This document shows, piece after piece, positions 1-35,850 of a DNA stretch of 35,850 nucleotides. How positions within the stretch are numbered: position 1 is the first letter of the stretch; every line of letters starts with the position of its first letter. The DNA comes from a virus: the IMG/VR virus record IMGVR_UViG_3300048823_000040, positions 1 through 35,850 of that record; one strand, given 5' to 3'. The position numbers and the translations under genes were made by a program. The notes under the pieces were generated by a model. The model did no database searches, had not been told where the DNA came from, and saw only the letters and a list, made by a program, of their open reading frames with translations.

Positions 1-385
1 CCGGCCTTGTCTGTGGCCGTTGGCGACGGCTTCTCGGGTCTAGCCCAGGATCGACCGATCTCGCCAGTTCTTTGAATAGTGCCGCGACCCGTTGTCGCAT
101 GTACGGGTCGTGAGCCCTCTCAGACGGAAACTTCCACCAACGATCGCTCGTTTCGCGCGTCAAATCGAAGTCCTCGGGCCATTGCTTCGGGACTATGGCG
201 ACGCCGTGAACGCGCATGAACCGCGTCGGGATTCCGTGATCCTCAAAATAGATCATCCATGCGTGCCACTCCGCCGGCGTCGAGGCGCCGCCATCCTTCG
301 GCCCCTCGTTGCGAATCACGAAGCCCTGGCCGCCCTGCGCCCGGATCGAGGAACTAGCGATCGCAGTCCAATTCTCGCGGCTCAC
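1..385 (-). CDS. hypothetical phage protein, partial (3' end outside window)
   Basis: An open leftward frame starts at a GTG (383-385), one base after the TAG stop of the replication gene, and stays open for 128 codons to the left edge. The visible part is rich in Trp and Arg and includes TPAEWHAWMIYFEDHGIPTR followed by a segment ending QWPEDFD. I do not recognise a named domain, though proteins of this look sit next to replication genes in alphaproteobacterial phages. The tight junction suggests it is the last or next gene of the leftward replication operon. The start is uncertain because the ribosome binding site is weak. Confidence 0.6.
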   Translation of the reverse strand, partial: MSRENWTAIASSSIRAQGGQGFVIRNEGPKDGGASTPAEWHAWMIYFEDHGIPTRFMRVHGVAIVPKQWPEDFDLTRETSDRWWKFPSERAHDPYMRQRVAALFKELARSVDPGLDPRSRRQRPQTRP

Positions 386-386
386 G

Positions 387-1253
387 CTACCGGGCGATAT
401 GGGGAGCGCGGAATTGGTCGACGAAGGACTTCGCTTTTTCTCGGTTTTCATAGTTTCCATCCATTATTTTTTGCCGATTGGCGGCCTTGCAAACCCAGTC
501 GAACGAAGCCCTAAACCCATTCACTTCGCCCAGCAAATACGGCCCCGCTCGTATTTTGGCGAAGAAGGCTTGTGGTTCAGAGTCGTGGTCGCGGAGCCAT
601 TTCAGCGTCGCTAGCGCCTGACGCTCCCGCGTGCTGCCGGGATCGATCGAATCAATCTCTGGCAAGCGGTGGTCGGCCGCGATGTCATTCCACGCCTCGC
701 CGAAGGATTTCAGTTCAATGCGCCTCGCGTCTGCCTTGGCTTTCGCCCTGTCAATTTTCTCGGCGGGAAACAGGTCGGCGCCTTCCGCCGACGGGTCCGA
801 ACGAAGTGAGGACCTATCTTCTATGATATCTGGTTCTAGTTCTAGTTCTGTATCTGGTGTGTCAGCGTGACGTGACGACACCGTCACATCGTGGTCACTG
901 TTATGACCGTTATCCGTTTTCTTTCGGTCACGGTAACGCTTTTGACGTTCGGCAGAGGTGTCGGATTGAAACTGACGGTCCCCCCAATGCACCACAGTCC
1001 CCTCGTGAATGCGACCCAGATCCTCCAGAGCATCAACAATACCCCCAACGTCGCCTTCATCCGCTCTAAGAAAGTAGCTGGCCTCCCCCACATCAAAGTC
1101 GTATTTTCCATTGTCGTTTATCTCCGCGGCGCTCTCTAGGATTGCGCCCCATATCCAAATTACGCGCTCGATTGTTTGCTTTGACCGAATGGCAACGCGG
1201 ACGAGTTTTTCGTCGCGCGAAAGACCCGCGTAATGGCGAAACCAACGGCTCAT
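387..1253 (-). CDS. phage replication initiation protein (winged-helix N-terminus, helicase-loader-like)
   Basis: The 288-residue protein begins with a compact helical domain (residues 1-105, SRWFRHYAGLSRDEKL at its start) of the kind found at the N-terminus of phage replication initiators. A charged linker with RQKRYRDRKK follows, then an acidic low-complexity stretch. The C-terminal segment (about 185-275) has the pattern W-x-x-IAADHRLPEI ... ALATLKWL ... FRASFDWVCKAANRQKIMDGNY. This is typical of the C-terminal part of phage replisome organisers that recruit the host helicase. The ATG at 1253 overlaps the upstream stop as ATGA; a GTG at 1262 is possible. Function is inferred from pattern and context with DnaA-like and RusA genes. 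Confidence 0.75.
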   Translation of the reverse strand: MSRWFRHYAGLSRDEKLVRVAIRSKQTIERVIWIWGAILESAAEINDNGKYDFDVGEASYFLRADEGDVGGIVDALEDLGRIHEGTVVHWGDRQFQSDTSAERQKRYRDRKKTDNGHNSDHDVTVSSRHADTPDTELELEPDIIEDRSSLRSDPSAEGADLFPAEKIDRAKAKADARRIELKSFGEAWNDIAADHRLPEIDSIDPGSTRERQALATLKWLRDHDSEPQAFFAKIRAGPYLLGEVNGFRASFDWVCKAANRQKIMDGNYENREKAKSFVDQFRAPHIAR

Positions 1254-1735
1254 TGCTGCCACTCGTCAGGATGCCTTGCACCCTTTTCTAAATTGCAGGG
1301 CGCACAAGAAATAACGAGATTATCGACCGTATGTTCGCCCCCTCGTGACCACGGGAAAACATGGTCAAAATGGAATGGGCCGTCGCTATTTCCGCAATAC
1401 ACACATACTTCGCCATCCCGTTCCAAAACGGCCGATTTCACCGCTTCGGGAATAGCTGGTCGCGATCTTGATTCATAAGCCCCCAAGGCGCGTCTCGCCG
1501 GGATTTCTCCCCAGCGATCTTCATAAAACATTGACAAAATAATTTTGGAAACCGACGACCATTGTCGCCAAGAAAGCTTGGCAATACGAGCCATGTGGCG
1601 TTCGTCATCTGGCAAACGCCCGTCGCGCCAATACGCGACTAACAACGCAAAATAGGCCCCCACCTCGAGTGCAGACATGCCCAAAGTATCGGCTAAAAAA
1701 TAGGATGGATAAATCCGCATCTGATGGTCGTTCAT
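1250..1735 (-). CDS. DUF1376 (YdaU) domain fused to an HNH nuclease
   Basis: Residues 6-75 match DUF1376/YdaU: MRIYPSYFLADTLGMSALEV, then GAYFALLVAYWRDGRLPDDE and a Trp-rich end. This domain is usually the N-terminal part of phage replication proteins. Residues 90-161 are instead a full HNH nuclease: VLERDGEVCVYCG, FDHVFPWSRGGEHTVDNLV and CAPCNLEKG. Both zinc CxxC pairs, the catalytic His of FDH and the Asn of the HNH fold are present. I chose the ATG at 1735 because the frame upstream to 1870 has only a TTG and non-domain sequence. Neither start has a strong ribosome binding site. It overlaps the next gene by ATGA. The fusion may be a self-targeting replication-locus nuclease or the result of a homing HNH captured by a replication gene. 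Confidence 0.8.
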   Translation of the reverse strand: MNDHQMRIYPSYFLADTLGMSALEVGAYFALLVAYWRDGRLPDDERHMARIAKLSWRQWSSVSKIILSMFYEDRWGEIPARRALGAYESRSRPAIPEAVKSAVLERDGEVCVYCGNSDGPFHFDHVFPWSRGGEHTVDNLVISCAPCNLEKGARHPDEWQQ

Positions 1736-1953
1736 GCGGATACGGCCGTCTTGCCCGCGACAATAGATTGTGCTAAATGAGATACTTCCATTGGGCGCTG
1801 CAATCGCTCTTGGATACGGCCGGGTCGAAGGCGTGCAACCGCCTCCCCGGCCAAACTTTTGCCAACTCAAAGACGCTACGCCTGCTTCGCGCGACCGTCA
1901 ACCGCTACAGTTAGCTGTTAGTCGGCAGTAATAGGCTAGCGATAGGGACTTCC
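1736..1953 (-). promoter_or_regulatory. 218-base gap with a possible leftward promoter
   Basis: No convincing gene is present. On the minus strand there is TTGACG (1896-1901), a 17-base spacer, then TAGCGT (1873-1878), a fair sigma70-type match. Transcription from it would leave a leader of about 130 bases before the DUF1376-HNH gene. A short palindrome, ACAG-TTAG-CTGT, lies at 1907-1918 just upstream of the -35 box and could be a binding site. The promoter is a prediction only. Confidence 0.35.
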
Positions 1954-2601
1954 TCAATCTCGCGCTTTAGCGCGCGCTATGCGGGCCACATGAGCCGCGC
2001 AACCGTGACGAATCGTCGTGTGGTCCTCTCTGTTCATGACCTTGGCGACGTCCACAAAACTCAATAGAAGCTCGCGCCGGATACGGTACATCGCCTCTTG
2101 ACGGGCCACCGAGGTTTCATTCGCGCGCGAGTCCGACAGCAAATCAGCGAATGTGAGACCAAAAGCTGAGGCCGTCTCGCGCACGATATCACGCGCCTGC
2201 GAACGAACACTGGCGCGGTAGGCATGGCTGCGATAGCGAGGTGGATCGATTGGCGCCCGTTCTCGGCTTGGAGCCGCAGCGATGATTCGGGCCAGAACGT
2301 CATTGCGATAATTCCTGAGTGTTTTTCCATTGCGGCGACCGCCTGAGGGCTTCCCCCATGCTGGAATCCGCGCAGTATCGGATAAAATCCTGCTCGGACC
2401 GTCGCTTTCCACTGTAGGCGCGACGACTGGCCTGGTGTGGGTTGCAATCAGCTTCGGAACCGCCTCTAGCCTTGCCCGCGCGGCTCGCCAGATAGCATCT
2501 TGGCGTCTGGCCTCAGGACATGGGTTGCGAGCGGGAAACGCGCCAGCGAGGCAAATAGGGGCCATCGATGGGATGAACTCGTCAACTCTAACTTCACGCA
2601 C
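1954..2601 (-). CDS. DnaA domain IV-like DNA-binding protein (no ATPase domain)
   Basis: The last ~85 residues resemble the DnaA C-terminal double-strand DNA-binding domain. They contain FGLTFADLLSDSR, then ARQEAMYRIRRELLLSFVDVA and the signature REDHTTIRHGC (DnaA consensus is GxRDHTTVLHA). The AAA+ ATPase of real DnaA (about 450 residues) is absent; the N-terminal ~125 residues are Arg/Pro-rich and unrecognised. The GTG start at 2601 is supported by GGAGGGC eight or nine bases upstream and overlaps the RusA stop by eight bases. It probably recognises DnaA-box-like sites at the phage origin or competes with host DnaA. That role is inferred. Confidence 0.8.
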   Translation of the reverse strand: MREVRVDEFIPSMAPICLAGAFPARNPCPEARRQDAIWRAARARLEAVPKLIATHTRPVVAPTVESDGPSRILSDTARIPAWGKPSGGRRNGKTLRNYRNDVLARIIAAAPSRERAPIDPPRYRSHAYRASVRSQARDIVRETASAFGLTFADLLSDSRANETSVARQEAMYRIRRELLLSFVDVAKVMNREDHTTIRHGCAAHVARIARAKARD

Positions 2602-3001
2602 CTTCTACGCCCTCCAACGATTCTACCACAACGCGCACAAACGCGACAGGACCGTAAATCTTGACGACGTTTAGATGCGCAACCTGGGCGTCGTCTACGT
2701 AAACAATTGAATTAATTGCATCTTCCAGGATTTTGGTGATGTTCGAACAGTCGGGCTTGCTCGCCTTCCAATAGGCGGCGGCCTTGCGCTTTTTCGACCA
2801 CGACTCGGGAATGAGGTAGACGGCGCGCACGTCCATCGAGACGGGTCCGGCGAGCGGGGGGGCGCCGCGCATGGCCGCGGCCGCAATCGTCTTGACTGCG
2901 CCCATGAAGTCGGACTGGCGCTTGGGTGTAAAATGCCTTTTGCCTTGCGCGCCAGCACGCGCCCACGGCACCGATTCGCCCGGAATGACGAACTGAACCA
3001 T
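2594..3001 (-). CDS. rusA: RusA-family Holliday junction resolvase
   Basis: The 135-residue protein starts MVQFVIPGESVPWARAG and carries the RusA signature KPDCSNITKILEDAINSI followed by VYVDDAQV. RusA dimers resolve Holliday junctions during phage replication and recombination. The first catalytic Asp (KPD) and the later Asp of the DD pair are present. The second Asp of the usual DxD motif is Ser here (PD-C-S), a variation worth testing. The ATG at 3001 was chosen over a longer frame because it lies just after the upstream stop (3009) and the extra N-terminus does not match the family. It overlaps the DnaA-like gene downstream. Confidence 0.85.
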   Translation of the reverse strand: MVQFVIPGESVPWARAGAQGKRHFTPKRQSDFMGAVKTIAAAAMRGAPPLAGPVSMDVRAVYLIPESWSKKRKAAAYWKASKPDCSNITKILEDAINSIVYVDDAQVAHLNVVKIYGPVAFVRVVVESLEGVEGA

Positions 3002-3008
3002 CACGCAG

Positions 3009-3383
3009 TCACGGCTTGGAATGTTTGTGGCATGTCCGGCGATAGCCGTCGCCGGAAGGCCACCCGCTCGACGCTTCCTCGCGGCATCCTGGCTCATCGC
3101 ACATATTGATGAGACACTGGACTTCTTTGCAACGAGGGCAACCTACTATTTCCGCGGTGGTGTCAAATGGATTAGGGGCGCGCAAGAGATCTACATCTCG
3201 GCCTCGCCAGTCGCATTCACCACATTTCCAATGATACGATGTCCTCGTGATCGTTCGATCGCCGGGTATATCCCCCGGCGCCTGAAATTGGGGATGAGAC
3301 TCCCCTCTAGCCTTGCGGGGTTGTCCAGCGTCCGCTCGCCGCTTGCGCGGAACGCGATCTTTTGACCCAAGTGTTCGGCTCAT
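3009..3383 (-). CDS. zinc-ribbon hypothetical protein
   Basis: A 124-residue basic protein with three cysteine pairs: CGEC (about 54-57), CPRC (about 82-85) and CDEPGC (about 95-100), plus a C-terminal His/Cys. This suggests one or two structural zinc sites. The N-terminus is strongly basic (KDRVPRKRRAD), so nucleic-acid binding is plausible. It starts directly after the TAA of the HTH gene (TAAATG) and sits in the control/replication operon. No specific family is recognised. Confidence 0.65.
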   Translation of the reverse strand: MSRTLGSKDRVPRKRRADAGQPRKARGESHPQFQAPGDIPGDRTITRTSYHWKCGECDWRGRDVDLLRAPNPFDTTAEIVGCPRCKEVQCLINMCDEPGCREEASSGWPSGDGYRRTCHKHSKP

Positions 3384-3587
3384 TTAGCCCCACAAATCAG
3401 GGCGCAACTCGCGCCTATTGACCACACCTTTTGTCGCCGTCTCTAGGCGTATCGCCAATTCGGGGGACGGTATCCACTTGCCATTCTCGATGCGTGAAAT
3501 GGTTGCTGCCGCGGAACCGACTTCCGCCGCCAAATCAGCTAGCGTCTTGTCGTGGGCTGCTCGATAGGTTTTAAGCGGGTGGGCCAT
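3384..3587 (-). CDS. Cro/CI-type HTH transcriptional regulator
   Basis: A 67-residue single-domain helix-turn-helix protein: KTLADLAAEVGSAAATISRI then ENGKWIPSPELAIRLE, the classic HTH_3/XRE pattern with IENGK after the recognition helix. Its size fits a Cro-like or small YdaS-like repressor with no oligomerisation domain. It is the first gene of the leftward operon and faces the rightward early operon across 151 bases, the usual position for a phage switch regulator. There is no ribosome binding site: the predicted -10 box ends seven bases before the ATG, so the mRNA is probably leaderless. Confidence 0.85.
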   Translation of the reverse strand: MAHPLKTYRAAHDKTLADLAAEVGSAAATISRIENGKWIPSPELAIRLETATKGVVNRRELRPDLWG

Positions 3588-3738
3588 GTTGACAACCTAA
3601 AGGCCGTTTCCCGTCCTGTCAATATTTTTCTTCGGCCGCGCAAGATTGTTGTTGACGCGAACATCCATCGGCGTATTCTATCCCTCGGTAGCCAATCCTA
3701 ACTGCGCGCCTCGGCCAGCCAGGGGCAGGAACAACGCG
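3588..3738. promoter_or_regulatory. divergent early promoter/operator region
   Basis: Leftward promoter on the minus strand: TTGACA (3617-3622), 17-base spacer, TAGGTT (3594-3599), with the start expected at about the A of the ATG at 3587. Rightward promoter: TTGACG (3652-3657), 16-base spacer, TATTCT (3674-3679), leaving a leader of about 55 bases before the DUF7666 gene. A palindrome GTTG-A-CAAC (3588-3596) overlaps the leftward -10 and start. The same half-site GTTGAC recurs at 3651-3656 over the rightward -35. These are good candidate operators for the adjacent HTH protein, so one protein could control both directions. Confidence 0.7.
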
Positions 3739-4761
3739 ATGGTCAACCACCCGAAGTGCAAGAAGAAAGTCGTCGAAACAGCAACCGAGGCCGCGCCAGC
3801 CGCGCCCGCGCTCCCCGTCATCACGTCGATCAAGGGCTTCGGCTCGGACCTGTCCTGCCGCGGCTTCAAATTTGAGTTTGGCAAGACATATGAGGTCCCC
3901 GGCAAGATCACGGCCTGCTCGAACGGATTTCACGCCTATCCGACCGACGAGCATCCGCTGTCCGTGTTCGAGTTCTATCCGCCGGCCGGCAATCGTTTTG
4001 CCGAAGTAACACAATCTGGCGCGACCGATCGCGAAGGAATAAAACTCGCCAGCGCTTCGATCACGATCGGCGTTGAACTGTCCATCGGCGACCTCGTGGC
4101 GCGGGCGGTCAAGTGGGTTTTCGATCGCGCGAACTGGAAAGACGGGCCGGTCGCGACGGGAACCAATGAAGGCGTGACGGCGAGCGGCAACAGCGGCGCG
4201 GCCACGGCGAGCGGCGACAGAGGCGCGGCCACGGCGAGCGGCGACAGCGGCGCGGCCACGGCGAGCGGCGACAGCGGCGCGGCCACGGCGAGCGGCGACA
4301 GAGGCGCGGCCACGGCGAGCGGCTACAGCGGCGCGGCCACGGCGAGCGGCTACAGAGGCGCGGCCACGGCGAGCGGCGACAGAGGCGCGGCCACGGCGAG
4401 CGGCGACAGCGGCGCGGCCACGGCGAGCGGCTACAGCGGCGCGGCCATGGCGAGCGGCGACAGAGGCGCGGCCACGGCGAGCGGCTTCAGCGGCGCGGCA
4501 ATGGCGAGCGGCAACAGCGGCGCGGCCACGGCGAGCGGCGACAGCGGCGCGGCCACGGCGAGCGGCGACAGAGGCGCGGCCACGGCGACAGGTTACGCCG
4601 GTCGCGTCAAGGGCGCCAAAGGCTGTGCTCTGTTCGCGGTCGAGCGCGACGAGAAATGGAACATCGTCAGCGTTGCCTGCGGCATCGTTGGGCGCGATGG
4701 GATCAAGTCAGACACTTGGTACAGCGCCAAGGACGAAAAACTTGTTGAGGTAACACCATGA
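3739..4761 (+). CDS. DUF7666 protein with long nonapeptide repeat array
   Basis: The 340-residue protein has a DUF7666 core (about 25-140). Its landmarks are [51 protein letters not shown] and a helical segment ending [11 protein letters not shown]. Residues 147-281 are 15 copies of a nine-residue unit, TASG(D/Y/N/F)(S/R)GAA. A capped end ([33 protein letters not shown]) follows. The regular small-residue periodicity suggests a narrow beta-solenoid. Start at 3739 follows GGGGCAGGA; a longer frame from 3646 would overlap the promoter. It is the first gene of the rightward operon and overlaps the ERF gene by ATGA. The function of the family is unknown to me. Confidence 0.85.
4177..4602 (+). repeat. 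27-bp coding minisatellite (15 full units plus one degenerate)
   Basis: Fifteen tandem 27-base units run from 4177 to 4581, with a degenerate sixteenth ending near 4602. Almost all variation falls in the aromatic/acidic codon (GAC, TAC, AAC or TTC), the next codon (AGC or AGA) and one ACG/ATG change at the start of two units. The rest is nearly invariant even at synonymous positions. This points to recent expansion or gene conversion rather than slow divergence. It is coding and has no spacers. Confidence 0.95.
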
Positions 4762-5570
4762 ACGCCGAAACAGACGGAAAAATTGCAGAAGTTTTGCCGG
4801 CAGTCCGATTGCCGGGCGCCGAAGGGCCAAGCTCCCCTATTTCCGAGAGCCGGGCCGTGCTGGCGACGATCGAACGTCTTGCGCTGGACCCGACCGTCAG
4901 CGTTGAGAAGATGGATCATATCCTGCAAATGCAGGAACGGATTCTTGACCGCCGCGCGCGCATGGCGTTCGCCGAGGCCATCGCCGACGCCAAGGCCGAA
5001 ATGCCGGCAATTCTCAAGAACAAGCACGTCGGCTTCGAATCGAAGAAGGAAGGCGCGGCCAAGACGGATTATTGGCACGAGGACTTCGCCGAGATCGCCA
5101 AGACGATCGATCCGATCCTCGGGAAGTTCGGCCTTTCCTACCGCTTCCGAACAGTCGGAAAGCCCGGCGAGCCGGTGACGGTGACTTGCATCGTCGCACA
5201 TCGCGAAGGGCATCAGGAGGAAACAACCCTGACGGCACCGCATGACGCCAGCGGCAACAAGAACCCGCTGCAAGCCATTGGCAGTTCCGTCACCTATTTG
5301 CAGCGCTACACGCTCAAGGCGGCGCTGGGACTTGCGGCCAGCCGTGACGACGACGCGCAGTCGATCAGCAACGCGATGGACATGGCGAGCCCCGAACAGA
5401 TCGATGCGCTGAAAGCGATTGCGGCCAAAGCGGAGCGCGAGCTTTCCGCCGTTCTCGAATGGGCGAAGGTCGACGACATCGCCAAACTGACCGCGGCCAA
5501 ATGCGACGAGGCGATTGCGCAGCTCACGCGGCGGGCGGAGCGGATTGCGAAGGGGGCGAAAAATGGCTGA
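4758..5570 (+). CDS. erf: ERF-family single-strand annealing protein
   Basis: A 270-residue protein with an N-terminal helical lead ([20 protein letters not shown]), then the ERF core: [46 protein letters not shown], and the hallmark [20 protein letters not shown] ending in SRDDDAQ. ERF proteins anneal complementary single strands in phage recombination and genome circularisation. The C-terminal 70 residues are a separate helical tail. It overlaps both neighbours. A YqaJ exonuclease four genes downstream completes a two-component recombination system like lambda Red. Confidence 0.93.
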
Positions 5571-5859
5571 CCATACGCCGACGCCGTGGCTCGCTGCCAT
5601 TGAAGACCTTTCCCAAGGGACGGTTAAGGCAGCCATTGACGGCCACATGATCCACATCGCCACAATTTCCGGATCAATGACCAATCCTGAGATTGCGGCC
5701 GACGCGGCCTTCATTGTCAAGGCGGTCAACGCGCATGACGATTTGGTCATCGCTCTGACTGAAATTTCATGCACCTTTGATGGGTCGTGGCGCGTTGGGT
5801 CTCTCGAAAGGTCAGTGGGCGACAAAGCTCGCGCCGCGCTTTCTAAAATCGGAGACTAA
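5563..5859 (+). CDS. small phage protein of unknown function
   Basis: 98 residues starting [19 protein letters not shown]. The pattern TPTPW near the start and the segment ANAAFIVKAVNAHDD-like (here DAAFIVKAVNAHDDLVIAL) is widespread in phage early regions, but no function is known to me. Start at 5563 is backed by AAGGGGGCG upstream and overlaps the ERF stop. It ends just before the coiled-coil gene. Being between ERF and the exonuclease suggests co-expression with recombination genes, not necessarily a direct role. Confidence 0.75.
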   Translation: MADHTPTPWLAAIEDLSQGTVKAAIDGHMIHIATISGSMTNPEIAADAAFIVKAVNAHDDLVIALTEISCTFDGSWRVGSLERSVGDKARAALSKIGD

Positions 5860-5861
5860 CA

Positions 5862-6956
5862 ATGGCTGAGACTGAAAACGGGCTGGTCACCATCCCGGCC
5901 GATCTTCTGGACGGGGCGCCGGGCGCGCTGGCAGTCTATTCGGCCCCCTTGGAGCGATTCGAGGAAGGCCCGCTTGGCGTCTTGGTCGCCGCGCTGGCGA
6001 AGCGGGCCGACGCCTTCCGAAAGACGGCGACGATCGAGACGCGCAGCGGGCGGGACGAGATCGCCAGCTTCGCCTACAAGCTGGCGAGGGCTAAAGGGAC
6101 GCTCGAGGCCGCTGGCAAGAGTGTGGCGGACAAAATCAAGGAACTGCCGAAGAAGGTCGACGCAAATCGCAAGCAGGTGCGCGAAGCGATCGAAGGGCTG
6201 CAATTCGAAGTTCGGCGTCCACTTGTCCAATGGGAAGACGCGGAGAAAGCCCGGACCGAAAAGCATCTCGCCGCGATCGAGCGCCTGCGCGCGATCGGCG
6301 TCGGCGAATTCCCCCTCTCGACGACCTCGGCCGAGATCCAATCGATCCTGACCGCCGTCCAAGAAATGACAATCGACGCCGAAACATGCGAGGAATTCGA
6401 GGTCGACTATCGCATGGAGCGCGAGCAAGCCTGTGCGCGGCTCGCCAGCGCGCTTCTCGGACGCCGTCGGTACGAGCAAGATCAGGCGGAGCTTGCCCGC
6501 CTACGGGCCGCCGCTGAGGCTCAGGAAGCCGCAGAACGCGAACGGCAGGTCGAAGCGACGCGGAAGGAGCGCGAGCGCCAAGCGGAGATCGACCGCGAGC
6601 GCGAGGCAAGGGAAACGGCGGAGCGCCAGGCTCGCGAGGCCGAGGCTGCACGGCTGCGCGCCGAGAATGACGCTCGGCTGGCCGCAGAGCGCGCCGCCCG
6701 CGAGGCCGCAGAGCGCGAGGCCGCCGAACTGCGGCGCCAGGACGCCCTGCGCGCCGCCGAGACCGCCGAAGCCGAAAAGCGCGAGCGCAGCATCAAGCAC
6801 CGCGCCGCAATTCATCGTGAGGCCGCAGATGCGATCAACGTCGTACTGCGCGGCATGAGGCAAGCCGCGTCCTCGCTCGAACCGGACGAGGTTTCGGTCG
6901 CCATCGTCAAGGCAATCGCCAAGGGCGAGATCGCCCATGTAATCGTGGAATACTAG
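5862..6956 (+). CDS. long coiled-coil protein in recombination operon
   Basis: The 364-residue protein has a folded N-terminal half (1-205) with a helical region ending KELPKKVDANRKQVREAIEG. Residues 205-320 are an almost unbroken heptad-rich stretch of Glu, Arg and Ala (AAERERQVEATRKERERQAE and similar), a long charged coiled coil. A short C-terminal domain ends GEIAHVIVEY. It resembles phage proteins of DUF1351-like type that accompany annealing proteins and exonucleases, but I cannot assign it firmly. GGAGAC lies upstream of the ATG. It may scaffold or tether recombination partners; that is inference. Confidence 0.75.
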   Translation: MAETENGLVTIPADLLDGAPGALAVYSAPLERFEEGPLGVLVAALAKRADAFRKTATIETRSGRDEIASFAYKLARAKGTLEAAGKSVADKIKELPKKVDANRKQVREAIEGLQFEVRRPLVQWEDAEKARTEKHLAAIERLRAIGVGEFPLSTTSAEIQSILTAVQEMTIDAETCEEFEVDYRMEREQACARLASALLGRRRYEQDQAELARLRAAAEAQEAAERERQVEATRKERERQAEIDREREARETAERQAREAEAARLRAENDARLAAERAAREAAEREAAELRRQDALRAAETAEAEKRERSIKHRAAIHREAADAINVVLRGMRQAASSLEPDEVSVAIVKAIAKGEIAHVIVEY

Positions 6957-6965
6957 GAGGATAAA

Positions 6966-7223
6966 ATGAGCGCCGCAGAAATCTACGTCCACAGCGTCAC
7001 TCGCGTAGCCGCGAAGCGCGTTGAAAGCAACGGGTCAGTTTGGGTTGACTTGCGGATTTTTGGTCACAAAAATGATGAAATCGCCGTGACCCTCTTTCCC
7101 CGCGACGGGCCTGACCCGCGCTTTGCCGCGCTCGCTGAATTCATCGCGGCGACATGGCCGGAGGAAGTGAAGGCGGACGAACCCGCGCTGGCGGTCGACG
7201 AGACCGATCCAATTCCATTCTGA
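6966..7223 (+). CDS. small protein with SSB-like C-terminal tip
   Basis: 85 residues, with AGGAGG ideally placed upstream. The body contains beta-strand-like stretches (EIYVHSVTRVAAKRV, VWVDLRIFGHK, EIAVTLFPRDG) and one helix. The last nine residues are VDETDPIPF. Bacterial single-stranded DNA-binding proteins end in an acidic tail with DDDIPF, whose terminal Pro-Phe docks host repair and replication proteins. This tail keeps the acidic run, the IPF and the free C-terminal Phe. No OB-fold signature is obvious. It sits between the coiled-coil and exonuclease genes of the recombination module. Confidence 0.75.
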   Translation: MSAAEIYVHSVTRVAAKRVESNGSVWVDLRIFGHKNDEIAVTLFPRDGPDPRFAALAEFIAATWPEEVKADEPALAVDETDPIPF

Positions 7224-7237
7224 AAGGAGATATTCAA

Positions 7238-7858
7238 TTGACTGACGAACTCCAACAGCGCTCGCCCGAGTGGTTCGCCGCCAGGCTTGGCCGCGTCACA
7301 GCTTCTCGCGTCGCCGACGTGGTAGCCAAGACCAAGAGCGGGCCAAGCACGAGCCGCGCGAACTACATGGCCGAATTGGTCGCCGAGCGCCTGACCGGAA
7401 CGACCGCCGAGCGCTACACTAACTCGGCGATGCAATGGGGAACCGACCACGAGCCGGAAGCGCGGCGGCTGTACACGCTCATCGAATCGACGGTCGACGA
7501 GGTTGGCTTCGTCCAGCATCCCCGCATTCCCATGAGCGGCGCCAGCCCTGACGGTCACGTTGGGGAATTTGGATCAGTCGAGATAAAATGCCCGTTGACC
7601 GCGACGCACATCGCAACGCTTCTTGGCGCTCCGGTCGACGGCAAATATCAGACGCAAATTCAGTGGCAGTTGGCGTGCAGTCAGCGCCGGTGGTGCGACT
7701 TCGTCAGCTTCGATCCTCGGCTGCCCCCGAACATGCAGATTTGCATCAAGCGGATCGAGCGTGATCCCGGCCGGATTGCGGAGCTTGAGCGCGAGGTCCG
7801 GGAATTCTTGGCCGAACTCGACGACACGGTTTCCAGGCTTCGGGCGGCATATCCATGA
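7238..7858 (+). CDS. YqaJ-like / lambda-type exonuclease
   Basis: 206 residues. The start is a TTG at 7238, chosen because AAAGGAGA lies seven bases upstream and directly after the previous stop; an upstream ATG in frame would sit inside that gene. The YqaJ core is clear: RSPEWFAARLGRVTASRVAD, MQWGTDHEPEAR, MSGASPDGHVG with the catalytic Asp, VEIKCPLTATH with the Glu-x-Lys pair, and the YQTQIQWQLA helix. The enzyme resects double-stranded ends 5' to 3' to give ERF its single-stranded substrate. It ends in an ATGA overlap with the next gene. Confidence 0.92.
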   Translation: MTDELQQRSPEWFAARLGRVTASRVADVVAKTKSGPSTSRANYMAELVAERLTGTTAERYTNSAMQWGTDHEPEARRLYTLIESTVDEVGFVQHPRIPMSGASPDGHVGEFGSVEIKCPLTATHIATLLGAPVDGKYQTQIQWQLACSQRRWCDFVSFDPRLPPNMQICIKRIERDPGRIAELEREVREFLAELDDTVSRLRAAYP

Positions 7859-8391
7859 GCAATCGCGTCGAAATTCTCGCAGGCTGGACGGGCGAGGCAT
7901 TTGTCCCGCTGCGAAAATATGTCGCGATCTGCAACGCGTCGATGGTCGTCGGCGAGAGATACATTCTTGGCGCCGAGCCGCTTTCGTCGCCCGCGAGTCG
8001 CCGGCACTTCTTCGCCTGCATTCACAACCTTTTCGCGAGCTGGCCCGAAGCCCACCCGAGGCAGTTTCAGACCGAAAACCATATGCGGAAATGGGCGCTC
8101 ATCCGCTGCGGGTTCCGAACCGAGCGCCAGTTCGCGACCGCGAGCAAGGCTGAGGCGCGACGGCTTGCAACCTTCCTCGCGGCGGGGGATGAATACGCGG
8201 AGCTTTCCGTCGCGGACAATGTTATTATCGAGTGGAAGGCTTTGAGTCAGAAACAGCACGCGATGGGCCGCGAGCAATTCGCCAAGAGCAAGGAATCCGT
8301 GCTGGCCTTCCTTGCGGGCGAGGTCGGCGTCACGGTTGAATCGCTCGCGCCGCCGAGGGAAGAAGCGCCAATGAGGGAGGATGAGAGATGA
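7855..8391 (+). CDS. DUF1367-like hypothetical phage protein
   Basis: 178 residues with ATGA overlaps on both sides. Landmarks are RRHFFACIHNLFASWPE, ENHMRKWALIRCGFR and VIIEWKALSQKQHAMGREQF followed by a helix ending FLAGEVGV. The layout (short beta N-terminus, HF/FF helix, C-terminal helix) recalls DUF1367-type phage proteins found near recombination genes, but the match is by overall look and I am not certain. No catalytic motif is visible. Confidence 0.7.
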   Translation: MSNRVEILAGWTGEAFVPLRKYVAICNASMVVGERYILGAEPLSSPASRRHFFACIHNLFASWPEAHPRQFQTENHMRKWALIRCGFRTERQFATASKAEARRLATFLAAGDEYAELSVADNVIIEWKALSQKQHAMGREQFAKSKESVLAFLAGEVGVTVESLAPPREEAPMREDER

Positions 8392-8612
8392 ACACGACAG
8401 GCCGACCAATCTGCATCGGCTGCGGCAAGCGGCCAGACGAGATCGAGGAATACGTTGACGGCGCGCTCAACTACGGCCGCAAGATCACGCCAGACGAATA
8501 CGTTCGGCGCGAGGAAGGCACGTATAATCCGGCGAACGGCCGCTTCGCGTGCACGGGCTGCTATATTGCGATGGGAGAGCCTTCGTCGCGGAGAGGATGG
8601 ATCGCGCCATGA
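8388..8612 (+). CDS. small zinc-finger protein
   Basis: 74 residues with CIGCGKRPDEIEEY at the start and CTGCYIAMGEPS near the end, giving two CxxC pairs about 40 residues apart, consistent with one zinc site. It overlaps its neighbours by ATGA on both sides. Such minimal zinc proteins are common in phage early operons; the target is unknown. Confidence 0.75.
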   Translation: MNTTGRPICIGCGKRPDEIEEYVDGALNYGRKITPDEYVRREEGTYNPANGRFACTGCYIAMGEPSSRRGWIAP

Positions 8613-8989
8613 CCAACAAGCCGCTGAGCGAAACCCTAGCGTCCATCTTTGATTGGCGCGGATGGAAGCCGGCCGAAATTCTCAACCAAAATCGAACGAA
8701 CGTTCTTCGTGCCCTTTCCTTCTGGGAATCTGCCAACTCAATCGAGCCGGCGAAGCCTGCCAATGACGCTCTCACCGCCGCCTACGATAAGCTAGCCCTG
8801 CTTCGCGCGGCGCTGGAGCCGTTTGTCAAACCAATCGCGGACAAGCTCGCGGTCGCCGACCTTGATCGGGAGCAACTTCACGGCTTCGAAGACGGTGACA
8901 TGATCGACCACGACCTGCACGATTTCTTCGCTCTGACAACCTATGGCGACCTCCGCCGCGCCCGCTCTGCATTGGAGGAAACGAAATGA
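8609..8989 (+). CDS. hypothetical early protein
   Basis: 126 residues starting MTNKPLSETLASIFDWRGWK; the start at 8609 is set by the ATGA overlap with the zinc-finger gene. It is helical and acidic in its second half (DREQLHGFEDGDMIDHDLHD). The closing DLRRARSALEETK is a motif also seen in later accessory proteins of this operon (RRARATLATI in 15111-15527). No function recognised. Confidence 0.65.
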   Translation: MTNKPLSETLASIFDWRGWKPAEILNQNRTNVLRALSFWESANSIEPAKPANDALTAAYDKLALLRAALEPFVKPIADKLAVADLDREQLHGFEDGDMIDHDLHDFFALTTYGDLRRARSALEETK

Positions 8990-9222
8990 CCATCAGATAT
9001 GGGCGAAAGATTGTTGGATGCGCCCGAAACATCAAGGAAGTTGGCACCGCGTATATTTCAGTCGAGGAACGCGAGGACAACCTTCTATTGAATGGCACCG
9101 ACATGCACTTCGGAACGTTCTTGACCGTTGATGAGGCCCGCGAATTGTCCCATTCTATCTCCGAATTGGCCCAGCGTCTTGCGCGACGGATCAAGAGCAA
9201 ACAAAGCGGGGCGCCAAAATGA
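8986..9222 (+). CDS. hypothetical early protein
   Basis: 78 residues, translationally coupled by ATGA to both neighbours. The N-terminal half is beta-like (IRYGRKIVGCARNIKEVG, TAYISVEERED); the C-terminal half is a basic helix (LAQRLARRIKSKQ). No family recognised. Coupling and composition support a real gene. Confidence 0.65.
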   Translation: MTIRYGRKIVGCARNIKEVGTAYISVEEREDNLLLNGTDMHFGTFLTVDEARELSHSISELAQRLARRIKSKQSGAPK

Positions 9223-9452
9223 CCGACGCCCCGAAGATGCTCAGCGCCGACCAGGTGAGGGAGATGCTGCGGAGGGAGTGCGAGAAGACCGGAAGTCAGC
9301 GTAAATGGGCTCTGGCGAACGGCATGACCCCGCAGCAAGTCAACAATGTCCTATCGGGCAGAGAATCACCAGGTGGGTCCATCGCTCGCGCTCTCGGGCT
9401 TCGCAGAAACCCGTACACATGGTCCCTTGACAACGGCGGCGAACATGCCTAG
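9219..9452 (+). CDS. small helix-turn-helix regulator
   Basis: 77 residues with one HTH: REMLRRECEKTGSQRKWALA then NGMTPQQVNNVLSGRESPGG, followed by ARALGLRR and an aromatic tail. This pattern, a coupled single-domain HTH with a turn at NGMTPQQV, is common in alphaproteobacterial phages. It is the last tightly coupled gene before a looser stretch, so it could control genes downstream or the early-to-late shift. That role is inferred. Confidence 0.75.
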   Translation: MTDAPKMLSADQVREMLRRECEKTGSQRKWALANGMTPQQVNNVLSGRESPGGSIARALGLRRNPYTWSLDNGGEHA

Positions 9453-9454
9453 AA

Positions 9455-9583
9455 ATGAGTTGCGCCCGCGAGACGGTCAAATCTCCGGGCGCCGGTCGAC
9501 GGATTGGTTTGGGCAAACTGCACATCGACAGGCACGGTATACACCGGACCCCTGTCGAGTTTCAACCCCCAATTCAATTCTAG
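9455..9583 (+). CDS. possible 42-residue basic peptide
   Basis: An ATG two bases after the preceding stop opens a frame starting MSCARETVKSPGAGRRIGLG, with KLHIDRHGIHRTPVEFQ near its end. The ordered mix of basic and aliphatic residues looks coding, but there is no strong ribosome binding site. A competing frame from 9445 is Arg-rich and less convincing. It lies directly upstream of the HNH gene and could be a remnant of a gene cut by that insertion. Confidence 0.4.
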   Translation: MSCARETVKSPGAGRRIGLGKLHIDRHGIHRTPVEFQPPIQF

Positions 9584-9641
9584 GCCGAAGCCATCGTTTT
9601 GCGATGACGCCTCGGCGTTGTCGTATTAGAGGTCGGGCATT
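9584..9641 (+). other. short gap with imperfect hairpin
   Basis: Between the possible small peptide and the HNH gene lies an imperfect stem: GCCGA (9584-9588) pairs with TCGGC (9612-9616) around an inner CATCG/CGATG stem with a T-rich loop. There is no T-run after it, so it is not a typical intrinsic terminator. It may reduce read-through into the HNH gene. Confidence 0.3.
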
Positions 9642-10103
9642 ATGGGCATCTCAGAAAAAGATCGCGACGAGCGCCTAACCTTTATACAACGCGCAATTCA
9701 CGTCGATAACGACGGGTGCGTTATCTGGCCATTCACGCGAAGTGAAAAGGGCTATGCCAAGCTTGGCCGTAGAAAAGTCTCACGTATTGTCTGCGCGGCG
9801 GTTAATGGCCCCCCTCCTACCGATACGCACCAGTCAGCACATTCCTGTGGCAATGGCATGAAGGGATGTATTTCGGGGCGTCATGTGCGTTGGGCTACCC
9901 AGCTTGAAAATGAACACGATAAACTGTCCCACGGAACCTATCGACGCGGTCTATATCCGCAGAAACTAAACCCTGAGAAGGTTCTCGCAATTAAAGCATT
10001 AAAGGGAACGATGACGCAGAAAAGCATTGCGACGCAATTTGATGTCGAGAGAACTACCATACGAGACATCTTTGATGGGTCAATATGGCGTCATGTTACT
10101 TAG
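9642..10103 (+). CDS. HNH homing endonuclease
   Basis: 153 residues. The N-terminal part (VDNDGCVIWPFTRSEKGYAK, VSRIVCAAVNGPPP) is the usual start of phage HNH_3 nucleases. The catalytic core is HQSAHSCGNGMKGCISGRHV, then RWATQLENEHDKLSHGT, with His, paired Cys and the NEHD motif. The C-terminal region (KLNPEKVLAIKALKG, TQKSIATQFDVERTTIRDIF) is a DNA-binding HTH ending SIWRHV. It is flanked by the only loosely spaced junctions of the operon, as expected for a mobile, self-inserted gene. Its C-terminal HTH resembles that of the second HNH gene at 35164. Confidence 0.85.
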   Translation: MGISEKDRDERLTFIQRAIHVDNDGCVIWPFTRSEKGYAKLGRRKVSRIVCAAVNGPPPTDTHQSAHSCGNGMKGCISGRHVRWATQLENEHDKLSHGTYRRGLYPQKLNPEKVLAIKALKGTMTQKSIATQFDVERTTIRDIFDGSIWRHVT

Positions 10104-10168
10104 GAGTCTCGGAACTCCAACGGACCTCACCAAAGGTCACTGAGTTAGAGAAGGAAGAGATAGAGCAG

Positions 10169-10699
10169 GTGGCTTTCACTCAGATCACATGCGCCTTCTG
10201 CAAGAAAGAGGCAATGGTCGAAGCTGGCGCGGTCAACCGCGCTCGCAAGGCTGGCCTGTCTCTATATTGTTCGCGCGAGTGTTCTGCGTTGGGGCGCCGC
10301 AAGCACAAATCGATAGCACAACGCCGCGCTGAAAAAGCCGCTTATGATGAGGAATACCGCGCCAAAAATGCGGCGATGCTCAAGGCAAAGAAAGCGGCCT
10401 ATTTCGCCCTGACCTACGACCCGGTCACCGCTGCGGTTGACCGACAGAAGACGATGGCGAGGCATGTCGAGTATTGCCGCCAGCCTGCGTACAGGGCGTA
10501 CAAGCGAGAATACGATCGGCATTATCGCGCCGAGACTGAGTATGGGCCGTTTGCTGAGGCATTTCTCGCCTTGACTGACCTCCAAAACGAAATCGACGCG
10601 CGATCGTCGGACTACGAAATCCGCCAGCAAAGCGGAACATTTGGCAAAGCGCAGAAAAGGAAGCGGAATTATGAAAGCATTATCAGCGGTCGCACTTAA
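10169..10699 (+). CDS. zinc-finger, basic helical phage protein
   Basis: 176 residues from a GTG at 10169, preceded by GGAAGAG nine bases upstream; a longer frame from 10085 overlaps the HNH stop and has no site. The N-terminus is a zinc finger with CAFCKKEAMVEAG and YCSRECSALGRR. The rest is a highly basic helical segment with repeated aromatic pairs (RRAEKAAYDEEYRAKNAAML, RAYKREYDRHYRAE). This resembles phage proteins with an HNH-like finger but no catalytic His is evident. DNA or RNA binding is plausible. Confidence 0.7.
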   Translation: MAFTQITCAFCKKEAMVEAGAVNRARKAGLSLYCSRECSALGRRKHKSIAQRRAEKAAYDEEYRAKNAAMLKAKKAAYFALTYDPVTAAVDRQKTMARHVEYCRQPAYRAYKREYDRHYRAETEYGPFAEAFLALTDLQNEIDARSSDYEIRQQSGTFGKAQKRKRNYESIISGRT

Positions 10700-10883
10700 G
10701 GGCGTTCTCTGGGAAACCCTTAACAATATCAAGGAAAACAAGATGCAGCCGGCGCAGGCCGACGCCGTAGCCTCTCAGGCGCGGGAAATCCTTCGCACGG
10801 TCAAGGTGCAAATCCAAGTCGCCGGCTTTTCAAAGCGGTCGCTCCCGCTTGACGTTCTCGACTTTGCGGAAAAGAGCACCTAA
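10671..10883 (+). CDS. small hypothetical early protein
   Basis: 70 residues, starting MKALSAVALKGVLWETLNNI, with AAGGAAGCGGA upstream. It overlaps the end of the zinc-finger gene by 29 bases. Helical with a conserved-looking middle (ADAVASQAREILRTVKVQIQ). Proteins of this kind occur in other alphaproteobacterial phages next to recombination genes; function unknown. Confidence 0.7.
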   Translation: MKALSAVALKGVLWETLNNIKENKMQPAQADAVASQAREILRTVKVQIQVAGFSKRSLPLDVLDFAEKST

Positions 10884-10938
10884 GCGCCCCGACCACCGGA
10901 CAAACAATCGTCATGGACTTAGGAAGGAAGAGACTGAG

Positions 10939-11235
10939 ATGGAAACTAGGGCAAAGCCAAAAAGCGACCGCACGCAATTCACGGCGTGGATTTCCAAGTA
11001 TGCGCTGACGCAAGGCGTTTTCGAATGTCCCGTCGAAGATTGCTTTGAGACGGATTTGGCTATGGTCAAAGACCTTACCGAAGGATCATACGCCTATTAT
11101 CACGGCAATGATTGGCATCGGACCCGCGAGGGGGCGGTTGCGAGCGCCGAAGAAATGCGCATCGCCAAGATTTCGTCGCTTCGCAAGTCTCTAAAAAAGT
11201 TCAAGGGTCTGACGTTTACTACGAGGCCGAAATGA
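10939..11235 (+). CDS. hypothetical early protein
   Basis: 98 residues from an ATG at 10939 behind AGGAAGGAAGAG. It contains FTAWISKYALTQGVFECPVE and a basic C-terminus (SSLRKSLKKFKGLTFTTRPK). The paired Cys and aromatic content (YAYYHGNDWHRTREGA) suggest a small compact fold; nothing recognised. The following 58 bases lack a gene until the site for the frameshifted gene at 11294. Confidence 0.65.
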   Translation: METRAKPKSDRTQFTAWISKYALTQGVFECPVEDCFETDLAMVKDLTEGSYAYYHGNDWHRTREGAVASAEEMRIAKISSLRKSLKKFKGLTFTTRPK

Positions 11236-11293
11236 CCCCCTGCCCTCCGATCGCCACCTATCGTCTCTCATGCGGCCCCGGAGGCATCCCCTC

Positions 11294-11568
11294 ATGGCTC
11301 GCGCGCAGCCTTTCGCTATGATAATTGGGATGCGACAAAACGCTGGCGCGACGATTCCCAACGTCGCACGCCAGAGGGTAAGCGCCTTTGGCGATGCTCG
11401 TATTGCGAGACGCTTTCGCCGTGGACGCCTTCTCACGGCTGCTACACGTCTTGGCGCGTCATGGAGGAAGGCGACGTTCCCTATCCGATTTGGTGCTCTG
11501 ACGGTTGCCGGCGCGGGCTTGTGGAGCGTGGCGACATTCCGGCCAAAACGGAAGCTCTTGAATCATGA
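11294..11568 (+). pseudogene. frameshifted small zinc-binding protein gene
   Basis: An ATG at 11294, nine bases after GGAGG, starts MARAQPFA. From 11317 the convincing coding frame is another one: YDNWDATKRWRDDSQRRTPE, GKRLWRCSYCETLSPWTPSH, then WCSDGCRRGLVERGDIPAK, ending in a TGA that overlaps the next gene's ATG as ATGA. The second frame has no ATG, GTG or TTG between 11236 and the ATG codon near 11458. Adding one base at about 11316 (GCT-TAT for GCTAT) joins the two frames into a 91-residue protein with a CxxC...CxxxC zinc site. So the gene is broken by a one-base loss, or this is a sequencing error. Confidence 0.7.
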
Positions 11569-11945
11569 CCCGACGTGAGTTTCCAAAATCCGTCCGCGTC
11601 GCCGTCATCAAGCGCGCGACCAAAAACAGCGCGGTCTATTGCGAAGCTTGCGGCGCCCTCGCTAAGCGGTTTCAGATCGACCACGTTCGCGCTGACGGGC
11701 TGCTCGGCGAGCCGAAGATTGAGAACGCCCAACTTATCTGTGAGGCATGTTGGGCGGTCAAAAACCCGAAGGATACGACCGCGATCGCCAAGGCCAAGCG
11801 CCGGGAAGCAAAGCACCTTGGCGCTACGCGTCCATCCGGCAAACTTCGCGGCGCGCCCTTCCCGAAGTCCGCCCAGGCCCAGCACCGAGCCAACCGCGAC
11901 CCAAAGCCGCACTTGCCGCCGAGAGCGCTTTATATTCCAAAATAA
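11565..11945 (+). CDS. HNH nuclease
   Basis: 126 residues. The core reads AVYCEACGALAKRFQIDHVR, ADGLLGEPKIENAQLICEAC, then WAVKNPKDTTAIAKAKRREA. This gives two CxxC pairs, the His of FQIDH and an Asn in the expected spacing for a small HNH nuclease. The C-terminal 45 residues are basic and Pro-rich (GAPFPKSAQAQHRANRDPKP). It overlaps the frameshifted zinc-protein gene by ATGA. Such small phage HNH proteins often help terminase in packaging or cut host DNA; which applies here cannot be said. Confidence 0.8.
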   Translation: MTRREFPKSVRVAVIKRATKNSAVYCEACGALAKRFQIDHVRADGLLGEPKIENAQLICEACWAVKNPKDTTAIAKAKRREAKHLGATRPSGKLRGAPFPKSAQAQHRANRDPKPHLPPRALYIPK

Positions 11946-11947
11946 TA

Positions 11948-11974
11948 ATTGCGCGGTCCCAGATTTTGCGCAAT
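11948..11974 (+). other. inverted repeat in 55-base gap
   Basis: ATTGCGC (11948-11954) and GCGCAAT (11968-11974) form a perfect seven-base inverted repeat with a 13-base loop between the HNH stop and the next gene. No T-run follows, so it may be a processing hairpin or a binding site rather than a terminator. Confidence 0.4.
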
Positions 11975-12000
11975 AATGACCATGCCACGGAGAACCGACC

Positions 12001-12270
12001 ATGACCCATAAGTTTCATCCCGTCTCAGGAAGCCGCGCGTTCGGCAAGCGGGACCACGACGGATCGGTCTGTCCCTTCGATCGCGACACGATCGCCTGGC
12101 ATGGCGACCTTGACCCGCACGCGCTCGCCTTCGCTGACGAATGGCTGAACGACGCCGAGCTGATCGAATTCGTCACGGTCGACGGCAAGATCATCGGCGC
12201 CGCAGATCGTACGCTCACGGCGGACGAGGTGGCGGCCTACGAGCGACGGGAGTGGAAGGGGCAACAATGA
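12001..12270 (+). CDS. hypothetical early protein
   Basis: 89 residues starting MTHKFHPVSGSRAFGKRDHD with GGAGAA 7-8 bases upstream. Acidic and aromatic (IAWHGDLDPHALAFADEWLN), ending ERREWKGQQ. It couples by ATGA to the amber-interrupted membrane gene. No family recognised. Confidence 0.7.
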   Translation: MTHKFHPVSGSRAFGKRDHDGSVCPFDRDTIAWHGDLDPHALAFADEWLNDAELIEFVTVDGKIIGAADRTLTADEVAAYERREWKGQQ

Positions 12271-12449
12271 CCATCGTAACCGTCATCCTCTACGCCATCG
12301 GCGCGGCGTAGGCCTTCATCCTGCATCAGGAGTTCGCTTTCACGCGAGCCGGCTGGTCGATCGGCTTCGCGCTGATCTGGCCGGCGATGGCGCTGTTGGC
12401 GGTCTGCGGCGCGGTTGCCCGAGCGGTTAAGGGAGATGACGAGCCATGA
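12267..12449 (+). pseudogene. small membrane protein gene interrupted by an in-frame amber codon
   Basis: The ATG at 12267 overlaps the previous stop (ATGA) and the terminal TGA (12447-12449) overlaps the next ATG in the same way, so the whole 61-codon frame looks like a real cistron. Codon 15 (12309-12311) is TAG. Before it comes MTIVTVILYAIGAA; after it AFILHQEFAFTRAGWSIGFA, then LIWPAMALLAVCGAVARAVK, giving a protein with two membrane segments. TAG is a normal stop elsewhere in this phage (for example at 6954-6956 and 16761-16763), so the gene is probably inactivated by a point mutation unless the host suppresses amber. Confidence 0.75.
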
Positions 12450-12814
12450 CCCACGCGATTGATCCCGCCGTTGTAGAACGCGCGGCGGAGAGCGCCTATG
12501 CAGTTTTTCGCACTGCTATGGGGGTTTCTGTCCCGAAACGGTCGGCTGTTCCGACAGAAACAAAGAAAATCTGGCAAGCTATCGCCCGCGCCGTCCTCGC
12601 GTCCGCCATCCGCGAGGCGGTGGAACAGGAGCGGGAGTTGATCAAGCGCGCGTACCTCGGCGTGAGCGTGTTGCGCACAATGCTTCAGAAAGAGGGTATG
12701 CGGCTAGGCGTGCAAGCCGCCGACGACCTGATGGCCGACATGGCATCGCTTATGCCGGAACTGCCGGGAACATTGGCGCTTCGCTCCCGCACCAAGGACA
12801 ACGCAAATGTCTGA
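12446..12814 (+). CDS. accessory protein with shared REAVE module
   Basis: 122 residues, ATGA-coupled to the broken membrane gene. It starts MTHAIDPAVVERAAESAYAV and includes ASAIREAVEQERELIKRAYL. The SAIREAVE-E/G-R/E segment recurs in the proteins at 13354 and 14588, with near-identical DNA. The C-terminus has ADDLMADMASLMPELPG. Helical, soluble, unknown function; first member of the quilted cluster. Confidence 0.7.
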   Translation: MTHAIDPAVVERAAESAYAVFRTAMGVSVPKRSAVPTETKKIWQAIARAVLASAIREAVEQERELIKRAYLGVSVLRTMLQKEGMRLGVQAADDLMADMASLMPELPGTLALRSRTKDNANV

Positions 12815-13361
12815 CGCAGGGAAGATCGATACGTCGAGGGAGGCAGTGGCGAAGCGGCTTGAGCGTCTGGAGTCGCTTGTCGAGCGTGGCTGGATTGATG
12901 GCGATGTCGTCGATCTAGTTTCCGCTCTCTCCGCCGCGCTCAGCGAAGCGAGGGGGAAGGTGGACGAACTGGAAGCCCTGCGCGAGCAGCAAGCCGCAGC
13001 GTTCGTGAAATTTGCAAAGGATCGGCCAGTCGCACCCCATCCGGTTGACCAGATGGAAAACCTACGCCGAGCGATGACGACCGACATTGAGATTGAGAAG
13101 TTGGAAGCCGAGCGCGACTCCGCCCTCGACGAACTGGCGAAACTGCGCGCCGAGGCGGAGTGGCGGCCGATCGAGAGTGCGCCGAGGGATGGTACCAAAG
13201 TCCTAGTCGCGTTGCACGAGTTCAATGATCCAGCAAACCCCTACGTCAGTTGCTTTGCCACGTTTGAGAACGGCTCATGGATTGAGGAAGGCGATCCAAT
13301 CTATCAGCCAGACTACTTCTTCGCTCTCCCCTCCCCGCCAAAGGACCCAGCCCATGACTGA
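12807..13361 (+). CDS. mosaic accessory protein with C-terminal DUF551-like domain
   Basis: 184 residues. Residues 1-45 are helical; 45-105 form a coiled-coil module (VDELEALREQQAAAFVKFAK, MENLRRAMTTDIEIEKLEAE) repeated almost exactly in the protein at 13650. Residues 118-184 are DUF551-like: WRPIESAPRDGTKVLVALHE, an aromatic middle, and the closing ALPSPPKDPAHD. The same DUF551 end is found at 14146. It overlaps the next gene by eight bases. Function unknown; the gene shows segment exchange with its neighbours. Confidence 0.75.
   Translation: MSDAGKIDTSREAVAKRLERLESLVERGWIDGDVVDLVSALSAALSEARGKVDELEALREQQAAAFVKFAKDRPVAPHPVDQMENLRRAMTTDIEIEKLEAERDSALDELAKLRAEAEWRPIESAPRDGTKVLVALHEFNDPANPYVSCFATFENGSWIEEGDPIYQPDYFFALPSPPKDPAHD
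12960..13121 (+). repeat. 162-bp direct repeat, copy 1
   Basis: This segment matches 13899-14060 over 162 bases with five substitutions by my count and no gaps. It encodes the same coiled-coil module in the same frame in both genes. Confidence 0.95.
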
Positions 13362-13653
13362 GACAGACGCACAAACACGGCGAGATATAGCCCGCGCCAT
13401 GCTGCGCATGTTCGAGGAAGTAGAGGGCGCGGCAGTAGACAGAATGCTGTCTGCACTTCGATTTGCCGAGAGCAACCTTCCCGCCGAGTCCCACCCCTCC
13501 GCCATCCGCGAGGCGGTAGAAGGGGAGAGGGAGGCCTGCGCGAAGCTTGTTGCGGCTTACGGCATAGCGGGAATGCCGTTCGATGTTGGTTCATGGACGC
13601 CAGGAGCGGTCGCCGCCGCCATCCGCGCGCGGAGAGAGGAGAATGGCAAATGA
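13354..13653 (+). CDS. accessory protein with REAVE and AAAIRAR modules
   Basis: 99 residues starting MTETDAQTRRDIARAMLRMF. The middle HPSAIREAVEGEREACAKLV and the end VAAAIRARREENGK both recur in the protein at 14588 with near-identical DNA. The (E)REACAKL...AAIRAR layout is widespread in phage early proteins of unknown function. Start at 13354 overlaps the preceding gene by eight bases; it couples to the next by ATGA. Confidence 0.7.
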   Translation: MTETDAQTRRDIARAMLRMFEEVEGAAVDRMLSALRFAESNLPAESHPSAIREAVEGEREACAKLVAAYGIAGMPFDVGSWTPGAVAAAIRARREENGK

Positions 13654-14156
13654 ACGCCGATCAGATCAAACACATGGTGGACCGCTTCTTGATGTGGCCT
13701 CTGCCGAGGAATTTCACCCCGGACAACGGCATCAGTTATAAGCGGCCGAATTACGCGCCGAACGTCCCCGGCCCGAGCGGCACCAACTTGCTCGACGCTA
13801 CGCAAGCCGCCGCAATGGTGCGCCACATGGTTGACGGGCTTCCCACCGTCAACTCCCACGCCCCCCTCACCGCCGCGCTGGAGGAAGCACGAGGGAAGGT
13901 GGACGAACTGGAAGCCCTGCGCGAGCAGCAAGCCGCAGCGTTCGTGAAATTTGCAGAGGATCGGCCAGTCGCGCCCCATCCGGTTGACCAGATGGAAAAT
14001 CTGCGCCGAGCGATGACGACCGACATTGAGATTGAGAAGCTGGAAGCCGAGCGCGACTCCCTCCGCTCCAAGCTCGCCGAGGCGGAACGGGAGAGGGACG
14101 AGGCGAGACGGCAAATTGACGACCTGTGCGACAGAGGACCACGCCATGAACGATGA
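13650..14156 (+). CDS. mosaic accessory protein with shared coiled-coil module
   Basis: 168 residues. The N-terminus MNADQIKHMVDRFLMWPLPR followed by a GISYKRPNY segment is a common phage hypothetical domain (residues 1-70). Residues 84-137 are encoded by copy 2 of the 162-bp repeat. The end is a charged coiled coil (KLAEAERERDEARRQIDDL). It overlaps its downstream neighbour by 11 bases. Function unknown. Confidence 0.75.
   Translation: MNADQIKHMVDRFLMWPLPRNFTPDNGISYKRPNYAPNVPGPSGTNLLDATQAAAMVRHMVDGLPTVNSHAPLTAALEEARGKVDELEALREQQAAAFVKFAEDRPVAPHPVDQMENLRRAMTTDIEIEKLEAERDSLRSKLAEAERERDEARRQIDDLCDRGPRHER
13899..14060 (+). repeat. 162-bp direct repeat, copy 2
   Basis: Partner of 12960-13121, 939 bases downstream in the same orientation. 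The level of identity, including third codon positions, indicates recent duplication or gene conversion. Recombination between the copies would delete about 0.94 kb and fuse the two genes in frame. Confidence 0.95.
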
Positions 14157-14595
14157 ACCGAAAGTCGATACCAGCGACGAGGCGTGTGCGCTCATCTGCG
14201 CGATCGTCTCGAACCCGCAAGGCTCGCTCCGCAAAGACGGTGATGGCTGGCAGCGCCGCGTCAACGATCTCATCCGGACATTGCGCGACGAGCGACACAA
14301 GCTCGCCACTGAGACGATAATGACCCGCGTCGCTGTTGATGCGCTGAAAGCCGAGCGCGTCGCCGCCCTATCCGAACTCGCGAAACTGCGCGCCGAGGCG
14401 GAGTGGCAGCCGATCGAGACAATGCCGAAGGGCGAGGAAATCTTCATGGCCGCGACGGCGGACGGCCGGATCATGATCTTCCGAGGCAGCATCCTCGCCA
14501 ACATGATGAAGCACTCGACGCCGGATCATTTGCAGTTTCCGGCAGTCGCTTGGAAACCCCTCCCCTCCCCGCCAAAGGACCCCGCCCATGACTGA
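14146..14595 (+). CDS. mosaic accessory protein with DUF551-like C-terminus
   Basis: 149 residues from an ATG behind AGAGGACC. It opens MNDEPKVDTSDEACALICAI and has a helical middle. From about residue 82 it shares LAKLRAEAEWQPIETMPKGE with the gene at 12807 and ends in the same WKPLPSPPKDPAHD. The DNA of the last ~40 bases and first bases of the next gene is nearly the same at both places, showing that whole gene junctions have been copied. Confidence 0.7.
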   Translation: MNDEPKVDTSDEACALICAIVSNPQGSLRKDGDGWQRRVNDLIRTLRDERHKLATETIMTRVAVDALKAERVAALSELAKLRAEAEWQPIETMPKGEEIFMAATADGRIMIFRGSILANMMKHSTPDHLQFPAVAWKPLPSPPKDPAHD

Positions 14596-15118
14596 GACCC
14601 CGACTGACAAGAAGCTGAGCGAGAGGTTCGCGGAGGCACGCGACGCCAAGGTCTTTAGCGGCGTGCTGCTTGACGAAGTTCAAGCCGCCCTTCGCGTCGC
14701 CGAGTTCCACCCCTCCGCCGGCGCGTTCAAGCTCCACGATCCCGTTCAGAAGAAATCCGGCGCGTCCTGGCGCGGCAAGGTCGTTGGGTTCTACGCAACA
14801 GGACTGACCCCACGCGGCTACTGCGTCGAGTCGGCGAATGAACCGGGCAGCGTGCAAATCTATCCCGAGGCCGCGCTGGTCGAATGGAAGCCGGAACTGT
14901 CCCACCCCTCCGCCATCCGCGAGGCGGTGGAAGGGGATAGGGAGCGTTGTTCGATCTGCGATGAGATCGTCGAGATTGATGACGAGCGCATTCGTCAGGA
15001 AGAGCGCGGCTTCGTCGATTCACCCGGCGGCTTCGAACACATGGGCGACGTTTGGAACCAAATCAGCAAATGGGCCGCCGCCATCCGCGCGCGGGGAGAG
15101 GAGAAGGGGAATGGCTAA
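14588..15118 (+). CDS. accessory protein with embedded type II (R67/DfrB-like) dihydrofolate reductase domain
   Basis: 176 residues. Residues 49-97 (14732-14878) match the SH3-like core of R67 dihydrofolate reductase: VQKKSGASWRGKVVGFY, TGLTPRGYCVES and PGSVQIYPEAAL. With a constant offset of 23 and no gap, the R67 positions Lys32, Trp38, Tyr46, Thr51, Gly64, Val66, Gln67, Ile68 and Tyr69 are all present (as 55, 61, 69, 74, 87, 89-92). R67 is a homotetramer with one central active site and is insensitive to trimethoprim. Here the core lies between an N-terminal helical segment and a C-terminal REAVEG...AAAIRAR module shared with neighbours. Enzyme activity is untested; the fold could serve another role. 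Confidence 0.85.
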   Translation: MTETPTDKKLSERFAEARDAKVFSGVLLDEVQAALRVAEFHPSAGAFKLHDPVQKKSGASWRGKVVGFYATGLTPRGYCVESANEPGSVQIYPEAALVEWKPELSHPSAIREAVEGDRERCSICDEIVEIDDERIRQEERGFVDSPGGFEHMGDVWNQISKWAAAIRARGEEKGNG

Positions 15119-15527
15119 GTGGTATCTCGGATCAATGAACGACGCCCTGTTCATCATCGACAAGCCGCCTATGCCCGCACCTGACGACACCGGGCCATAC
15201 GAAATGCCGAACGGCCCAAAGCCGATCTCGGCGGCCATCGACGAACGAAACGGCGAACTGATCGTTGCTGCACACAACGCCACCATCGCCACCCTCATCG
15301 CCGCGCTGGAGGAAGCGCGAGGGGCGTTGGAGGTGTTCGCGAAAGTCGGCTCTCTGATTGAGGGTCCATTTGGGCCAGCTCTCTTCGTCGGGCACGACCA
15401 CGCATTCAAATCAGGATGTTCATGGACCGAGAATGGCGAAAAGAAAACCCTGACGTGGGGGCAGTTCCGCCGCGCCCGCGCCACCCTCGCAACCATCAAC
15501 GCAGCGCTGGGGAGGGTGGAGGGATGA
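15111..15527 (+). CDS. accessory protein of unknown function
   Basis: 138 residues from an ATG at 15111 after GGAGAGGAGAAGGGG. It opens MAKWYLGSMNDALFIIDKPP; the middle has a coiled-coil segment IAALEEARGALEVFAKVGSL, and the end TWGQFRRARATLATINAALG is a motif common at the C-terminus of phage early proteins. The aromatic centre (GHDHAFKSGCSWTENGE) resembles no family I know. Coupled by ATGA to the small membrane protein. Confidence 0.7.
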   Translation: MAKWYLGSMNDALFIIDKPPMPAPDDTGPYEMPNGPKPISAAIDERNGELIVAAHNATIATLIAALEEARGALEVFAKVGSLIEGPFGPALFVGHDHAFKSGCSWTENGEKKTLTWGQFRRARATLATINAALGRVEG

Positions 15528-15685
15528 TCGCCGCGCCATCATTCGCGATGCTCGCGTTAGTCGCGGCGCTGTCTTTCAACGCCGCGCTCATTCTCCGGAA
15601 ACGGTGGATGAGAATTGTTGCTGCGTGCTGTGGGACGTTTGAAATTGCTGCGATGATCTTTCTTGCATGGGAGTTGATGACATGA
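15524..15685 (+). CDS. small two-helix membrane protein
   Basis: 53 residues, set by ATGA overlaps at both ends. Two hydrophobic helices (MLALVAALSFNAALIL, then RIVAACCGTFEIAAMIFLAW) are joined by a basic turn RKRWM. Likely inner-membrane. It resembles in size the amber-broken membrane protein at 12267. No function recognised. Confidence 0.7.
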   Translation: MIAAPSFAMLALVAALSFNAALILRKRWMRIVAACCGTFEIAAMIFLAWELMT

Positions 15686-16235
15686 CCCACCCCTCTCACG
15701 CCGCCCTCGTCGAGGAAGTGGCGGCAAAGATTGCCACTCACGATATGTTCGACGAAAGAGAAATTGCCCGCGCCATCCTCTCCCTCATCGCCGCCCGTCT
15801 CGCCGCGTGCGAGAGGGAGAGGGACGAGGCGAAGGCGCGCGAAGCGATGCTAAACGACGAATTTATGACGTCGTCTGCAAACGCCGACGACAAATTAGAA
15901 GTAGTAGAAACTTGCGTTAATGACATCTACTTCATGATGACAGGGCGTTCGTCGGCATGGTCGAACACTTTTGGCCTTCCTGAATTATTCGTTGAGCTTA
16001 AAGAAGTTCGTCGGCTTCTTGGCGACACCATCACCCACCTCACCGCCGAGCTAGACGCGGCGCGGGCTCGGCCGTAGCGAAGGCGAGAGAGGCGCTGGAG
16101 CAAGCGAAGCGTACATTTGAGACTCGTTTAGGGCTGGCTCGAAAGACATTCCGTCTCGACGATCCCGAGGCAGCTAAATCATACGATGCGGTTTGCGCCG
16201 CCCTGGACGCGGTGACGCCAAGCAAGGGAGAGTGA
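15682..16235 (+). pseudogene. accessory coiled-coil gene with a frameshift near 16066
   Basis: The first frame (15682-16077, 131 residues) starts MTHPSHAALVEEVAAKIATH and ends abruptly HLTAELDAARARP at a TAG. The downstream DNA is clearly coding in a different frame: VAKAREALEQAKRTFETRLG, LARKTFRLDDPEAAKSYDAV, then CAALDAVTPSKGE and a TGA at 16233-16235. That second part has no start codon. Restoring one base around 16060-16072 gives a continuous coiled coil and joins the frames. The gene is either inactivated or ends early; the 131-residue product may still be made. Confidence 0.7.
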
Positions 16236-16236
16236 G

Positions 16237-16485
16237 ATGTTCCTAGCGATAATTCTCGCTTCGGGGCTGTCGGTTGGAGACGGGTTCTATCAATGCCAAG
16301 CATCGCATCGATGTATCATGGACCCGTGCGGACTGGTCACTGGATTTCAAGAACCGCACGGCGGAACGGCGTGGACGACCGGCTGCAATATGTCGTTTGG
16401 CATGGGCCAAGTCACGACCGATCCTTATCACAACTCGGCGTGCGCCATAGCGGTAGCAAAGGCTTGTGAGGATGCCACCCCATGA
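16237..16485 (+). CDS. small Cys-rich, possibly exported protein
   Basis: 82 residues with AAGGGAGAG just upstream. The first 13 residues are hydrophobic (MFLAIILASGLSVG), perhaps a short signal or anchor without a positive start. The body has six Cys (YQCQASHRCIMDPCG, TGCNMSFGMGQVT and later CAIAVAKAC), suggesting disulfides. This would be unusual for a cytosolic phage early protein. No family recognised. Coupled by ATGA to the next gene. Confidence 0.65.
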   Translation: MFLAIILASGLSVGDGFYQCQASHRCIMDPCGLVTGFQEPHGGTAWTTGCNMSFGMGQVTTDPYHNSACAIAVAKACEDATP

Positions 16486-16763
16486 CCCATACCGAACGCG
16501 AGGCGCAGGGGCTTTTCGACACGCTCGACGCATCCACTGGCCGCGTGTTGGGACGCGAAACAGCAATGCCGATCTTGCTCGCCGCCCTCACCCGCGCCGC
16601 CGCCCGAGGCCGGGCGGAAGGGATGAGGGAAGCGGCGGAGATCGCCACCGGCGTCGATCAGGAAGACCCAACAGTGGCTGGACATGCGGCGCTGTTCAAA
16701 ACCATCAGCCGCATTCTCGCCCGAGCCGGCACTCTCGACGCGGCAGAGAAGGGGGAGGCGTAG
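16482..16763 (+). CDS. last gene of the early operon, hypothetical
   Basis: 93 residues starting MTHTEREAQGLFDTLDASTG, helical, with the phage-typical GRAEGMREAAEIATGVDQED segment and an ALFKTISRILARAGTLD end. It closes the rightward operon just before the hairpin terminator. Function unknown. Confidence 0.7.
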   Translation: MTHTEREAQGLFDTLDASTGRVLGRETAMPILLAALTRAAARGRAEGMREAAEIATGVDQEDPTVAGHAALFKTISRILARAGTLDAAEKGEA

Positions 16764-16768
16764 ACAAC

Positions 16769-16800
16769 AAAAAAGCCCCGGAGCCGTGAGGCGCCGGGGC
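16769..16800. terminator. hairpin terminator between convergent operons
   Basis: GCCCCGG (16775-16781) pairs with CCGGGGC (16794-16800). An inner GCC/GGC extension closes a GTGA tetraloop. Six A residues (16769-16774) precede it, so on the minus strand the hairpin is followed by TTTTTT: a textbook intrinsic terminator for the leftward late operon ending at 16837. It may also slow rightward transcription, but there is no T-run in that direction. Confidence 0.85.
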
Positions 16801-16836
16801 GGAAGTCTCGTTCTCGGATGGTCGGCTTCTATACGC

Positions 16837-17475
16837 CTATTTCGGCCGATCCTGAGTCTCATTGACCCTTGAACTGATGGCGTCGAGACGGGATATGATC
16901 GCACTCAGCCGTTCGGCAATAGACTTGTCGAAATCGAGGAATCGATTGTCCTGCGTCTTTTCAAAGGCCCCTATCCGGCCTTCGATATTGTCCTTGAACT
17001 CGTCGTGCTCGCGGATGCCGATCTTGTCGCGCGTCAGACCCTCAATCAACTGTGACAGCTTTTCGTCTCGCGAGTGCATATTGCGCCCAAATTCGTCAAA
17101 TTCCTTTGTTGTCACCCGCTCTTTGATATCCGCCGCGTTCTCGCGGATGCTACTGAACGCGGGAACCATGACAAGGCTGCCGATTGTGATCCCAAGAGCG
17201 ACAATCGCCGCTGCCGCCGTTACAAAGGCGAGCCAATTGGTCGGCTTCACCTGCATCTTGGCGTCGATCTTTTCGCTAATCCGCGTCATCTGCTGCGCGA
17301 AAGACGACGACATGTTGTTGATCTGCGTTCCGAGATTGTCGAGGCGCCCATTCACATCGTCGATAGCTCGCTCGGTCCCCCGAACACGCTCGTCAAGAGC
17401 GCCAAGGTCGATGTGGACTTGATCGGCAGGCGGCGGAATGTTTCCCCTCACGTACCTGGGTCTCCTGTCAACCAA
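16837..17475 (-). CDS. membrane-anchored coiled-coil protein, last gene of the late operon
   Basis: 212 residues. An N-terminal coiled coil (DERVRGTERAIDDVNGRLDN) leads to one membrane segment at about 80-108 (NWLAFVTAAAAIVALGITIG and SLVMVPAF). A long C-terminal coiled coil follows (ADIKERVTTKEFDEFGRNMH, IGAFEKTQDNRFLDFDKSIA). The start is a TTG at 17475 behind AAGGGGG; a GTG at 17451 behind AGGAG is possible. It lies downstream of lysis genes and before the terminator. A role as a spanin-like or envelope-attached lysis protein is possible, but no known family is matched. Confidence 0.65.
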   Translation of the reverse strand: MVDRRPRYVRGNIPPPADQVHIDLGALDERVRGTERAIDDVNGRLDNLGTQINNMSSSFAQQMTRISEKIDAKMQVKPTNWLAFVTAAAAIVALGITIGSLVMVPAFSSIRENAADIKERVTTKEFDEFGRNMHSRDEKLSQLIEGLTRDKIGIREHDEFKDNIEGRIGAFEKTQDNRFLDFDKSIAERLSAIISRLDAISSRVNETQDRPK

Positions 17476-17521
17476 TTTAGCCCCCTTCGGCCCTTGGGTC
17501 AGGCCACTTACGATTTCGCCG

Positions 17522-18031
17522 TCAGCTTCGGATTGTACTCACATCCGGATTCTGCTTCGGCTCACCAATCTCCGTCAACGCTGCGCACGCTACCAGGACG
17601 TCACGGGGTGTCGCCAGCCGCACCGTCGCCGGCGCGGCCTTGATGATCTCGGCCGTGAGCAGCCCCGCCGTGATCAGCGCGCTGCAAATCCACGACGGGC
17701 TGTCGGGCCAACTTGGCGCTTCGCCGGTGACGACGCCGTCAGCCATCTCGGCGATTGCGATGACGTCATAAGGCTTGTCGATCTGCGATCTCAGGAACGC
17801 CTCGAAGGCGCGATCGGCCGCCGGCGAGCATGGCACGTCGACGTAGAGGTCTTCGTCGTAGTTGGCGTCGTAGCCGGCGGCGCGCGCCTGAACGCCGCCG
17901 TTGAAATGCGCGCCCAGCAGGGCGCCATCCGCCATCTTGGCCTCGACGTGCTGGTAGCGGAAGCCGAACTCGGCGCCGCGAATGACGCGCGAGACCAGGT
18001 CAGACGACGAGACAAAGCGCAGCGTGATCAT
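17522..18031 (-). CDS. NlpC/P60-like (YiiX-type) papain-fold hydrolase
   Basis: 169 residues. The order SRVIRGAEFGFRYQHVEAKM, LLGAHFNGGVQARAAGYD, FLRSQIDKPYDVIAIAEM, then WICSALITAGLL matches a permuted papain-like family common in phages. The Cys is in WICS, and a His (QHVE) precedes it, as in circularly permuted NlpC/P60 enzymes. It would cut peptide or amide bonds, perhaps in cell wall or lipid substrates. It overlaps its upstream neighbour by ATGA. Confidence 0.75.
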   Translation of the reverse strand: MITLRFVSSSDLVSRVIRGAEFGFRYQHVEAKMADGALLGAHFNGGVQARAAGYDANYDEDLYVDVPCSPAADRAFEAFLRSQIDKPYDVIAIAEMADGVVTGEAPSWPDSPSWICSALITAGLLTAEIIKAAPATVRLATPRDVLVACAALTEIGEPKQNPDVSTIRS

Positions 18032-18294
18032 CGTTTCATTCCGATCCTAGGAGACCGACGTGTTACTGGGAAACTGCCTCGCGGCGGGAGATCAGAAACG
18101 ACCGTCCCGAGGTCGCTGAGGATTCCAAGGATGTTCGTCAAGGTCGGGACGTGTAGGACCACAACGCAGGTGATATCCGAAATCGTCGTCACGATTTGAA
18201 GCGGCAACAGCTTGGGGAAGGCCCCGGCGATCTTGTCCACCGCCGGGTTTACGAGCGCACACCACGTCGCAATAATGACGACGTGCGCAGCCAT
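18028..18294 (-). CDS. hydrophobic hypothetical protein
   Basis: 88 residues. The first 30 residues include MAAHVVIIATWCALVNPAVD and the middle IVTTISDITCVVVLHVPTLT, with weak membrane character. The basic end is RRSPRIGMKR. Coupled to the hydrolase gene by ATGA, and placed four bases after the next upstream gene in the lysis cluster. Possibly membrane-associated; unknown. Confidence 0.6.
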   Translation of the reverse strand: MAAHVVIIATWCALVNPAVDKIAGAFPKLLPLQIVTTISDITCVVVLHVPTLTNILGILSDLGTVVSDLPPRGSFPVTRRSPRIGMKR

Positions 18295-18298
18295 GGCG

Positions 18299-18631
18299 TC
18301 AGCCGCCGGACTTGATAAGCTGCTCGATCTGAAGCACCTTCGACGTTACGTCGATTCCGGGCTGCGTCAGCGTCATGGCGACCGCCGCCGCATCGGCTGG
18401 AATGCCGGTCTCGGTGACGAGCTTCATTTGCAGCGCGGCGACGAGAGCCGGATTCCCCGAGGAAATCAGAATTTGCTGGCAGAGCGCCAGTTCTTCGGTT
18501 TGGCTCGGGTTGGAAATCGCCCCAATCTGATTGAGCACGGTTCCCATGTTGGCGGGAGTGACGCCGACCGCAGTCAGGGCGCTCGTGAGGCCCGAGAGAT
18601 TGGTGGCGAGAGACGACCAATTGAAAGACAT
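18299..18631 (-). CDS. hypothetical helical protein in lysis cluster
   Basis: 110 residues with GAGGAGA upstream. MSFNWSSLATNLSGLTSALT begins a Ser/Thr/Leu-rich helix; the rest is soluble-looking (EELALCQQILISSGNPALVA). No membrane segment is clear and no family recognised. Its place between the holin and hydrolase suggests late expression. Confidence 0.7.
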   Translation of the reverse strand: MSFNWSSLATNLSGLTSALTAVGVTPANMGTVLNQIGAISNPSQTEELALCQQILISSGNPALVAALQMKLVTETGIPADAAAVAMTLTQPGIDVTSKVLQIEQLIKSGG

Positions 18632-18666
18632 TTGCGTATTCTCCTCATTGTGCGCCGAAGCGCGGG

Positions 18667-18858
18667 TTACTTCGTCGGGATGACGGTGCCGGACTGGTTC
18701 GTGATGGCGGACCAGATCGACACAGCCGCCGTGGCGACCGCCGTGGCGATGATCGTGTCCGTGTCCGTCGTTCCAAGCCCGTAATGCGTGGCAAGCGCCA
18801 CGACGCCGGGGATCAGCGCGCGGATGATGCCGCCGATCTGATCGCTATTGGGTAACAT
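18667..18858 (-). CDS. Pam3_gp28-like putative holin
   Basis: 63 residues from an ATG at 18858, behind GAGGAGA. Two hydrophobic helices (IIRALIPGVVALATHYG and TIIATAVATAAVSIWSAIT) are separated by a short acidic turn GTTDTDT, with a polar end GTVIPTK. This is the layout of the small Pam3_gp28 phage holin family, which forms the inner-membrane hole that lets endolysin reach the cell wall. The upstream inverted repeat may affect its translation. Confidence 0.75.
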   Translation of the reverse strand: MLPNSDQIGGIIRALIPGVVALATHYGLGTTDTDTIIATAVATAAVSIWSAITNQSGTVIPTK

Positions 18859-18875
18859 AGTTGCTCTCCTCAGTC

Positions 18876-18911
18876 TCGCCGGGGGAGGAGGATTCCGCGC
18901 GGCCCCGGCGA
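18876..18911 (-). other. strong hairpin just upstream of the holin gene
   Basis: TCGCCGGGG (18876-18884) and CCCCGGCGA (18903-18911) form a perfect nine-base inverted repeat with an 18-base loop, ending about 17 bases before the holin ATG. There is no T-run. It lies in a 147-base gap without a gene (18859-19005) and could limit holin translation or be a partial terminator. Confidence 0.55.
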
Positions 18912-19005
18912 GCAGTCTCCGCGCGGTGTTGGTTAACCACACCTCACACAAATTGGCGGAGGTGGATCTGGATCAGGCGGAAGGTCTGGAACCTGGCTTT
19001 CGCCC

Positions 19006-19221
19006 CTACCGAAACAATGCCGGGTGCGGCAATGTCCCTCCTTCGACCGCCATCAGCAGATAGATCAGGATCAGAATCCCGAACACCGCCCACACCGCCT
19101 TTTCGACGTTCGGCGGAATCGGGAAGAACATGCGGACCGCCCAGAACAGGACGGCGATGATGGCCCCCAAAATTATTACGCCGACAGCGAGCCACAACAC
19201 GCCAATTGCAAGACTAATCAT
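19006..19221 (-). CDS. small two-helix membrane protein, Thivi_2564-like
   Basis: 71 residues with AAAAGGAG upstream. Helix one (LAIGVLWLAVGVIILGAIIA) runs on into FWAVRMFFPIPPNVEKAVW and helix two (VFGILILIYLLMAVEGG). The PIPP turn between helices is typical of a phage lysis-cassette membrane family I know as Thivi_2564. It may act as a second holin or antiholin beside the Pam3_gp28-like protein; that role is inferred from position. Confidence 0.7.
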   Translation of the reverse strand: MISLAIGVLWLAVGVIILGAIIAVLFWAVRMFFPIPPNVEKAVWAVFGILILIYLLMAVEGGTLPHPALFR

Positions 19222-19266
19222 GGCGACACTCCTTTTCTTGCTCGGAGACCGCCGGGCTCGGTTGGC

Positions 19267-19827
19267 TTATTCCGTCGGCGCTTGCATCGCGCAATTCGTC
19301 ACCACACTACCCACCGTCCACAACGCCGGGAAGTCAGCCTTGGCGTATTCCGCCTCGACCATGGCGACGAACTTCGCCCACACGGCCGGATCGGTCGTCG
19401 GATCATTGTGGCCGCCGCCCGCCTGACCGAGGTCGAGATGGCGGCAGAAGCCCGGCCCCGTGCCGCCTTCGGCGAACTTGCACGGGATCTGCAAATGATG
19501 CAGCAGGTAGGCCGTCATCGCCGCCGTCGCCGCCCAGCAGCGATCGTCGATCCCGACCGATTCCTTGCCGGCCATCTCGATCCCGACCGAGCGGGAATTG
19601 AACAGGCAGGCGTGCCACGCCTTCTTGGCGAGGTCGACCATCTGCGTCGCCTCGGTCCCGTCTTCCTTGACGACGTAGTGGGCCGAGACTTGCGATTGAG
19701 CCTGCTCAAACCACGCCACTGCGCCGGCGTACGCGCCTTCGGTGTCGTGAATCACGATTAGATCGACGCGCGCGGTGCGGGCCGAGAAGTTCGGGCTTGG
19801 AGCCCATTTCAGGATTGGAAGCGTCAT
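19267..19827 (-). CDS. N-acetylmuramoyl-L-alanine amidase endolysin (Amidase_2)
   Basis: 186 residues. The Amidase_2/PGRP pattern is clear: DLIVIHDTEGAY with the first zinc His, VSAHYVVKEDGTEATQMVDL, AWHACLFNSRSVGIEMAG, and a late GFCRHLDLGQAGGGHNDPT with the other zinc ligands. It cuts the amide between MurNAc and the stem peptide. No signal peptide is visible, so it depends on a holin. A C-terminal tail of about 40 residues lacks a known wall-binding domain. It overlaps the 58-residue membrane gene upstream by ATGA. Confidence 0.9.
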   Translation of the reverse strand: MTLPILKWAPSPNFSARTARVDLIVIHDTEGAYAGAVAWFEQAQSQVSAHYVVKEDGTEATQMVDLAKKAWHACLFNSRSVGIEMAGKESVGIDDRCWAATAAMTAYLLHHLQIPCKFAEGGTGPGFCRHLDLGQAGGGHNDPTTDPAVWAKFVAMVEAEYAKADFPALWTVGSVVTNCAMQAPTE

Positions 19828-20000
19828 CTGCGTTTTCCTCTATAATCCTCGTAGTCCTCAATCGCGTAGTATACGCCGATGCTGAGCAGCGCGCCCCCGA
19901 AAATGAACGTCGCCCAATCGCCGAAGACCCCATCCGCCCACGCCAGCACCAGCGCGGGGCCGATCAGGAAGGCGGCAAGGGAGATGGCGAGTTTGGGCAT
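19824..20000 (-). CDS. 58-residue membrane protein
   Basis: A short frame fills the gap between the CHAP-like gene and the endolysin: MPKLAISLAAFLIGPALVLA, then WADGVFGDWATFIFGGALLS and IGVYYAIEDYEDYRGKRR. Two membrane helices with a charged tail give a class II holin-like or Rz-like look. GAGGA lies upstream, and the stop overlaps the endolysin start by ATGA. Coupling to the endolysin makes a lysis role likely. Confidence 0.75.
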   Translation of the reverse strand: MPKLAISLAAFLIGPALVLAWADGVFGDWATFIFGGALLSIGVYYAIEDYEDYRGKRR

Positions 20001-20004
20001 AACC

Positions 20005-20616
20005 TTACGTCCTCACGAACACCAGCCCACGGCGCGAGACGACGGCGCGCGCGACGCGGTGCGACCAATTGCCCGACACAATCTCGACCTCGCTCCCGAG
20101 GTCCGCGACGACCACGCCGACATGGTAGGCGTAGCCGCGCCGCCCCATGAACACGGCCAGATCGCCCGGCGCGCCCGAGCCACGCGGCCCGTAGGATAGC
20201 GCCGCGCCAGCCATGCGGCTTGCCAGCGGCGGCTTGCCGGTTGCGCGAAGCCATGCCGAGACGGCGTCGGCGCACCAGGCCCCCGGCAAGCCGGTGAACT
20301 TGCCCGATCCGACGTAGCGCGCCGCCTCGGCGACCAAGTCCGAGCCGGTTCGCCAGGTCGCCACACCAGCGCCCCACGCCGCCTGCACAGCGATAGCCGG
20401 CGCGCCATGCCGCCAGTCAGGGGCATATTGCCTCGGCGCCCACGCGAGCCTCGTTCGGGTGTGACGGCTCGTTCGCGCTGCCGTCTGCTGATGCAAGACC
20501 GGCGCAGCGAAGGATTGGACTGCAGGGCCAGCTCGCCCGTTGGCCTCGGCGGGGGCGGTGAGGCAAAGACATATGAGAGCGGCGACGGCCGCCAGCGAGG
20601 CGCTGAGAAGCTTCAT
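20005..20616 (-). CDS. exported CHAP-like (TIGR02594-type) cell-wall hydrolase
   Basis: 203 residues. A signal peptide (MKLLSASLAAVAALICLCLT, cut after AEA) opens the protein. After a Pro/Arg linker, the domain at about 95-200 reads YVGSGKFTGLPGAWCADAVS with the catalytic Cys, GAPGDLAVFMGRRGYAYHVG with the His, and VEIVSGNWSHRV. This is the TIGR02594/CHAP pattern of peptidoglycan amidases or endopeptidases. The ATG at 20616 gives a proper signal peptide; the longer frame to 20721 does not. Being exported on its own, it may act as an entry or pre-lysis enzyme. Confidence 0.8.
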   Translation of the reverse strand: MKLLSASLAAVAALICLCLTAPAEANGRAGPAVQSFAAPVLHQQTAARTSRHTRTRLAWAPRQYAPDWRHGAPAIAVQAAWGAGVATWRTGSDLVAEAARYVGSGKFTGLPGAWCADAVSAWLRATGKPPLASRMAGAALSYGPRGSGAPGDLAVFMGRRGYAYHVGVVVADLGSEVEIVSGNWSHRVARAVVSRRGLVFVRT

Positions 20617-20620
20617 GGGG

Positions 20621-20935
20621 CTAGAACTCCATGGGGGCAAAAAAACAATAGATAGAGGCGTCGGGACCATTGGCTTCGATCCAAAAGCCCCAGAACTGGC
20701 CGTCTTGGCTGGGCAGCACATGATCGGGAGGGACGACGGTGTTCATCCCTTGGATATGCCAGCCATCGTCTTGAAGGCTTACGGCGTCGGTTGAAAGTAG
20801 GTGCGCATCGGCCTGCCCGCAGCAAGCGTCCTTAACCCATGCCGGAACCGGAACGCCGTCCGCCCAGTAGTCGTGCGCCTGAGCGGGGTGGCTAGCCGCG
20901 ACAAGCGCGAGGATGAGCGCGGCGAGGATTCTCAT
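20621..20935 (-). CDS. exported small protein of unknown function
   Basis: 104 residues with a signal peptide MRILAALILALVAASHPAQA. The mature part reads HDYWADGVPVPAWVKDACCG, then AVSLQDDGWHIQGMNTVVPP and an aromatic Cys-containing end (QFWGFW, IYCFF). Proteins of this kind are seen in Hyphomicrobiales genomes and phages; the function is unknown to me. The ATG at 20935 overlaps the tailspike stop as TGATG. Confidence 0.75.
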   Translation of the reverse strand: MRILAALILALVAASHPAQAHDYWADGVPVPAWVKDACCGQADAHLLSTDAVSLQDDGWHIQGMNTVVPPDHVLPSQDGQFWGFWIEANGPDASIYCFFAPMEF

Positions 20936-23184
20936 CAATATGCTCGGCACAAAAACGCGATCTTGTCGCCATTGACCCATGTCGCCGCGCCGGTGATATC
21001 CGAGATGTCCGCGACGGTGACGGATGAGGCGGAGCTTGCCGTCTGCACCACCGCCGAATTGGCGGCTGTGTGGGTGCTCAGATCGTTAGCGAAGCAGACC
21101 CACCCCGTCGTGGCCGTCGGCATGGCAAGGACGCAGTTTGAACCCGAAGCCGTTCCGATCGTCACCACAAAGGCGTCGGTGCCGTTCGGCGCCGAGATGC
21201 TGGGCGACCCGCCGCCGCAGCCAGACGAAATCGTTGGGGCCGTTGCTGAGTCGGCGAGGTTGGCAAAGTTGATTGCCTTGAATGAATTTGAAGCCGGCAA
21301 ATTTGCAGTGCCGTACGGCGCGTCGTTGACTGTGTAACTCAGGCTCGGCGCAGTCGCCGTGACACTATTCACATACCATGAAATCCCCGGAGCGTTAGAA
21401 TTGCCAACAAGCTTAATACCATAGAATATTGTAGCGGCGGCAGAATTAAAGTATCCAGTATTGCTGTTAAAGGAGGTATTATATAAAAACGTGTCATTAT
21501 AAAACGACGAAATAGTAACCGCTGACGAAAATTCATAATGGCTACCACCCGGTGTGCTTCCAATCGGCTCGATGTTAAATGATGAATTGGTAATAGAGGT
21601 CCCATAGAATAAGGCGATATTGGGGATATTAGACCCAAGTGCTGTCGTATAGGGATACGACATTCCCTTCATGCGAATTTCATCGCCGGTCCCATTTACG
21701 AGGACAACAGATGGCCAGTAGTCTGACTCAATCTTAATGTCTATGTCGGCAGTGTTATTCAAATATACCGGATATTGTATGCCGGTGTAAGATGCGGGGG
21801 TGGACGTGTTATTGACCGCATAGAATTGGTCAAACTCTATATCGTTCGATCCTTCAATATAGAGTGCATATCCGCTGCCTTGGCTTAGGCTGGTGCAGCC
21901 ATAGCAGCGGATACCATCAGTTCCGCCGAGCGAAGTGCCGTAGTAAGATCCGTACGTTGGCGTCACAGACAGCGGGTTGGTTGATGTAAAGGCAAATCCA
22001 TAATCGCCGCTGACTGACAGATTAACCCACGTATCCCCTCCGTTGCCATTGTTGTGGGTAAATGGGACTGAATTGATGCCTTGAGCCAATGAGATCGTGA
22101 CGTTGCTGCCGGAAATATCGGTCCCCCCCGGAGACCCAGCCTGCACCCCAGTTGATGAACCTGCAATGATACCGTATTTACTCGGCGTCGATTGGCCAAT
22201 CGAACAAATGCCGAGGTTGTTAAAATGGATCGACACCGAGCCGATAGTGTCGAATACCTCACGGTTGTTAGTGTTGCCGAGGATAACCGACCCAACTGAC
22301 TGGCAAGCCGATACAAGACTGTCGCCCTGAAACTGGCCAACTGTGCCGTTGATGCTCAGGCCAACTAGATTCGTTACGTTGAGCGGGGTGTTGATCTTCC
22401 ACTTGCCGGCAGGAAGTGAGAGCGCATTGCCAGTCCCCGCCAGCGCGTTGATGGCGTTCTGATAGGCGGTCGAATAGTCGGTTGCGCCGGTTCGGTCGAT
22501 TGCGCCGAACTCGCGAATGTCGGCTCCAGTCGCGGGCCACACAGCCAACCAACATTTACTGTCGCTGGTCGGGATTTGCGACCCACCGTCGCCCGCGCCG
22601 GAGTTGAGCGAGCAGGCCGAGGCGCTGGACGTGTAGACCTGGGGCGGGGCGTCACCTTGAGCCACATAGCCCATTCGCATAACTTGTGGAGCATACGTGG
22701 ATGCAAGTGCGGTGAGAGCCGCATTGGTGACCACCATTGGCAGATCAGCCGACGCATTGCCGTTTAGGGCCGCGCTGATCGTCCCGGCCGAGAAATTGCC
22801 GCTGCCGTCTCGGGCTACGATCGTCGATGGCGTATTGGCGCTGGTGGCCGTGGTGGCTGAGTTTGGAAGGTTCGTCCCGTTGGCGAGGTTGACGACGGAC
22901 GGGGTTCCGAGATTCGGCGTCACCAAGATCGGCGAATTGGCGAAGACGAGCGACCCGGAGCCGGTCTCGTCTGTCATTGCCGTGGCGAGATTGGCGGAGG
23001 TCGGGGCGATCAGCCATGCGGGAACGCCGGTTCCGAGCACAAACGGGCTTGGAATCGCCGACGACCCGCCCAAGTTCGCGCAGACCGCGCCGGAAAGGAA
23101 GACGCCCGAGCAAGATGCGCCCGCCGGTCCGGCAAACAGACCAAAGAGCGCGAGGGCGCCAAAGATGTTGAGAAGCTTCCTCAT
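20935..23184 (-). CDS. tailspike / receptor-binding beta-helix protein with signal peptide
   Basis: 749 residues. An N-terminal hydrophobic start (MRKLLNIFGALALFGLFAGP, AGASC) looks like a signal peptide. Residues 60-210 have collagen-like tail-fibre turns (LATAMTDETGSGSLVFANSP, GNFSAGTISAALNGNASADL). Residues 225-640 carry a pectate-lyase-like beta-helix (IREFGAIDRTGATDYSTAYQ, then many short strands with Asn and Gly turns). A C-terminal domain ends INGDKIAF-like (WVNGDKIAFLCRAY). The coding DNA for the beta-helix is markedly richer in A and T than the flanks. It is the likely host-recognition spike. Confidence 0.85.
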   Translation of the reverse strand: MRKLLNIFGALALFGLFAGPAGASCSGVFLSGAVCANLGGSSAIPSPFVLGTGVPAWLIAPTSANLATAMTDETGSGSLVFANSPILVTPNLGTPSVVNLANGTNLPNSATTATSANTPSTIVARDGSGNFSAGTISAALNGNASADLPMVVTNAALTALASTYAPQVMRMGYVAQGDAPPQVYTSSASACSLNSGAGDGGSQIPTSDSKCWLAVWPATGADIREFGAIDRTGATDYSTAYQNAINALAGTGNALSLPAGKWKINTPLNVTNLVGLSINGTVGQFQGDSLVSACQSVGSVILGNTNNREVFDTIGSVSIHFNNLGICSIGQSTPSKYGIIAGSSTGVQAGSPGGTDISGSNVTISLAQGINSVPFTHNNGNGGDTWVNLSVSGDYGFAFTSTNPLSVTPTYGSYYGTSLGGTDGIRCYGCTSLSQGSGYALYIEGSNDIEFDQFYAVNNTSTPASYTGIQYPVYLNNTADIDIKIESDYWPSVVLVNGTGDEIRMKGMSYPYTTALGSNIPNIALFYGTSITNSSFNIEPIGSTPGGSHYEFSSAVTISSFYNDTFLYNTSFNSNTGYFNSAAATIFYGIKLVGNSNAPGISWYVNSVTATAPSLSYTVNDAPYGTANLPASNSFKAINFANLADSATAPTISSGCGGGSPSISAPNGTDAFVVTIGTASGSNCVLAMPTATTGWVCFANDLSTHTAANSAVVQTASSASSVTVADISDITGAATWVNGDKIAFLCRAY

Positions 23185-23185
23185 T

Positions 23186-23719
23186 TCAGATCACCGTCCA
23201 CTTAGAAACGCCATCGGTCATCAGGCGGAGAGAACCGTAAGCCGTCGTCAGGACTTGTGTCGTGGAACCGCTGATTTTGTCGGTCCCGCTTGCCGTCGCT
23301 GTGATGGTATTTGTTGCCGAACAAGAGCCGCTTTCATCGACGATCAAGACTTGCGATCCGACGGCATAATTTCCGGCTTGGGGAAGTGAGACCGTCCGCG
23401 CGGCGGTGATGGCCGTGTAAGCGATCACTCCCGCGGATACCGCGGCGGTGTAGTTCGCGTCGTTGACCGCAACACGCTGGCCGGACAGGACATAGGTGAT
23501 AAACTGCGGCAGGGTGACGAGGCTGTACGTCCCCGCGACCGTGTCAAAGACGGCCCATTCGTGCGTCGCAAGAAGCGACGCTGCGGTGGCGAGGGCGGGG
23601 TAATTTAACCCAATACTCCATATCCCATTGGCCTTCGCAACCGCGATGCCTGGACCAGCAGAGACGCGAGAGGGGAAGGGTGACCTTGCATTAACGCGGA
23701 TCGATGCGGGCAATGTCAT
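23186..23719 (-). CDS. tail-associated structural protein
   Basis: 177 residues from an ATG behind GGGAGA. It starts MTLPASIRVNARSPFPSRVS with GPGIAVAKANGIWSIGLNYP, then beta-rich repeats (ITAARTVSLPQAGNYAVGSQ, VLIVDESGSCSATNTITATA). This resembles phage base or fibre modules with a C-terminal trimerising beta domain. It lies between the ATT-start gene and the tailspike. A fibre-associated role is inferred. Confidence 0.75.
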   Translation of the reverse strand: MTLPASIRVNARSPFPSRVSAGPGIAVAKANGIWSIGLNYPALATAASLLATHEWAVFDTVAGTYSLVTLPQFITYVLSGQRVAVNDANYTAAVSAGVIAYTAITAARTVSLPQAGNYAVGSQVLIVDESGSCSATNTITATASGTDKISGSTTQVLTTAYGSLRLMTDGVSKWTVI

Positions 23720-24168
23720 TAGGTATTTCTCCCGCCCATGAAGACAGGAAGCCTGCCGATCAGCAATTGCCGCCCGTCGTCGTTGGCTGTGTCCTCGATG
23801 GTCAAGTACACGTCGTATGAACTGCGGCCATGCAGCGTCTTCATGATCGACTTCGGAATTTGGATGTCGATCACGCCGGTATCGACGATCGCGATGTACG
23901 ATCCCGCCGTGATTGGTGCCGCGCCCTGCGCGAGGTTGGTGTAGATGACCGCGTCGCATCCCGCATCGTCATAGTATGGCGACGGCCCCGAATATCCGGG
24001 GTCACCATGATGCGAGCGGCGGATTTCGAGCGCGATGGCGTAGGCCGCGTTGCCATTGTTATCGAGAAGGCTAATCAGATCGCCTGTCTCGTCGTCGGAA
24101 ACCTGAACGGATTGCGCCCACGCCTCGCGATTCGTAATCTGGGGAAAGAGGACGGGATTCTGGTAAAT
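23719..24168 (-). CDS. tail protein apparently starting at ATT
   Basis: A continuous 149-residue frame fills what would otherwise be a 460-base gap. From the presumed start it reads MYQNPVLFPQITNREAWAQS, then DETGDLISLLDNNGNAAYAI, SYIAIVDTGVIDIQIPKSIM and LLIGRLPVFMGGRNT before TAA. This TAA overlaps the next ATG as TAATG. There is no ATG, GTG or TTG upstream of about residue 100, but an ATT at 24166-24168 follows GGGAGGCTAAC, a strong ribosome binding site. The same frame begins right after the collar gene's TGA. Beta-rich, with a BppU-like N-terminal look; likely a tail or baseplate component. Confidence 0.7.
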   Translation of the reverse strand: MYQNPVLFPQITNREAWAQSVQVSDDETGDLISLLDNNGNAAYAIALEIRRSHHGDPGYSGPSPYYDDAGCDAVIYTNLAQGAAPITAGSYIAIVDTGVIDIQIPKSIMKTLHGRSSYDVYLTIEDTANDDGRQLLIGRLPVFMGGRNT

Positions 24169-24180
24169 GTTAGCCTCCCA

Positions 24181-25143
24181 TCACATTTTGACGTAGAACG
24201 TGCCGAGCACGAACGGTTGGCAATTGTTGTGCGCCCCGCCGCCGCCTGTGTTCGCGTTTGCGACCGAAATGCTGGTCACGGCCGATGGCATGGCTTGTGC
24301 CGCCTGAGCGCCGCCGCCTGCAGGCACGGTGCCGGAGCCATTCATGAAATACGTTCCGGCATGCGTGTGGCCGGGGTCGGTCACGGTCGCTGTGTGCGTG
24401 TGCGCGGGCATTTCATTGGTGGTCAGGACGTGGTTGGCCTCGCCGCCCCACGCCGCTGGGGTTGTCGGACCATCCCCGCCGCCGCTCGTGACATTGGACG
24501 CAAGCAGGATGCCTGCCGCAGACGCCCCCATGTCGTCGAGACCGAGCGGCGCGCGCGCACGCCAGTCCGGCAACGCGATTGTCTCACCGGCGTTGAAATC
24601 TGCCAAGGCCGACGCGCCGCGTCCGCCTGAGACTGCGCAATGCGCGTTGGTAAAATTTGACCAGAGATAAATGAAGAGGCTCTGCGTATCGGCGTTGGCG
24701 CGCTGCGTCGCCCCGGAGGTCGAATTGCCGATGGTCTGGCCATTCATCTTCAGCCAGCCGGACAGCGTCTCCGAGGTAGCGCGGAACTTGATGTCGCCGG
24801 TTGATAGGACCGTCGTGGGATCGACGGATGACCCGCCCCCGCCTCCGCCGCCGCCCGATGACGGGCCGACCACCTGCATTACCGGGTAATCGAATATAAC
24901 GACACCCGTCGCATCGGTCAGGCGAACGTGAACCTGTCCGTCCGCTAGATAGAACATGGGAATGCGGCCGTACTGATCCGCCGCCATCGGCCACGGCTGC
25001 GTGATCGACAGGCCGAAGTCCTGGAATGCGTCCTGCGGCGTCGCAACCGTGCTGACGGCGTAGATGTACAGCAGCGCGCCCGCCATGGGCTGGCCGTTGA
25101 GGTCGACGCATTGCGTCAGGGCGACGGGGATTGTGCCGGCCAT
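24181..25143 (-). CDS. tail fibre with tail collar domain
   Basis: 320 residues. The N-terminal ~95 residues (VALTQCVDLNGQPMAGALLY, WPMAADQYGRIPMFYLADGQ) are a virion-attachment domain of the type found in podovirus fibres. A Gly-rich linker (SSGGGGGGGGSS) follows, then a phage tail collar domain: DIKFRATSETLSGWLKMNGQ, ALPDWRARAPLGLDDMGAS and the histidine-rich NEMPAHTHTATVTDPGHTHA. The collar fold often binds metal at its HxH pairs. ATG follows the preceding TAA directly. Confidence 0.85.
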   Translation of the reverse strand: MAGTIPVALTQCVDLNGQPMAGALLYIYAVSTVATPQDAFQDFGLSITQPWPMAADQYGRIPMFYLADGQVHVRLTDATGVVIFDYPVMQVVGPSSGGGGGGGGSSVDPTTVLSTGDIKFRATSETLSGWLKMNGQTIGNSTSGATQRANADTQSLFIYLWSNFTNAHCAVSGGRGASALADFNAGETIALPDWRARAPLGLDDMGASAAGILLASNVTSGGGDGPTTPAAWGGEANHVLTTNEMPAHTHTATVTDPGHTHAGTYFMNGSGTVPAGGGAQAAQAMPSAVTSISVANANTGGGGAHNNCQPFVLGTFYVKM

Positions 25144-26742
25144 TTACTTGCTCGATTTCTGAGAAGGATCGACGGACGCGCTGGCGATGTGGTCCGGCTC
25201 AATCTGAATGCCGGCGTCGGCGAGATTCTTTGACAACGCGCGCGAGGCAAGCAATAAGCGAGACACGTTCCTTGGCGTCGCCGAGCCGTTTGCAGACACG
25301 CTCGCCTGTGTCCATTTTTGCATTGTCGACTGCATTTGCTTGCCGAGAGGCGAACGGGAGGCCACTAGGTCTTGAAGCTTCTTGACGTCCGAAGCGGTCA
25401 AAGCTGCGCTGAGTTTCTTCAACCCATAGCCGATAACGGGGGCTACCGCGCCAAGCGGCCCGGCCGTATAAGCCCCGCCAGCCGCGACAAGCGTTGTCCC
25501 GAGACCACCGCCGCCGCCCAGCATGTTCCCGCCGCGACGCGCGAGGTTGGCGACCGGAGAGCCAACGACGACCTTGCGCATTTGGGCCAGCTCATCATCC
25601 GAGAACCCGCGCCGCCGCTTCGGGTTGCTAAGAATGTCCTTAAGCCTCTGCCGTGTTGCGTTATCGACGTTCATCCCGCTGTTGGCCGCGCCGGCTTGCA
25701 GCGAAGCCTTGTCCAAGGCTGTCTCGATCGCCTCGCTGCGCTTTGCCGCCGCATAATTGCCGCGGGCTTCCTTAAGCACGCTCGCAACCTTTGCCGGGTC
25801 GCCCTTGATCACGGCGGACGCCGGGACGGTCCCGACAAACTTGTCAAGAGATTCAATCGTCGCCCGCGCGGCTTCGCGTTCGGTCGGGTCAGCGCTGCTG
25901 GCGACCTTGCCGAGCATCTTCCTGACCGTGTCGAGATTCTGCCCCGTGACAACGGCGCCGGTCGGCGGCTTGTCGAGCAAGGTCAGCGTGCCGAACGTCT
26001 TGGGGGCCAACATGTCGTTGAACCCGTCGTTGTTCATGTCGATCGAATGAGCATCCTTCCACGCCTTGACCGCGTTCGGATCGATTGTTAGTTCTTTGAT
26101 CGCGGGGTGATTGTAAGCGGCGGAGGCGGCGTCTTTCAGTTCCTCGGTCGTCGGAGCGACAATCTTTTCTGCCTTACCCGCCGCGCCTAGAACCTTCTCC
26201 GCCGGCCGCGCCACAGCCGCAACAGGGTTAGCGACATCGCCAACAGCGCGAGCGACCTCGCCCACCTTGCCGATGACGCCCGGCGCCTTAGCAAGCGCCG
26301 AACCGCCGCCAGTAAGTAGCACACTGAGATCGCCAGCGACGCCCACAGGATCGGTCGCGAGGGACTTCTTGATCTGGTCGACGCCACCATAGCGATCCTT
26401 GAAATAGGTTCCGACCGCATCGGCGGTGGGAACGTATTCCTTGCCGGACATTACGCCGGCCTTTTGTAGCGCGCCAGCCTCGACGTTGCCAAGGGATTGC
26501 ATCGTCTCGACCGGATGGATGAACGGCTGCACCATGCCCTTGCCAAATTCTAGGGCGCTCTTGGGCGCGTTCTGCCACGCCTGCGAGGCAACGTCGCCCC
26601 ACGATAGGTCTTTCGGCTGTTCGGTCGCAGCAGCAGGTTTTGACGCGGCATAGCTTTGCAAACCAGCCGATGCCTGTTGCATATCCGGCGCGTCGACCTG
26701 GAACTTTCGGCCGTCCGACGTCTGGACGTCAAAGACGGGCAT
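25144..26742 (-). CDS. putative internal virion / ejection protein
   Basis: 532 residues, Ala- and Gly-rich. The start MPVFDVQTSDGRKFQVDAPD is a short domain common at the N-terminus of phage internal virion proteins. Two apolar glycine-rich stretches (VGVAGDLSVLLTGGGSALAK and LGTTLVAAGGAYTAGPLGAV) could enter membrane, while the middle is helical and charged (EREAARATIESLDKFVGTVP). This fits a protein ejected with DNA to cross the envelope, as in P22 or T7. No catalytic motif is seen; the assignment rests on position and composition. Confidence 0.7.
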   Translation of the reverse strand: MPVFDVQTSDGRKFQVDAPDMQQASAGLQSYAASKPAAATEQPKDLSWGDVASQAWQNAPKSALEFGKGMVQPFIHPVETMQSLGNVEAGALQKAGVMSGKEYVPTADAVGTYFKDRYGGVDQIKKSLATDPVGVAGDLSVLLTGGGSALAKAPGVIGKVGEVARAVGDVANPVAAVARPAEKVLGAAGKAEKIVAPTTEELKDAASAAYNHPAIKELTIDPNAVKAWKDAHSIDMNNDGFNDMLAPKTFGTLTLLDKPPTGAVVTGQNLDTVRKMLGKVASSADPTEREAARATIESLDKFVGTVPASAVIKGDPAKVASVLKEARGNYAAAKRSEAIETALDKASLQAGAANSGMNVDNATRQRLKDILSNPKRRRGFSDDELAQMRKVVVGSPVANLARRGGNMLGGGGGLGTTLVAAGGAYTAGPLGAVAPVIGYGLKKLSAALTASDVKKLQDLVASRSPLGKQMQSTMQKWTQASVSANGSATPRNVSRLLLASRALSKNLADAGIQIEPDHIASASVDPSQKSSK

Positions 26743-28847
26743 TATTGCGCCTCACGGATGCGAATGCCGCCGGGGAGCGTGACCCAGCCGTCCTTGTCGG
26801 GCTTGCCCGGCGCGGCGTCCTTGCCCGCCGACGTGTCCGCTTTCTTGTCCGGTGCCTTGAAATATTCCAGCGTGCCGGGAAACAACAGACTGTCAAAGTC
26901 GTCTCGACCAGTCGATTCCTGATATTGCTTTTCCAGGCCATGGAGCTGGCCGATGGAGAGCCGGCGATATTGCTCAATCGCGCCGGCCAACTGTTCGGGG
27001 CTCTCGGCCTTGTCGATATTCTTTTTGACCTCTTCGCGGTCGCCGATCGTCGCCACGCCGCCGACAATCGCCTTGACCAATTCATCGCCGACAATGGACT
27101 TGACCGAGTCGAAGTTCGTCGGCGCGGGCTGGCCGGTTTGGACCGCAATGGCCTGCGCCGCCTGATTGAACAGCCTGACGTCGCCATTTTTCAGCGCGGC
27201 GACCGCGTCATTCAGCACGCCCAAGTGATCGACGAGGACGTTGAACGAGCGGATCGTGTTGCCCTGGGCGCCAGACGTGAATTTCGTAATGGCGGAGGAT
27301 TCTTTGGTGTAGTCCTGCGCCGCCTTTGCAACATCCTCCGCCGTCGCGTTCGGATTCTCTTGGAGATATCGGTTGATGTACGCTGACGCGGCGGAACGGC
27401 TCGAGCGTCCGCTTTGGACGAACGCCTGAATCTGCTGCGCCGACGCGTCCGGGTTTTCTTCGAGGAAGCGTTGCAGCGCAAGATTGCTCGCGTTGGCCGG
27501 GGTTGACTGGAACGCGACCTTGCCCGTTCGCGGGTCAAGCAACGTCTCCCCGGGCCGGACCTCCATGAGCGCAGACGATTTCTCGATGCGGTCGCGCCAG
27601 TCTTGTAGCGCCGCGACTTGTCCCGCCGCTCTTGGATTGACCGACAGCCGCGCCATCTCCTTGTCGATCGCGAGGATGGCTTGCTGCGGGTCTTTGAAGC
27701 CGGGTGGGAGCGGAACCTGCGGACCAATCGGCTGTGCGCTGTTGTCCGCCGCCTGATTGGACGCAGGCCGCGTCGGAATACCGGCCGCGGCCGAAGCGGG
27801 CGGGAGGTTGCCGCCACCTGGGGCCTGCTGCGCTAACGCCTTGACCTCCGCATCGCCGCGCCACGGCGCCAGGTCGTTGTCGGCCATGTAGTCGATATTG
27901 GCCTTGTCCACGTTCTGCCATTGTCCTGGGTCGGCCGGATCAAGGCCTGCCTTGCGCATTTCAGTTCCGAGGCCGTTGCGCACGTTGTCCTGAAAATCTC
28001 CGAAGCTGAACGGCTTGCCATCCGCGCCGACATCGACGGCGCTTGCCGAGTTCGGATTCTTCGGCGACAGAGCCTTAAGACCTTCGGACGCCGCGATCTT
28101 GGCGACCACGTCGGGATCCAGCCCTTTCGACTTCGCATAGGCGCGGATGAAGGATTCATGGCCGGACTGCGTATCGGCGTATTCGCCACTATCAGACTTC
28201 GGCGCGATCCCGTTGCGCTGCATATACGCACTGAGGATGCGCTGCGCCTGCGCGGCCTGGTCCTGCGTCATCGGCGCGGTCGGATCGGCCTTGACCGCCT
28301 TCGCCACGTTCGACGCGATGGTCTGCATCTTCTCCACGCCGCCGGTCCAATCGTCCGGCAGGGACGAAAACACCATTGAGTTGACGGACGGGAACGCCGC
28401 AGACGCGCCGGACAGATCGCCAAGCTGTGCGCCGCCGGGGGCCGGCACGTTCGTCACAGGGGCCTGAGGGGCGGCCTGGGGGGCCGCAACGCGAGGGACG
28501 GCAGGGACAGGAGCCGCCGCAGCCGGAGCCGCCCCAGCGGGCGTGCCAGGGCCGCCGCCGAGCAGCGGGCTTAATGGAACTTGCTGCTGCTGCTGGGCCA
28601 TAGGCCCATACTGGCCAATCGCGTTGATGTCGCCCTTCTGGGCAAGAATCTGCATGATCTTGTTGTAATCGGGCTGGCCCGTTGCCGGATCGGTCGGGAT
28701 GCCGTCCTTGAACGCCGTCGAGATGTCGCGCTGCTGGTTCTGCTGCTGGCCCGAACGGAAGGTGTTCGCCAAATCCCCGATCGTGTCGCCAAACTGCGAC
28801 CAGTTGGGCGTCGGATAGCTCGGAGAATTTACGGTTTCGTAATCCAT
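26742..28847 (-). CDS. internal virion protein with lytic-transglycosylase-like domain
   Basis: 701 residues. After a low-complexity Pro/Ala/Gln lead (to about 170), residues 228-345 read GHESFIRAYAKSKGLDPDVV, AKIAASEGLKALSPKNPNSA, PFSFGDFQDNVRNGLGTEMR, and WQNVDKANIDYMADNDLAPW. The Glu of ASEG and SFGDFQ match the pattern of phage lysozyme/transglycosylase domains. A long helical C-terminal half follows, ending WVTLPGGIRIREAQ. It probably opens the peptidoglycan during DNA entry. It overlaps the 532-residue gene by one base (TAATG). Confidence 0.75.
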   Translation of the reverse strand: MDYETVNSPSYPTPNWSQFGDTIGDLANTFRSGQQQNQQRDISTAFKDGIPTDPATGQPDYNKIMQILAQKGDINAIGQYGPMAQQQQQVPLSPLLGGGPGTPAGAAPAAAAPVPAVPRVAAPQAAPQAPVTNVPAPGGAQLGDLSGASAAFPSVNSMVFSSLPDDWTGGVEKMQTIASNVAKAVKADPTAPMTQDQAAQAQRILSAYMQRNGIAPKSDSGEYADTQSGHESFIRAYAKSKGLDPDVVAKIAASEGLKALSPKNPNSASAVDVGADGKPFSFGDFQDNVRNGLGTEMRKAGLDPADPGQWQNVDKANIDYMADNDLAPWRGDAEVKALAQQAPGGGNLPPASAAAGIPTRPASNQAADNSAQPIGPQVPLPPGFKDPQQAILAIDKEMARLSVNPRAAGQVAALQDWRDRIEKSSALMEVRPGETLLDPRTGKVAFQSTPANASNLALQRFLEENPDASAQQIQAFVQSGRSSRSAASAYINRYLQENPNATAEDVAKAAQDYTKESSAITKFTSGAQGNTIRSFNVLVDHLGVLNDAVAALKNGDVRLFNQAAQAIAVQTGQPAPTNFDSVKSIVGDELVKAIVGGVATIGDREEVKKNIDKAESPEQLAGAIEQYRRLSIGQLHGLEKQYQESTGRDDFDSLLFPGTLEYFKAPDKKADTSAGKDAAPGKPDKDGWVTLPGGIRIREAQ

Positions 28848-28862
28848 AATAAGGACCGCCCG

Positions 28863-29141
28863 TCAATACAAGAGTTGGCCGCCGCCACCAATGCCGCCGG
28901 ACATGGTGCCGGACGACCCGCCACCAAGCTGCATCGGCATTCCACCCGTCGAGCCGCCGCCTTGAAGAAACTGCATGAGTTGGCTGATAAACGAGCCCTG
29001 CTGTTGCTGACCGCCGCCGGCGCCCGCTTGCTGAGGCTGCTGCGGCTGTTGCTGATTGAGGCCGAAGATGCTCGCGAGCGCCGCAGCCGGCCCGGCGTAA
29101 CTCGGAGAACCAACGACTTGGTATTGGCTTGCATCGCTCAT
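28863..29141 (-). CDS. Gln/Gly-rich small virion-region protein
   Basis: 92 residues of low complexity: MSDASQYQVVGSPSYAGPAA, a Q/P block (GLNQQQPQQPQQAGAGGGQQ), a short helix FISQLMQFLQGG and a Gly/Ser tail ending GGGGQLLY. Disordered with one amphipathic helix. It sits tightly between the S74-type gene and the transglycosylase gene, so it is probably part of the ejected core. Function unknown. Confidence 0.65.
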   Translation of the reverse strand: MSDASQYQVVGSPSYAGPAAALASIFGLNQQQPQQPQQAGAGGGQQQQGSFISQLMQFLQGGGSTGGMPMQLGGGSSGTMSGGIGGGGQLLY

Positions 29142-29143
29142 GG

Positions 29144-30007
29144 TCAGGCCGCCTTATCAAAAAACCGCGCCAGCTCCGCAGACATCTGCGTAGCACGGCC
29201 GTAATCAACAGCAAGATACCCGCCATGCTCGGAAACCGCGTCTGGCCTCGTCTTTTCCACCTCCTGAGCAAGAACCCCGATGCGCGGCGTGTCGTCGCCC
29301 TTGTAGCGGTAGCGATAGACATTCGTCCCGTCGTAAAGCTCGCCCACGGGTTCGATCGATTCCTTGAGCCGCTCGTCGGAAAAGATCGAAGTCGCCAGTT
29401 TTATTCCGCCGCCGAGCAAGTTCATATCCATGCTCTGGTTTGCGAGGTCGGCGCTCGCTTGCGCGTTGCCGATGCTGGTGTCGGCCCCATAATTGATGTT
29501 GGCAAGATTGTTATAATTGGCGTTGGTCTGGTTGCCGAGGCCGGTCTGGACGCCGGCGATGCCACCCGCCGCTTGGTTAGATTGATTGAGATATGGCTGC
29601 AACTGCGAAACGCGGTCGTTGTATGTCTGACTGGCTAGCCCGGCCGCGTTTTTCTGCAGGGCCAACGCCTCGTTGCCGCTGCCTGTCGTCCCGGTTGCGG
29701 CTGCTTGCGCGGTGGTCGCGTTGTTGGCTTGGCCAAGCGTATACTGGTAGCCTGGCGTGGCCTGTAGGGCTTGCTGCGCCTGCTGCCCCGCGCTGGCGCC
29801 ATTCAACCCCAGCAAATTTCCAAGTTGCGTCGTGCCCTGCTGGGCTTGCGTATAGTTTTGTTGGAACGGGGCAAAGGCGCTCGCATAATCGGTGTTGAGC
29901 GCCGATTGGCCCTTACCGATCTGCCCAGTGGCCGAGGTGAGGCCCTTGTTGATACCGGCGCTTTGGGCCGAAGCCGCGTCGCTTGCGCCGCTAAACAGTT
30001 CAGACAT
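29144..30007 (-). CDS. virion protein with C-terminal S74 chaperone-like domain
   Basis: 287 residues. The first 205 are Ala/Gln/Asn-rich helix (GLTSATGQIGKGQSALNTDY, QQAQQALQATPGYQYTLGQA), a layout seen in ejected or needle-like proteins. Residues 209-280 are an intramolecular chaperone (peptidase S74-like): FSDERLKESIEPVGELYDGT, NVYRYRYKGDDTPRIGVLAQ and EVEKTRPDAVSEHGGYLAVD. The SDERLK Ser start and GVLAQEV motif are standard. S74 domains trimerise fibres and cut themselves off; here one caps a non-fibrous protein. Confidence 0.8.
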   Translation of the reverse strand: MSELFSGASDAASAQSAGINKGLTSATGQIGKGQSALNTDYASAFAPFQQNYTQAQQGTTQLGNLLGLNGASAGQQAQQALQATPGYQYTLGQANNATTAQAAATGTTGSGNEALALQKNAAGLASQTYNDRVSQLQPYLNQSNQAAGGIAGVQTGLGNQTNANYNNLANINYGADTSIGNAQASADLANQSMDMNLLGGGIKLATSIFSDERLKESIEPVGELYDGTNVYRYRYKGDDTPRIGVLAQEVEKTRPDAVSEHGGYLAVDYGRATQMSAELARFFDKAA

Positions 30008-30016
30008 GGATCACCT

Positions 30017-30238
30017 TCAAGATAGTCTAATTTTCACGCCACCGGACGAATGATAGAGGCCGCCGACAGGGACGCCAGCCTTCGCCGCGTCCGCATCCGT
30101 CGCCGCCTCGGTGAGCGGCCCGACGTTTTTCGATTCCGAATGGGCCTTCATGTATTGGATGAACGCCGGCGTTGGCTTCCCGTCTTTGTCGACCCAATTG
30201 ACCGACGACGACGGAAGCGGCGCAAACTTGCTCGCCAT
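30017..30238 (-). CDS. small hypothetical virion-region protein
   Basis: 73 residues from an ATG at 30238 after GGAGGGTGAC. It reads MASKFAPLPSSSVNWVDKDG, then KPTPAFIQYMKAHSESKNVG and ends GGLYHSSGGVKIRLS. A short polar chain with a small beta end, recurring in phage head-tail clusters. It follows the stopper gene closely. Function unknown. Confidence 0.7.
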   Translation of the reverse strand: MASKFAPLPSSSVNWVDKDGKPTPAFIQYMKAHSESKNVGPLTEAATDADAAKAGVPVGGLYHSSGGVKIRLS

Positions 30239-30239
30239 G

Positions 30240-33011
30240 TCACCCTCCGACCGCGCGGATGTCGCTGGACTGCGTCCCGCCCATGAACGACGCATAGACC
30301 GGGTCGGTGATATCCAGCCGCCAGCGGTCGCCCTGAGCGCTGGAAAGGCCCATGTTCGTCACCGAGACACGCGACCGAGATGTGTTCTGCTGCGCGCCCA
30401 ACTGGCGGATGAGCGGGTTGCCGTAGGTCTGGCCGCCGTCTTTACTGTTCGACACGGCCACGGTCGGGTTGACCACGTTGTTCGGCACCGTGAGATCGAT
30501 GACCTGACCGCCCGAGACGTAGGCGTTGGCGAACACCGAGGCCTGCAACTCGATATGCGTCGGGTCGATAACGGTCAGCGTCCAGTTCCCGTTTGCCTCC
30601 GTCGTCCCGACGACGCCCGAGACGGCGCCGACATCGCCCGTCGCGACCTGCGCCGTGGAGTTGACCTTGAGCCGAACCACGCCGTTGGTCCCCGCCGCAG
30701 CGCCGGACACAGCCATCGTAAGCGATCCGACCGCCTGACCGACGCCGACGACGAAATTGAAATCCCCTCTTGCGACCCTGACCTGACTGGGAAAGCCCTG
30801 AACCGGTCCGGACTCCATGCGCCAGAGCAGCACCGAGCTGATCTCGCTGGCGTTGGCGTCGTCGACGTAAAGGATGTCCCCGGTTTGCTGATCGCCGGTC
30901 ATCCATTTGCCAAACGCGGGGTGGCCCCCCGTTGCGCGCCAGCGTCCGAATATCCCAGTCGACAGCAGCGACCAGCGCTCGTTCCACTTCTTGGTCTGGA
31001 GATTGAATTCCCACGTCCAATTGGGCGACGACAGTGCCCAGAATTTCTTGCCCTGAGAGACGTAGCAACTCGCTTCCAGCGTATGCCCGGCTCTGGTCTC
31101 CGCCTCGATCAGGCGGTCGAGATCAGGCGGCGAGACCTTCGCCCCACCCAACTGTCCGATCGGCATCCAGTAGACGCCATTGTCCTGACCAACCCACAGA
31201 AGTTCGGAGAACCCCGTTTCCCATCCCGCAATCGCACTCGCCTGGGCAAGGCTCAATTCCAGCACCGCAATGCGTGAGTATGGAAACGCCGGAGCAGGAT
31301 TAGCCGCGTCTTGCCAGACCTCTAGCGAACCCGTCGTGAAGGCGAGCAGGAACCCGCCGTAAGCGATGCCGCGAAGCAATGTAACATCGGACTTGGCCAC
31401 GGCCCTGACGTAAGTCAGAGCGCTCATCGTGAGGCCATTCAATTGTGAAGCGTAGATATAATTTGCCGCAGTGGTGAAGAAGAAATACCCGTCCTGGAAA
31501 CAGACCGAGTTAGGTTGCGGCAAGTTGCCCTGCCCGTTGAACGACGTCGGAACACCGCCGACGAAAGCCCCATATGTGCCCTGCCCGCCCGATAGGTTGC
31601 CAGAGGTCGGGTTGAGCGTGACGGTTTCAGACCCCGTACCCGGCTCAAACCCGAGCGTGACCGCGGCCCATTTCTCCGTCGTTCCCAGAGTTGGGGCAAA
31701 CGTCGTCACAACGCCCTTGGTTGTGTTCGTAACACCGCCAAAGACTGAAATCGTGGTCGTCGATGAAACACCGACCGGAGGCGTCGCCATGCCCGATGAC
31801 TGAGTATAAGTCGGGTTGCCTAAACACATCACGGCGCCGAGAACCAACTCGCCGTCATAGGTCGGCGGCCCGGATGTCGCGGCCGGCGTGGTTGACGACC
31901 CGTTCGCCGCTGCGGTGACAAACGGATCAAGGACCGATTTCGTCGCGACGCCGGTGATATAGAACGCCGACATGACGACGACGGAACCCGTGGAACCTTT
32001 CGTGTACGTGATTGTCGCGGCTGCCAACGCGGCGGCATTCTGGAAATAAAACACCGCTCCGATGTCCGCCGCGGTGTTGAACTGCTCCGACACCGCCAAT
32101 CCGTAATTGCCGTTGACCGAGTCCGACAGCGTCCCAGCATTTGCCGAGACCTCGGCGACAATCACGACGATGGTCGAGCCGGCCGGGGCTGTGACGCCGG
32201 TCAGCGCGCATGTCGCGCCAGATGTCGAGGTCTGCGTTCCGATGCTTGTCGCGGCCGGGGTTTCCGTCCCTGCTATGCCGTAGACGATGGTCGTCTGATT
32301 GCCGATCGATCCCTGCTGACTGACGGTTATAATTCCCGTGGTGCGACTATAGGAATCGGTCCCGGTCGAGGCCACGGCACTGAGATAGTTGTTCGAAAGC
32401 GTCGTGTTGGCGTTGATCAGATTGGTGAGCGCCGTGGCGACCGTAGCCGGCGTGTCGCCAGCCAAGAGCGTATAGGTGACGCCGCTATCCGCCCCCTGGA
32501 AATCCGGGAGTGCCGGGCTGACAAAGGTCAGACTGACCGTGTCGCCCTTATTGAAAGGAATCGCGTTGCCGTTGTCATCGCTCGCGTCGATTGTCACCGT
32601 CGCCGTAGCCGCGACCACCGCGGCGCTTTCCAAGACGTACGCCCCGTTGTCGATATCGACGGCGACGACATCGGGGGTCGGCGCGGCCTGGTTGCGGGCG
32701 ATCGAGATTTTCTTCGTGCCGGGTAGGGGGCCAATCGAGGTTACGGCGCCGGTGGAATCCACCGTCGAAGCGTTGTCCGACCACGCCTCAAATGATAGAT
32801 TGTTGGCCAGCAGACCGCCGCGATAACCGCTCTGCGCCGTCGCTGCGAATTGGGAAAGGCCTGCGCTCCTGATCCACTTGAACTTGTTAGGCCCGCCATC
32901 GCCTAAGGGTTCGCAAAAACAGTTTACGAGCCGCCCTGCCCCTTCCTGAGGGCTGTTCCCCGGCGAGGTCCCAATGGGAAAAGGTATTGGCTGCGGGCGC
33001 TGAACGGACAT
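30240..33011 (-). CDS. P22 gp10-like packaged-DNA stabilisation (stopper) protein with inserted domains
   Basis: 923 residues; P22 gp10 is about 470. The beginning (residues 1-110) and the stretch 500-760 look gp10-like: RLVNCFCEPLGDGGPNKFKW at the start, PQPNSVCFQDGYFFFTTAAN, AYGGFLLAFTTGSLEVWQDA, FSELLWVGQDNGVYWMPIGQ, KKFWALSSPNWTWEFNLQTK. About 390 residues (110-500) are extra: Ig-like (IDASDDNGNAIPFNKGDTVS) and jelly-roll-like (GSTIVVIVAEVSANAGTLSD, TYDGELVLGAVMC). A second short insert is near 760-840. gp10 plugs the portal after packaging. Extra domains may stick out for host contact or tail attachment. Confidence 0.8.
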   Translation of the reverse strand: MSVQRPQPIPFPIGTSPGNSPQEGAGRLVNCFCEPLGDGGPNKFKWIRSAGLSQFAATAQSGYRGGLLANNLSFEAWSDNASTVDSTGAVTSIGPLPGTKKISIARNQAAPTPDVVAVDIDNGAYVLESAAVVAATATVTIDASDDNGNAIPFNKGDTVSLTFVSPALPDFQGADSGVTYTLLAGDTPATVATALTNLINANTTLSNNYLSAVASTGTDSYSRTTGIITVSQQGSIGNQTTIVYGIAGTETPAATSIGTQTSTSGATCALTGVTAPAGSTIVVIVAEVSANAGTLSDSVNGNYGLAVSEQFNTAADIGAVFYFQNAAALAAATITYTKGSTGSVVVMSAFYITGVATKSVLDPFVTAAANGSSTTPAATSGPPTYDGELVLGAVMCLGNPTYTQSSGMATPPVGVSSTTTISVFGGVTNTTKGVVTTFAPTLGTTEKWAAVTLGFEPGTGSETVTLNPTSGNLSGGQGTYGAFVGGVPTSFNGQGNLPQPNSVCFQDGYFFFTTAANYIYASQLNGLTMSALTYVRAVAKSDVTLLRGIAYGGFLLAFTTGSLEVWQDAANPAPAFPYSRIAVLELSLAQASAIAGWETGFSELLWVGQDNGVYWMPIGQLGGAKVSPPDLDRLIEAETRAGHTLEASCYVSQGKKFWALSSPNWTWEFNLQTKKWNERWSLLSTGIFGRWRATGGHPAFGKWMTGDQQTGDILYVDDANASEISSVLLWRMESGPVQGFPSQVRVARGDFNFVVGVGQAVGSLTMAVSGAAAGTNGVVRLKVNSTAQVATGDVGAVSGVVGTTEANGNWTLTVIDPTHIELQASVFANAYVSGGQVIDLTVPNNVVNPTVAVSNSKDGGQTYGNPLIRQLGAQQNTSRSRVSVTNMGLSSAQGDRWRLDITDPVYASFMGGTQSSDIRAVGG

Positions 33012-33014
33012 GGC

Positions 33015-33404
33015 CTAGAAACTCTCGGTCCGCAGGATTTCGTATGTCGGTTTCCCGCGAAGCTGGATCTTGAGCGACATCGCGGCCGTCCCGGTTCCGA
33101 TCGGCGACCCCAGCCCGCGGGCGACAAGTTTGGCGTAGTCATCGTTGGTCACGCCGAATTTCGACGCGCACTCGCCAGCCACGATGTCGGCGAGGTCCGA
33201 GAACCATTCCGGCTGGATATTGTCCGGGTCGGCGACGTAGCAGATTTCCAGCGCGGCGAGCTTACGGAACGTGGCGTCAAGCTTGCTCGATACGGCCTGG
33301 AAATCCTCGACCTCGGGCGATTGCCCCGCGGCGAGAACGCCAAGATTGGCGAGAACTTCGGCGATCAGGTCGGCGGATGTGCGGAACGGGGGCGAGTTGG
33401 TCAT
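33015..33404 (-). CDS. head completion / portal adaptor protein (P22 gp4-like)
   Basis: 129 residues: TSADLIAEVLANLGVLAAGQ, VEDFQAVSSKLDATFRKLAA, EWFSDLADIVAGECASKFGV and a C-terminal beta piece RGKPTYEILRTESF. The helical bundle layout matches gp4-type adaptor proteins that bind the portal and carry the stopper. It directly precedes the stopper gene in transcription order, as in P22-like phages. Confidence 0.8.
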   Translation of the reverse strand: MTNSPPFRTSADLIAEVLANLGVLAAGQSPEVEDFQAVSSKLDATFRKLAALEICYVADPDNIQPEWFSDLADIVAGECASKFGVTNDDYAKLVARGLGSPIGTGTAAMSLKIQLRGKPTYEILRTESF

Positions 33405-33955
33405 CAGCTACGCCATGGAATTTCTAAAATTCCGTGCTTGACGAAGATGCCCGCAACGTCGAGTTCGCTCAGTTGTTCCTCGATCCGCATGTGGCGAAGC
33501 TTGGGTTCGAACAGCCGGCCAAGCCAATCGATGTCGTCGCGGCCGACCTCGCAGACCCGGCGCATGTCGCGATCTTCGGACCACTTCGTCACGAGATCAT
33601 CGACCGTATTGACGCCCTTCATCCACGCCACAACATGGGTTCGATACTGCATCGCGGTCTTCGGCGGGTCATTGTCTCCGGGTTCCGGACCTTCGCCGCC
33701 GACGCGGAAGAATCGATTGACGCGCGCCGCCTCGATCAGGCTTTTGTCCTTGATCCGCATCGGCACGTTGGCCCGGAACTCGCGCCCGCGCCATTTGCAC
33801 GTCGGCGGGTCTTCGGAACCGGGAATGTAGGTGAGGTCTTCGCCCTCGTCTTCCACCGCTGGCGCCGGCGGGTCGTTAGGCGGGGTTTGCGCAAGGCGGG
33901 CCGCGCGCGCCTCTCGGCTGCGTCCATCAATGCGAGATTCGTTGGTGTCGCTCAT
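33404..33955 (-). CDS. structural-region protein of unknown function
   Basis: 183 residues with a disordered acidic N-terminus (to about 45) and a folded part: TCKWRGREFRANVPMRIKDK, RVNRFFRVGGEGPEPGDNDP, and helices with KWSEDRDMRRVCEVGRDDID. Beta-strand content around residue 50 to 75 recalls head-decoration or minor capsid proteins. Overlaps the gp4-like gene. No family recognised. Confidence 0.65.
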   Translation of the reverse strand: MSDTNESRIDGRSREARAARLAQTPPNDPPAPAVEDEGEDLTYIPGSEDPPTCKWRGREFRANVPMRIKDKSLIEAARVNRFFRVGGEGPEPGDNDPPKTAMQYRTHVVAWMKGVNTVDDLVTKWSEDRDMRRVCEVGRDDIDWLGRLFEPKLRHMRIEEQLSELDVAGIFVKHGILEIPWRS

Positions 33956-33981
33956 ACGTTATTTCCCTCAGACTTTGGTGG

Positions 33982-34005
33982 CCGGCGGCAGGTGTCCGCC
34001 GCCGG
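33982..34005 (-). other. perfect hairpin between structural genes
   Basis: CCGGCGGC (33982-33989) and GCCGCCGG (33998-34005) form an eight-base stem with an eight-base loop in a 63-base gap. No T-run follows on either side. It may stabilise or cut the late mRNA to tune protein ratios. Confidence 0.5.
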
Positions 34006-34018
34006 ACGTTCTCGCGGA

Positions 34019-34498
34019 TCAGGCGTGCCTGATCCAGGCATGGCCAGCGCCAACCGTGACGTAGCCGGGGCGCGTCGTCTGCCCGATAGTTGGGGGCATG
34101 ACGTCGAAGCCCGTATCGCGGACAAGTTTGGCCCGCTCGGCGTCGTGTCGGGCATGGATGGCGCTCACATCGCGGCCATCCGCGACGGTGAGTTCCGACG
34201 CCTGCCGCTGCCACATCGCGACGTAGAGCTTGACCGCGGCGCTTTCCGCCTTCACTTCGTCGCGCTCGGCGGCAAGGCCAGCGACCTCAGCTTCGTGCCG
34301 CTGCTTCATGCCATCGGCCTCGGCGGCCTGCCGCATCTTCATCGCGGCTTCCTTGGCGTCGAGCGCCACGGCTTTCTGTTCGTCGAACGCGGCGCCGTAT
34401 TCGTCCGGCGTCATCGTGACGACCGAGACGGGAGGCTTGACCGCTTCCGAAGGCGGGGCTTCCGCAGGCGGCGCTTGGGCATTCTCATTCGGGTCCAT
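34019..34498 (-). CDS. coiled-coil structural protein, possible scaffold
   Basis: 159 residues. An acidic, Pro-rich start (MDPNENAQAPPAEAPPSEAV) leads into a charged helix (residues 38-100: KEAAMKMRQAAEADGMKQRH, EVAGLAAERDEVKAESAAVK). The end is compact (GYVTVGAGHAWIRHA). An acidic head with a coiled coil is typical of phage scaffold or capsid accessory proteins, but here it lies after the capsid gene. Function is tentative. Confidence 0.6.
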   Translation of the reverse strand: MDPNENAQAPPAEAPPSEAVKPPVSVVTMTPDEYGAAFDEQKAVALDAKEAAMKMRQAAEADGMKQRHEAEVAGLAAERDEVKAESAAVKLYVAMWQRQASELTVADGRDVSAIHARHDAERAKLVRDTGFDVMPPTIGQTTRPGYVTVGAGHAWIRHA

Positions 34499-34519
34499 GA
34501 TGGTCTCCTTGACGTGATC

Positions 34520-34540
34520 GGCGGGGCTACGCGCCCCGCC
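34520..34540 (-). other. strong short hairpin downstream of the decoration-like gene
   Basis: GGCGGGGC (34520-34527), five-base loop, GCCCCGCC (34533-34540), ten bases after the stop of the decoration-like gene. No T-run, so it is a weak terminator at best; it may act as an mRNA-stabilising 3' end for a highly expressed upstream gene. Confidence 0.55.
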
Positions 34541-34549
34541 TGTGTTGGA

Positions 34550-35104
34550 TCAGTTGTCGTTGTTGGGAATGTACGCGATGATGACGGTGATCGCGCCGGT
34601 CGTCGCCGCGGTCCCGGTCTGCGTGTATTTGGCGTAGATCGGAACGCCGCCGTTGAGCGCGGTCTGGTAGGTCGCGTTGCTCGTCACGGTCAGCCCAATG
34701 CCCGCCGCAGCGGTCAGATGGTACATCCCGGCGCCGATCGTCGTGGTGCTGTTGCTGATGTTCGTCGTCGAACCCGACCCGCCATCGGCGATGATCTCGT
34801 TCGAACTCGCCGACGTGGCGCCGAAGGTCAAGACGTTGGTCGTCGCGGCGTTGAAAGCCGTGGTGACCTGCGCATCCAGAGACAGGATGTACGCATTCTT
34901 CGGCAGAGTGCAGAACCACTGGCCGGTCTTGATGTTCGGGTCATTGTAATTGACCGTCACCCGGCAATACTGGACGACCTGCGTCCCGATATCGCGCGCC
35001 GGGATATTCTTTTTCTGGTCGACGTTGAGTGCATAGGCCGAGCCAAGAGTGACGGCGGCCAAAGCGCACGCGAGGATCGCGCTTTTCATGAGATTGCGAA
35101 ACAT
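34550..35104 (-). CDS. putative virion decoration protein with signal-peptide-like start
   Basis: 184 residues. The start MFRNLMKSAILACALAAVTL followed by GSAYALN looks like a Sec signal peptide with an AYA-L cut. The body is beta-rich: VTVNYNDPNIKTGQWFCTLP, LSLDAQVTTAFNAATTNVLT, TTTIGAGMYHLTAAAGIGLT, ending AYIPNNDN. The NYNDPNI-x-TG ... TTAFNAATTNVLTFG pattern is common in phage head-region proteins of decoration type. AAGGA lies upstream. Position after the capsid gene fits decoration; a signal peptide on such a protein is odd. Confidence 0.7.
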   Translation of the reverse strand: MFRNLMKSAILACALAAVTLGSAYALNVDQKKNIPARDIGTQVVQYCRVTVNYNDPNIKTGQWFCTLPKNAYILSLDAQVTTAFNAATTNVLTFGATSASSNEIIADGGSGSTTNISNSTTTIGAGMYHLTAAAGIGLTVTSNATYQTALNGGVPIYAKYTQTGTAATTGAITVIIAYIPNNDN

Positions 35105-35163
35105 GGGTTGAGTTCCTTGTCTTAATAAGATACGTTCACCCCACTGTTAGAGAGGGGAACGCG

Positions 35164-35718
35164 ATGCTCGAACAATGGAAGCCAGTCGTCGGTTACGAAG
35201 ACTGCTACTCGATTTCAGACCAAGGTCACTTGGCTCGGACCTCGACCTATGGCGACAACGCAAAGCCGTGCTGGAAGATCAGAGCGCCGGCCCTGAAAAC
35301 CGGCTACCGCAGCTATCATATGTGCAAGAACGGCGTTCGAAAATACCGCCTTGCCCACATCATGGTCTGGGAAGCTTTCAAAGGGCCGATCCCTGCGGGC
35401 CTTGAGGTAAACCACGAAAACGGTGACCGCGACGACCCATCGCTAGAGAACCTTAATCTTCTCACGCGATCAGGAAACTGCGCTCACTCGTTCCGTGTCT
35501 TGGGCCGCAAGAATTTCAATGTACCTCATCGCGGGTCGAAACACGCCCTCGCCAAGCTCACTGAAACCGACATTCCAACAATCTTTGCGCTGTCTGCTGG
35601 AGGACACACCCAAACGCAGATTGCGAAAACGTTTGGCGTTTCCGGAGTCTCTATTGGGTGCGTCCTTCACCGTAAAACATGGCGCCATGTTGATATAGCG
35701 CCAGTAGTTATAAGTTAA
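35164..35718 (+). CDS. NUMOD4/HNH homing endonuclease inserted in the late operon
   Basis: 184 residues, on the strand opposite to all late genes around it, with GAGAGGGG upstream. It opens with the NUMOD4 motif EQWKPVVGYEDCYSISDQGH. The HNH core is AHIMVWEAFKGPIPAGLEVN, then HENGDRDDPSLENLNLLT. The C-terminal HTH (TQTQIAKTFGVSGVSIGCVL) ends KTWRHV, like the one at 9642. Its stop overlaps the capsid gene's stop tail to tail by four bases. It probably came in by homing into the space between capsid and decoration genes. Confidence 0.88.
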   Translation: MLEQWKPVVGYEDCYSISDQGHLARTSTYGDNAKPCWKIRAPALKTGYRSYHMCKNGVRKYRLAHIMVWEAFKGPIPAGLEVNHENGDRDDPSLENLNLLTRSGNCAHSFRVLGRKNFNVPHRGSKHALAKLTETDIPTIFALSAGGHTQTQIAKTFGVSGVSIGCVLHRKTWRHVDIAPVVIS

Positions 35719-35850
35719 GCGTCGGCGACTGCGGCTTCAAAAAGGGTAAAAATTCCCCACTCACGTAGGTTGCCGGCCGCCGTCTTCTTGAACATCTTGG
35801 AGATGCCGTAGGCCATCTCGATGCCGGCGCCGCGAATGAAGCCGTAGTCG
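35715..35850 (-). CDS. major capsid protein, C-terminal end only
   Basis: The last 44 codons of a leftward gene: DYGFIRGAGIEMAYGISKMF, then KKTAAGNLREWGIFTLFEAA and VADA before TAA. The segment looks like the end of a large soluble, abundant virion protein, and the position upstream of the head genes fits the capsid. Most of the gene lies outside the window, so the name is inference. Confidence 0.6.
   Translation of the reverse strand, partial: DYGFIRGAGIEMAYGISKMFKKTAAGNLREWGIFTLFEAAVADA

Follow-up and report, generated by a model that had tools for sequence, protein, structure and literature searches.

DfrB enzymes, among them the plasmid-borne, trimethoprim-insensitive type II dihydrofolate reductase R67 (DfrB1), confer resistance to trimethoprim at very high levels, but where they come from and which function they have in nature has been described as unknown (PMC9835603, PMC11662351). 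The original dfrB hosts were placed in the Burkholderiales (PMC11662351), and the catalytic mechanism of the enzymes was termed primitive and proximity-based (PMC9835603). Homologues in which the DfrB domain is embedded in a larger protein (DfrB-H) have been described; they retain the VQIY stretch, K32, and W38 and have lost W45, and two of them derive from phages, one from a Pseudomonas phage and one from a Vibrio phage (PMC9835603). Resistance or activity was found for four of the five homologues tested. DfrB-H5 from Methylobacterium forms a tetramer with a kcat of 1.1 per s compared to 0.83 for DfrB1, and DfrB-H4 from the Vibrio phage confers a resistance phenotype; in the case of DfrB-H3 from the Pseudomonas phage no resistance was observed, which was attributed to poor expression. 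DfrB-H6 stems from a sphingomonad. The same study proposed that the DfrB domain was extracted from such proteins into the resistome (PMC9835603). Eight dfrB-type candidates were reported among lytic phages (PMC12466917).

The window analyzed here is the full 35,850-nt stretch of the IMG/VR viral contig IMGVR_UViG_3300048823_000040. On its plus strand, an open reading frame (ORF) at positions 14588 to 15118, with the sequence AAAGGA about 10 bases 5′ of its ATG, encodes a protein of 176 residues that carries a DfrB-like domain in its center. Residues 30 to 97 matched the Pfam family PF06442 (R67 dihydrofolate reductase) with an E value of 6.5e-23 and a score of 80.8 bits, above the curated cut-off of 25, and a phmmer search of PDB chains matched the protein to R67 chains with an E value of 9.5e-18. 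The SH3-like core formed by residues 47 to 97 (14726 to 14878, plus strand) aligned with residues 24 to 74 of R67 without gaps and with 33 of 51 residues identical (65%). A preliminary description of this DNA had assigned an R67-type domain to positions 14732 to 14878, which corresponds to the core minus its first two residues, and had aligned residues 49 to 97 with R67 without gaps at a constant offset of 23; this alignment was reproduced, with 32 of the 49 residues identical to R67 residues 26 to 74.

It had also noted that the active-site positions are kept, and this holds true for K32, W38, Y46, T51, and the VQIY stretch (V66, Q67, I68, and Y69) as well as for G64 and S65, all of which are identical in the window protein and R67. 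The domain thus possesses VQIY, K32, and W38, by which members of the PF06442 family are recognized. Lys55 (14750 to 14752, plus strand) corresponds to R67 Lys32, the ligand-binding lysine at the pore, and is invariant across our alignment (effective number of sequences, 37). Trp61 (14768 to 14770, plus strand) corresponds to Trp38 at the dimer-dimer interface, and the VQIY stretch is formed by V89, Q90, I91, and Y92 (14852 to 14863, plus strand). Phe68 (14789 to 14791, plus strand) takes the position of R67 Trp45, the only named interface residue that is lost, as it also is in the published DfrB-H proteins (PMC9835603).

In an AlphaFold2 model of the single chain, the core showed pLDDT values of 94 to 96, whereas the flanking helices were predicted weakly. 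Superposition of the modeled core on the R67 structure 1VIE gave a target TM score of 0.95 and an rmsd of 0.9 Å, indicating an R67-like SH3 barrel. Foldseek placed seven R67 crystal structures on top (E values of 4e-8 to 2e-7), which overlay the model with an rmsd of 0.7 to 0.9 Å and target TM scores of 0.95 to 0.97. R67 structures alone were found below an E value of 1e-3, and the next unrelated chain followed at 8e-3. A better match to another SH3-like family, which the preliminary description had considered, was rejected on this basis, given the wide gap behind the R67 entries. The Pfam and PDB matches, the alignment, and the model agree in identifying an R67/DfrB-type domain within a larger phage protein and thereby confirm the initial observation.

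The plus strand of the window encodes, among others, an Erf-like annealing protein, a RecE-like exonuclease, and HNH endonucleases, and its minus strand carries tail and head-closure genes. The DfrB-like gene belongs to a packed block of plus-strand genes, downstream of the recombination genes and opposite to the structural genes, in agreement with its previous designation as an early gene. Its start overlaps with the stop of the preceding ORF, and the next gene of the packed operon (15111 to 15527, plus strand) starts within its end; these overlaps of a few bases with both neighbors suggest translational coupling. A megablast search with positions 11000 to 35850 of the window against the annotated phage collection revealed no close phage relative.

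The core is flanked by two modules. The N-terminal module (residues 1 to 46; 14588 to 14725, plus strand) contains two helices predicted with low confidence by AlphaFold2 (residues 5 to 19 and 25 to 38). It is missing in the closest relative (L020/L003), in which just 15 residues precede the core, and was unmatched among the other loci compared. The C-terminal module (residues 98 to 176; 14879 to 15115, plus strand) contains three helices, likewise predicted with low confidence by AlphaFold2 (residues 107 to 120, 122 to 144, and 149 to 172). Residues 102 to 122 recur in the unrelated window ORF 13225-13653, where a copy of the SHPSAIREAVEGEREAC segment is found at positions 13480 to 13542 on the plus strand (76% identity over 21 residues, E value of 3.2e-5), which marks this segment as a shuffled module. 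Among the loci compared, the flanking modules are common only to the nearest relatives and the neighboring ORF. In L020 the core is 87% identical to that of the window protein and the tail is similar. The dN/dS ratio between the two cores was 0.24, or 0.19 when the core edges were included, showing that the domain is under purifying selection. A separate observation in the early block concerns the window ORFs 12807-13361 and 13593-14156, which are nearly identical to each other over about 70 residues (EARGKVDELEALREQQAAAFVKFA.DRPVAPHPVDQMENLRRAMTTDIEIEKLEAERDS), a recent module duplication.

The preliminary description had proposed to look for the same core in other phages, and the DfrB domain was indeed found in 26 phage records and 83 viral contigs, besides 38 bacterial genome loci; the scans of IMG/VR and of the genomes used the VQIY motif. 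Of 78 readable viral proteins, 29 were standalone, with fewer than 40 extra residues on either side, while an extension of at least 40 residues was present at the N terminus in 43 and at the C terminus in 16. In RHph_N38, one of the Rhizobium Schitoviridae, the DfrB-like gene is unannotated, and the HTH protein annotated at this place occupies a different frame only. The record of Aeromonas phage AsC4_1 starts with an unannotated DfrB-like frame (L019 1-155) that contains an in-frame stop codon and looks broken. In the DfrB alignment, which is partly motif-selected, K32, V66, Q67, and Y69 were invariant and I68 nearly so, and the mean column entropy was 0.04 at K32 and positions 66 to 69 versus 1.37 elsewhere. 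As the scan motif was VQIY itself, part of the conservation of this stretch in the sets from IMG/VR and the genomes follows from the selection. Twelve phage sequences had been found independently of the motif; K32, W38, V66, Q67, and Y69 were present in all 12 of them and I68 in 11.

We propose that the central SH3-like domains of four chains of the window protein would assemble in the manner of R67 around a single central pore. K55, V89, Q90, I91, and Y92 would line this pore, where NADPH and dihydrofolate would be bound side by side and hydride would be transferred between them. The helical N- and C-terminal modules would hang outside the tetramer as exchangeable phage modules with no share in the active site. 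We favor this mechanism with some reserve, whereas catalytic competence as such is quite probable. As the window protein is of the same kind as the DfrB-H proteins, its likely biochemistry can be inferred from the relatives that were measured (PMC9835603), and tetramer formation and dihydrofolate reduction are both expected on these grounds. The worry that the C-terminal extension might block the tetramer is weakened by the fact that the embedded DfrB-H5 (41.6 kDa) tetramerizes and is active (PMC9835603). The interpretation given in the preliminary description is supported in part. A phage that encodes a thymidylate synthase itself would require a reductase for the regeneration of tetrahydrofolate; in the window phage, where tblastn with one ThyA and one ThyX query detected neither enzyme, the reductase would have to serve the thymidylate synthase of the host. 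That dihydrofolate reduction is the selected role in this phage is a tentative assignment to which we give somewhat less than an even chance, and selection for the reduction of dihydrofolate or another pterin is likewise suggested less strongly than the biochemical activity.

Alternatively, the domain might be a non-catalytic, tetramerizing scaffold that binds a ligand (nucleotide, pterin, or nucleic acid) and displays unrelated phage modules, with dihydrofolate reduction by the pore as a fortuitous side activity, which was suggested for the ancestors of DfrB (PMC9835603). The primitive, proximity-based catalysis described for DfrB is compatible with such a role (PMC9835603), and so is the nature of the partners: a Pfam scan of 51 embedded DfrB proteins recognized as other domains only Lar (two proteins) and thymidylate synthase (one protein). 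K32, Q67, I68, and Y69, however, are conserved more strictly than a scaffold requires, and we consider this explanation unlikely, though a serious contender.

The protein with the thymidylate synthase partner is encoded by an uninterrupted ORF on the 71-kb phage contig IMGVR_UViG_3300020045_001617 (L075 6001-6999, identical to L149 5001-5999), the ATG of which is preceded by GGGAGAG. It comprises a DfrB domain at residues 2 to 52 (PF06442, E value of 2.5e-18), followed at residues 65 to 331 by a complete thymidylate synthase (PF00303, E value of 1.2e-107), which keeps the catalytic PPCH and the Asn residue marking true thymidylate synthases. Judged by its sequence, the ORF apparently encodes a DHFR-TS built on the R67 fold; it was found on one contig from a metagenome, and translation of a separate ThyA could begin at codon 55, an in-frame GTG. 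The fusion looks recent, as its ThyA part is nearest to the unfused ThyA of L150 (84% identity, clade support of 100/100). In the contig of L050 (L148 1486-3058), genes for ThyX, a 148-residue protein (phrog_15098), and a standalone DfrB protein are arranged in this order. In four further candidates detected by tblastn upstream of ThyA (L156, L174, L181, and L168), the extra part was not a DfrB domain. A general link between DfrB and thymidylate synthase was not supported: of 50 DfrB-bearing records, 9 contained a ThyA-family gene and 1 contained ThyX, mostly in non-adjacent positions, and a thymidylate synthase was present inside the fetched flank of only two DfrB loci. FolA was found in none of the 50 records. 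Most DfrB phages, including the window phage, are without a link to thymidylate synthase, which is in line with a scaffold role.

The search with the DfrB-ThyA fusion also reached the Rhizobium phages RHEph10 and RHph_N1_10, in which an in-frame SH3-like domain (DRVTKITGDYSFDG...VVEDDRGALHIYSEQNL) is located upstream of the annotated thyA starts. The extended frames (RHEph10, L239 3983-4999; RHph_N1_10, L240 3983-4978) open at TTG (in RHEph10 at 61483) and are preceded by AAGGA-like sites. The conservation of the domain between both phages, with a dN/dS ratio of 0.11, indicates that it is translated, and the annotated thyA starts miss it. The two genes do not represent DfrB-ThyA fusions, as the N-terminal domain is not PF06442 and has no Pfam match; it belongs to a family remotely related to DfrB. 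Profile-profile comparison of this family with DfrB gave a probability of 93, a P value of 3e-7, and a score of 34.7, compared to a maximum of 16.3 over 60 column shuffles. K32, I68, and Y69 correspond in the two families, and Q67 is replaced by His. A model of the related domain (pLDDT of 92.8) had the Q67H mutant of R67 as its top Foldseek match (E value of 5.7e-3, 30% identity); in the structural Z scores R67 was tied with Tudor domains, and the kinship with DfrB therefore rests on the sequence-profile match.

The related family, characterized by GDYxFxG...VVEDDRGxLHIYS, was found in 80 viral loci (L248 to L327). In 6 of them the domain is fused to ThyA and in 28 more it lies at most 3 kb from a ThyA-family gene, the neighboring genes often overlapping by a few bases; a link is thus present in 34 of the 80 loci and, after clustering at 80% identity, in 9 of 20 clusters. 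The linked ThyA-family genes form two lineages. True thymidylate synthases with Asn hold all of the fusions, whereas a second, marine lineage has Asp instead, like dCMP-hydroxymethylase-like enzymes, and in this marine group the SH3 domain often follows a DUF1599 nucleotide-modification domain. As enzymes of the Asp type would not form dihydrofolate, a role as reductase agrees well with the fused group and less well with the marine one. FolA was found in none of 23 contigs with both the SH3 domain and thymidylate synthase, but in 5 of 27 with thymidylate synthase alone (one-sided p of ~0.04 if the contigs are taken as independent); since they are related and unequal in length, the absence of FolA is only suggestive of a replacement. 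Of 289 alphaproteobacterial genomes, a single one contained the related family, which is therefore mainly viral there.

The ThyA fusion and the ThyA-linked related family both point to the folate/thymidylate cycle of phages as the natural setting of the fold and argue against a mere scaffold. They also count, as does the ThyX-DfrB gene order of L050/L148, in favor of the proposed mechanism. DfrB-type SH3 domains might be native folate-cycle enzymes of phages that would supply thymidylate synthase with regenerated tetrahydrofolate, in some cases as one enzyme of two fused domains, and the family with K32 and His67 might consist of remotely related reductases and be a candidate source of the DfrB fold. 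This joint reading is possible, but we put it well short of an even chance; if it is true, the window protein would be a reductase of the phage rather than an accidental scaffold.

The tie with Tudor domains seen for the related family, together with the fact that small SH3-like barrels commonly bind nucleic acid or peptide, would also fit another proposal of the preliminary description, a nucleic-acid-binding SH3/Tudor-like barrel without tetramer or catalysis, but below the 1e-3 threshold the window protein itself matched only R67 structures, and it keeps W38 at the interface as well as the pore residues, which makes this proposal improbable. That the domain is a functionless passenger in the window phage, decaying or transient, as might be expected from an early block built of shuffled modules and from the stop codon in the AsC4_1 frame, is more improbable still, given the intact frame, the low dN/dS ratio, and the retention of the core in the closest relative despite its different N terminus.

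Compared with known systems, the window core resembles DfrB1/R67 over 51 residues without gaps, with the same pore residues and W38 and the same predicted fold. The resistance enzymes DfrB1 to DfrB21, however, are standalone proteins of 78 residues, whereas the window protein has 176 residues, with the core at 47 to 97, helical modules on both sides, and W45 replaced by Phe; DfrB1/R67 is encoded in an integron cassette and the window gene in a phage early block. Genes annotated as "dihydrofolate reductase protein" in the Rhizobium phages RHph_TM3_3_3 and RHph_N3_2, in Rhizobium phages of the Schitoviridae, and in Ochrobactrum phage ZX86 share the domain with the window gene and are located in early or middle blocks, either standalone or embedded, but their flanks differ from those of the window protein. 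The Schitoviridae copies are, unlike the window protein, standalone proteins of about 90 residues encoded beside the virion RNA polymerase gene; in four Rhizobium Schitoviridae (L010, L014, L016, and L018) the DfrB-like gene always has a RusA-like gene on one side and the gene for the virion RNA polymerase on the other. Phage thyA-folA tandems (PMC7725336), such as those of the Rhizobium phages N34 and Y68, follow a folate/thymidylate logic of which the DfrB-ThyA fusion would also be part, but use the unrelated FolA fold, and the window phage differs from them in the lack of a ThyA match.

The closest likeness is to the DfrB-H proteins, in which an SH3-like domain is also embedded among unrelated modules in a phage and VQIY, K32, and W38 are kept while W45 is replaced, in the window protein by Phe; some of these relatives were measured biochemically, whereas the window protein is known from sequence and model. 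The window gene is one more phage-embedded homologue of this known kind, and the idea of such domains as a reservoir or ancestor of the resistance enzymes is not new (PMC9835603). What is new, the DfrB-ThyA fusion and the remotely related family, lies outside the window and makes the natural role of DfrB testable by simple enzyme assays. Ordinary as it is as a member of the DfrB-H group, the window gene leads to a testable proposal for what the DfrB fold does in nature.

Follow-up and report, generated by a model that had tools for sequence, protein, structure and literature searches.

In the window, by which we mean the whole 35,850-nucleotide stretch of viral DNA analysed here, an open frame of 149 residues lies between a tail-collar/tail fibre gene and a gene related to baseplate proteins (Table 1). 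A preliminary description of this DNA had reported such a frame between collar and tail genes, and the matches of both neighbours to tail and baseplate families bear this out. Its coordinates hold, and the strand, which it omitted, is the minus strand (24168 to 23719). From stop to stop, the frame covers 24180..23719 and contains 153 codons, 149 of which are counted from an ATT located 12 nt behind the TGA of the collar gene and in the same frame as that gene. The first conventional starts in this frame are a GTG at codon 99 and an ATG at codon 109; the earlier statement that ATG, GTG, and TTG are missing from the first two thirds of the frame was thus correct, as were those that the frame opens close behind the upstream stop, that the ATT is well placed behind GGGAGG, and that the gene's stop overlaps the next ATG (TAATG; the latter ATG at 23719-23717). 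With the usual starts only, the ORF list shows no ORF of at least 60 aa in this frame. The plus-strand frame at 23719-24168 contains an internal stop.

Table 1. Positions of the ATT gene, its start region, and its neighbours in the window
Feature	Position	Strand	Remarks
Upstream tail-collar/tail fibre gene, 320 aa	24181..25143	-	Ends with TGA 24183-24181; phrog_8763 tail protein, E 7.6e-53; Pam5 tail fibre, 36%
Out-of-frame ATG overlapping the upstream stop (TGATG)	24179..24181	-	Not taken as the putative start
Shine-Dalgarno (SD) sequence GGGAGG	24174..24179	-	5-nt spacer to ATT; same letters in L001 and L005
Putative start codon ATT	24166..24168	-	Alignment: ATT in L001 and L005; ATG in L012, L020, L021, and Pam5
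Putative ATT-initiated tail gene, 149 aa	23719..24168	-	Includes TAA 23721-23719; purifying selection in comparison with L001 and L005; six homologues
Downstream gene, 177 aa	23186..23719	-	ATG overlaps the TAA of the ATT gene; phrog_20556 baseplate, E 8.9e-6; start of Pam5 gp18 'tail spike', 39%

The order of the genes corresponds to gp16-gp17-gp18 of the phage Pam5, in which the counterpart of the ATT gene likewise lies between collar/fibre and spike genes. The product of the ATT gene matched no Pfam family at E 1, and a search of its sequence against solved structures yielded nothing meaningful. A PHROG family of unknown function, phrog_1084, was matched by six of the seven family members at E values up to 0.1 (best, 1.4e-7; product of the window, 0.025). 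The predicted structure of the product consists mostly of beta strands, and with this model of modest confidence (pLDDT 64.8) the best BFVD match had an E value of 1.2e-3, the best matches being small phage proteins, among them a protein named BppU N-terminal-like (BppU-N) at rank 22 (E 0.041). No PDB entry matched the model below E 0.001. A probable role for the product is that of a small adaptor in the tail or of a receptor-binding protein.

Elsewhere in the window, an early-region ORF (3646-4758, plus strand) combining DUF7666 with collagen-like repeats precedes an ERF-type annealing protein and a YqaJ exonuclease. In an ORF at 1253-1870 (minus strand), the N-terminal half is DUF1376/primosomal-like and the C-terminal half is HNH. 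Another ORF, at 1957-2601 (minus strand), has a C-terminal DNA-binding domain of the DnaA type (Bac_DnaA_C, E 4.7e-14) and no PHROG match.

Within 8.5 kb of the window, 48 stop-to-stop frames reach 90 aa or more, so a long open frame by itself is weak evidence for a gene at this G+C content. The motif GGAGG-N4-9-AT[TCA] occurred eight times on the two strands of the window, whereas 100 mononucleotide shuffles averaged 17.9 occurrences; as it is not enriched, the local combination of an SD sequence and ATT provides no evidence either. Because both features are commonplace in the window, the case for the ATT start rests on comparison with relatives.

Six relatives were found by searching viral contigs and phage records with the neighbouring genes, and all except Pam5 are metagenome assemblies. 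L001 and L005, whose products are 90% and 85% identical in amino acids, respectively, keep the frame, GGGAGG, and the ATT itself at its 12-nt distance from the stop. The homologues in L012 (65%), L020 (51%; the record behind L014), and L021 (48%) and gp17 of Pam5 (31%) all have ATG where the alignment places the ATT, and their N-termini are MYENPVLFP, MDLNPTLFP, MYGFPTYLP, and MFGGTLPP, respectively. The codon just before this ATG is GTG in L021 and ATT in L020, and in both it is the ATG that occupies the aligned codon. To the question raised in the preliminary description, whether the start is ATG in related phages, the answer is that it is ATG in all four outside the close clade and ATT in both close relatives; none of them is best read with a conventional start at another place. 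When the ATT ORF was compared by tblastn with 50,697 phage records, nothing matched at E 10, not even Pam5 gp17, which was therefore placed by synteny and a weak alignment; in the multiple alignment, this weak homologue has the conserved W17, G29-D30, G98, I137-G138, and L140-P141. The three ATT sequences form one clade with support of 100/99 when Pam5 is included and 99/97 when it is left out, and a single change from ATG to ATT is accordingly the simplest history. The genome contig collections that were scanned yielded no relative and thus gave no link to a prophage or host. In L005, a 168-aa ORF that looks HNH-endonuclease-like by eye (L005:4498-5004) separates the ATT gene from its downstream neighbour; it is absent from the window and L001.

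The window differed from L001 by 57.5 synonymous and 19.5 non-synonymous changes (pS 0.508, pN 0.059) and from L005 by 55.3 and 30.7, respectively (pS 0.486, pN 0.093). Since pS is far above pN in both comparisons, the frame is coding. It is intact in all three ATT copies, with pN/pS of approximately 0.1 to 0.2. The antisense frame is not conserved, with one, zero, and five stops in the window, L001, and L005, respectively. Within codons 2-11, 5.0 synonymous and 2.0 non-synonymous differences were counted against L001 and 6.0 and 0.0 against L005, and these codons match L012 nearly residue for residue. Purifying selection on this segment indicates that translation begins upstream of codon 2. 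From the upstream stop to codon 2, the ATT is the sole start codon of translation table 11; the interval before it reads TGG GAG GCT followed by AAC, GAC, or GCC, none of which is such a codon. In the L005 copy, no in-frame ATG, GTG, or TTG appears before codon 100, and the L001 copy has a GTG at codon 23 (L001:4067-4069), within the conserved region. This GTG is a possible site for a truncated start call by gene callers. The ATG overlapping the upstream stop closes after three codons in the window (ATG GGA GGC TAA) and in L001 (ATG GGA GGC TGA); in L005, reading from it continues in the wrong phase. The ATT thus stands at the start position of the homologues, and neither at the conserved N-terminus nor ahead of it is there a usable conventional start; both features are expected of genes with an AUU start. 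The retention of the exact ATT in three genomes is weak evidence for a start: 55 of 117 codons with an invariant amino acid are identical in the window, L001, and L005, ATT is kept in all three at one of 13 other conserved Ile sites, and the codon-identity test of the ATT among these genomes was not significant.

SD strength was scored as the duplex with the 3′ end of 16S rRNA (10 bases). The leader of the ATT gene, at -10.2 kcal/mol, was the strongest among 13 late genes hand-picked from the ORF list, the 12 others of which start with ATG. The SD sequences of the ATT copies in L001 and L005 scored -10.7 and -10.2 kcal/mol, respectively, whereas those of the ATG orthologues in L012, L020, L021, and Pam5 were weaker, at -2.4, -0.6, -3.7, and -7.3 kcal/mol, respectively. 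A strong SD sequence at the ATT is in line with a report that poor start codons tend to be paired with strong SD sequences; that test was made with GUG and UUG, and its effect on SD conservation was not significant in alphaproteobacteria (PMC5622118). An unrelated viral gene in L007, L009, and L010 shares the leader, with ATGTGATGGGAGGCTTCC ahead of an ATG; written as ATGTGATGGGAGGCT (L007:7767-7786, L009:9653-9672 on the minus strand, and L010:3613-3632), the leader precedes TTCC and ATG. This shows only that starts can stand at that position. Folding of the RNA around the start gave no structural signal in the ATT genes (z 0.45, 0.00, and -0.77 in the window, L001, and L005, respectively); the z values of the ATG relatives L012 and L020 were -1.44 and -2.00. 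No tRNA of any kind, and hence no phage-encoded initiator tRNA, was found in the window.

If the TGA of the collar gene were read through, the frame would extend the collar protein at its C-terminus and would not require a separate start codon. The collar and ATT-type genes do share a frame, with only sense codons between them, in the window, L001, L005, L012, and Pam5. However, the next gene is out of frame with the collar gene in L020 (TAA, then 4 nt) and L021 (TGATG overlap), which makes a simple readthrough fusion impossible there, and the collar stop of L005 is TAA instead of TGA. A stop between the two genes is kept in all seven genomes, the outgroups supply ATG starts, and a strong SD sequence would be pointless under readthrough. 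We consider readthrough extremely improbable, and the fusion with the collar protein envisaged in the preliminary description does not hold because the arrangement is not conserved. Translation might otherwise restart at the ATG overlapping the upstream stop and then shift by +1 near GGC TAA/TGA C, as in prfB. The TRATG overlap is present in all three ATT genomes, the relative L021 starts at its TGATG overlap, and a stop followed by C occupies the would-be shift site in the window and L001. A prfB-like mechanism, however, requires the stop in all members, and L005 has GGC TGC C at this site, so that nothing there would pause the ribosome. Compared with prfB, slipping from GGC to GCT offers poor +1 re-pairing and the SD sequence is too near the stop for such a signal; the shift would, moreover, gain just three codons. 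A frameshift is therefore very improbable.

A later start, for example at Ile codon 11 or CTG codon 31, could draw on further near-cognate codons in the frame and on the GTG of L001, but it would leave unexplained the selection on codons 2-11 and their close agreement with L012; likewise, the intact frames and low pN/pS argue against a decaying gene. We judge these two possibilities together to be improbable. An error in sequencing or assembly that turned ATG into ATT has a practically negligible probability: all three ATT sequences do come from assemblies of uncultured viruses, but the same ATT recurs in three contigs with differences at roughly half their synonymous sites, which makes an error unlikely. 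As judged from these comparisons, the ATT start looks like a real inherited switch, not a misread sequence.

Taken as a whole, the data are very probably best explained by a real gene that is translated from AUU at 24168 and had an ATG-initiated ancestor. The comparison with relatives supports this reading; translation from AUU is what we infer from it. In this model, ribosomes ending the collar gene would halt at the UGA 12 nt ahead of the AUU, or fresh 30S subunits would bind there, and pairing of the strong GGGAGG with the 3′ end of 16S rRNA would set the initiator tRNA on the AUU. The product would have 149 residues with an N-terminal formyl-methionine. Its most likely role is that of a small adaptor or receptor-binding subunit with a beta-sandwich fold, situated between the collar/fibre protein on one side and the tail spike on the other. 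The ancestral AUG would have become AUU by one third-base change in the lineage that includes the window, L001, and L005; the strong SD sequence and the 12-nt spacer are features of this lineage. Changes from AUG to AUU were reported for one of 61,358 ancestral AUG starts (PMC5622118), and this rarity lowers the prior for the ATT start. In a survey of E. coli, AUU gave about 0.3% of the output obtained with AUG (PMC10666635), and IF3 is described as repressing codons such as AUU (PMC5472188), a property regarded as general (PMC5472188, PMC2268962); low and IF3-dependent output would therefore be expected. Output at about 0.3% of AUG is low for a virion part and counts against the AUU start. 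Low output dependent on host IF3 would, on the other hand, suit a tail part required in few copies per virion. Excess IF3 is also reported to inhibit re-initiation in E. coli when an SD sequence is absent (PMC2268962). The further proposal that AUU and a strengthened SD sequence co-evolved so as to set the dose of one tail component stably, with termination-reinitiation downstream of the collar gene giving a fixed low ratio that rises as host IF3 activity falls, is speculative, and we consider it rather unlikely; if true, it would place a viral structural gene under IF3 control.

A search of open-licence PMC literature, represented in part and mostly by titles and the beginnings of abstracts, did not reveal a phage structural gene with an AUU or ATT start, and no claim of absence is made from it; 'AUU' has no occurrences in PMC11497404, nor has 'non-canonical start codon' as a whole word in PMC13072308. 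As far as sequence can show, the ATT gene is an unusually well-documented AUU-initiated gene, AUU starts being already known from infC and Borrelia pncA. The switch from AUG to AUU is seen here in a viral structural gene: the outgroups have ATG, three diverged genomes retain the ATT, and the SD sequence is stronger on the ATT side. The family therefore provides a ready test of how poor start codons are compensated, and it suggests that gene finders limited to ATG, GTG, and TTG can miss a conserved phage gene or call it too short.

The closest parallel in start codon is E. coli infC, which encodes IF3, starts with AUU, and is autoregulated by IF3 (PMC5472188). The two genes are alike in the AUU start and the expected repression by IF3; infC, however, closes a feedback loop through its product, whereas the ATT gene is a viral structural gene for which no loop is known. 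The hint of infC-like autoregulation in the preliminary description found no support in the Pfam search, the tail synteny, or the predicted beta-strand structure: from the AUU codon follows sensitivity to host IF3 alone, not autoregulation. The pncA gene of Borrelia burgdorferi (bbe22) is reported to have an AUU start missed by annotation (PMC13398362) and thus shares with the ATT gene a rare start and a true N-terminus missed by databases; pncA belongs to cellular metabolism and was tested by genetic and structural work, whereas the case for the ATT gene is comparative. Streptomyces sigR has a GTC start that limits its output relative to its operon partner rsrA (PMC5472188). Both are operon genes with a poor start codon, but sigR uses GTC, encodes a regulator, and has a demonstrated dose role, which for the ATT gene is proposed. 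The Pseudanabaena phage Pam5 (ON014757), a short-tailed cyanophage (PMC9382816), has the same order of tail fibre, small protein annotated as receptor-binding, and tail spike; its gp17, with 111 aa and approximately 31% identity to the ATT gene product, starts at the aligned codon but with ATG.
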